A DNA stretch of 29,197 bases from a virus, in the IMG/VR virus record IMGVR_UViG_3300010330_000018, positions 1 to 29,197 of that record, one strand, 5' to 3'. How positions within the stretch are numbered: the stretch's first letter is position 1; the number at the start of each line of letters is the position of its first letter. A program made the position numbers and the translations under genes. Below, piece by piece: positions 1 through 29,197 of this stretch. Under the pieces are notes generated by a model. That model was not told the DNA's origin and searched no databases. It saw nothing but the letters and a program-made list of their open reading frames with translations.

Positions 1-277
1 ATTCTGATATTTTTTTTTCCTTTTTTTTAATATCTTTCTTTTCTTTTTTTGTTGGTTTTACTTTTTTCACTTTTTTTATTTACCCACCTTTTTTTTTTTT
101 TTTTTTTTTTTATTTCGGTTCGGCTCGGTTATCCACGTCTCATATAACCGTGTTCTCTCTCTTTTTTTATGCGGTTCGGCATATCAACAACCTTATGGCT
201 CTTTATGGTGGCCACCATATCGGTTCTTTAAGGTTCGGTTCGTGCCGTTGGTTAAAATGCCAAAATCGGCAAAAACA
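1..277. other. T-rich leader region with palindromes, no gene seen
   Basis: No convincing coding region. Bases 1-120 are nearly pure pyrimidine, mostly T, with a run of more than 20 T near 89-111. Bases 115-250 carry several copies of the word GGTTCGG. Seen directly: a perfect 16-base palindrome at 204-219 (TATGGTGGCCACCATA), an inverted repeat CGGTTAT/ATAACCG at 126-132 and 144-150, and a small GCC...GGC hairpin near 258-270. The last lies just past the 3' end of the minus-strand gene and the T-rich tract is further downstream, so part of this may end that transcript. An origin or packaging-related role is possible but unsupported. Confidence 0.5.
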
Positions 278-649
278 TTATAGTAATTGGTAACCGTTGC
301 TTAATGAGTAATTTTTATAATGCTCAAATTCTGAACCCAATAAGTCGCTTAACAAATATTCAAAACTATATAAAACTTGAAATATTCTATCAGAACCATA
401 TAACCCACCACAATAAATGTTTCTGAAAATTAAAGATGCGTTTTCATTTTCAATATAAATATTAATCCTGTTAATGACTTTATACCTGTCAAAACCCTGT
501 ATAGTTACTCTAACTGTGCTTTTAACGTTGTTGGTTTTGACAAATTCGGCAAAACTTTTTAATGCCTTTAACTGTTCGGCGTCAAAATCTTTTTTTTCTA
601 TGCCGAATGTTCGATTATTCGGCTTTTTATTTAGATATATTTCTATCAT
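278..649 (-). CDS. Hypothetical protein, 123 aa, left-arm accessory gene
   Basis: I do not recognise this protein. It starts with MIEIYLNKK, has a Lys/Asp-rich helical stretch (about residues 20-40), then an alternating strand-like segment (about 43-80, with TVRVTIQGF and INIYIENENASLIF), and a C-terminal helix with YLLSDLLGSEF, so an alpha/beta fold is likely. The start is supported by a ribosome site GGGTGGTG a few bases upstream on the minus strand and by an AT-rich box (TAATATATATATTG-like) about 40 bases before the ATG. It is one of only two minus-strand genes in the window and runs away from the + strand cluster at 862, so the 650-861 gap is a divergent promoter region. No transmembrane segment is seen. 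It may be an early regulator or host-takeover protein, but nothing in the sequence proves this. Confidence 0.75.
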   Translation of the reverse strand: MIEIYLNKKPNNRTFGIEKKDFDAEQLKALKSFAEFVKTNNVKSTVRVTIQGFDRYKVINRINIYIENENASLIFRNIYCGGLYGSDRIFQVLYSFEYLLSDLLGSEFEHYKNYSLSNGYQLL

Positions 650-681
650 TTACACCACCCTTTAAAAGTTTTCTTAATCTT

Positions 682-695
682 TTAATATATATATT
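682..695 (-). promoter_or_regulatory. TATA-like promoter for the minus-strand gene at 278-649
   Basis: Read on the minus strand, an AT-only box (CAATATATATATTAA) lies about 40 bases before the ATG at 649. Initiation about 25 bases downstream would leave a leader of about 14 bases that holds the GGTGG ribosome site. The placement fits archaeal promoters; activity is inferred. Confidence 0.5.
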
Positions 696-797
696 GTTTA
701 ATGGATTTGAATCTTGGTTTCTTATTGTGTTTTGTATTTGTTGTTTCATATATGTTTTAATGTATTAATTGATATATATATTTATGTATAGTGGAAT

Positions 798-861
798 ATA
801 TATACTGAAGCATACAAAACTTTATATATGCTGATGTGTATTTATTGTTTTGGGTGATGTA
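798..861 (+). promoter_or_regulatory. Archaeal-type promoter and ribosome site for the 862 gene cluster
   Basis: A TTTATATATG box at 821-830 is preceded by the word ATATATACTGAAG at 798-810, and followed by a GGGTGATG ribosome site at 852-859 directly before the ATG at 862. The same upstream word and a near-identical TATA box recur at 2615-2680, and ATATATACT recurs at about 3557. The repeated word suggests a shared transcription-factor site upstream of the TATA box. Confidence 0.65.
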
Positions 862-981
862 ATGAAGATAAACAACGAATACATAGAAAAACTATATGAA
901 GACGGGCAAATAACCTATATGGAAAAAGAAATTTTACTTAACGTAAACAACAATAAAAAATTTTGGTTGGGGTTGGTGTAA
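862..981 (+). CDS. Small hypothetical protein, 39 aa
   Basis: A short open frame opens with MKINNEYIEKLYEDG and ends in LGLV. It is preceded by a clear TATA box and the GGGTGATG ribosome site, and its stop TAA abuts the ATG of the next frame at 982, which suggests a real operon of tiny genes. The sequence (YIEKLYEDGQITYMEKEIL) looks helical; short frames with this kind of 'length and gain' wording are often small viral or plasmid accessory proteins, but I recognise no family. Coding status rests on the promoter, ribosome site and tight packing rather than on homology. Confidence 0.5.
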   Translation: MKINNEYIEKLYEDGQITYMEKEILLNVNNNKKFWLGLV

Positions 982-1143
982 ATGGCTAAATTTCAATTTG
1001 TGAGAAGTAGATATACGGGAGAGATTTTTATTGATTTACAAAACACATATATAAGAGTTGCTGACGGGCGGGAGTTTTTGCCTGTTCATTTTGAAAATGG
1101 GGAGTTGGAAAGATACAATTATATAGTAAAAAAGGTGGTGTGA
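982..1143 (+). CDS. Small hypothetical protein, 53 aa, beta-rich
   Basis: The frame starts immediately after the previous stop (TAA then ATG), with GGTTGGTG as a possible ribosome site inside the preceding gene. The protein begins MAKFQFVRSRYTGEIFIDL and looks like a small beta-sheet fold with a charged tail (ELERYNYIVKKVV). I do not recognise a family. Its stop TGA is followed at once by the ATG of the next small gene, so 862, 982 and 1144 form a three-gene string with no spacers, consistent with translational coupling. Confidence 0.5.
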   Translation: MAKFQFVRSRYTGEIFIDLQNTYIRVADGREFLPVHFENGELERYNYIVKKVV

Positions 1144-1275
1144 ATGGATAAAAATAAAGTTTTGGTAAATGTAGAAGGCCGTAAAAAACCTATATGGCTT
1201 GAAGTCGTGGACATAAAGAGAGTTGGGATATTGGAGAAACTGAAGACAATAATAAGGGGGGCCTGGAACACATAA
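1144..1275 (+). CDS. Small hypothetical protein, 43 aa
   Basis: Third member of the spacerless string: TGA of the gene before is followed directly by ATG at 1144, and GGTGGTG just upstream serves as ribosome site. The protein is basic (MDKNKVLVNVEGRKKPIWLE at the start, then a Lys/Arg-rich helix ending in RGAWNT). No family recognised. It ends just before the repeat-rich gap 1276-1493. Confidence 0.5.
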   Translation: MDKNKVLVNVEGRKKPIWLEVVDIKRVGILEKLKTIIRGAWNT

Positions 1276-1493
1276 AAAAAGCGTGTGTGGGGGCGTGTTG
1301 TAATTTGTGTGTGGGGGTATACTGCAAGATGCAAGATGCACACAGTAATTAAGGATACTGCAAGATGCAAGATGCACACTGCACACAATAAGGTAATGCG
1401 TCAGAATTTTGTTAATCGGCTGTAAAGGTTTTGTGTGGCGTGTCCTATTATGTTAATTGTGTGGGGGTGTGTCATAAAAAAGGGTGTCCATAA
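1276..1493. repeat. Iteron-like direct repeats and GTGTGGGGG words between genes
   Basis: Two exact 25-base copies lie at 1319-1343 and 1355-1379, 36 bases apart start to start. Each contains GCAAGAT twice in tandem and ends in GCACAC. Around them the G-rich word TGTGTGGGGG (or a close variant) recurs near 1283, 1307 and 1458, with a weaker copy near 1432. No gene is apparent. Direct repeats beside G-rich words in a small-gene region are typical of protein-binding arrays, such as replication origins or operators; which one cannot be told here. Confidence 0.6.
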
Positions 1494-1718
1494 ATGAAGT
1501 TAACAGAAATAAATAACACGTTGTATTTAGAGACAAAAGCACACAAACTTAATTTTAGTGTTTTTGTCGGCTCGTATATGTCTTATGCGGTCATCTCTGA
1601 TTTTGTGTCTCAATATAAAAACTCTCTTGGTGAGTTTTGGGCTTTTGTCGGCTCACTTCTGTTTATTTATTCTTTTATAACTTTATGGTGGTGTTGCAGA
1701 TGGATAAAAAAGAATTAA
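1494..1718 (+). CDS. Small membrane protein, 74 aa
   Basis: A short protein with one strong membrane span near its C-terminus (FWAFVGSLLFIYSFITLWW, about residues 49-67) followed by a basic tail CCRWIKKN. A second, weaker hydrophobic stretch (FSVFVGSYMSYAVISDFV) lies at about 21-38. FVGS occurs in both halves, which hints at an internal duplication of a hydrophobic hairpin. The upstream GGGTGTCCATAA is only a weak ribosome site. The 3' end overlaps the next gene by 19 bases. Function unknown; candidates are a membrane anchor or a small holin-like or superinfection protein. Confidence 0.6.
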   Translation: MKLTEINNTLYLETKAHKLNFSVFVGSYMSYAVISDFVSQYKNSLGEFWAFVGSLLFIYSFITLWWCCRWIKKN

Positions 1719-1939
1719 TGAAAATGGCACGTGGCCTGTTCGGTGTGTCGGGCTTCTCTGAAGATTTTTTTAAGAAGTTTGACATAAAGAGAGAACAGAC
1801 CAAAACACAGGCAGAAGCAAGGCAAAGGGTGGCAGAATATAAGAAGCGTGGCTACGTGGCCACATATAAGCGTTTTGACTTCGTGGATTTGGCACGTGAA
1901 AGCATCTATGAAGTCGTGGCCATTCGGGAAAAGGTGTAG
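1700..1939 (+). CDS. Hypothetical basic helical protein, 79 aa
   Basis: The start at 1700 is chosen because GGTGGTG lies at 1688-1694; a longer frame from 1637 exists but its extra N-terminus only mirrors the membrane-protein gene in another frame. The protein (MDKKELMKMARGLFGVSGFS...) is strongly charged and helical in the middle (residues about 25-52, rich in Lys, Arg, Gln and Glu), and ends in VVAIREKV. No family recognised. It overlaps the membrane-protein gene and is probably translated together with it. Confidence 0.6.
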   Translation: MDKKELMKMARGLFGVSGFSEDFFKKFDIKREQTKTQAEARQRVAEYKKRGYVATYKRFDFVDLARESIYEVVAIREKV

Positions 1940-2231
1940 TGGAAAATATATATTCGAATATACAGGTTTTGATGGCATAATGGAATATATATATTCCATA
2001 ACATAAAATCCCGCATGGCCACCAACAAGGCCACCAGGCCACAGGCACACAGGAATATAACGGTGTTATGGCGTGGCACAATATAACGGTGTTATAGGCG
2101 GGGGTGTCTTTAAATGGCGTGTGGGCTTAACCTGTGGGGTGGAAAATATAGGTTTCAAAATATGGTTTTCAATATATGGTTTTAAAAATATGGTTTAGAG
2201 AATATAATATATTGCGGGATATATGTTTTTT
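1940..2231. repeat. Non-coding region with palindrome, paired inverted repeats and TATGGTTT repeats
   Basis: No gene is supported here. Seen directly: a perfect 18-base palindrome at 1981-1998 (TGGAATATATATATTCCA); GGCCAC three times within 2015-2042; two exact 16-base copies at 2054-2069 and 2080-2095, 26 bases apart start to start, each containing the inverted repeat ATAAC-GGT-GTTAT; and three or four copies of ATATGGTTT between about 2145 and 2195. The paired inverted repeats are about 2.5 helical turns apart, as expected for a dimeric DNA-binding protein, upstream of the promoter at 2232. Confidence 0.55.
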
Positions 2232-2285
2232 AGTATACAAAAGTATTTATATACATGATGCCAATAATAAAGCGGGTGATGTATA
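2232..2285 (+). promoter_or_regulatory. Promoter copy A (TATA box plus GGGTGATG)
   Basis: The TATA box GTATTTATATACAT is at 2243-2255 and the ribosome site GGGTGATGTATA ends a few bases before the ATG at 2286. The whole block 2232-2296, including the first codons of the gene, is repeated with one mismatch at 2627-2691. Confidence 0.7.
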
Positions 2286-2453
2286 ATGAAAATAACAAAA
2301 AAACAAATTAGTGAAGCACTAAAAAAGAATTTAGATGAAACCAATTTAGGCCAGGAAGTGTATTTTAAGGCACACGAGAAACATAAAATTGTTTATCATG
2401 GCATGGGATATGGCATGGATTGGGAATGTGTCGATTGCGGGATATGGTGGTAA
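2286..2453 (+). CDS. Small hypothetical protein with C-terminal CxxC, 55 aa
   Basis: Begins MKITKKQISEALKKNLDETN, so an amphipathic N-terminal helix, and ends with a short aromatic, cysteine-containing tail WECVDCGIWW. CxxC followed by aromatic residues can be half of a metal site, so the protein may bind zinc as a dimer; this is inference. The start is firmly set by promoter copy A and GGGTGATG. The first four residues (MKIT) are shared with the gene at 2681 because the promoter duplication extends into both coding regions. Confidence 0.6.
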   Translation: MKITKKQISEALKKNLDETNLGQEVYFKAHEKHKIVYHGMGYGMDWECVDCGIWW

Positions 2454-2474
2454 GGCCGTTTTTAAGGTGATGGA

Positions 2475-2609
2475 ATGAAATGTAAAAATTGCGGAAGAGA
2501 ATTAAAAAGAACAACAAAAAACGGACATAAAAGTGTTAATATATATTGGATTAATAAAGGTTTTTGTAATCAAATTTGTGGTATTGAATACTATATCAAA
2601 AATAAGTAA
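2475..2609 (+). CDS. Small zinc-ribbon protein, 44 aa
   Basis: Two cysteine pairs are visible: CKNC at residues 3-6 and CNQIC at residues 31-35, separated by a basic stretch (RELKRTTKNGHK) and WINKGF. The spacing fits a small treble-clef or zinc-ribbon DNA-binding or adaptor protein. GGTGATGGA just upstream of 2475 is the ribosome site; an earlier ATG at 2470 stops after two codons. It is likely co-transcribed with the gene at 2286. Zinc binding is inferred from the cysteines. Confidence 0.6.
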   Translation: MKCKNCGRELKRTTKNGHKSVNIYWINKGFCNQICGIEYYIKNK

Positions 2610-2614
2610 CATAA

Positions 2615-2680
2615 TATATATACTGAAGTATACAAAAGTATTTATATACATGATGCCAATAATAAAGTGGGTGATGTATA
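2615..2680 (+). promoter_or_regulatory. Promoter copy B (duplicate of the promoter at 2232)
   Basis: ATATATACTGAAG at 2615-2627, TATA box GTATTTATATACAT at 2638-2650 and GGGTGATGTATA immediately before ATG 2681. Bases 2627-2691 match 2232-2296 with one difference (T at 2668, C at 2273). The copy also shares its upstream word with the promoter at 798. Confidence 0.7.
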
Positions 2681-2911
2681 ATGAAAATAACAATGTATCT
2701 TACAAATAAATTGATTGGAGGATATTTTTTGAAGATAGATACAGACCATTCAGAAGCGGGGGACTTTATACCTGCACGGGAAATAATCAGAATGGCCAAA
2801 CAGCATAAAGTAAAAATTCACCTTGCGGGTAACTATTGGGAACAATACAATAAAAAAGGTTGGGGCGAAACTGTTTCACCTGAAGAGGCCGAAAAACTGA
2901 TAGGTAGATAA
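2681..2911 (+). CDS. Hypothetical protein, 76 aa
   Basis: Begins MKITMYLTNKLIGGYFLKID, followed by DHSEAGDFIPAREIIRMAKQ, a strand KVKIHLAGNYWEQYN and a C-terminal helix with SPEEAEKLIGR. The alternation suggests a small alpha/beta protein. No family recognised. The start is fixed by promoter copy B with GGGTGATG. It is the last + strand gene before the hairpins at 2915-2989 and the convergent minus-strand gene at 3121-3510. Confidence 0.65.
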   Translation: MKITMYLTNKLIGGYFLKIDTDHSEAGDFIPAREIIRMAKQHKVKIHLAGNYWEQYNKKGWGETVSPEEAEKLIGR

Positions 2912-2914
2912 ACC

Positions 2915-2989
2915 CACCACCACATTTTTTATTATTTTGTAGTGGTGAACCAAAAGGAAAAAATCCGAAAAAATTCCGAGAGATTTTTT
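2915..2989. terminator. Two hairpins in a convergent gap, probable terminators
   Basis: CACCAC at 2915-2923 can pair with GTGGTG at 2942-2947 around a T-rich loop. AAAAAATC at 2958-2965 pairs with GATTTTTT at 2982-2989, leaving a T run on the + strand and, on the minus strand, also a T run. The position between two genes that converge (2911 and 3121) fits transcription end signals acting in both directions. Confidence 0.45.
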
Positions 2990-3120
2990 TATAAGGGCGG
3001 GTTGTCACCTCATAATCCGGAGGGTAAAATTTTTGCATAAAGCTTTTTTACTTCTAATTACCGCTGCATCCCGCACCTTACAATGCTTATAAGCCACCGC
3101 ATTTTATAACATATACTGAG

Positions 3121-3510
3121 CTACAGCCCGCAGGGGATTCTCATTTGTCTGCTGGTGGGAGGATTAGCTGGTGGCAGATTCACCCATCCAGCCTTCCTGA
3201 GTTTTTCTTCATCCACATTGAACTCCGACTGTATTTCAAACTCAACGCCATACTTTTTCAGGAAATAGAGCAGAAACATGGCGGAGCTTGCACCTTCCAG
3301 CGCCACGGCTTTTTCGTATGTGTTGAACAGCACGGCAAAGTCCCTGACTGACACATCTTTGAGCTTCTTCTCTTCATCAATTCTTGCCCTCTCATCATCC
3401 CGCAGCCAGTCCAGGGCTTTCTCGAAATAGCCGTCAAGCTCGTCAGTTGACCTGTCCACCACGAAGGCAATTTTATACTTCTTTACCAGAACATAATTTA
3501 CCCATCCCAT
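3121..3510 (-). CDS. Hypothetical protein, 129 aa
   Basis: Not recognised. The N-terminus is strand-like (MGWVNYVLVKKYKIAFVVD), then a helical acidic middle (about residues 22-55, with ALDWLRDDERARIDEEKKL), a second helical part with FAVLFNTYEKAVALEGASSA and FLLYFLKKYG, and a Pro-rich tail (NLPPANPPTSRQ). The DNA is more G+C rich than the genes to its left. The nearest ribosome site, AGGAGG (minus strand, 3529-3534), is about 18 bases from the ATG, longer than usual; an in-frame stop blocks any longer start. It faces away from the terminase operon and shares a divergent promoter region at 3554-3592. Confidence 0.65.
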   Translation of the reverse strand: MGWVNYVLVKKYKIAFVVDRSTDELDGYFEKALDWLRDDERARIDEEKKLKDVSVRDFAVLFNTYEKAVALEGASSAMFLLYFLKKYGVEFEIQSEFNVDEEKLRKAGWVNLPPANPPTSRQMRIPCGL

Positions 3511-3553
3511 AATTAATTATATGGCGCGCCTCCTATTTATGCTTTTCGCGGTG

Positions 3554-3593
3554 GACATATATACTTCAACACAGATAAGTATTTATATATGTT
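3554..3593. promoter_or_regulatory. Divergent promoter region between 3510 and 3610
   Basis: On the + strand, AGTATTTATATATG at 3579-3592 is almost identical to the TATA boxes at 2243 and 2638 and sits about 30-40 bases before the zinc-knuckle gene. ATATATACT at about 3557 matches the word upstream of two other promoters and doubles as an AT-rich box for the minus-strand gene. Direction-specific activity is inferred. Confidence 0.55.
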
Positions 3594-3621
3594 ACACCAA
3601 AAATATAGCATGGGCGATGAG

Positions 3622-3723
3622 ATGTTTGGCATGAAGACGAAAAGGTGCTTGATGTGCCAGCGGGAATTTGTTACATACTTTGATGGAGTCCAGTATTGCG
3701 AAGAGTGTAGGAAGCTCCTTTAG
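3622..3723 (+). CDS. Zinc-knuckle micro-protein, about 33 aa
   Basis: Two CxxC pairs, CLMC and CEEC, flank REFVTYFDGVQY, a classic small zinc-finger layout (CxxC-x17-CxxC by eye). Three in-frame ATGs (3610, 3622, 3631) are possible; GGGCGATGAG favours 3622, while TTTGGC before 3631 is also found before the next gene's ATG. The DNA has the higher G+C of the terminase block. It lies upstream of the terminase gene with the orphan at 3766 and may be a small DNA-binding partner. Function is unknown. Confidence 0.55.
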   Translation: MFGMKTKRCLMCQREFVTYFDGVQYCEECRKLL

Positions 3724-3765
3724 GCGGGGCTTCTAAAAAAAGAATAGGTGAATAGAGGGTTTGGC

Positions 3766-4041
3766 ATGTATATCGTGAAGACAAAGTTCAACGCTTTTTA
3801 TGTTGCGCGGAAGCTCGAGATTGTCAAGGAGAACAGGCACACGCGGAAAGAGGTGCTCCTTACCGATGCGTGGCGGATCATCAAAAAGGACAAGAGCGGG
3901 AAGGAGAGCCATCTGCATTACGACCTCTGCGTCATTAAGATGAAATATGTGCGAATTTACGGCAAAGCGAGCTTCGATGGCGAGCCGTCATACAGCGAGT
4001 GCGAGAAAATAATTAATAGCAGAAAGTTTAAAGAATATTAG
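3766..4041 (+). CDS. Hypothetical protein upstream of terminase, 91 aa
   Basis: Begins MYIVKTKFNAFYVARKLEIV and is strongly basic with alternating strands: TDAWRIIKKDKSGKESHLHYD, CVIKMKYVRIYGKASF, ending in ECEKIINSRKFKEY. The start at ATG 3766 follows GGTGAATAGAGGG; a GTG six codons upstream is possible but sits inside that ribosome site. The gene is 11 bases from the terminase start, where small terminase subunits often sit, but I see no helix-turn-helix, so a TerS assignment is not supported. It could equally be an RNA- or DNA-binding accessory of packaging. Confidence 0.65.
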   Translation: MYIVKTKFNAFYVARKLEIVKENRHTRKEVLLTDAWRIIKKDKSGKESHLHYDLCVIKMKYVRIYGKASFDGEPSYSECEKIINSRKFKEY

Positions 4042-4051
4042 GGGAGAATTG

Positions 4052-5443
4052 ATGCGGACGCTGGAAGATATTTTTCAGGGGGAAGACGAGCAGCAGTTTC
4101 TCCTTGACTGCCGATTTGATTTCGGCAAGTGGGTTACGCGCGTTCTTGGATACGATTACAAATGGTTTCACCGCGAGTGGATAGAGGCGCTTCTTTCAAA
4201 AAAGCGAATCGCTATCCTCGCGCCTACCGGCTTCGGCAAAACCACGATTCTTGGCATAGCATACCCGCTCTGGAACCTCTTTTATAAGAAATACTGGCAG
4301 GGGTTGATTGTCTCTAATTCCATACCGCAGGCCACCAAGATTATTGACAGGCTTAAGATGGCGATGCAGGAGAATGAACTTCTTCAGCGCCTCGTTCCCG
4401 AATATTCAAACCTGACCTGGAGCAAGACCGAAATTGCCACATCCACCAAAGGCAGAATTTTCTGTAAGCCGTATGGCGAGAGCGCGAAAGGTGTCCATGT
4501 TAATTATGTTCTTGGCGACGAGGTGTCCTCATACCGCGACCATTCTATATGGTTCAGGTATATTGTTACGCGGGCAACCGCAAAGCGTGGGGAAGTTGCC
4601 GCAATCTCCACACCGGTTGACGAAAACGACTTGATGATGTCCAAGCTTATGCGTAGCCCGTATTACTGGCACAAAAGCTATCCTGCCATACAGAATAATA
4701 AGTCTATCTGGCCCGAGAGATTCCCGCTTGAATGGCTCAAGCAAGAGGAAGCTGAATTGGGGAAGTCACACTTTGCCCAGCAATATCTCTGTAAGATAAT
4801 TCCCGAATCGGAAGAGATTCCATTCCCAACGCGGCTTCTTGTACAGGCTCACAGTCTCAAATATCAGTTTATGGATAGGCGCCCCGAAGGCGATACCGAT
4901 CCATATTATGTCGGATGCGATTTTGCTATGTCACTCAAAGGCGACTGGTCTGCATTTGTCGTCGGCAAGAAGCGGGATGACAACAAGATTCAAGTTGTCA
5001 AAATATTCAGGTTTCGTGGCATGCTTCCGTCCGCCCAGACCGAAGTCTTGAAGAGCATTAACCGCGATTTCCAGCCCAACAGAATGCTTCTGGACAAGTC
5101 AACTTTCGGCGAGTTCATCGTCAACGATCTCATCTCTGAAGGCATACCCGCAGTCGGCTTCCCGTTCACGCAGGAAAACAGGAACTCCGCATTTGCCAAA
5201 GCTATAACACTTTTAAATGAAGGAAACATAATATTGCCATACAGCAAGGAACCGACATATACATCGCAGATGATTGACCGCCTTGAGCATGAGCTGACGC
5301 ATTTTGTTGTTGACAAGACACCGAGAGGATATGCAACATACAAAAGTTTGGCAGACCACGATGATGTTGCAATCGCGTTCATTCTGATGCTCAAGGCGGC
5401 GGCTGAAGAAAGAAAGTTTATATCCTATATAAGGGCGAGGTAA
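4052..5443 (+). CDS. terL: Terminase large subunit (packaging ATPase and nuclease)
   Basis: Motor that drives DNA into the prohead and cuts it. The ATPase half shows Walker A APTGFGKTT (about residues 57-65) and Walker B YVLGDE (Asp/Glu about 156-157), followed by the coupling-type region ISTPVDEND. The nuclease half has the RNase H-like acidic residues in GCDFAMSLKGDW (about 289-299), LLDKSTFGEF (Asp about 348) and ADHDDVAIAF (about 434-443). At 463 aa it is of normal length. GGGGAGAATTG precedes the ATG at 4052. Base composition is clearly more G+C rich than the portal gene that follows, so the block may have a different history. Its stop directly abuts the next gene. Confidence 0.95.
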   Translation: MRTLEDIFQGEDEQQFLLDCRFDFGKWVTRVLGYDYKWFHREWIEALLSKKRIAILAPTGFGKTTILGIAYPLWNLFYKKYWQGLIVSNSIPQATKIIDRLKMAMQENELLQRLVPEYSNLTWSKTEIATSTKGRIFCKPYGESAKGVHVNYVLGDEVSSYRDHSIWFRYIVTRATAKRGEVAAISTPVDENDLMMSKLMRSPYYWHKSYPAIQNNKSIWPERFPLEWLKQEEAELGKSHFAQQYLCKIIPESEEIPFPTRLLVQAHSLKYQFMDRRPEGDTDPYYVGCDFAMSLKGDWSAFVVGKKRDDNKIQVVKIFRFRGMLPSAQTEVLKSINRDFQPNRMLLDKSTFGEFIVNDLISEGIPAVGFPFTQENRNSAFAKAITLLNEGNIILPYSKEPTYTSQMIDRLEHELTHFVVDKTPRGYATYKSLADHDDVAIAFILMLKAAAEERKFISYIRAR

Positions 5444-5749
5444 ATGGAAGAAATCACATACAAACAATTTAAAAAATGTATGGAAAGTTTAATCGAATCG
5501 CATATGGAAGAATTAAAATATGAGATGCAAGACTATATGCAGTATATGACACCAGACATTTATGAGCGAATTCAGAATACTGTAAAAATCATAGATGAAA
5601 ATGAAGATATATTAAGAGAAGGCGAAAGGCACAAAGATGATGCACTGTTTTTCATACAAAATAATTTGCCGACGTATCGGATTATTGGGCGAGAGCTTAA
5701 GAGAAGGCATGAAAACAAGAAAAAGGAAAGCGATTTTTCCTATGCATGA
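5444..5749 (+). CDS. Hypothetical helical acidic protein between terminase and portal, 101 aa
   Basis: The ATG follows the terminase stop with no gap, and GGCGAGGTAA acts as ribosome site. The protein appears all helical (YKQFKKCMESLIESHMEELK, then NTVKIIDENEDILREGERHK) with a basic tail RELKRRHENKKKESDFSYA. Coiled-coil tendency is visible. Codon use is AT-rich, unlike the terminase. No family recognised. Position suggests a packaging or head-assembly accessory. Confidence 0.65.
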   Translation: MEEITYKQFKKCMESLIESHMEELKYEMQDYMQYMTPDIYERIQNTVKIIDENEDILREGERHKDDALFFIQNNLPTYRIIGRELKRRHENKKKESDFSYA

Positions 5750-5772
5750 GTAACAAAAGCGTAAGCGGAAAA

Positions 5773-5810
5773 CTTTATTAATTTGCTTTAACAAATATTA
5801 TTGATTGTAT
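5773..5810 (+). promoter_or_regulatory. TATA box for a near-leaderless portal mRNA
   Basis: CTTTATTAAT at 5773-5782 is centred about 34 bases before the portal ATG (5811). The bases in front of the ATG (ATTATTGATTGTAT) have no GGTG or GGAG ribosome site. This combination fits a very short leader or leaderless archaeal transcript. Confidence 0.5.
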
Positions 5811-7112
5811 ATGACTTTGCTCGATTCTTTTAGGCGTGTCTTTAACCTTTCTTCCAGCAATAAGACTGTCCAAACGCTTGGAATGAAAAGCGTGGGCGAG
5901 ACAACTTTAACATTTAAGAGCGGCGAGGAGCAGCTAAAGCGGGTAAATCCAATTGACTTGGAAACCATTTATATTAGGGAAGGCATGGTCTACAACTGGA
6001 TAAATAAGTTTGTTGAGTCTTTTCTTGCCTGCGATTTTCGTGTTAACACATCAAATGAGCGCGAAAGGAAAATCATGGAAGAGTTTCTGCGTGCTTCCAA
6101 TTTTCGCAACCTTTTGAAAACAACTGTCCAGCATATGCTTGTGTATGGCAATGCTTTCTGGGAAAAAATTACAAACGGCGGAACCAAGCTTCTTGCAGTT
6201 GATTGGATAGATCCCAAGACAATGGATGTTAAGAGAACTCCGATGGGAAAAGTAATTTATGCGCAAGATGGAAAACCTGAAGCTTATGTTCAATATGTCA
6301 AATGGAATGTGGATACATCTAAAATCCCGAAAGAGAGGCAAGTAAATCAAACTGCTATGTTTCCTGAGACGCAGAGCGGGAAAGGCATCCTTCTTAAGAG
6401 GGAAGAAGTTGTTCAGTTTCCGTATAATACAATCGGAGATTCTTGGTGGGGTGTCGGACTTATTGAACCCATCTATAATATTATCAGGGTTAAGCAAAAT
6501 GCGGAAGCCGGATATGCAGAAGCGATTCAGCGTGTAGCGTATCCACGCATCTGGGTTAAAGTTGGAGACGATCAGCATCCTCCGACACCAGAGCAGATTG
6601 ATGATGTGTGGAACCAGCTCAAGGGTTTGGAAACGAAGCATCAGTTTGTTTCTCCATATTTTTATGAGCCAGTTATTCTTGAGTCAAAGCGCGTGGAAAA
6701 GCTGGCTGACAACCTAAAATATTTCTCTGATCAAATTGTTGCCGGGCTTGGAGGTCCTAAACCATTTATAACTGGTTTGGGAACAGACACCAATAAGGCA
6801 ACCTTAAATGACCAGAAAATTCTTTTTGAGAGGCAGCTCAAGGCCTTACAAGAGCAAATTAGCCAAATAATTGAGCGCGAAGTTTTCGCAGTTTTAGCAA
6901 AGCAATATAGATTTCGTTCTGTCCCGACTCTTGTTTGGGAAGAAATATCTACAGAAAGTTTGGATAGCAAAGCAGACAGGCTGGTAAAATATGTGAATGC
7001 TGGTTTACTGAATCCAGACAAAGATATCAGAAATATAATAAGAACTTCTGAGAGATTACCTGAAGAGAGCGGCAACAGTCAGGAGGTTGGGGCAGATGGT
7101 GAATCTAAATAA
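5811..7112 (+). CDS. Portal protein
   Basis: Ring protein at the capsid vertex through which DNA passes and to which neck proteins bind. At 433 aa it has normal length. The core is recognisable: QHMLVYGNAFWEKI (about 105-118), VDWIDPKTMDVKRTPMGKV (about 127-146), VVQFPYNTIGDSWWGVGLIEPIY (about 202-224), then the clip/stem part with GGPKPFITGL and the long helix LKALQEQISQIIEREVFAVL. The C-terminal tail is acidic (GADGESK) and overlaps the next gene. The start at ATG 5811 is preferred over a TTG two codons upstream. It follows terminase, as in most tailed viruses. Confidence 0.9.
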   Translation: MTLLDSFRRVFNLSSSNKTVQTLGMKSVGETTLTFKSGEEQLKRVNPIDLETIYIREGMVYNWINKFVESFLACDFRVNTSNERERKIMEEFLRASNFRNLLKTTVQHMLVYGNAFWEKITNGGTKLLAVDWIDPKTMDVKRTPMGKVIYAQDGKPEAYVQYVKWNVDTSKIPKERQVNQTAMFPETQSGKGILLKREEVVQFPYNTIGDSWWGVGLIEPIYNIIRVKQNAEAGYAEAIQRVAYPRIWVKVGDDQHPPTPEQIDDVWNQLKGLETKHQFVSPYFYEPVILESKRVEKLADNLKYFSDQIVAGLGGPKPFITGLGTDTNKATLNDQKILFERQLKALQEQISQIIEREVFAVLAKQYRFRSVPTLVWEEISTESLDSKADRLVKYVNAGLLNPDKDIRNIIRTSERLPEESGNSQEVGADGESK

Positions 7113-7542
7113 GCTCAAAAAATTGACGCGTGACCTTGATAGCATTACGCAGGACTTTGCACGCGAAATGGAATATGAAGCGCTTTTTCTCGAATCAAAA
7201 GGCAAAACTCCCATATTTAATTTTATGAAACAAATTTTTGACAATGTTAAGTCATGTGTTTTTATTGTCAGCAAAGATTGTAAAATTTTGTATGCCAATC
7301 CTATGAGCATTAAACTGGCTAACAAATTTGGTGGAAAAGCAAAGATTGGTAATTTTTGTATAAGATTTTGGAGTGGAAAGACAAAATGTAAAATGAAAAA
7401 TTGTCCATTAAAAAGGGCTATGAATTCTAAAAGAATGTTAATTGATAAAATAAATTATAGGGGAGATAATTTTGAGATAGTGTCAATTCCATTATATGAT
7501 AATGGAACTACATCTGTATTGGTTATTGCTAACAAGTTGTAG
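7096..7542 (+). CDS. PAS-domain protein with cysteine cluster, 148 aa
   Basis: After a helical N-terminus (about residues 1-38) comes a single PAS fold: FMKQIFDNVKSCVFIVSKDC, KILYANPMSIKLANKF, then GNFCIRFWSGKTKCKMKNCPLKRAM and two final strands NFEIVSIPLYDNG and SVLVIANKL. The insertion with three cysteines before a Pro resembles the Cys-containing loop seen in many archaeal and bacterial sensory PAS domains. There is no kinase or other output domain. AGGAGG at 7081-7086 sets the ATG at 7096, which overlaps the portal 3' end by 17 bases, so the two are translationally linked. A free PAS domain in a head operon is unusual. A redox or metal sensor or a protein-interaction module is possible. 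Confidence 0.75.
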   Translation: MVNLNKLKKLTRDLDSITQDFAREMEYEALFLESKGKTPIFNFMKQIFDNVKSCVFIVSKDCKILYANPMSIKLANKFGGKAKIGNFCIRFWSGKTKCKMKNCPLKRAMNSKRMLIDKINYRGDNFEIVSIPLYDNGTTSVLVIANKL

Positions 7543-7553
7543 AGGTTGGTAGG

Positions 7554-7784
7554 ATGTCTAAGACAGATGAATGGAGACTGAAACAAATGGAATGGCGTGG
7601 CTATACTGTAAAGGCTTTGGAAGATATGAACAATGAATTGAAAGAAATTAAACATGAGTTAAAAGACACGAACAAAAAAATTGACAGATTAAACAATGCG
7701 CTTGGGCGAGTACAGATAAAAGTTGCTGGAATAGGAGCTACTGTGGCCATTCTTGTTTCAATCATACTGCATATTATGTGGTGA
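7554..7784 (+). CDS. Small coiled-coil protein with C-terminal membrane span (XhlA-like)
   Basis: The 76-aa protein has a heptad-like coiled coil (LEDMNNELKEIKHELKDTNK, then KKIDRLNNALGRVQ) followed by one C-terminal membrane span (GIGATVAILVSIILHIM, about 59-75). This architecture matches XhlA/holin-accessory proteins of bacterial phages, so a role at the host membrane (lysis or exit) is possible. Archaeal lysis systems are poorly known, so that role is inference. The gene starts 11 bases after the PAS gene (GGTTGGTAGG upstream) and ends 5 bases before the MBL-fusion start. Confidence 0.65.
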   Translation: MSKTDEWRLKQMEWRGYTVKALEDMNNELKEIKHELKDTNKKIDRLNNALGRVQIKVAGIGATVAILVSIILHIMW

Positions 7785-7789
7785 GAAAA

Positions 7790-9664
7790 ATGAAATTATT
7801 GATGCTGGGAACAGGTCCAACAAATCCTGTTGTGGGGAAGGGAAAGGATAATCGTAGGAATAGCTCGATGCTTCTGACCACAAGGAACGGGACAACTGTG
7901 CTTTTTGACTGCACGCCACAGTTTTATGAGCAAATGCAGACATTTGCGCCGGACACCAATAAAATCGATTATATTGTTTTCAGTCATGGTCATTCTGATG
8001 CGATTGGAGGCATACCTCAGTTAAAATACTGGTTAAAGGAAAAAAAACAAGAGAAAGCTCCGATAGCATATATGCAAAAAGAAACAGAATTTCGCATAAA
8101 AGAGCGGTTTAAGGACTTGTCTCATATGGATATAAGAAATTTCAAGCCGTATGAAATATTGAATCTCGAACACCTTAAGATTGTACCATTTAAGGTTATT
8201 CACGCCGAAGCATTCCCTACTGGAAACAAGTTTCCTACAGTGGGCTTCAGAATCGATAACAAGATAGTTTATGCAGAAGATATGGAATCTGTTCCAGATA
8301 AATCAATACCCTATTTTGAGAAGTCTAAAATTATTATAATAGATGCTGCAATGTGGGATGACAAAAAAATAAGGGGGCATATGAATGTAAAGCAAGCTCT
8401 TGAATTCTGCAAGAAATTCAAAACACGTGAAATTGTTTTGACGCAAGCAGGGCACACATATCCATCATATAATAAAGCGCAGAAAGAGATTGAAAAGATT
8501 TGGTCTGATATTGGCGGCGATAAGCGAACAAGCGTTACCCTTGCTTATGATGGAATGAGTCTTATAATAGCAGACAATTTTGAAAAAGTAAATGACTATC
8601 TGATTCAGATAAAGGAAGGGATTTACCTTGTTAAGCCGCACGCCGAGATGATATGGAAAGGAAACAAGAAGTATATAGTGAAAGCAAAAAAATATATGAA
8701 GATGATTGACAAGCTTCTCTACTTTTGCGACGATGAATATGCTTATGGTATATTGCGTCTCAAAAAGCCTTTTCTCATAAATCTTGATGAATTCAATAAT
8801 TTCAAGCCGCAACACCTTATAAGCAATGAAGAAAGGAAAAAATGGTGGGGCGGGAAGCGCTTTCTGTTTATGTATCCATTTGACATAATCGAGAAGTTCA
8901 AAAAGCCGAAAAAAATAAAGGTTCTGCCCGGGACCCAAACATTCATTAAGGATGTCCAGTTTATGAGTGAGCTTTCTGAAATAGAAATGATAGAAGATGT
9001 TAATCAGTATGATCCATCAAAAGTCAATAGCAAAGCGTTGACCAACGATTGGCGAATAGTCTTAGCTTGGTATGCGACAAAAAAGCGTGGAGGCAACCTG
9101 AAGCATTCTTTCGATACAATCATAGGGCTTGCCAAAAAGATTTACGATGAGATTGTGAAAAGAGTTGAACGGGGCGACATGAAGCATATATTCAAGCCAG
9201 AAAAAATGACTCCATACGCGAAAGAGCTGTACAATAGAGTTAAAAATATGAAAGTTAGTGAAAATAAGGAATACACCGCCTCAATTGACGAATTAACACC
9301 TCTTGTCAGTCAGTTTAAGGAATTTAAAATCATAAAAGATTTTATATCGTTAGTTGGTTCGAATGTAAAACGAGAGGAGGGGCACATACCCAATGACATA
9401 GATTTGCATATTCGTATGCGCACCCCTCCCGATTATATTAGAAGAGCAATCGAAGTTAGGTTGTTAAAAATGCTACCAAATGATATAGCAAATAAAATAC
9501 ATTTTATCTGGGGAGATCCTGAAGGTTCGCATGACTCGTTTGTTCCGTTATATGACCTTGCCTTAGTTAAGTCTGACAGAAAAGTTGTTGAAATGGGAGA
9601 ATTGAAAATCGGGCAAGCTATTGTTATCAATGGTAAAAGAGGTATAATAAAGGAGGTTAAATGA
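7790..9664 (+). CDS. Fusion protein: MBL fold, ASCH/PUA-like, nucleotidyltransferase-like, KOW-like
   Basis: Start at ATG 7790 after GTGGTGAG, giving 624 aa. Residues 1-260 form a metallo-beta-lactamase fold of the PhnP/RNase Z-like type, with FDCTPQFYEQM, FSHGHSDAIGG (His66, His68, Asp70, then Ala), IIIIDA (Asp185), RGHM (His197) and QAGHT (His222). Residues about 275-395 look ASCH/PUA-like (GIYLVKPHAEMIWKGNKKY, YAYGILRLKKP, MYPFDIIEKF, LPGTQTFI). A helical linker (about 415-485) has WYATKKRGGN. Residues about 515-600 hold a GS...DxD pattern (LVGSN, then NDIDLHI and VPLYDLALV), as in polymerase-beta-like nucleotidyltransferases. The end (GQAIVINGKRGIIKEVK) is KOW-like. The stop overlaps the ligase gene start (ATGA). 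Role: probable nucleic-acid end processing; substrate unknown. Confidence 0.75.
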   Translation: MKLLMLGTGPTNPVVGKGKDNRRNSSMLLTTRNGTTVLFDCTPQFYEQMQTFAPDTNKIDYIVFSHGHSDAIGGIPQLKYWLKEKKQEKAPIAYMQKETEFRIKERFKDLSHMDIRNFKPYEILNLEHLKIVPFKVIHAEAFPTGNKFPTVGFRIDNKIVYAEDMESVPDKSIPYFEKSKIIIIDAAMWDDKKIRGHMNVKQALEFCKKFKTREIVLTQAGHTYPSYNKAQKEIEKIWSDIGGDKRTSVTLAYDGMSLIIADNFEKVNDYLIQIKEGIYLVKPHAEMIWKGNKKYIVKAKKYMKMIDKLLYFCDDEYAYGILRLKKPFLINLDEFNNFKPQHLISNEERKKWWGGKRFLFMYPFDIIEKFKKPKKIKVLPGTQTFIKDVQFMSELSEIEMIEDVNQYDPSKVNSKALTNDWRIVLAWYATKKRGGNLKHSFDTIIGLAKKIYDEIVKRVERGDMKHIFKPEKMTPYAKELYNRVKNMKVSENKEYTASIDELTPLVSQFKEFKIIKDFISLVGSNVKREEGHIPNDIDLHIRMRTPPDYIRRAIEVRLLKMLPNDIANKIHFIWGDPEGSHDSFVPLYDLALVKSDRKVVEMGELKIGQAIVINGKRGIIKEVK

Positions 9665-12411
9665 TGTTTCTCAATGAATATGAAAAGAAAAAAAGAGAAA
9701 TATTAGCGCAACTTGATAGTTTAGAAAGTCAGCTTCAGAAAAAAGAGCTGAAGTTGGCAACGCAAGAAACTCTTTGGATAACAGCTATCGAAGATAGGCT
9801 TAAGGCAATAGAAAATAAAATTAAAAGATTAAATGAAATTGAGAAGTATGCTATTGAACCTACTTATGTCATCGAGTTCGAAGATGGCACCACTAAAGAG
9901 CTGACGAAAAAAGAAATCGAAGTGCTTGCCGATACGACATCGCATGATGTTGGTAGCATCCAGCCAATTATTTGGGCTGTGGGAAAAAAAGTGAAAGCCA
10001 AAGGCAAGGTTGGCGTCATAAAAAAGAAAATAAAACAAAAAGGATATATAATACAGTTTGAAGATGGAGAGACAGAAGAAGTTGACGAAAAGGAGTTGGA
10101 AGAGTCTAATATAATCCCTCTAAAGCCTTTTTTACCTTCAGAAAGCAAAGTGTATAATGGTATCGAGAGCATAATAAAAGAGCTAAATCCTAACGAGGCT
10201 AATGTTTATTTTGTTGAGGAAAGACCGAAAGGCATTCGCTTGCTTTTGCATAAGGCTGGAAAAAACATTGAACTGTTTTTATCAAACAAAGAAAATGTGA
10301 CAGATAAATATCCGGATATTGTGAAGCAGGCGCCAAACCTTACTGCAGAAGACATAATCCTTGATGGTGTTCTGGTCGGCAACAAATACAAGGTGTTTGA
10401 CATATTGTATTATAAGAATCAGTCTTTAGATGACATCAGGCTTTATGAGCGCAAAAAAGTTTTGAACTTACTCGAATTTACAGAGAACATAGTTAAGTCT
10501 CCATTTGTTGTTGTCAATTCTTCGGATCAGATGATTAAGGCAGTTAAGCTATTCAGGGCTTTGCCTACCAGTGATGGTGTTCTTATTAGGGGCTATAATT
10601 CAACATATAAGTTAGGTTTTAATCAGTTTTGGTCTGTTTTTAGTCTCGAAGCCCAGCCAAAATTGTTTAAACCATATTTGCCTATGAAGCCACATGGTTC
10701 CGCTTATTATGATTTGAAAGAATGCATAAATGATTTACAGAACGGAAAAAAATATTCATTTGAGTTCAAGTATAATGGATTTCACGCAGTAGCTCATAAG
10801 AAAGGGGAAGAAGTGAAAATATTTTCCGAGCAGAAAAAAGACATTTCTTCGGCATTTCCAACATTAATGGAAAATATCAAAAAGCTTGCGCCTAATCATG
10901 ATTTTATAGTTGATGGGGAAATTGTTCCATACTCTCCTGAAGGAAAAGCTCTTGGTAGAGACCCTTTGATGAAATTTATCGGCGCGGTGAAATCTGGGAA
11001 AAAGCTTGATGATTCATTAATTAAAATGCATGTTTTTGATATTACATATTTTGACAAGCCAATTATAGAAAAACCGTTACATGAAAGGCAGCTTGTTCTG
11101 GATAAGCTCAAGTTCAATGACAGAGTTGAAAGGGTTTTGTATAAAATCGGTACAAAAGAGAATGCAGAAAAATTGATTAACTGGGCTACACGGCAAGATG
11201 GGAGCGAAGGTTGCGTGATAAAGGATTTGGATTCGCCTTATGTATTTGGCGAAAAATCAAAAGCATGGATAAAGTTCAGACATCTGGTTGACATTCATGC
11301 TGTCGTGCTAAAGAAAGTCGAAAAGGAAAGGAATTTATTCAATTACCTTGTTGGAATATATGTTTCTCAGGAGGATGCGAAAAAGCTTCATCCAGATTAC
11401 ATTCAAGATTTTAACGGAAAAAAAGTCTTGGTTCTTGGTCATACATTTAACACAAGTGAAGAAGTTTCTCCTGGAACAATTATAGATGTTGCCTTAGAAG
11501 ATGTGTGGCGCCATACTTATCCTGAAATAAATAAAGTCAGATATTCGATACACAAGCCAAGATTTAGGCAAACAAGACCAGACTTGAAGAAAACATCATC
11601 TATTCAAGACTTGGAAGATATTGTCACCAGCATTGGTGAAGAAGTAATTGTGGAAAAGGAAGAGCTGAAAGAAAAATCTTGGGAAGATGTTCTCAAAAAG
11701 GGCGAAGGCGAAGGTGGAGATTTTGAAACAAGATACGAAGCGGCAGTTAAGTTTTGGGATGCAAACTGGTATAAAAGCTTTCCAAAATCAGGCAAGGGAG
11801 TATTTATTTACCATCATCATTATAGAGGGCTGACTGAAGACGAATCTAAGATGAGTGAAGAGGAGCTTCTTGATACGGATAACTCTGTTCATGGCGATCT
11901 CAGGTGCCAGAAAGACGACAAATCACTATGGGGGTTTACAATTTTTACTGGTAGCACAAAAGATTTGAAAAAAGCAGGTGGCTGTAGGTTGTGTGAGCTT
12001 GAAGGAAACGAAAAGATGCAAGGCACATTCAAGTTGTTAGAGCCGCTTGCGTGGGCAAAAGTTGGATTAAAAAAGCCTTATGTTTCGGAGCCAGAAGGCG
12101 TAGGCGCAACCAAAAATTACTATGCGAAATTTTTCGCAGTTGATCACGGCACCTATGATATGGGAGTTTGGAGAAAGCATAGTTTTGAAATATTTTTACA
12201 TGGGAAAAAACTAAAGGGGCGTTATATAATTCAGTTCGCTCCTGTTGGTGGGCGTCGCGTCTGGCTTATTTCTCATCCGGAAGACCAGACTCCTTATGCA
12301 GATTCGCACAAGCTTGAAGATGTTATCAAAGAATTGAAAGCGAAAAAGCAAGAATGGCTCGTCTGGGCAAAGCCCGGTGTTAAGCCTAAACTAATTCATA
12401 TTGGTGATTAA
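9661..12411 (+). CDS. Multidomain ATP-dependent ligase: pseudo-ligase, ligase and phosphoesterase-like domain
   Basis: A 916-aa protein, AAAGGAGG upstream, coupled to the previous gene by ATGA. Residues 1-60 are coiled coil; about 65-150 hold SH3/KOW-like strands (VIEFEDGTTKEL, IIQFEDGETEEV). Residues about 180-325 follow ligase motif order but are degenerate: EERPKG in place of ExKxDG, then LDGVL, VFDILYY, SDGVLIR, YKLG. Residues about 365-545 form the intact adenylation domain: EFKYNG (Lys370), VDGEI (418-421), VFDITYF, SEGCVIKD (Glu516), KAWIKFRH. An OB-like part follows (about 545-635). Residues about 690-875 resemble the LigD 3'-phosphoesterase: YHHHYRG, NSVHGDLR, LWGFTIF, LKGRYIIQF, WLISHPED. 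Expected reaction: ATP-dependent sealing of nicks or ends in DNA (RNA not excluded). Domain calls are by motif only. Confidence 0.8.
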   Translation: MMFLNEYEKKKREILAQLDSLESQLQKKELKLATQETLWITAIEDRLKAIENKIKRLNEIEKYAIEPTYVIEFEDGTTKELTKKEIEVLADTTSHDVGSIQPIIWAVGKKVKAKGKVGVIKKKIKQKGYIIQFEDGETEEVDEKELEESNIIPLKPFLPSESKVYNGIESIIKELNPNEANVYFVEERPKGIRLLLHKAGKNIELFLSNKENVTDKYPDIVKQAPNLTAEDIILDGVLVGNKYKVFDILYYKNQSLDDIRLYERKKVLNLLEFTENIVKSPFVVVNSSDQMIKAVKLFRALPTSDGVLIRGYNSTYKLGFNQFWSVFSLEAQPKLFKPYLPMKPHGSAYYDLKECINDLQNGKKYSFEFKYNGFHAVAHKKGEEVKIFSEQKKDISSAFPTLMENIKKLAPNHDFIVDGEIVPYSPEGKALGRDPLMKFIGAVKSGKKLDDSLIKMHVFDITYFDKPIIEKPLHERQLVLDKLKFNDRVERVLYKIGTKENAEKLINWATRQDGSEGCVIKDLDSPYVFGEKSKAWIKFRHLVDIHAVVLKKVEKERNLFNYLVGIYVSQEDAKKLHPDYIQDFNGKKVLVLGHTFNTSEEVSPGTIIDVALEDVWRHTYPEINKVRYSIHKPRFRQTRPDLKKTSSIQDLEDIVTSIGEEVIVEKEELKEKSWEDVLKKGEGEGGDFETRYEAAVKFWDANWYKSFPKSGKGVFIYHHHYRGLTEDESKMSEEELLDTDNSVHGDLRCQKDDKSLWGFTIFTGSTKDLKKAGGCRLCELEGNEKMQGTFKLLEPLAWAKVGLKKPYVSEPEGVGATKNYYAKFFAVDHGTYDMGVWRKHSFEIFLHGKKLKGRYIIQFAPVGGRRVWLISHPEDQTPYADSHKLEDVIKELKAKKQEWLVWAKPGVKPKLIHIGD

Positions 12412-12412
12412 T

Positions 12413-12559
12413 TTGGCATATCCGCGCATCTCTATTGAAAAAATTCAGATGATAGTAGAATTGACCAAAAAAGGCGAGAGCAGAAAACAGATAGCGCGCA
12501 TGGTGAAATGCAGTACATCTACTGTATATTCTTACCAGAAAGAATATGGTCTGTTATAG
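12413..12559 (+). CDS. Small helix-turn-helix protein, 48 aa
   Basis: Starts at TTG 12413, right after the ligase stop, with GGTGAT at 12403-12408 as ribosome site; the same layout is seen before the TTG start at 21685. The protein reads (M)AYPRISIEKIQMIVELTK, then SRKQIARMVKCSTSTVYSYQ and KEYGLL: a homeodomain-like or resolvase-type helix-turn-helix with the recognition helix CSTSTVYSYQ. It is just the DNA-binding unit with no effector domain. It may regulate the capsid promoter immediately downstream (12583) or help recognise DNA for packaging. Confidence 0.7.
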   Translation: MAYPRISIEKIQMIVELTKKGESRKQIARMVKCSTSTVYSYQKEYGLL

Positions 12560-12582
12560 TTAACACAACAAATACTTTCTTA

Positions 12583-12618
12583 AAAGTTTATAAATTCGAG
12601 TTTGGTTTAAAACTATCT
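12583..12618 (+). promoter_or_regulatory. TATA box for a leaderless protease/capsid mRNA
   Basis: AAAGTTTATAAATT at 12583-12596 is centred about 29 bases before the ATG at 12619, and no GGTG or GGAG lies between. This is the expected geometry for an archaeal leaderless transcript. It would drive the protease, scaffold and major capsid genes, and so allow late, strong expression. Confidence 0.55.
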
Positions 12619-13758
12619 ATGAAAGAAGACAATTTACAAGAAATTTTTGAGCATCCTGTAGTACAAGAGTTAGTTAATAAAGCATATAAAGACTTGGATT
12701 CAGAGGTTAAGTTGCCATTCATTCTGAAAGACAAAATATTGATGTCTCCTGGCGTGTGGAACAACTTTTACTACAGCCCTAAGACAATTGAAACCATTTT
12801 TAAGAAAACAAACTGGGATGATGTAAAAGTAAGGGCACTTTTTTTAGACCACATTGATGACAGGGCTGCCGAATGGATTGGAGAAGTTATGAACCCAAGA
12901 CTCGAAAATGGTAATATAGTTGGAGACTTGGCAATATTAGACAAGCCGACTGCAATAAAACTGGCGTATGGCGCCAAGTTTGGAATTTCTCCAAAGGTAG
13001 TTGGAGAAGCAGACTATAACAAAAGGATGTATGATGGATACTTCGAAAATTTCTCTGTCGTGATCAATCCCGCTGTTAAGACAACATTTCTTAACAGCGA
13101 AATAAAAATCAAAAATAAAGGAGGAGAGAATATGCCTAAGACAAAGGAAGAAATTTTAGAAGAAGAGTCTTCTAAAGTATCTGAAGAAACACCGAAAAAA
13201 GAAGAAACACCAAAAGAAGAGCCAAAGACAGAAACCAAAGTAACTGAAAATGTCGAAGAACTTGCAGAAAAAATAGCAGAAATACTTGCAAAAAAGAAAT
13301 ACCCATACCCAAAAGCAGATGAAGAGCTGAAGAAAAAGAAATATCCATATCCAGAGAAAATGGAAGAAGAAATCAAAAAGCTCAAAGAAGAAATAGAAGA
13401 ACTCAAAAAGAAGAAATATCCATATCCAGAGAAAATGAGTGAAACTGAGCAAGAGCTTTCAGCTTACACAGATTTTATCAAAGAATATCTCAAGAAGCAT
13501 CCAGGAGCGACAATAAAGGAAGCTGCAAAAGCTTGGGGAAAGGAGCACAACGAGCTTGAGGAATCAAAGTCAAGCGTAACCGTAGAAGACTTGCAGACTC
13601 AGATAGGTGAAATAGTAACACAGAAAATGTCAGAATTTGGCGTAAAGCCAATAAGAATTGCTCAGAAGTTCATAGATCCAAATAGCGAAGCTAATATAAA
13701 TGCTTCAGAACTTGATTTGGCAATGTTCAATATGATTAAGGAGGGGATTGGAGTATGA
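12619..13758 (+). CDS. Prohead protease fused to scaffold
   Basis: Start at ATG 12619 (379 aa) is chosen from the TATA geometry; an upstream frame extension to 12508 overlaps the HTH gene and lacks support. Residues about 30-160 form a serine protease of the herpesvirus/HK97 assemblin type: candidate catalytic His78 in LFLDHIDD and Ser124 in KFGISPKVV, with the final strand FENFSVVINPA. Residues 172-379 form a scaffold: Glu/Lys-rich coil (EETPKKEETPKEEPK), three KYPYP units, helix KKLKEEIEELKKKK, and a C-terminal domain with AYTDFIKEYLKKHPGATIKE and IRIAQKFIDPN. The protease would trim the scaffold and itself during maturation. The stop overlaps the capsid start (ATGA). Confidence 0.85.
   Translation: MKEDNLQEIFEHPVVQELVNKAYKDLDSEVKLPFILKDKILMSPGVWNNFYYSPKTIETIFKKTNWDDVKVRALFLDHIDDRAAEWIGEVMNPRLENGNIVGDLAILDKPTAIKLAYGAKFGISPKVVGEADYNKRMYDGYFENFSVVINPAVKTTFLNSEIKIKNKGGENMPKTKEEILEEESSKVSEETPKKEETPKEEPKTETKVTENVEELAEKIAEILAKKKYPYPKADEELKKKKYPYPEKMEEEIKKLKEEIEELKKKKYPYPEKMSETEQELSAYTDFIKEYLKKHPGATIKEAAKAWGKEHNELEESKSSVTVEDLQTQIGEIVTQKMSEFGVKPIRIAQKFIDPNSEANINASELDLAMFNMIKEGIGV
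13132..13758 (+). CDS. Nested scaffold protein from an in-frame internal start
   Basis: Within the protease gene, AAAGGAGGAGAG at 13117-13128 precedes an in-frame ATG at 13132 with ideal spacing, exactly at the boundary between protease and scaffold (Met172). This would yield a free 208-aa scaffold sharing its C-terminus with the fusion, in the same way as Nu3 within lambda C, or the herpesvirus UL26.5 within UL26. The ribosome site is stronger than that of the full-length gene, which has none. Internal initiation is inferred from the sequence. Confidence 0.6.
   Translation: MPKTKEEILEEESSKVSEETPKKEETPKEEPKTETKVTENVEELAEKIAEILAKKKYPYPKADEELKKKKYPYPEKMEEEIKKLKEEIEELKKKKYPYPEKMSETEQELSAYTDFIKEYLKKHPGATIKEAAKAWGKEHNELEESKSSVTVEDLQTQIGEIVTQKMSEFGVKPIRIAQKFIDPNSEANINASELDLAMFNMIKEGIGV
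13297..13428 (+). repeat. Three KYPYP peptide repeats in the scaffold
   Basis: The pentapeptide KYPYP occurs at residues 227-231, 241-245 and 266-270 of the protease-scaffold protein (DNA 13297-13311, 13339-13353, 13414-13428). Each is preceded by Lys residues and the last two continue as EKM. The flanks are Lys/Glu-rich coiled coil. Confidence 0.8.
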
Positions 13759-14765
13759 GAACTATACAAGAGCTTGCTGATACAACCACTTCTCACAACA
13801 CAGACCTTCTCGCAAAGAGATGGCTAAACACCATAGTAGATTCAGCAAAGAAAAAGATGTTCTTTTTGGACATCGTTAGCCAGTATGATATGCCTCCAGG
13901 CACCCAGAGCATAGTAATACCTTACAGAAAAGGTTACTTTAGCACTCTTGGGACTTCAGTAACAGACACAACCACAGAAGGTAATTCAGTTACATTCACC
14001 ACAATGAACAACCTTGAAGGTCTTACTTTAACACCTTCACCACATGCATATGGTGTAGCAATATCCAACAACGCTGTGAGAACTACAGCAGTTAACCTTA
14101 TACAGGCTGCCAGAGAAGAGCTTACAGACTATTGGGCAGATGTAGTTGACAAGGCAATTGCCGCTGCAATAAATGGAGCTCCAGTTGCAACATCATCGGC
14201 AAAAGGAGCTTCTGAATTGTTTGGTGGAGATGCTTCGTCAACATCTACATTGGAATCTGGAGATATTCTAACACCATCACTTATAGTGAAGGCCAAAAGC
14301 AGACTACAAGGTACAACGATGTATTACTGGGACAGCGGTTCAGAATCAAAATCATCACAGAGTAAGGCACCTTGGTTCTCGGAGCCCGACAGCCCATTTG
14401 TAATGTACATAGGCCCAGAACAGGAATATGTACTTTTGACTGATAGTCAGTTTACGAATGCGGCAGAATATGGTGGCAACGAGATTGTGCTTAACGGCGA
14501 AATAGGAAAATATCAGGGTGTTAAAATAATAACTTCAGTAAATACCACATCAGCAACAAACTGGGGTGGTGGCAGTTTAGCTGGTCACAACTGTTACATG
14601 GTCAAGGCTCGCGTATCTGCAGCTTTAGCATGGGGACAGAGACCAAGATTGAGGATATTTGAGTATCCAAGTGACCTTGAAACCAGAATAATACTTGAAC
14701 AAGCATACGCAACAGACTCTTTGCACAACGACTCGATTTGTCATGTGAAAGTCGCTGACGAGTAA
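13755..14765 (+). CDS. Major capsid protein, HK97 fold (N4-gp56-like)
   Basis: The main shell protein, 336 aa. The N-terminal arm has AKRWLNTIVDSAKKKMFFLD; the core includes TPSPHAYGVAISNNAVR, the long spine helix NLIQAAREELTDYWADVVDK, and the P-domain/A-domain strands YIGPEQEYVLLTDSQF and GKYQGVKIITS. The end SAALAWGQRPRLRIFEYPSD matches the common C-terminal pattern of N4-gp56/P22-like coats. AAGGAGGGG about 10 bases upstream is one of the strongest ribosome sites in the window, which suits an abundant product. The start overlaps the protease stop. It is followed by three hairpins, likely ends of the capsid transcript. Confidence 0.85.
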   Translation: MRTIQELADTTTSHNTDLLAKRWLNTIVDSAKKKMFFLDIVSQYDMPPGTQSIVIPYRKGYFSTLGTSVTDTTTEGNSVTFTTMNNLEGLTLTPSPHAYGVAISNNAVRTTAVNLIQAAREELTDYWADVVDKAIAAAINGAPVATSSAKGASELFGGDASSTSTLESGDILTPSLIVKAKSRLQGTTMYYWDSGSESKSSQSKAPWFSEPDSPFVMYIGPEQEYVLLTDSQFTNAAEYGGNEIVLNGEIGKYQGVKIITSVNTTSATNWGGGSLAGHNCYMVKARVSAALAWGQRPRLRIFEYPSDLETRIILEQAYATDSLHNDSICHVKVADE

Positions 14766-14799
14766 GATACTTTGAGAAGGCAAAACTTTCCAATTTTGT

Positions 14800-14857
14800 G
14801 GATTATCATTTGTTTTTTGATAATCCCGCTTTTGCTTCTTTTTTTTAAAAGAAGCAA
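14800..14857 (+). terminator. Two tandem hairpins after the major capsid gene
   Basis: Stem 1 is GGATTATCA (14800-14808) with TGATAATCC (14818-14826), 9 perfect pairs around a T-rich loop. Stem 2 is TTGCTTCTTTT (14832-14842) with AAAAGAAGCAA (14847-14857), 11 perfect pairs around TTTT. Both lie in the gap after a probable abundantly made mRNA, so transcription end or 3'-end protection is likely. The stretch is otherwise non-coding. Confidence 0.6.
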
Positions 14858-14860
14858 TTA

Positions 14861-14908
14861 AAAAAGCTTAACCGCAAGGTTCGGTCAGATATGACCGTTA
14901 AGCTTTTT
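14861..14908 (+). other. Long stem-loop with inner hairpin before the gene at 14923
   Basis: AAAAAGCTTAAC (14861-14872) pairs with GTTAAGCTTTTT (14897-14908), 12 perfect pairs. Inside, GGTCA (14883-14887) pairs with TGACC (14892-14896) around GATA. The stem ends four bases before the GAGGTG ribosome site of the next gene, so it could be a terminator, an mRNA 5' stabiliser, or a switch that controls access to that site. The T run closing the stem fits termination. Confidence 0.5.
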
Positions 14909-14922
14909 AACGAGGTGTGAAT

Positions 14923-15324
14923 ATGGGAAATAAATATTGGTATGGTAAGCAAAGGACAATAGAAGTTGGAATTTCTGCAGTAAATTCAGGGAGCACAGCT
15001 GAAGTTCCTGTCTTTGTTGCTCCATTCAGATGCAAAATCAAAAAGGCTTCAATAGTGCCACAGTCAGCAATAACTGGAGTCCAGACCAATAATATGGTTC
15101 TTGGATTTTATTCAAGAGGAACTGATGGAACTTCAACATCAAATATAGTCAGTCTTACATTCACTAACGGAGTTGATGCTTCAGCTTACGCAGAAAAAGA
15201 TTTGGGCTCTCTTTCAAACAATGTGCTTAATCTTGCTACAGTTGTCACATTCTTCAAAGATGAAAACGGTTCTGGAATGAATATGCCAAATTTGCTTGCT
15301 AAGCTGGAAGTTGTGAGAGTTTAA
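14923..15324 (+). CDS. Probable capsid decoration or head-fibre protein, 133 aa
   Basis: Starts at ATG 14923 after GAGGTG; a GTG two codons upstream lies within that site. The protein is Ser/Thr-rich and beta-rich: YWYGKQRTIEVGISAVNSG, EVPVFVAPFRCKIKKASIVP, NMVLGFYSRGTDGTS, and a C-terminal strand LLAKLEVVRV. The composition and its location right after the capsid gene suggest a beta-sandwich bound to the shell. I do not recognise a named family, so the role is inferred from position. Confidence 0.6.
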   Translation: MGNKYWYGKQRTIEVGISAVNSGSTAEVPVFVAPFRCKIKKASIVPQSAITGVQTNNMVLGFYSRGTDGTSTSNIVSLTFTNGVDASAYAEKDLGSLSNNVLNLATVVTFFKDENGSGMNMPNLLAKLEVVRV

Positions 15325-15335
15325 AGGTGATCTCA

Positions 15336-15539
15336 ATGGTAGGCGCCTATGGATATGTAATGAATGGCTTAGCAGCTGCTACGGCAACTAAAATTGTCAC
15401 AAGGAAGAAAAAGTATACCAAATCTGAATTGAGAGCAATGAACAAAAAAGAGCAGATAGAATTGCTTAAATCTCTTGGAGTCACCGAAATACCGAGATTG
15501 GAGAAAGACAGAATAAAAAAAATAATGGAGCTTCAGTGA
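15336..15539 (+). CDS. Small basic protein with SAP/HeH-like motif, 67 aa
   Basis: Start at ATG 15336, AAAGGTGAT upstream. A hydrophobic N-terminus (MVGAYGYVMNGLAAATATKI) is followed by basic KKKYTKSELRAMNKKEQIEL and a motif LLKSLGVTEIPRLEKDRI, which resembles the short helix-turn-helix of SAP/HeH/LEM-type domains found in phage head and neck proteins. Probable DNA-end or capsid interior contact; this is inference. It is tightly packed between two other small structural genes. Confidence 0.6.
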   Translation: MVGAYGYVMNGLAAATATKIVTRKKKYTKSELRAMNKKEQIELLKSLGVTEIPRLEKDRIKKIMELQ

Positions 15540-15549
15540 GGTGTTTTGA

Positions 15550-15705
15550 ATGGCAGTAACTAAAACTGAATATGGAAACTGGTATACATTAAAAGGCACT
15601 TTAGCGGAAGTTATGGGAGCGCTTAAAGGAAAAAGCCCTGATGAAGTTAGGGCAATTGTGTTTGACAGCACAGATTATGTGGCAGTTTGTGTTCATAAAA
15701 CTTAA
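15550..15705 (+). CDS. Small conserved-looking protein, 51 aa
   Basis: GAGGTG lies about 6 bases before ATG 15550. The sequence MAVTKTEYGNWYTLKGTLAE, then GALKGKSPDEVRAIVFDSTD and YVAVCVHKT, forms a compact alpha/beta pattern with two strands and one helix. Such sub-60-aa proteins are common between capsid and fibre genes of tailed viruses. No specific function can be assigned. Confidence 0.6.
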   Translation: MAVTKTEYGNWYTLKGTLAEVMGALKGKSPDEVRAIVFDSTDYVAVCVHKT

Positions 15706-15721
15706 AAAAGGAGGAATTAAA

Positions 15722-16255
15722 ATGCCAAATGAAGGTTTTGCAATGAATGACCAAGTGTCAAAACAAGTTAATAAAGCTCAAGACAGTTCGTTAAATTTTA
15801 GAGGTTGGTTTGAGATAGACCACATAAGAGACGGGCAAGTAATAGACCACAGGGTTATCAATAACACGATAACAAATGCAGGGTTGGCAGAAGTTGCTGG
15901 ACTGATAAATGCAGACCAAGCTGGATCATTAAACGCTTTTGACTACATTGCCATAGGAACTGGCACTGGATCTGCAAGCGCAAGTGATACTCAATTGGAA
16001 CATGAAATCACAAGCGGTGGCGGTTCAAGGCGTGGCGGTGCCGATGTAACTGGGACAAGAGTAACTACAAGCGTGACAAATGACACGAGCCAATGGGTAA
16101 CTACATTTACATTCACCGCATCATTTGCAGTAACTGAGAGCGGAATATTTAACCAAAGTTCTGGTGGAACTATGCTTGCAAGGCAAACATTTTCAGCAAT
16201 CAATGTAACATCTGGCGATTCATTGCAAATTACTTGGAAAGTCCAGTGTAGTTAA
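15722..16255 (+). CDS. Beta-rich structural protein, probably tail/fibre related, 177 aa
   Basis: AAAGGAGGAATTAAA precedes ATG 15722. A charged N-terminus is followed by the characteristic pattern NFRGWFEIDHIRDGQVID, NTITNAGLAEVAGLI, FDYIAIGTGTGSASASDTQL and SFAVTESGIFNQSSGGTMLA, ending in LQITWKVQCS. 'IAIGTGT... DT.L..E' with 'ESGIF' near the end is a recurring layout in phage structural proteins of the fibre or baseplate type. It lies just before the spike. Exact role uncertain. Confidence 0.65.
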   Translation: MPNEGFAMNDQVSKQVNKAQDSSLNFRGWFEIDHIRDGQVIDHRVINNTITNAGLAEVAGLINADQAGSLNAFDYIAIGTGTGSASASDTQLEHEITSGGGSRRGGADVTGTRVTTSVTNDTSQWVTTFTFTASFAVTESGIFNQSSGGTMLARQTFSAINVTSGDSLQITWKVQCS

Positions 16256-16299
16256 GGACTTTCCTAACGCCAATACAATGGCGTAATTGAGGCAATACA

Positions 16300-16590
16300 A
16301 TGCAATTTGAAGTTTTTTTTAGAAATGGCATGAGGCTTGTATCCTCGAACGATTTGGTTAATTGTGTTTATAACAATTCTGATGTGGAAAAAGTCATTCT
16401 TACCAGAGGCAGCCATAAATGGATTGTTAATCTTGATTCTGATGCTAGACTTATTTTCTGGCGTGACATCAATTTTTCTTCTCCGCCGCAAACAGTCTAC
16501 AACATCGGCTATCAGAAAACGATTAAAGGGAAGAATGTGAAAACAATTATGAAGATTTTTCCGGACAATAAAATCGAGCTGGTGAGCTAA
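16300..16590 (+). CDS. Hypothetical protein, 96 aa, upstream of the spike gene
   Basis: Starts MQFEVFFRNGMRLVSSNDLV and continues with VEKVILTRGSHKWIVNLDSD and KTIKGKNVKTIMKIFPDNKI, so mostly beta strands. The ribosome site is weak (TTGAGGC). A short hairpin CGCCA/TGGCG (16268-16283) lies just upstream. The stop TAA directly abuts the spike ATG. No family recognised; it could be a small partner or chaperone of the spike. Confidence 0.6.
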   Translation: MQFEVFFRNGMRLVSSNDLVNCVYNNSDVEKVILTRGSHKWIVNLDSDARLIFWRDINFSSPPQTVYNIGYQKTIKGKNVKTIMKIFPDNKIELVS

Positions 16591-19500
16591 ATGGTTAAAT
16601 ACAGAAGAGTTTATTATGATAGCGTTAAGAAATATGGCTTAAAGATTGGCATCACTTCAATTCCTGTTGTTTTTCTTCTTTTTATGCTTCTTGCCCAAAG
16701 AGGAGATATTACTATAACAGGATATTCTGGGGACATGGTCTGTGCAGGGACGGAATTAGATCCCTGCTATGCTTACATTAACTTCACAGCCAACACGGAC
16801 ATTTATATTTATCCCAACGAGAATTGGACATTCAGCACGAACCCGCCAGTGAGGAAAGTTATCCTGCAAAGGAGCTGGCGGGATTCTTGGAGGACAATAA
16901 ACCTGAGCAAGCCGTGGAATAAGAATGTGAAATACGCCATAAAATTTAGCAAAGGAAAAAGCTATCAGATTAGATTTATTGGATACAAATATTATCCTTA
17001 TGATGACATTAAATGGGGATTCGGGGACATAGACCCCGTTTGGTATGGTGATAAATGGATTTCTCCATCATGGTCTAAAGAGATAAAGGAAGTGGTAGAA
17101 TACAACAACGGAACGAGAGCAGTAGTAGATTTTGACAATATTAATTTTGCCGATATAGATAGAGCTGGATTATGGTTAGGAGACGAAAAGAAGAACATAG
17201 CAGGATTTGATAAGTCACACGGGCAGATAATATTGTATCCTAAAGGATATGACAAGCCACCAGTTAATTTGTTTGTCAGGATACATGCGACAAAAGGAGC
17301 AAGCACTTACACTAAATGGCTAACAAGCAACAAAGGAAAACCGTATTGGAACGAGAAGATACTGGATGACGGAGCCACGCAGAAAGAATTAGGATATTAT
17401 ACAAACTTGACATATAACATATTTACGTTCCCCTGTTCTATTGGCATTAGAGGAGACACCCACCACGAGAAATGGAAGATACCGATAAATGTTTCAACAC
17501 CGATAGATTTGGATGATATTTCGGTGGAATATATATTCGCTGTAAATCCAGATTCGGCAAAGAAAATGAAGTATGTGAGAGTAGTCGGGAAAAACGGTAG
17601 CGAGCAATACAGATTAAACAAGCTTATAGACAAATCCGGAGAGATTACACATAATTTTTATTTCTTGGATGAAAATAATAATACGATTTCATTTGTAGAT
17701 TTTGAAAAGGAATTTAACCTTTCAAACTCTCAAGAGTGGAAGATAAAAAGAGTCACGCTCCCAAATGGGCAGTTCGTGTATGTCTTGTCGATTAGATTCA
17801 GCTTCGGAAGTTTGGATATGGACGAAGTGTTAAGTCTCAATGCCGATTGGACGACTCCGAGCAGCGTGGAGAGTTACAGTTCCCAGAGCTCTTTAGATAC
17901 TGCAAGTAAGTCGATAGACGATTCCACTTCGAGTTATTGGGATGAAAATATTGGTAATGATAAAGATGGTCCGACTTACGAGTGGTATATCACATACGAT
18001 ATGGGGGACACCTACACGATTTCGAAGATAAGAATCTATGCAGATGGCGATGAGAGTTATAATCCTTGTAAAGTAGGAATCATAAAAGTCTGTGACGACC
18101 CTGACTGTAATGGAGAATCTAATTTGTTAAGTTCTGCATGTTCATTTTCTACTAAAAAAGAATGGCAGGAATGTTCATTTACGGCTACTTCAGGAAGGTA
18201 TATCGAAGTTCGAGGAGGAATACGTCAGCCGTTTGGTGACTGTGTTAATAAAATTAATTATTTTTATACTCAAGATTTTTACGAGTTCGACGCCTATGTC
18301 GAGAGCGGGGACACATCTCCACCATCATTCTCAAACTGGCAACAGCAACCGCCAGATTTGAACTCAAGTTCTTTGGGAAAGTTATATATAAATGTCACGA
18401 TAACGGACGATTCTGGAGTCAATGAATCTTCCGTAAAATTCTATCATTGGATAAATGATTCACAATATCCAGACCAACCTTGGTGCTTCTTAAATGGAAC
18501 TGCTGGGGATTTCGAACACGAGCATACTATGACCAACACTTCGTCTGTATTCAACATAACTCTGCACACTTACGCATACAACCCGTCAACGCATAATGTC
18601 CACCCAGAAACGATGAGGTCGGCAACGAAATACAATTATAGCTTGGATTCAAATAACAAGGCATTAAAAGTCAGGTTTTACAACATTTCAACTCATCCGA
18701 ATACAACTTTTGTCCTAAAGCCAAGGCTATACAGAAATTCCGGGAATTTGTTGATTTATTATTGTAACAGCTCTTATACGACTGGCAAGGTATACAATTC
18801 TGATTATTGTATCCCTATAGCGACACTAACTTCTCAAGAAGACACAAACTACCAGAATACATATTTCTATGGGGATGAAAATTCTCTTTTAGATGGTATT
18901 AAGATTACATCAACGGGATACATAGTGTTTTATGCGGAGGTAGGTTCGGACTGGGAAGTTGCTTACGCCAACATAGATTCAAACTCGGTTGAAACGACAG
19001 GAAATGGTGGAACATCTTGGACTAATCAAGATTATTCAGCAGATACTTGGTTAATACAACTTAACGGAAATGGGCTAACTACCGTTGGATACAAAGTTTA
19101 CGCTTGCGATAATGTAGGAAACTGCGATAATTCAACAGTCCAAAAGGACACCTATGCCATACATAATTTTGCACCTTCGCCAGCACCAGAAATATTAGTT
19201 CCTGAAAATTCAACTTATTCTGGAATTTTTAACATAACTTGGACAGCGTCAAAAGACCCGAACAGCGACCCATTCAACTACTCAATATACTTATATCATT
19301 CTAATAATACTTTAGCTGCAATATTGGCAGACAACAACATAACCGAAGGAACTGAATATTACACATTCGATTCGACAGGTTATCCAAACGGACAGTATTA
19401 TTTAATGGCAAATGCCACAGATGATGTAGGTAACACGAACTTCTACATTATGCCATATTATTTCACATTAGATAATAACCCACCGTTTTGGTCAGACAAT

Positions 19501-21684
19501 TCCACGAATTCAACATTAGCAGGAAGCCCAATATTACATTCTTTAAAGTGGTATGATAATGATGGTCTAAGCGGTTATATTTTCAGTTTCTACAACGGAA
19601 GCAACACAACTTCTTGCGACGGGACTTTGGACTGCTCTGGACTAAGCTCCGCCCAATGTCAGGCATGTTCTCAATGTTCTTACACGGCAGAAAATTGTAG
19701 CGGAACGCCCAATTCTTGCGATTCATACTCAAGCCAAAGCGACTGCGAACTTTGCGGTTGCACTTGGAGTGGCGGGGGAGGGAGCTATAACACCTATACA
19801 CCAGACGATAATGACTTTGTCTGTACATTAAGAGCATCAGGAGGGGATTACTCTAAAATTAATGATTGGAGAAGTGCAATAGCATGCGATTTAACAGATT
19901 CCAGCACAAAGATATTCACGGTTTCAGATAGAGGTAATTATGATTCAAGTGACGATGGAAAAACGGTTACATTTTCAGGGGGAGGAACAGGAACTTTAAA
20001 ACACATAAGCACATTTAACAAAGCTTTAATCGTAAGTTGTAGTGGAACTATAAATACTGGAACTGTAACTATAAGTTCAGGACATACGTTTACAATTTCA
20101 GATACAGGGCAACAAGTAGGGGATGTTGTTTTAAGTCTTTATAACGATTGGGCAAACGGTTATGATGAAGGCAGTGCTTATATAGACATTAAAAATTTTG
20201 TGACGGATGCTAATCATAAAGTAGTGATATGGACAAACGCAAGTGCGTCTGGGACTCAAGGCCCGAACAGGCATAATGGAACTGCAGAAAGTGGATTTTT
20301 CGTTAATGAAACAGGCAGTAGTTACACTTTTGTTTTTAGAATATCTCATGTTCTTGTAGAAGGAATAGAAATTCAGCAACCTTCAAAACCTTCTATGGGA
20401 GTTTTCTATATGGATAGTGGATTAAATAATACATTTAGGAATTTACTAATACATAATGTCGGGGGAATTGTTTATCATGGGGAAGCTTCAACAATAGAAA
20501 ATTCTATAATCTACGATTTTGGAAGTTCGGGATATTCGGTTGTAAGATTCAATAAAGTTAGAAGTTGTAGCATTTTAGCAATGGGTAGTGGTAGCTATAG
20601 CAATCAAATCATAGTTCGAAATGCAGAATGTTACAATGTTCTTGTCTATAACAATAATTCTGGAACTGGTTATAATGATTATTACTCTTGCACTGGGGAT
20701 TATAATATAGGTTCAGATAGTTCTGCTCCCGGAAGTCATTCACAACACAATAAAGCGTTAAGCGATATAGATTTTGTTTCTACAACACCGGGAAGTGAGG
20801 ATTTGCACATTCAGTCCACTTCGTGTGCAAAAGATGCTGGCACGGATTTGTCGTCTTATTTCACGGATGATATAGATGCGTGCACAAGGTCAGGAACTTG
20901 GGACATAGGAGCGGACGAATATGATTGCACTGGTGGTGGAGGAGGAAGTGGTTCGTGTTCAGGAACTCCAAACTCATGTTCAATAGGAACTTGCGAGGCG
21001 ATATGCGGTTGTACTTATACTCCCGAGTCCTGCTCTAACTTAGGCTCTTGCTCTGCGTGCGGAACAGAAGGGGATTGTAGCGATTGTTCACCGGCAGGGT
21101 GCAGTTGGAGTTCGGTGGAATTTGTGAACGACTCTTGGGTATCAATGTCAGGAACAACGGACTGGTCAAACGTGACTAAAGTTGTGAATTCGACAGTAGG
21201 GGCAACAATAAAGTGGAAAGTATACGCAAATGACAGTAATGATAATTGGAATGTCTCAGATGTTTTTACTTATATAACGACAAGTGGTGGCGCTCCGTCT
21301 GTGACTTTCGATATAAATCATAACACGACCGCTAATATCATTCGTTTTGTTAATTGTTCTCCGGATTGGGCATTTTATCCTACATATCCAGAAAACCAGA
21401 CAACCAATGACGGCATCATAAATGCTACAAATGATGGAACACAAAGCGGGAATTTTGAAATCGAATATGTCGGAACATTGAATACGGGTTGGACACTATG
21501 GGCTTGTAATGCGTCAACCAACGATCCAAAAACCTCTTCTAACTGCGTACAACTTACAAACAGCTGGCAGTTAATCTGGTATAATGTAGCGGTGGATGAA
21601 CAAAAAGACATATGGTTATATGGCAATTGTAGTTATGTGACTGCTAATCCAAGAGTGGGTATAGATATGCAAGCGGTGAGTTAA
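16591..21684 (+). CDS. Giant membrane-anchored or signal-bearing spike/adhesin, 1697 aa
   Basis: The N-terminus has one hydrophobic segment (about 18-36, ITSIPVVFLLFMLLAQ) after a basic stretch, acting as signal or anchor. Domains by eye: beta-rich region (about 40-410); discoidin/F5-8C-like domain (about 415-575; SSYWDENIGNDKDG, WYITYDMGDTYTISKIRIY); Ig/FN3-like domains (about 575-990; ILVPENSTYSGIFNITWTAS); Cys-rich module 1 (about 1008-1065); right-handed beta-helix-like region (about 1067-1446, ending in GTWDIGADE); Cys-rich module 2 (about 1445-1506); C-terminal beta domain. Numerous Asn-x-Ser/Thr sites suggest glycosylation. The ATG follows GGTGAG. Likely binds the host surface or its glycans; a virus-encoded cell-surface protein is the alternative. 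Confidence 0.75.
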   Translation: MVKYRRVYYDSVKKYGLKIGITSIPVVFLLFMLLAQRGDITITGYSGDMVCAGTELDPCYAYINFTANTDIYIYPNENWTFSTNPPVRKVILQRSWRDSWRTINLSKPWNKNVKYAIKFSKGKSYQIRFIGYKYYPYDDIKWGFGDIDPVWYGDKWISPSWSKEIKEVVEYNNGTRAVVDFDNINFADIDRAGLWLGDEKKNIAGFDKSHGQIILYPKGYDKPPVNLFVRIHATKGASTYTKWLTSNKGKPYWNEKILDDGATQKELGYYTNLTYNIFTFPCSIGIRGDTHHEKWKIPINVSTPIDLDDISVEYIFAVNPDSAKKMKYVRVVGKNGSEQYRLNKLIDKSGEITHNFYFLDENNNTISFVDFEKEFNLSNSQEWKIKRVTLPNGQFVYVLSIRFSFGSLDMDEVLSLNADWTTPSSVESYSSQSSLDTASKSIDDSTSSYWDENIGNDKDGPTYEWYITYDMGDTYTISKIRIYADGDESYNPCKVGIIKVCDDPDCNGESNLLSSACSFSTKKEWQECSFTATSGRYIEVRGGIRQPFGDCVNKINYFYTQDFYEFDAYVESGDTSPPSFSNWQQQPPDLNSSSLGKLYINVTITDDSGVNESSVKFYHWINDSQYPDQPWCFLNGTAGDFEHEHTMTNTSSVFNITLHTYAYNPSTHNVHPETMRSATKYNYSLDSNNKALKVRFYNISTHPNTTFVLKPRLYRNSGNLLIYYCNSSYTTGKVYNSDYCIPIATLTSQEDTNYQNTYFYGDENSLLDGIKITSTGYIVFYAEVGSDWEVAYANIDSNSVETTGNGGTSWTNQDYSADTWLIQLNGNGLTTVGYKVYACDNVGNCDNSTVQKDTYAIHNFAPSPAPEILVPENSTYSGIFNITWTASKDPNSDPFNYSIYLYHSNNTLAAILADNNITEGTEYYTFDSTGYPNGQYYLMANATDDVGNTNFYIMPYYFTLDNNPPFWSDNSTNSTLAGSPILHSLKWYDNDGLSGYIFSFYNGSNTTSCDGTLDCSGLSSAQCQACSQCSYTAENCSGTPNSCDSYSSQSDCELCGCTWSGGGGSYNTYTPDDNDFVCTLRASGGDYSKINDWRSAIACDLTDSSTKIFTVSDRGNYDSSDDGKTVTFSGGGTGTLKHISTFNKALIVSCSGTINTGTVTISSGHTFTISDTGQQVGDVVLSLYNDWANGYDEGSAYIDIKNFVTDANHKVVIWTNASASGTQGPNRHNGTAESGFFVNETGSSYTFVFRISHVLVEGIEIQQPSKPSMGVFYMDSGLNNTFRNLLIHNVGGIVYHGEASTIENSIIYDFGSSGYSVVRFNKVRSCSILAMGSGSYSNQIIVRNAECYNVLVYNNNSGTGYNDYYSCTGDYNIGSDSSAPGSHSQHNKALSDIDFVSTTPGSEDLHIQSTSCAKDAGTDLSSYFTDDIDACTRSGTWDIGADEYDCTGGGGGSGSCSGTPNSCSIGTCEAICGCTYTPESCSNLGSCSACGTEGDCSDCSPAGCSWSSVEFVNDSWVSMSGTTDWSNVTKVVNSTVGATIKWKVYANDSNDNWNVSDVFTYITTSGGAPSVTFDINHNTTANIIRFVNCSPDWAFYPTYPENQTTNDGIINATNDGTQSGNFEIEYVGTLNTGWTLWACNASTNDPKTSSNCVQLTNSWQLIWYNVAVDEQKDIWLYGNCSYVTANPRVGIDMQAVS

Positions 21685-23535
21685 TTGCCCCTTCAACTTT
21701 ATGCCGAATTCAAAAAAACATTAGCAGAAACTATCACTTTATCAGACACGAAAATAATTAAAACAAGCATAGAGATGGCGGAGACAGCAACATTTACCGA
21801 TTCATTGGCAAAAAAGTCGCAGGCATTTTTCAGCGAAACACTTGATTTGACGGATTCGGTATATAATTTTGCTAAAATAATCATATCGGATTTAATCGAC
21901 TTTAGCGATTCGATAGCTAAGCAAGCATCTTATAAAAAAGCTTTAAGTGATTTGTTAAACTTATCCGACAGCTTAAAAAGCATAAAATCCTTACATAAGG
22001 CATTTCAAGAAACGCTTGATTTATCTGATTTCATTATTACCAAAACAACATATCAAAAAATAATTTCAAATTCCATAACTCTATCCGATCAGCATTATAT
22101 CAGCGCCCACAAAGTCATAGCCTCTACTTTAATCTTGTCTGATGTCAAAAAGTTTTTTATTAATAAAGTTCCTATTCAAGATGCTGTCAATTTAAGCGAC
22201 AGTACATCTAAAAAGCCACAGAAAGTCATGATTGATTCAATAACTATAAATGACGCACTCGAAAAAACGCTTGCCGCAGTCCGCATAATTTCCGAAACCT
22301 TGGATATAACAGATACTTTCGATAGAATTGGCACTTTTTATAGAAGCTTTAGCGACAGTATATCATTTTCTGATTCAGTGGAAAGAATAAAATCATATAT
22401 AAAAGAACTTTCTGAATCAATATCATTGTTAGATTCGGTTATAAAGACTGGAAACTTCACGCGCGTGTGGACTGAAACTATAGACATAACAGATACTGTT
22501 CCAAAGGACTTGAAAAGGGCGTATCATGAATCTATTACATTAAACGATCAAATTGAAAAAGTTTTTGGCAAGTCATTTGTATTTACAGAGACTTTGAATT
22601 TAACTGATACAACGCGAAAATTCGCAAAGCACCCTATTACAGATGCGCTCACTTTGGTCGATAGTTTAGCCAAGAAGAGTAACATTACGCTGACAGAGAG
22701 TATGAATGTTGCAGATTCTGTTATAAAAGGGGCAGGAAAGGTATTGTCAGATTTTCTCGCGCTTTCCGATTTTATTGGTTTTCAGAAGACAATTCATATT
22801 GTGTTCACGGATAGCTTTTCAATCAGTGATTTCATTGTCAAAGATACCAGCATATATTTCATTGACTCTATTTTTATTACAGATACTATACCAAAAGAGT
22901 TTCACAAAACCATTATAGAGCTAATAAATTTTGTGGATTATGCATCAAGGTACACAAAATCATTCTTATCGGACAATTTGGTTTTAATTGATGCATCATA
23001 TAAGCGTACATCAACGCAGCTTAGCGATTCTATGGCTTTGTCGGATAGCATAAAAAAGAAGCCAAGCAAATGTTTGTATGAAACAATAACACTATCTGAT
23101 TATTCAATTCGCTTTAGCAATAAAGTGATTTTGAATAGCATTAGTATAACAGACACATTCAGCAGGCAGCTAACAAAATTCATAACTCTTTCCGACACAT
23201 TAAGCTTGGCAGATTATATTCAAAAAATAAAAATACAATTGAAAGTTTTACAAGAGAAGCTAACTTTGACGGATACAATCAATAAAACACCACTCATTGA
23301 GCTACTTGATACAATCAGTTTGTTTGATTTCGCATTTATACGCCCTCCAATCGAGCTTTTCATTGAAGCAAAGAGAATCAAACCAATATTAAGCATCGTG
23401 AAATCCGAAGATATGGCTTTGGAAGCTGGAGAAGTGGCTCCAGCATTGGCATTTATGGAAAAAACCGTCGGAAAGATGATAAAAGCAAAAAAGCATAAGC
23501 CAGCTCTTGCATCCAGCGATAGAGAGGGGGTTTAA
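21685..23535 (+). CDS. Repeat protein with about 29 short ETLxLSD units, 616 aa
   Basis: Start at TTG 21685, placed by GGTGAG at 21675-21680 with the same spacing as other genes. From about residue 12 to 555 the protein is a tandem array of about 29 units of 17-21 residues. A typical unit reads SETLDLTDSVYNFAK: the consensus is (S/T)(E/D)(T/S)(L/I)xL(S/T)D(S/T) plus a basic linker. A non-repeat C-terminus (about 560-616) has IELFIEAKRIKPILSIVKSE. Regular repeats like this build fibrous or solenoid stalks, so a tail or spike shaft is likely. The last part may dock to the virion. Confidence 0.75.
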   Translation: MPLQLYAEFKKTLAETITLSDTKIIKTSIEMAETATFTDSLAKKSQAFFSETLDLTDSVYNFAKIIISDLIDFSDSIAKQASYKKALSDLLNLSDSLKSIKSLHKAFQETLDLSDFIITKTTYQKIISNSITLSDQHYISAHKVIASTLILSDVKKFFINKVPIQDAVNLSDSTSKKPQKVMIDSITINDALEKTLAAVRIISETLDITDTFDRIGTFYRSFSDSISFSDSVERIKSYIKELSESISLLDSVIKTGNFTRVWTETIDITDTVPKDLKRAYHESITLNDQIEKVFGKSFVFTETLNLTDTTRKFAKHPITDALTLVDSLAKKSNITLTESMNVADSVIKGAGKVLSDFLALSDFIGFQKTIHIVFTDSFSISDFIVKDTSIYFIDSIFITDTIPKEFHKTIIELINFVDYASRYTKSFLSDNLVLIDASYKRTSTQLSDSMALSDSIKKKPSKCLYETITLSDYSIRFSNKVILNSISITDTFSRQLTKFITLSDTLSLADYIQKIKIQLKVLQEKLTLTDTINKTPLIELLDTISLFDFAFIRPPIELFIEAKRIKPILSIVKSEDMALEAGEVAPALAFMEKTVGKMIKAKKHKPALASSDREGV

Positions 23536-23573
23536 ATATTCGAGATAAAAAAAAAGTATTAGAAGGTGATTAA

Positions 23574-24518
23574 ATGGGAATTTTATTGAGATGGAGATTG
23601 CCAGATTTGGATGAAGTGACTTATAACAAAACTGTTATTTATAGGGCGTCTTCGCAAACCGGGACTTATACACAAATTGCTGTACAGGACATTTCTGATA
23701 ATACATATTTTGACCAGAGTGGGGCTACAAGCAACTGGTATAAAATCAGGTTCAGGGGAGGCAGCGCTGGAAGTTATTTTTATTCTGATTATTCAGATGC
23801 TATGCAAGGTGGGACATGGCGCGGTTATTGTAGCCCAGATGATGTTAGGCTGTTAGCTAATTTAAGCTCAACAGATATAAGCGATTCCACTTTATATGAC
23901 ATAATTACATTTGCTATGGCCCAGTTAAATCATGAAATAAACTCAAAAATAATAGAAGAGACTGTCGAAGAAATAGATTCCACGCGCGAAAACAAAATTG
24001 ACGGGTCAAACAAAACATTTTATGTAAAAAAATCATTTGACTGGTACATCGGAGACCTCGATGATGATGGAGATGTTGATACAGATGATATAGAAGTTTA
24101 TGAATATGATAGCGATGGTAACAGAACACAGATGACAGTATCTGAAATATATCCAAATGAGGGCAAGTTTGTGCTTAGCTCGGCGCCATCGTCAGGAAGC
24201 ACATTGAAAGTTACATACACCTATGCTCCGGTATCCGAAAGCGATCCACATCCGTTATTGAGGCAAGCCTGTGCATACCTTGCCGCGTCTTTAGCCTACA
24301 CGCGCATTGAAACTGGCTATTATGAAAAATTGCAGCTTGGTAAGCTTACATTGCAAAATATGACAAGCGGATTTACAAAGCATTTTAACCAATATCAAAG
24401 GATTTTGCACTATCTCAAGACAAGGATGCTCAGGAGAACAGACGACAAGGATTTCTGGAGGAAAGAGTTTGTAACGCCTTGGACTTCAGACAAGACTGGG
24501 CGAATTGGAGTGAGATAA
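23574..24518 (+). CDS. Head-tail connector with N-terminal FN3-like and dockerin-like parts, 314 aa
   Basis: GGTGAT precedes ATG 23574. Residues about 1-78 look like a fibronectin-III-type domain (VIYRASSQTGTYTQIAV, NWYKIRFRGG). Residues about 85-130 (YCSPDDVRLLANLSSTDISD, LYDIITFAMAQLNHEI) are the helical start of a gp6-type connector that sits under the portal. Residues 161-172 (DLDDDGDVDTDD) form a perfect dockerin/EF-hand calcium loop inside the connector's insertion. The C-terminal helices (LLRQACAYLAASLAYTRIE) complete the connector fold. First gene of the neck block. Confidence 0.7.
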   Translation: MGILLRWRLPDLDEVTYNKTVIYRASSQTGTYTQIAVQDISDNTYFDQSGATSNWYKIRFRGGSAGSYFYSDYSDAMQGGTWRGYCSPDDVRLLANLSSTDISDSTLYDIITFAMAQLNHEINSKIIEETVEEIDSTRENKIDGSNKTFYVKKSFDWYIGDLDDDGDVDTDDIEVYEYDSDGNRTQMTVSEIYPNEGKFVLSSAPSSGSTLKVTYTYAPVSESDPHPLLRQACAYLAASLAYTRIETGYYEKLQLGKLTLQNMTSGFTKHFNQYQRILHYLKTRMLRRTDDKDFWRKEFVTPWTSDKTGRIGVR

Positions 24519-24519
24519 T

Positions 24520-24966
24520 ATGGTATCTGCCGTAGTTCAACAATTTAGGGATGGATTAAGGCAAATTTTTAGCAAAGCTCAGGAAACAATAACATACCAT
24601 TCAATTACGCGTGGTAGAGATGCTGATGACAATCCAATTGAATATATTACGCCATCTTCGGTTCAAGCTGTCGTGCAAATACTCAGGTTAGATGACATTA
24701 CTGAGTATGCGGGTACATTGGAAGTTGGAGATGCAATGGTGTTTTTCAAGCATGATGCAAGCGTAAGTACCGAAGACAGGATAATTCACAATGGCGTCAC
24801 CTACAGGATTATAGATGTCTTTCCTGAGATGGTTAATGGCGAAACTATTTTTTTTCAGGCGCTCTGCAAAAGGGAAAAATACAAGCCAAGTGGAGAAGCC
24901 CATTATTTGAAAACGCTTTCTGAAAGCATGGAAATGGCTGATAGCGTAAGCGGGACAATCTTATAA
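24520..24966 (+). CDS. Head-closure/neck protein, 148 aa
   Basis: GGAGTGAGATA precedes ATG 24520. The middle has the typical head-closure pattern: ITYHSITRGRDADDNP, VQAVVQILRLDDITEYAG, GDAMVFFKHDASVSTEDRI, IHNGVTYRIIDVFPEM. It should close the portal after packaging. The C-terminal tail (LKTLSESMEMADSVSG) matches one unit of the repeat protein at 21685-23535, an odd shared element. Confidence 0.65.
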   Translation: MVSAVVQQFRDGLRQIFSKAQETITYHSITRGRDADDNPIEYITPSSVQAVVQILRLDDITEYAGTLEVGDAMVFFKHDASVSTEDRIIHNGVTYRIIDVFPEMVNGETIFFQALCKREKYKPSGEAHYLKTLSESMEMADSVSGTIL

Positions 24967-25048
24967 ATTCGACTTGGGTAAATTGAATTAGAAACTGTGC
25001 CTCGCTGGAGGCTTATGCCGTTGGGCAATTAATCTCGCTGGAGATATT

Positions 25049-25516
25049 ATGGTAAGCCTGAATACGTTAGGAGACGATGCAATTACATTTTTTAGAGATG
25101 TCCTTAGGCAAAATCTTCAAGATAAGCAAAATCCTCAGCGATCGGGAAGCGAATGGATTTATAAATCCCGTCCCGCGACCAAAGAAATTGACTTGCCATT
25201 TGTCATAGTAACCGAAAATAAGGAAGAGTCGACAAGAATAACCATCGATAGGGCAAGTGTCAAATTGAGCAGTCCAGTAATTCGATTGGACATTCGCGTT
25301 TGGGCACACAAGATAAATCATAGGGATGAAATTGCCGACCAGATTGTTAAAGTGCTTAAAAACCCTGCATCTTCAGACGGCTCAAAAACTATAGCACAAA
25401 ATTATTTTGTGTTCAAGCGCTATGAAAAATATGAAGAGGACGGCAAAATTGCCGACTTTCCCGAAATATTGCGCATAAAGAGAGTGATGATAGAATTTGC
25501 TTATATAGGTGGATAA
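25049..25516 (+). CDS. Tail-completion/terminator-like protein, 155 aa
   Basis: The start at ATG 25049 follows CTCGCTGGAG; the same ten bases occur about 36 bases earlier (near 25002), in an 82-base gap. The protein (NTLGDDAITFFRDVLRQNLQ, FVIVTENKEESTRITIDR, VIRLDIRVWAHKINHRDEIA, VMIEFAYIGG) has the alpha/beta pattern and size of tail-completion or tail-terminator proteins and sits where they occur, between head closure and the gp10-like gene. The name rests on position and pattern. Confidence 0.6.
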   Translation: MVSLNTLGDDAITFFRDVLRQNLQDKQNPQRSGSEWIYKSRPATKEIDLPFVIVTENKEESTRITIDRASVKLSSPVIRLDIRVWAHKINHRDEIADQIVKVLKNPASSDGSKTIAQNYFVFKRYEKYEEDGKIADFPEILRIKRVMIEFAYIGG

Positions 25517-25517
25517 G

Positions 25518-25997
25518 ATGACGCTTACAATTAGAATAAGACTTAAAGGTATTGAAAAAATTAATAAAAGATGGAAACTGTTCAGAAAGGTAAGCCAATT
25601 AACCGTGCCAGAAGTGGACAAAATTGGCGATGCAATTACGCGAATCGCGAAACAACTAGCGCCAAAGTTCGAATATGGTCTTAGCGAGGGAATTGAATAT
25701 AGCGTTACATCCACGCATAACAAAAATTCGCTGTTAATAGAAAATAATGTAAGGTATGCTTACTTCCAAGAATCAGGTTTCACACCACATTATGCGCCAA
25801 TAACCGAATATGCGAAAAGATGGCTTGATGCTCATAGCACCGGTGCCAGTGGACATCAACCTGGAAAAAAAGGATATTTTTTCGTCAAGAAATATACACC
25901 TCACATTGATCCCGCAGTTGAGCTTGTGAGGCCTGATATTCCCCGTGTTTTAAAGGGAAAAGTTGATAGCATAATAGCAAAAATCGGAGGGATTTAA
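25518..25997 (+). CDS. HK97 gp10-like tail/neck protein, 159 aa
   Basis: ATG 25518 follows GGTGGATAAG; a GTG upstream lies within the ribosome site. The pattern (LKGIEKINKRWKLFRKVS, DAITRIAKQLAPKFEYG, YAYFQESGFTPHYAP, GYFFVKKYTPHIDPAVE, KVDSIIAKIGGI) matches gp10-type proteins: N-terminal helix, a YA..QE.G motif and a C-terminal helix ending in small residues. Normal size for the family. It should help join head and tail. Confidence 0.7.
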   Translation: MTLTIRIRLKGIEKINKRWKLFRKVSQLTVPEVDKIGDAITRIAKQLAPKFEYGLSEGIEYSVTSTHNKNSLLIENNVRYAYFQESGFTPHYAPITEYAKRWLDAHSTGASGHQPGKKGYFFVKKYTPHIDPAVELVRPDIPRVLKGKVDSIIAKIGGI

Positions 25998-26240
25998 ATG
26001 AAATATAAGGTAAAAGTGTCTAAATGGTTTTTGGAAAACAAATCAAATCCAGATGCAAAATTACCAGTAAAAGTTAACGGCAAAATAGAACTTATAGGAA
26101 AACCAGAAGACGAAGTCATAACAGATAACATACAGGGAATAGAAAATGACCCGAGATTTATTATCGAACCGGTCAAAAAGGAAAAGAAAAAAGAAGAAAA
26201 GCCAGAAAAGATTGAAATAAACAAGAAGGAGGAGATGTAA
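25998..26240 (+). CDS. Small hypothetical protein with basic/acidic tail, 80 aa
   Basis: CGGAGGGATTTAA precedes ATG 25998. Residues 1-58 (MKYKVKVSKWFLENKSNPDA, LPVKVNGKIELIGKPEDE) look like a small beta domain; residues about 59-80 are almost only Lys and Glu. The stop TAA is followed by the tail-tube ATG one base later, and the gene's own end supplies that gene's AGGAGGAGATG site, so the two are coupled. Possibly a tail assembly factor. Confidence 0.6.
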   Translation: MKYKVKVSKWFLENKSNPDAKLPVKVNGKIELIGKPEDEVITDNIQGIENDPRFIIEPVKKEKKKEEKPEKIEINKKEEM

Positions 26241-26241
26241 A

Positions 26242-26853
26242 ATGGCATTAGCAGCTGGAGCATGGAGTGAAACTGCGTTAGTAACCATAACAAAGTTGGG
26301 GAGCTCAAATGTTGAGTTTGCAGCCTTAACCGAGACAATAGACATAGATATGGGAGACAAAGACATCGACCACATAGTTAATGTTAGCGGTGGAAGAATG
26401 GTAAAGAAAACTCCACAAGACATAACAACAATAACTTTTGAGGGATACCCTCTCGATATTGATTCAACAAACGGTACAGGCGTTTCCCAAATGTTCGAAG
26501 GAGGGACATGGGGCACAACTGAACCACTTGAAGCGTCTGCAAGCCGTAGCCGTGACTTGTTCAGAATTGCAATATTGTGGACTGATGACACATCAGCAAC
26601 ATCTGCAGCTGGAGCAACTGCAACATCGACAAACTCATACAGAATTGTGTTTGCACACTGTTGGATGACAAGCATGAAGCCAAGCTTTACCGACGGAGTC
26701 CTTAAGTTTACATTTTCGTTTAAGTGTCCGGCATTCAACCCGATGGGAACAGCCAACATAAAAGAGCAGTCAGGTGACGATACTGCACTAACAACATTAA
26801 ACGATTATAGCACTTCAAATTATCCTCCAAGAGGAAGCTCTTACACATGGTGA
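26242..26853 (+). CDS. Major tail tube protein, copy 1, 203 aa
   Basis: AAGGAGGAGATG upstream is a strong ribosome site. The protein (MALAAGAWSETALVTITKLG, ALTETIDIDMGDKDIDHIV, GGRMVKKTPQDITTITFEGY, RIAILWTDD, KPSFTDGVLKFTFSFKCPAF, EQSGDDTAL) has the beta-rich layout of siphovirus-type tail tube proteins. It is paralogous to the next gene, with long identical stretches (AAGAWSETALV, ETIDIDMGDKDID). Probably forms the stacked rings of the tail. Confidence 0.7.
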   Translation: MALAAGAWSETALVTITKLGSSNVEFAALTETIDIDMGDKDIDHIVNVSGGRMVKKTPQDITTITFEGYPLDIDSTNGTGVSQMFEGGTWGTTEPLEASASRSRDLFRIAILWTDDTSATSAAGATATSTNSYRIVFAHCWMTSMKPSFTDGVLKFTFSFKCPAFNPMGTANIKEQSGDDTALTTLNDYSTSNYPPRGSSYTW

Positions 26854-26859
26854 TGAAAA

Positions 26860-27498
26860 ATGACATTAGCAGCTGGAGCATGGAGCGAGACCGCATTGGT
26901 TTCGATTGCATATTATGGAAATGGATCGCAATCTAACAATGATATGCAGTTTGCAGCATTAACCGAAACGATAGATATAGATATGGGCGACAAGGACATT
27001 GATCAAATTGTAAGTGTAGCGGGGGGTAGACTCGTGAAAAAAGTGCCCCAAGATTTAACTACAATCACTTTCGAGCTTTATCCGCTTGACATTGATGCAA
27101 AAGGTGAAACAGGGATTTCGCAGATATTTCATGACATATCATCAAACTGGGATTCTTCTGAACCGCTTGAAGTTTCGGCAACAAGAAACAGGGATTTATA
27201 CAGGATAGCAATCTTATGGACAGATGATACAAGTGTTACGACAGCCAATGGTGCAATATCTTCAGGTAACAATGCATACAGAATTATATTTGCGCACGCA
27301 TACTGTACAAGTTACAAGCCATCATTTACCGATGGTGTGCTTAAAGTAACAGCCACATTCAAAGTGCCCGCTTTCAATCCTAACGGCGTTGCAAACATTC
27401 ACGAGCAATCTACAGATGGAACTGCAACAATAAGTGCATTGAATACATACAATTCATCAAACTATAATCCAAATGGAAGCTCTGCTTACTCTTGGTAA
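26860..27498 (+). CDS. Major tail tube protein, copy 2, 212 aa
   Basis: Begins MTLAAGAWSETALVSIAYYG; only six bases separate it from copy 1. It shares the same order of motifs (ETIDIDMGDKDIDQIVSV, GGRLVKKVPQDLTTITFELY, YRIAILWTDDTS, KPSFTDGVLKVTATFKVP) but has an N-terminal insertion (YYGNGSQSNND), a changed loop around EPLEVSATRNRD and a longer Asn/Ser-rich end. Both copies keep the fold-defining parts, so both are likely functional, for instance as alternating rings or a distinct tip or top subunit. Confidence 0.7.
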   Translation: MTLAAGAWSETALVSIAYYGNGSQSNNDMQFAALTETIDIDMGDKDIDQIVSVAGGRLVKKVPQDLTTITFELYPLDIDAKGETGISQIFHDISSNWDSSEPLEVSATRNRDLYRIAILWTDDTSVTTANGAISSGNNAYRIIFAHAYCTSYKPSFTDGVLKVTATFKVPAFNPNGVANIHEQSTDGTATISALNTYNSSNYNPNGSSAYSW

Positions 27499-27537
27499 GA
27501 CACACCCCAATAGGCAAGAAAGTGAAGAGGTGAATAG

Positions 27538-28233
27538 ATGAAACAACCAAAAGTTTTAGTAGCCGCTCCAACATGGGAAGGGCATAAATACATATTGCCC
27601 AAGTATTTAAATAGAGTTAAGAATCTCGACTATGACAATTATTCAGTTTTGCTTGTAAACAATGGAAAAAGCAAGTCTTTTTCAAAGTGGCTTATAAAAC
27701 AAGGTGTGAAAGTAATCAAAATTCATTACAAGAATAATATATTTGAAAGGATAACAGATGCCAGAAACGCGATAATAAATTATGTTCTTCAACATCCGGA
27801 CATCAAATATTTGCTTAGCTTGGATACCGATGTAATACCGCCAAAAAATATAATTACCAAGCTATTGAACCATAAAAAGCCGCTTGTGGGGTCGCTTGTG
27901 CATGCTGGCTATTATCATAAAGTACCTTGTATTTTGAAAGACGGATATTTGATTAAGAAAGGACAAAGAGGCTTGTCTTTTTATAGCTGGAAAGAAGTTG
28001 TTAAAATGAGGCAAAAGAAACCATTACATAAAGTTTGGGGAACTTCTGTTGCGTGCTTGTTAATACACAGAAAAATATTTGAAGCTGGAGTCAAATTCCG
28101 TTATACACCATATTTTCATGTGGGGGAAGATATATGGTTTATGTCTGAGGCCAACGAAAAAGGCTTTTCGTTTTATGTTGATGTCAGTAAGCGAATTCCC
28201 CATTATAATATGCCGAAGAGGGTGAGCAAATGA
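27538..28233 (+). CDS. Glycosyltransferase, GT-A fold (family 2-like)
   Basis: 231 aa, GAGGTGAATAG upstream. The N-terminus KVLVAAPTWEGHKYILPKYL and ARNAIINYV lead to SLDTDVIPP with the DxD metal/nucleotide-sugar motif (Asp96, Asp98). Later VWGTSVACLLIHRKIF and FHVGEDIWFMSEANEKGFSF supply the ED acid pair (Glu197, Asp198), and a conserved His sits in RIPHY (about 222). Length and motifs fit a soluble glycosyltransferase that uses a nucleotide-sugar donor. It sits among tail genes and so may modify virion or host-surface proteins. Confidence 0.8.
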   Translation: MKQPKVLVAAPTWEGHKYILPKYLNRVKNLDYDNYSVLLVNNGKSKSFSKWLIKQGVKVIKIHYKNNIFERITDARNAIINYVLQHPDIKYLLSLDTDVIPPKNIITKLLNHKKPLVGSLVHAGYYHKVPCILKDGYLIKKGQRGLSFYSWKEVVKMRQKKPLHKVWGTSVACLLIHRKIFEAGVKFRYTPYFHVGEDIWFMSEANEKGFSFYVDVSKRIPHYNMPKRVSK

Positions 28234-28514
28234 AAGAGATTGATAATGTTAAACAATTTTTGAAAGACCATAAACCTGACTTGAGCATTTCGAGGGTTCC
28301 GAAAAAAACACTCGAAATTTTCAAGCAGCTTGCAAAAGACGAATTTGCAAACGATTATGGAATGACATTAAAATATCTTGTAGATTATGCTATTAGAGAT
28401 GCAAAGTATATGGAGCTATCCCAAAGGCTTCTTATACTTGAAGAAAAAGTGTTAAGCGAAAAGAAAAAAACGATAAAAACACTATCGGGAAAAGTCATAA
28501 AGGAGGTGGAATAG
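28230..28514 (+). CDS. Ribbon-helix-helix-like protein with coiled-coil tail, 94 aa
   Basis: Overlaps the glycosyltransferase stop (ATGA). The central part (LSISRVPKKTLEIFKQLAKD, EFANDYGMTLKYLVDYAI) resembles a ribbon-helix-helix DNA-binding motif with a wider second helix; the end (YMELSQRLLILEEKVLSEKK) is coiled coil. Such proteins occur widely in archaeal plasmids and viruses. It could be a transcription regulator of the tail block; the DNA-binding role is inferred. Confidence 0.6.
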   Translation: MKEIDNVKQFLKDHKPDLSISRVPKKTLEIFKQLAKDEFANDYGMTLKYLVDYAIRDAKYMELSQRLLILEEKVLSEKKKTIKTLSGKVIKEVE

Positions 28515-28515
28515 A

Positions 28516-28950
28516 ATGGATATTAGTAAGGAGGAAATTGAAAAACTCAGAAAGCATATGGGATTGGCGCAAGAATTTAAAATCGGCAATGATACATTTC
28601 ATTTCAAGCCATTGAATGCAGAAGACATTCCAGACCTGATTGAAATAATAAGAGTATTCAAAAACGCTGCAGAATCAGGCAAAGAAGATACAACATGGCT
28701 GGATGCAATGGACAGGGAATCAATGCTCAAGCTAATCAAACTGCTTAAGAAAATGGTTAGCATATCTTACCCTGACCTTAGCGAAGAGGAAGTGAAGAGT
28801 TTTGTATCTGCAAACTTCATCAACTTGACAATAATAATGATGCAGATAAACGATCTTGGCGCCAAGAATGTAAATAGAATACAGGAAAAGCTTGCTGAGT
28901 TGAGAAGCCGAAGAATGCCTAAGCAGGCGAAAGCAAATGGTGGCGCCTAA
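28516..28950 (+). CDS. Tail assembly chaperone candidate (G-like), 144 aa
   Basis: AAAGGAGGTGGAATAG precedes ATG 28516. Helical protein: ISKEEIEKLRKHMGLAQEF, FKPLNAEDIPDLIEIIRVF, SMLKLIKLLKKMVSISYPD, SFVSANFINLTIIMMQINDL, then a basic end LAELRSRRMPKQAKANGGA. Position, size and helical content before the tape-measure start fit the gpG-like chaperone. It overlaps the next frame by 14 bases. Confidence 0.65.
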   Translation: MDISKEEIEKLRKHMGLAQEFKIGNDTFHFKPLNAEDIPDLIEIIRVFKNAAESGKEDTTWLDAMDRESMLKLIKLLKKMVSISYPDLSEEEVKSFVSANFINLTIIMMQINDLGAKNVNRIQEKLAELRSRRMPKQAKANGGA

Positions 28951-29164
28951 GCTAAGAGAAATACTTGATAAGGCAAAGTCCAGAGATTTGGCAAGAATAC
29001 ATCACAACTTGATGCAGTATTATCAGTGCTGGATTCCTGTTGAAGAATTTAGAAAGATACCGATTCCCACTTTAATAGACCTGCTTGAATACATAGACCA
29101 AGATTTAAGCAAAATTCCTCCTTCAAAAATAGGTGGAAGGAGATTGTATGGTCGAAACAAGTAA
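28937..29164 (+). CDS. Second tail assembly chaperone candidate (T-like), 75 aa
   Basis: The ATG lies within the end of the preceding gene, in frame +1 (or -2) relative to it, with AGGCGAAAGC as a weak ribosome site. The protein (MVAPKLREILDKAKSRDLAR, IHHNLMQYYQCWIPVEEF, TLIDLLEYIDQDLSKIPP) resembles the short C-terminal extension that chaperone pairs use to bind the tape-measure protein. The preceding gene could also reach it by frameshift, but a real ATG makes separate translation equally possible. Confidence 0.6.
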   Translation: MVAPKLREILDKAKSRDLARIHHNLMQYYQCWIPVEEFRKIPIPTLIDLLEYIDQDLSKIPPSKIGGRRLYGRNK

Positions 29165-29197
29165 ATTGAGAGTTATAATAGAGTTCATTACAGAAAA
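29148..29197 (+). CDS. Start of a probable tape-measure gene (runs off the window)
   Basis: GGAAGGAG at 29135-29142 precedes ATG 29148 with good spacing, and the frame stays open to the window end: MVETSKLRVIIEFITE. A short strand (LRVIIEFI) at the very N-terminus is common in tape-measure proteins, and the gene follows the chaperone pair as expected. Only about 16 codons are visible. Confidence 0.5.
   Translation, partial: MVETSKLRVIIEFITE

Follow-up and report, generated by a model that had tools for sequence, protein, structure and literature searches.

In the phosphoesterase (PE) domain of P. aeruginosa LigD, residues His42, His48, Asp50 and Arg52 are essential or conserved, and His84 and Tyr88 are likewise essential (PMC8656161). 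Viral end joining has a precedent in the mycobacteriophages that carry Ku (Pitcher 2006, as cited in PMC7719229). Polyvalent proteins of phages have mostly been described in bacteria, and Iyer et al. 2017 report them to be scarce in archaea (PMC5512222); the same article mentions the word ligase three times, the mentions listed being RNA ligases. The virus ANMV-1 (KP703175) encodes an ATP-dependent DNA ligase, AJP62006, that is annotated as a ligase only, the words "ligase" and "portal" being absent from the main text of the ANMV-1 paper. The gene pair reported below resembles each of these systems in part. Its domain composition and archaeal setting look undescribed, and no published description of the polyprotein family was found in the open-access subset of the literature.

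The window, meaning the whole stretch of DNA that was analysed, is an entire virus record of 29,197 b. Its host is probably an archaeon, judging by ANMV-1 and by the relatives that genome bins of archaea contain (Methanosarcinales, Methanophagales). An earlier note on this DNA had pointed to two genes overlapping by ATGA at 7790-12411, and the pair is indeed found on the plus strand, with ATGA shared between the end of gene 1 and the start of gene 2 and a GGAGG immediately 5' of the gene 2 start codon. The gene 1 ORF is listed as 7778-9664 with a GTG start; translation more likely begins at the ATG of 7790, which is where the proteins of L004 and L005 start. The features are as follows.

4049-5443, plus strand: terminase large subunit (TerL), context gene (PHROG phrog_38, 1e-46)
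5805-7112, plus strand: portal protein, context gene (Pfam Phage_portal, 1.5e-16; PHROG, 4e-30)
7790-9664, plus strand: gene 1, MBL-ASCH-helical-nucleotidyltransferase protein, 624 aa (ORF; start backed by the L004 and L005 homologues)
7790-8569, plus strand: MBL fold, PhnP/RNase Z-like (Pfam PF12706, Lactamase_B_2, 9e-25; PDB 6b9v profile match; motifs)
8615-8920, plus strand: ASCH (PUA-like) domain (AF2 model, pLDDT 86; Foldseek)
9029-9244, plus strand: helical segment, no assigned role (sequence, AF2 model)
9281-9607, plus strand: putative nucleotidyltransferase (NTase) domain, MNT/pol-beta-like, GS...DID...D kept (motifs, weak matches)
9661-12411, plus strand: gene 2, SH3-like, pseudoligase, ligase and PE protein, 916 aa (ORF)
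9661-9840, plus strand: N-terminal coiled-coil-like segment (sequence)
9844-10125, plus strand: SH3/Tudor/KOW-like segments (Pfam PTM_DIR17_Tudor, 7e-5, and Tudor_3, 1.8e-4, both below cut-off)
10105-10641, plus strand: degenerate adenylation domain of a ligase, without the motif I K (hmmsearch LIG 149-244 and 240-327; alignment)
10669-11625, plus strand: intact ATP-dependent DNA ligase, adenylation and OB-like part (Pfam, PDB matches, motifs)
11749-12408, plus strand: LigD-type 3'-phosphoesterase (AF2, Foldseek, profile match, residues; Mn triad H-H-D and Arg kept)
12508-13758, plus strand: capsid protease/scaffold-like protein, context gene (position and conserved family before the MCP in relatives)
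13755-14765, plus strand: major capsid protein (MCP), context gene (PHROG, 4e-13)

The head operon runs in the order TerL, portal, two small ORFs, gene pair, protease/scaffold-like gene and MCP; from the portal onward, adjacent genes overlap or are spaced by anything between a few bases and about 100. The protease label goes by position and conserved family rather than by a database match; the PHROG match of 12508-13758 is weak. The two small ORFs are unusual for a head operon: that at 7087-7542 has a weak PAS-like Pfam match (7.8e-4, below cut-off), and that at 7554-7784 is a coiled coil with a hydrophobic C-terminus. Farther downstream, the 1697-aa product of 16591-21684 is probably a tail or fibre protein; it shows a weak match of the F5/F8 carbohydrate-binding type. 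The gene pair is under purifying selection (dN about 0.17-0.21 in same-gene comparisons; synonymous sites are saturated, hence no dN/dS), and this, together with the recurrence of the domain set in dozens of contigs, argues that the set is not due to chance.

The N-terminal MBL fold of gene 1, proposed earlier, is upheld by Pfam, and a 12-member MBL profile matches PDB entries 6b9v (6e-28), RNase Z (4.5e-18), PhnP (8.5e-12) and Apyc1 (3.7e-10). The first metal site, GH(M)N and the bridging Asp are kept. The metal motif HxHxDH is not: it reads HxHxD[A/C] across the window clade (HxHxDA in the window), with loss of the site-2 His, and is intact in the more distant members L017, L091 and L093. 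Since the metal site is altered throughout the window clade, the PhnP-like end cleaning that had been ascribed to this domain is doubtful and is set aside. The ASCH/PUA-like domain called behind it is borne out by Foldseek matches of its model to 2dp9 (3.6e-6), the Z. mobilis ASCH (ZmASCH) and the TRIP4 ASCH, and relative L012 gives a direct Pfam ASCH match (2.9e-4). To note, small stand-alone ASCH proteins of archaeal genomes (L074-L084, L088-L090) match the viral ASCH profile, to 2e-12, and are a possible source of the viral domain. Counterparts of the helical segment in L011 and L009 show short Pyr_excise-like matches (6.6e-5 and 5e-3); as these are just short matches in two relatives, a Pyr_excise glycosylase is not claimed for the helical part. 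At the C-terminus, the pattern G-S...D-x-D...D, read earlier as a nucleotidyltransferase, is retained in nearly all of the 24 rows of relatives. The fold is backed by weak matches: MNT structures occur weakly among the Foldseek matches, the Pfam NTP_transf_2 cut-off is reached in one relative (L009), and the ASCH+NTase profile found no match in the PDB. Motif and weak matches together point to a nucleotidyltransferase fold.

Gene 2 opens with its coiled-coil-like segment, and the NTase-ligase (LIG)-PE gene of L007 has a similar heptad-rich N-terminus. The KOW/SH3-like modules suggested to follow find Tudor-type matches (7e-5 to 2e-4), which are weak and below the Pfam cut-offs. The proposal of one degenerate and one intact ligase domain is confirmed, DNA_ligase_A_M matching gene 2 at 2.8e-42 in three stretches. 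By alignment, the first copy corresponds to the one ligase, an intact one, that L005 has, with EERPKG at motif I, where the lysine is lost, versus EEKFDG in L005, and with later motifs lost as well (DGE to DGV, SEG to SDG). The second copy matches DNA ligases of the PDB, to 3.9e-17, and retains K, E, F-x-D, SEG and KFR, with RPDLK close to its end. Its motif I is KYNG in place of KxDG; since KxNG also stands in L003 and L007-L015 of this clade (but KFDG in L005), it is a trait of the lineage, not an accident.

The PE corresponds to the C-terminal 220 residues of the gene 2 protein and was modelled with a pLDDT of 95, the ANMV-1 sequence being left out of the alignments used for the AF2 models. 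Its LigD-like character is supported in several ways: all 7 Foldseek matches at E<=0.001 are LigD phosphoesterase structures; the PE profile matches the archaeal PE 3p43 at 6e-6; Pfam LigD_N is found in 7 of the 21 PE members (best 1e-5); the residues aligned to His42, His48, Asp50 and Arg52 are identical in 20/20 members of the family. A BFVD search with the domain returned one significant match, an 827-aa protein. The LigD PE-like call holds for the fold and the metal triad, while the positions aligned to His84 and Tyr88 (3p43 alignment) are E/Q and Trp, so that the chemistry may differ. The search for signs that the assigned folds are unrelated to their namesakes failed to dislodge the MBL, the ASCH or the PE.

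About 55 loci came from scanning viral contigs, and one genome per species, at the protein and alignment level; absence and gene order are judged on contigs that include fragments and on the available flanks. With iterated local HMMs, the same slot and domain set are found across contigs, down to 18-30% identity, and both recur in other archaeal viruses, as conservation of the gene pair would have it. The order portal-[MBL-ASCH-NTase-LIG-PE]-protease-MCP occurs in L005, L007-L010, L012, L013 and L015 (L010 stops before its MCP, and L013 is without detected MBL), and L011 has the same slot order with the set carried as two differently divided genes. The set forms a single ORF in L005, L008, L009, L012, L015 and, without detected MBL, L013, the single chains measuring 1096-1606 aa; in L010 an MBL fragment precedes one ORF with most of the set, and the window, L007 and L011 split the set in different ways. 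The two coupled fusion proteins of the earlier note are real as a pair, but on this comparison the true unit is one polyprotein, of which the window carries a split form.

The portal is immediately upstream also in ANMV-1, L018, L019, L041 and L049-L052. ANMV-1 has a shorter version, with NTase-LIG-PE directly after the portal gene; the latter (L002:1913-3193), annotated as "MutT-like phage hydrolase", is a portal (Pfam Phage_portal_3, 3e-22). Further members, of up to 1880 aa, come from genome bins of archaea (Methanosarcinales, Methanophagales, and the phyla of two bins); their domain order is shuffled, so that the domains need not all belong to the same pathway. The marine-type group (L020-L042) possesses a shorter ligase-PE protein; in L025, the portal is two sizeable ORFs upstream, and protease and MCP are directly downstream. 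A ligase of this type, used as a query, found no match in the phage collection. Among the matches listed from that collection, the NTase-LIG-PE core is shared by ANMV-1 only, the others having a ligase domain, an XkdF domain or an MBL alone. In L004 (4454-9459), an MBL-ASCH-NTase gene has no ligase or PE behind it within the available stretch and is followed by a 123-aa ORF, then by fibre-like proteins. In L005 (8004-12824), a LAGLIDADG-type intein (C...HN/S) lies inside the PE domain, at about residues 1135-1482 of the 1606-aa protein.

Around a constant LIG-PE-NTase core, relatives carry other domains: a uracil-DNA glycosylase (UDG) in L016 and L040, a D12 adenine-DNA methyltransferase in L007, L010, L012 and L040, and a NUDIX domain in L040. 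The L040 polyprotein (6059-11880) reads NUDIX-NTase-LIG-UDG-PE-D12 methyltransferase, and the protein after it matches DNA methyltransferase and head maturation protease families. The partners UDG and D12, both DNA enzymes, suggest that DNA is the substrate. They bear directly on the RNA-repair alternative that had been left standing, in which the pair would heal 3' ends and seal RNA. A PE can act on 3'-ribonucleotides, the ASCH has a PUA-like fold with the Z. mobilis ASCH among its matches, and L012 gives a weak RNA_ligase match (3e-5); DNA_ligase_A_M is far stronger in the same L012 protein (2.7e-28). Because DNA enzymes join the relatives' proteins, and the scanned proteins hold no 5'-kinase and no RNA-ligase-first domain, RNA repair is most improbable, and it is rejected as the main reading on account of the DNA ligase family and these DNA-directed partners.

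The D12 methyltransferase also invites a reading as counter-defence, in which a virion-delivered polyvalent protein would mend host-nuclease cuts with its ligase and PE and mask sites by methylation, the MBL, ASCH and nucleotidyltransferase being aimed at host signalling nucleotides or RNA. Bacterial-phage polyvalent proteins are interpreted so in PMC5512222, and the MBL profile also matches Apyc1, an anti-Pycsar enzyme. This MBL nonetheless resembles Apyc1 less closely than it does PhnP/RNase Z-type structures, with an altered metal site in the window, and it is the defence-like domains that vary among relatives where the core does not; counter-defence is accordingly considered rather improbable.

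Concerning the link to the virion, the repair modules are co-inherited with the portal, as far as pairwise distances tell: the correlation with the portal is 0.89 for NTase, 0.81 for LIG and 0.67 for PE (permutation p <= 0.0002), which is close to the 0.92 of portal-MCP and above the 0.39 (p 0.07) of TerL-LIG. Moreover, in two genomes (L052/L085 and L069/L094) the portal continues at its C-terminus into an ASCH domain, and an XkdF capsid-protease (peptidase) domain is found C-terminally in L016, L018 and L041. These fusions, the best available evidence of a virion link, suggest that one exists, and with the conserved slot they sustain the tie to head and packaging genes drawn earlier. Many large phages encode ligases (PMC7824862), and an ordinary replication or recombination ligase might sit in the late operon by chance, with no virion link; the strict slot, the co-inheritance and the fusions to portal and capsid protease make this a slim prospect.

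The same neighbourhood is compatible with packaging-coupled quality control. The protein would then stay on the portal side of the procapsid and would not be ejected; by mending nicks, gaps and blocked ends it would keep the terminase motor from stalling. The slot adjoining the portal and the portal-ASCH fusions agree with this, as do base-repair domains such as the UDG of relatives, and the fused protease domains could trim the protein. Nothing separates it from action after ejection, however, and the Ku of some relatives is a better fit to a complete linear genome having its ends joined. Quality control is viewed as unlikely, if worth keeping in mind.

Ku was identified in the virus records of two relatives, G007 (the L005 virus; 2.5e-24) and G806 (the L014 virus; 3.6e-16), in clusters at L102 668-6613 and L104 6189-9950, respectively. 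RNase HII is a neighbour of Ku in both: in G007 along with a small ligase of its own and an uncharacterised protein, in G806 along with an AAA-like protein related to the one in G007 (2e-13). In G806, 43.9 kb scanned end to end, the head-operon LIG-PE is the sole ligase found, with portal and MBL-ASCH-NTase at the opposite contig end. No Ku was found in the 29-kb window, in 10 marine-type records or in the other relatives' records tested, many of them fragments. The G007 virus also has a DpdA-like gene (L103:6602-7387; 9.8e-24), which points to 7-deazaguanine DNA modification. Because two relatives carry Ku, the notion of a compact LigD analogue is strengthened; where Ku is present, the two would be a viral end-joining set.

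The reading preferred here, held with a little better than even confidence, is that the two genes are halves of a virus-specific polyvalent protein, produced together with the head, that seals and heals ends or nicks of viral DNA. The end-healing and sealing role first proposed for DNA is supported to that extent. A more specific version is possible, though doubtful: a head-borne LigD-like polyprotein, with a viral Ku in some cases, would join or repair the genome ends of an archaeal virus as the DNA comes in, without relying on the host. The polyprotein would be located at the portal or in the head, and its SH3-like and ASCH modules would help to hold DNA. The PE domain would take off 3'-phosphates or 3'-ribonucleotides, the nucleotidyltransferase would add or transfer a nucleotide, and the second ligase domain would seal, the first, dead one serving perhaps as a DNA clamp or scaffold. 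The target would be the linear genome at cell entry, its ends being joined and its nicks and base damage repaired, assisted by the viral Ku where present; the nearest variant places this action during packaging. Several observations count against the preferred reading: neither the window nor the majority of relatives' records has Ku, and that of G007 lies beside its own ligase; the PE has His84 and Tyr88 replaced, the ligase has KxNG, MBL site 2 is damaged, and in L004 the first gene has no ligase behind it within the available stretch.

Archaeal-type tailed viruses would here use a portal-adjacent slot to repair DNA ends. Presence of the protein in the virion would show that a virus can bring its own strand-break repair enzymes along with its genome. 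The ways in which genomes of archaeal viruses become circular or withstand damage could then be tested directly, and biochemistry would gain a new LigD-type phosphoesterase lineage with altered active sites as well as KxNG ligases.

Compared with LigD, the viral pair likewise joins a ligase and a 3'-phosphoesterase, with the PE fold and the Mn-binding triad, and Ku is co-encoded in two relatives. It differs by an MNT/pol-beta-like NTase instead of the archaeo-eukaryotic primase (POL) domain (AEP primase-polymerase gave no Pfam match in the pair or scanned relatives), by additional MBL, ASCH and SH3-like parts, by the two replaced PE residues and by its place in a head operon. Lacking the POL domain and these residues, the pair is, as judged from its domains, not LigD proper. 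With polyvalent proteins, as described in PMC5512222 and PMC9503650, it shares many enzymatic domains per polypeptide, within the range of 2 to 15, and, as in PMC5512222, a terminase-portal virus with the gene beside or fused to virion genes; unlike those described there, the family has a repair ligase and PE as its constant core. General Pfam scans of the pair and scanned relatives, made without targeted profiles for all of these, gave no ArdC-N, MPTase, LPDs or MuF. T4 Pnkp/Rnl-type RNA repair differs, the viral ligase being of the DNA_ligase_A_M family and without a kinase domain, and PhnP/RNase Z-type MBL hydrolases differ by the HxHxDH that the window clade has lost. The ANMV-1 ligase AJP62006 has the same NTase-LIG-PE core right behind the portal gene, but a single intact KFDG ligase and no detected MBL or ASCH. 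Finally, the Ku of mycobacteriophages Omega and Corndog resembles this system in that NHEJ is put to viral use for a linear genome; whereas these phages rely on the host LigD, the window family encodes its own LigD-like end-processing and ligase protein.

Follow-up and report, generated by a model that had tools for sequence, protein, structure and literature searches.

A ligase domain predicted to be dead beside an intact one in a viral polyprotein

This locus raises a question of descent and a question of use: how did one viral protein come to hold two DNA ligase adenylation domains in tandem, the first apparently stripped of its catalytic residues, and why has that first domain been retained? 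We analysed the gene within the window, by which we mean the whole stretch of DNA under study, a virus record of 29,197 bases, and compared it with related loci (given L numbers where they must be told apart).

Layout of the gene and nature of the first ligase domain

The 916-residue product runs from a coiled coil through a Tudor-like stretch to a predicted dead ligase domain (copy 1), an intact ligase domain (copy 2), an OB domain and a domain resembling the 3'-phosphoesterase (PE) of LigD (Table 1). Pfam family PF01068 matched three stretches of the protein, for 145 bits in total, and no helical DNA-binding domain was recognised in it by Pfam. The coiled-coil-like helix at the N-terminus is present in L006/L011 and absent from L007; a Tudor-like stretch also precedes the ligase of L007, with 42-51% identity (blastp). 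The ligase gene and a partner gene form a pair lying between the portal gene and the protease/scaffold-like and major capsid genes. Within the partner gene, the MBL part was recognised by Pfam and the ASCH-like and nucleotidyltransferase (NTase) parts by aligning to relatives that have Pfam matches; its counterpart in L007 is fused to the ligase. The protease/scaffold-like gene, which has no Pfam match, was named by position and sequence.

Table 1. Features of the ligase locus, in coordinates of the window
Feature	Position	Strand	Residues or length	Basis and remarks
Portal protein gene	5805..7112	+		PHROG matches
Partner gene, MBL-fold + ASCH-like + pol-beta-type nucleotidyltransferase	7778..9664	+		4-base overlap with ligase gene
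Ligase gene	9661..12411	+	916 aa	ORF, Pfam, model, fold matches
Long N-terminal helix, coiled-coil-like	9664..9846	+	2-62	Model
Tudor-like stretch	9988..10104	+	~110-148	Sub-threshold Pfam Tudor matches
Copy 1, nucleotidyltransferase domain predicted to be catalytically dead	10117..10644	+	~153-328	Pfam, PDB search, alignment, model
Arg188 codon replacing motif I lysine (EERPKG)	10222..10224	+	188	Alignment
Val237 for motif III Glu, and junction without ~29 L007 residues before motif IIIa	10369..10386	+		Alignment
Copy 1 motif IV to V: Asp305, Arg310, Val326 for Glu, Lys, Lys	10573..10638	+		Alignment
Copy 2, intact ATP-dependent ligase adenylation domain, Lys370	10660..11283	+	334-541	Pfam, alignment, fold
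OB domain	11284..11640	+	542-660	blastp, fold match
LigD 3'-phosphoesterase-like domain	11728..12408	+	690-916	hhalign; H720, H744, D746, R748
Head protease/scaffold-like gene and major capsid gene	12508..14765	+		Major capsid by PHROG; directly downstream of ligase gene

A first-pass annotation of the sequence had read residues 180-325 as a ligase-type adenylation domain, and had proposed a structural model as the check. That reading held, although the real extent is wider (~153-328): the model has a nucleotidyltransferase fold. Taken alone, positions 10150-10700 matched PF01068 at 54.0 bits (E 2.3e-14; cut-off 26.2). When the genome was searched, copy 1 matched the family in two pieces that combine to 54.1 bits, above the cut-off. 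A phmmer search of the PDB with copy 1 alone gave archaeal DNA ligase matches (4eq5, E 4.7e-7; 3gde, E 1.5e-6). The AlphaFold2 model of copy 1 (48 aligned rows) reached pLDDT 88.3 and pTM 0.84; its best Foldseek match was the DNA ligase of Thermococcus gammatolerans (E 4.3e-13, query-length TM-score 0.82), and with VIA-align it superposed on human LIG1 with Z 22.9 (rmsd 2.4, 177 residues aligned) and on the Pyrococcus ligase with Z 22.6 (rmsd 1.9, 174 residues). These values belong to a model guided by an alignment in which 45 of the 48 rows come from ligase domains whose motif I is intact, and which favours a ligase fold. A full-length model, in which the single-ligase rows were aligned on copy 2, shows copy 1 with its strands and helices in much the same order as far as residue ~311, the last element being a helix and not a strand. 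(Alignment A8 is without the ANMV-1 row and some near-identical rows.) Taken together, sequence and models identify copy 1 as a nucleotidyltransferase domain of the ATP-dependent DNA ligase type. A chance occurrence of ligase-like motifs was rejected on the Pfam score and the fold match.

Motif I of this domain had been noted to read EERPKG, with arginine in place of the catalytic lysine, and motif III to read LDGVL. Both observations were borne out by alignment: EERPKG begins at residue 186 and LDGVLV at 234, and the equivalents of K370, E420, E516, K521 and K538 of copy 2 are R188, V237, D305, R310 and V326. The motif counts come from a 48-row alignment with 45 rows that are not copy 1, several of them near copies of one another. 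Among those 45, the motif I lysine, the motif IV glutamate and the lysine five residues after it are kept in every row (45/45 each), and copy 1 of the window has R, D and R at these sites. At motif V the 45 rows have K in 32 and R in 13, and at motif III they have E in 31, S in 13 and D in one; the window's copy 1 has V at both. Homologues of copy 1 appear to be dead as well, with N at motifs I and III in L006/L011 and, at the C-terminal end, G at motif IV, then K, and L at motif V in L004.

Copy 1 of the window is also missing ~29 residues between motifs III and IIIa relative to L007, the spacer counting 34 residues in L007, 5 in the window and 9 in L006 (by eye, on the alignment). The sequence is strongly conserved on either side of the gap: the window, L006 and L007 share LTAEDIILDG without change, and most of KYxVFDILYYK is kept across the same three. 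Copy 1 further keeps the Gly and Arg of motif I, the Asp of motif III, the Phe-Asp of motif IIIa and the Tyr after motif IV. Lacking the residues for lysyl-AMP formation, the domain is predicted to be catalytically dead.

Two ways around this reading were considered. K190 is unlikely as a stand-in nucleophile, L006/L011 being without any lysine in motif I. An assembly or frameshift artefact was rejected, since the independent contig L006/L011 carries the domain too, with other residues substituted at the same sites.

The intact ligase domain with Lys370 that had been placed after copy 1 is indeed there, with motifs I, III, IIIa, IV and V all kept (K370, E420, F459, E516, K521 and K538). Copy 2 and the OB domain together match the two-domain ligase core with Z 24-26, and model residues 333-655 superpose on LIG1 (6p0a) with rmsd 4.5 over 298 residues; from sequence and model, the two are taken to form a complete ATP-dependent ligase core.

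The C-terminal domain scored 17.4 bits against PF13298, below the cut-off of 31.1, and 3 of 7 members matched at E <= 1. In hhalign comparisons, the window set gave E 2.3e-4 (45% probability) and a second viral set 2.1e-5 (77%), against 0.28 for an OB control. Searches of the PDB with the PE sequence were weak (3p43, E 0.23; 5dmp, E 0.52), and the PE-like domain of L020 found only the unrelated 6bii at 0.69; the fold searches with the full-length model were filled by ligases and are uninformative on the PE-like and Tudor-like parts. H720, H744, D746 and R748 are nearly invariant in alignment A9. Read residue to residue by us against the LigD 3'-phosphoesterase site as given in the available text of PMC8656161, they would correspond to the His-His-Asp of the PE metal site and its Arg. 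At the positions of His84 and Tyr88 of the P. aeruginosa PE, the second viral set has other residues, and the window set's hhalign alignment stops short of them. We regard the domain as LigD-PE-like, with the metal-site residues kept and a Pfam score under the cut-off.

Two ligase lineages in one protein

The first-pass annotation had called the domain duplicated, which did not survive phylogenetic analysis: the two copies fall into different ligase lineages. In a tree of 26 ligase domains, from which short or distant rows (the L004 copy 1 fragment, L052 and L055) were left out, copy 1 of the window grouped with that of L006/L011 (support 100/99) and then with the single intact ligase of L007 (100/99), and copy 2 of the window grouped with copy 2 of L004 (100/99), near L016-L021. 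A recent tandem duplication, with decay of the first domain, would account simply for two homologous domains side by side. Constraining the rows of both copies to one clade was, however, 73 log-likelihood units worse (p-AU 5.6e-5), and forcing copy 1, copy 2 and L007 into one clade gave p-AU 1.1e-3; the test used 24 rows (L009 and L031 were left out too), and these p-values are somewhat generous, the groups having been named after the first tree was seen. Together with the grouping of copy 1 with L007's single ligase, this makes duplication highly improbable.

The identities change along the pair of genes. By blastp, the partner gene is 69% identical to L007 against 43/29% to L019/L016, and copy 1 50% against 28/26%; for copy 2 the figures are 46% against 56/57%, and for the OB domain, which is closer to L019 than to L007, 39% against 66/45%. 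The partner gene tree likewise puts the window and L006 together, then L007. The left recombination breakpoint is backed by blastp and by the ligase tree; the OB tree is weakly supported, and the PE tree does not resolve the right-hand breakpoint. In the ligase tree, copy 1 falls with the ligase native to an L007-type polyprotein, and copy 2 sits on an L016/L019-type branch. The likeliest history suggested by these comparisons is that a foreign ligase and OB cassette was inserted into an L007-type polyprotein, stranding the old adenylation domain.

The tandem form occurs in three contigs: the window, L006/L011 and L004. The L011 contig ends inside copy 1, before copy 2, and that of L004 starts inside copy 1; the window is therefore the only complete tandem, and copy 2 in L006 is assumed. 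Further tandem members were sought in viral sequences and species genomes, and L004 and L006/L011 were the only ones found. Scanning with an alignment that runs from copy 2 to the C-terminus gave 42 loci in viruses and 13 in species genomes. Besides the window, L004 and L011, 46 distinct ORFs were listed, each with one clear ligase stretch, many of them being partial so that a second copy is possible. In one of the 46 an extra ligase stretch of 3.3 bits was taken as noise.

These counts bear on another history, in which an ancestral polyprotein carried two active ligases, one or other of which was later lost from L007 and from each of the other relatives. The joining cannot be dated from the tree alone, and the two lineages do occupy the same gene position in different viruses. 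Against this, a second clear ligase stretch was seen in 0 of the 46 other ORFs listed (many partial), L007 has its own OB and PE-like domains directly after its ligase, and many parallel losses would be required; we consider an ancestral two-ligase form unlikely.

Under cassette insertion, two viruses would have recombined such that the incoming ligase and OB landed behind the old adenylation domain, which would thereby have lost its own OB. Copy 2 would then have taken over ligation, and copy 1 would have dropped its catalytic residues before the lineages of the window and L006 split.

Constraint on copy 1 and its possible role

Since 8 of 12 comparisons gave an infinite (saturated) dS, pS and pN were used in place of dN/dS. 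Between the window and L006, the N-terminal part of copy 1 (100 codons) is 58% identical, with pS 0.72 and pN 0.28; pN is 0.32 in the neighbouring N-terminal region and 0.16 in the partner gene. Between the window and L004, the C-terminal part of copy 1 (61 codons) is 25% identical with pN 0.43, and copy 2 is 78% identical with pN 0.14. Neutral simulation at 1 substitution per site gave a mean identity of 17% and a maximum of 27% in 500 runs. On these values, copy 1 seems to evolve about twice as fast as the adjacent enzymes, with its C-terminal end faster, yet not to be drifting freely, and we read it as still under purifying selection. Placing this constraint after the catalytic loss would depend on the window and L006 sharing that loss; the two have the gap in common and both lack the two residues, which supports a common loss without proving it. 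The constraint could be for folding only.

The first-pass annotation had suggested that the dead copy binds DNA ends, ATP or the partner protein, and the observations favour none of these three over the others. We propose that copy 1 would have been retained as a module that folds but does not catalyse and that serves to position copy 2 within the polyprotein. It may hold a DNA end, or pack against copy 2, the Tudor-like part or the product of the partner gene. We infer that it probably serves as a structural or DNA-end-holding domain. Net charge over the same columns is -2 in the window's copy 1, +8 in L007 and -5 to +11 in the other ligases compared, a range that leaves charge indecisive as a sign of DNA binding. 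The account as a whole, of a displaced ligase domain retained as a non-catalytic module beside a cassette ligase, is one that we think reasonably likely to be right.

Its main rival takes copy 1 to be a relic of the insertion that has no task and is kept only so that the protein stays in frame and folds harmlessly for copy 2. The openness of the frame is forced in any case, as a frameshift or stop would destroy copy 2, and for that reason we did not use it as proof of function; moreover, each lineage has its own substitutes for the lost residues (R, N; D, G), and the low identity of the C-terminal part between the window and L004 fits decay. Such a relic sits less well with an N-terminal part whose identity, with synonymous sites saturated, lies far above the neutral simulation, with the kept blocks on either side of the motif III-IIIa gap, or with the lack, in the three contigs, of any in-frame deletion that removes the entire domain, an event that should come easily. 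We give a taskless relic a real but lesser chance.

A further alternative is that the dead domain binds ATP, AMP or adenylated DNA non-covalently and so regulates copy 2. In ligases, the Phe of motif IIIa stacks on the adenine, and the motif III Glu together with the acid and lysines of motifs IV and V holds the ribose, metal and phosphates. The residues that copy 1 keeps in motifs I, III and IIIa and after motif IV are compatible with such a sensor; the residues named as holding the ribose, metal and phosphates are gone from copy 1 of the window, and a sensor seems distinctly improbable.

Related polyproteins and known systems

The domains near the ligase vary among relatives (Pfam), MBL and ASCH being among them: a D12 adenine methylase occurs in L019 and L024, a uracil-DNA glycosylase and an XkdF-type protease in L025, and a nucleotidyltransferase in L016. 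The gene order TerL, portal, polyprotein, protease-like gene, major capsid protein is found in L007, L016, L017, L018 (as a split gene), L019, L022 and L023; in L024 it can be followed to the protease-like gene. L006 differs, with its ligase gene ~8 kb further down, after three long genes. The L007 protein is one chain of 1606 residues, with an intein in its PE-like domain.

The window protein can be set beside several known systems. Copy 2 and the OB domain match the core of LIG1 and archaeal Lig (PF01068 + OB) with motifs intact, and copy 1 has the same fold; the window protein differs in having an extra dead adenylation domain, without an OB, in front. As in LigD and the archaeal non-homologous end-joining (NHEJ) pairing of ligase and 3'-phosphoesterase, a ligase and a PE-like domain share one polypeptide, and the His/His/Asp/Arg of the PE site are kept, although the PE-like score is below the Pfam cut-off. 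No LigD polymerase domain was seen in the window protein; the pair has MBL and pol-beta-type NTase parts instead. Ku was found only in the record of L007 (81.5 bits), being absent from all 8 other records searched, of which six are virus records, mostly fragments, and unmatched among the ten window ORFs scanned. A general link to Ku and NHEJ is not supported by this count (0/8). In G005, one weak first-look Ku candidate did not score.

ANMV-1 is a virus of uncultured archaea. Its 'ATP-dependent DNA ligase' (KP703175, AJP62006) is likewise an NTase-ligase-OB-PE-like protein directly behind the portal gene, but has a single ligase domain, 24% identity, no MBL or ASCH in the same protein and no dead copy. 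The word 'ligase' is absent from the main text of the ANMV-1 paper, as available (PMC4372165). Judging from relatives such as ANMV-1, the host of the window's virus is probably an archaeon.

The closest published idea is that of polyvalent phage proteins, large multi-enzyme proteins encoded with head genes (Iyer 2017, PMC5512222), which the window protein resembles in its multi-enzyme make-up and its location. In the available text of that paper, an inactive RNase domain is described as retained in the MuF of phage Mu, and archaea are said to show a paucity of polyvalent proteins; its main text, in the form available, has 'dna ligase' and 'lactamase' 0 times each. Possible hints of delivery with the virion are the location beside the portal and capsid genes and the XkdF-type protease fusion in L025.

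Inactive nucleotidyltransferase domains are also described as retained in human TUTs and OASL, in the available text of PMC6240794 and PMC4351405. There the inactive domain is pol-beta-type, whereas copy 1 belongs to the ligase/capping superfamily. In the open-licence literature we found no paper on an inactive or tandem DNA ligase domain, which is weak evidence of absence.

The MBL-fold, pol-beta-type NTase, ligase and PE-like parts would together make an end-healing and sealing kit produced with the head proteins, whose targets would be ends or nicks in the viral DNA at about the time of packaging or entry. More speculatively, the family might be a DNA-end repair polyprotein of the head module that travels with the DNA, the displaced ligase of one branch having become a pseudo-ligase that holds the end or controls copy 2. 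On that same tentative reading, copy 1 might be a pseudoenzyme born of domain displacement and not of duplication, with L007 as the before-state and the window, L006 and L004 as after-states.

DNA ligases rarely pair a dead adenylation domain with a live one in tandem. As different viruses supply the active single-domain state, the dead domain and the domain that replaced it, the path from an enzyme domain to a retained pseudo-domain can be tested step by step. The locus also draws attention to viral MBL-ASCH-NTase-ligase-OB-PE-like polyproteins encoded between portal and capsid genes, some of which carry a Dam methylase, a uracil glycosylase or a head protease. This placement points to DNA-end healing and sealing as part of packaging or entry in these viruses.

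Genes of the window outside the polyprotein

A small gene lying between the portal and partner genes is conserved in the related viral locus L006 and gave a weak PAS match (20.1 bits, below the cut-off of 27). The tail-side part of the window contains a Glycosyltransferase family 2 match (26.1 bits).

Domain composition of related polyproteins

In locus L025 a single polypeptide carries an NTase-like part, a ligase, a uracil-DNA glycosylase (PF03167), a LigD 3'-phosphoesterase-like (PE-like) domain and an XkdF-type protease (PF14550). A D12-class adenine methyltransferase domain (PF02086) is part of the polyprotein in L019 and L024. Behind the L021 ligase gene lies a second polyprotein gene; its domains, read by eye, are MBL, PE-like, a further PE-like and an XkdF-like protease end, with no ligase domain. 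The PE-like domain of the 1606-aa L007 polyprotein (P0006) is the site of an intein-like insertion (residues ~1139-1483), within which a LAGLIDADG_3 match was found (30.2 bits).

Coordinates of the features described
Feature	Location	Strand	Match
Small gene	window 7087-7542
Glycosyltransferase match	window 27538-28233
L025 polyprotein	L025:230-3865
L019 polyprotein	L019:6475-10680
L024 polyprotein	L024:4617-8774
Second L021 polyprotein	L021:3429-5966
P0006	L007:8004-12824
Ku-like gene	L009:2339-3082	-	PF02735, 81.5 bits
LigC-like ligase	L009:1255-2106	-

Ku-like gene and separate ligase

The virus record of L007 also holds a Ku-like gene (locus L009) and, near it, a separate 283-aa LigC-like ligase. 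Together these are a putative viral NHEJ pair, additional to the polyprotein.
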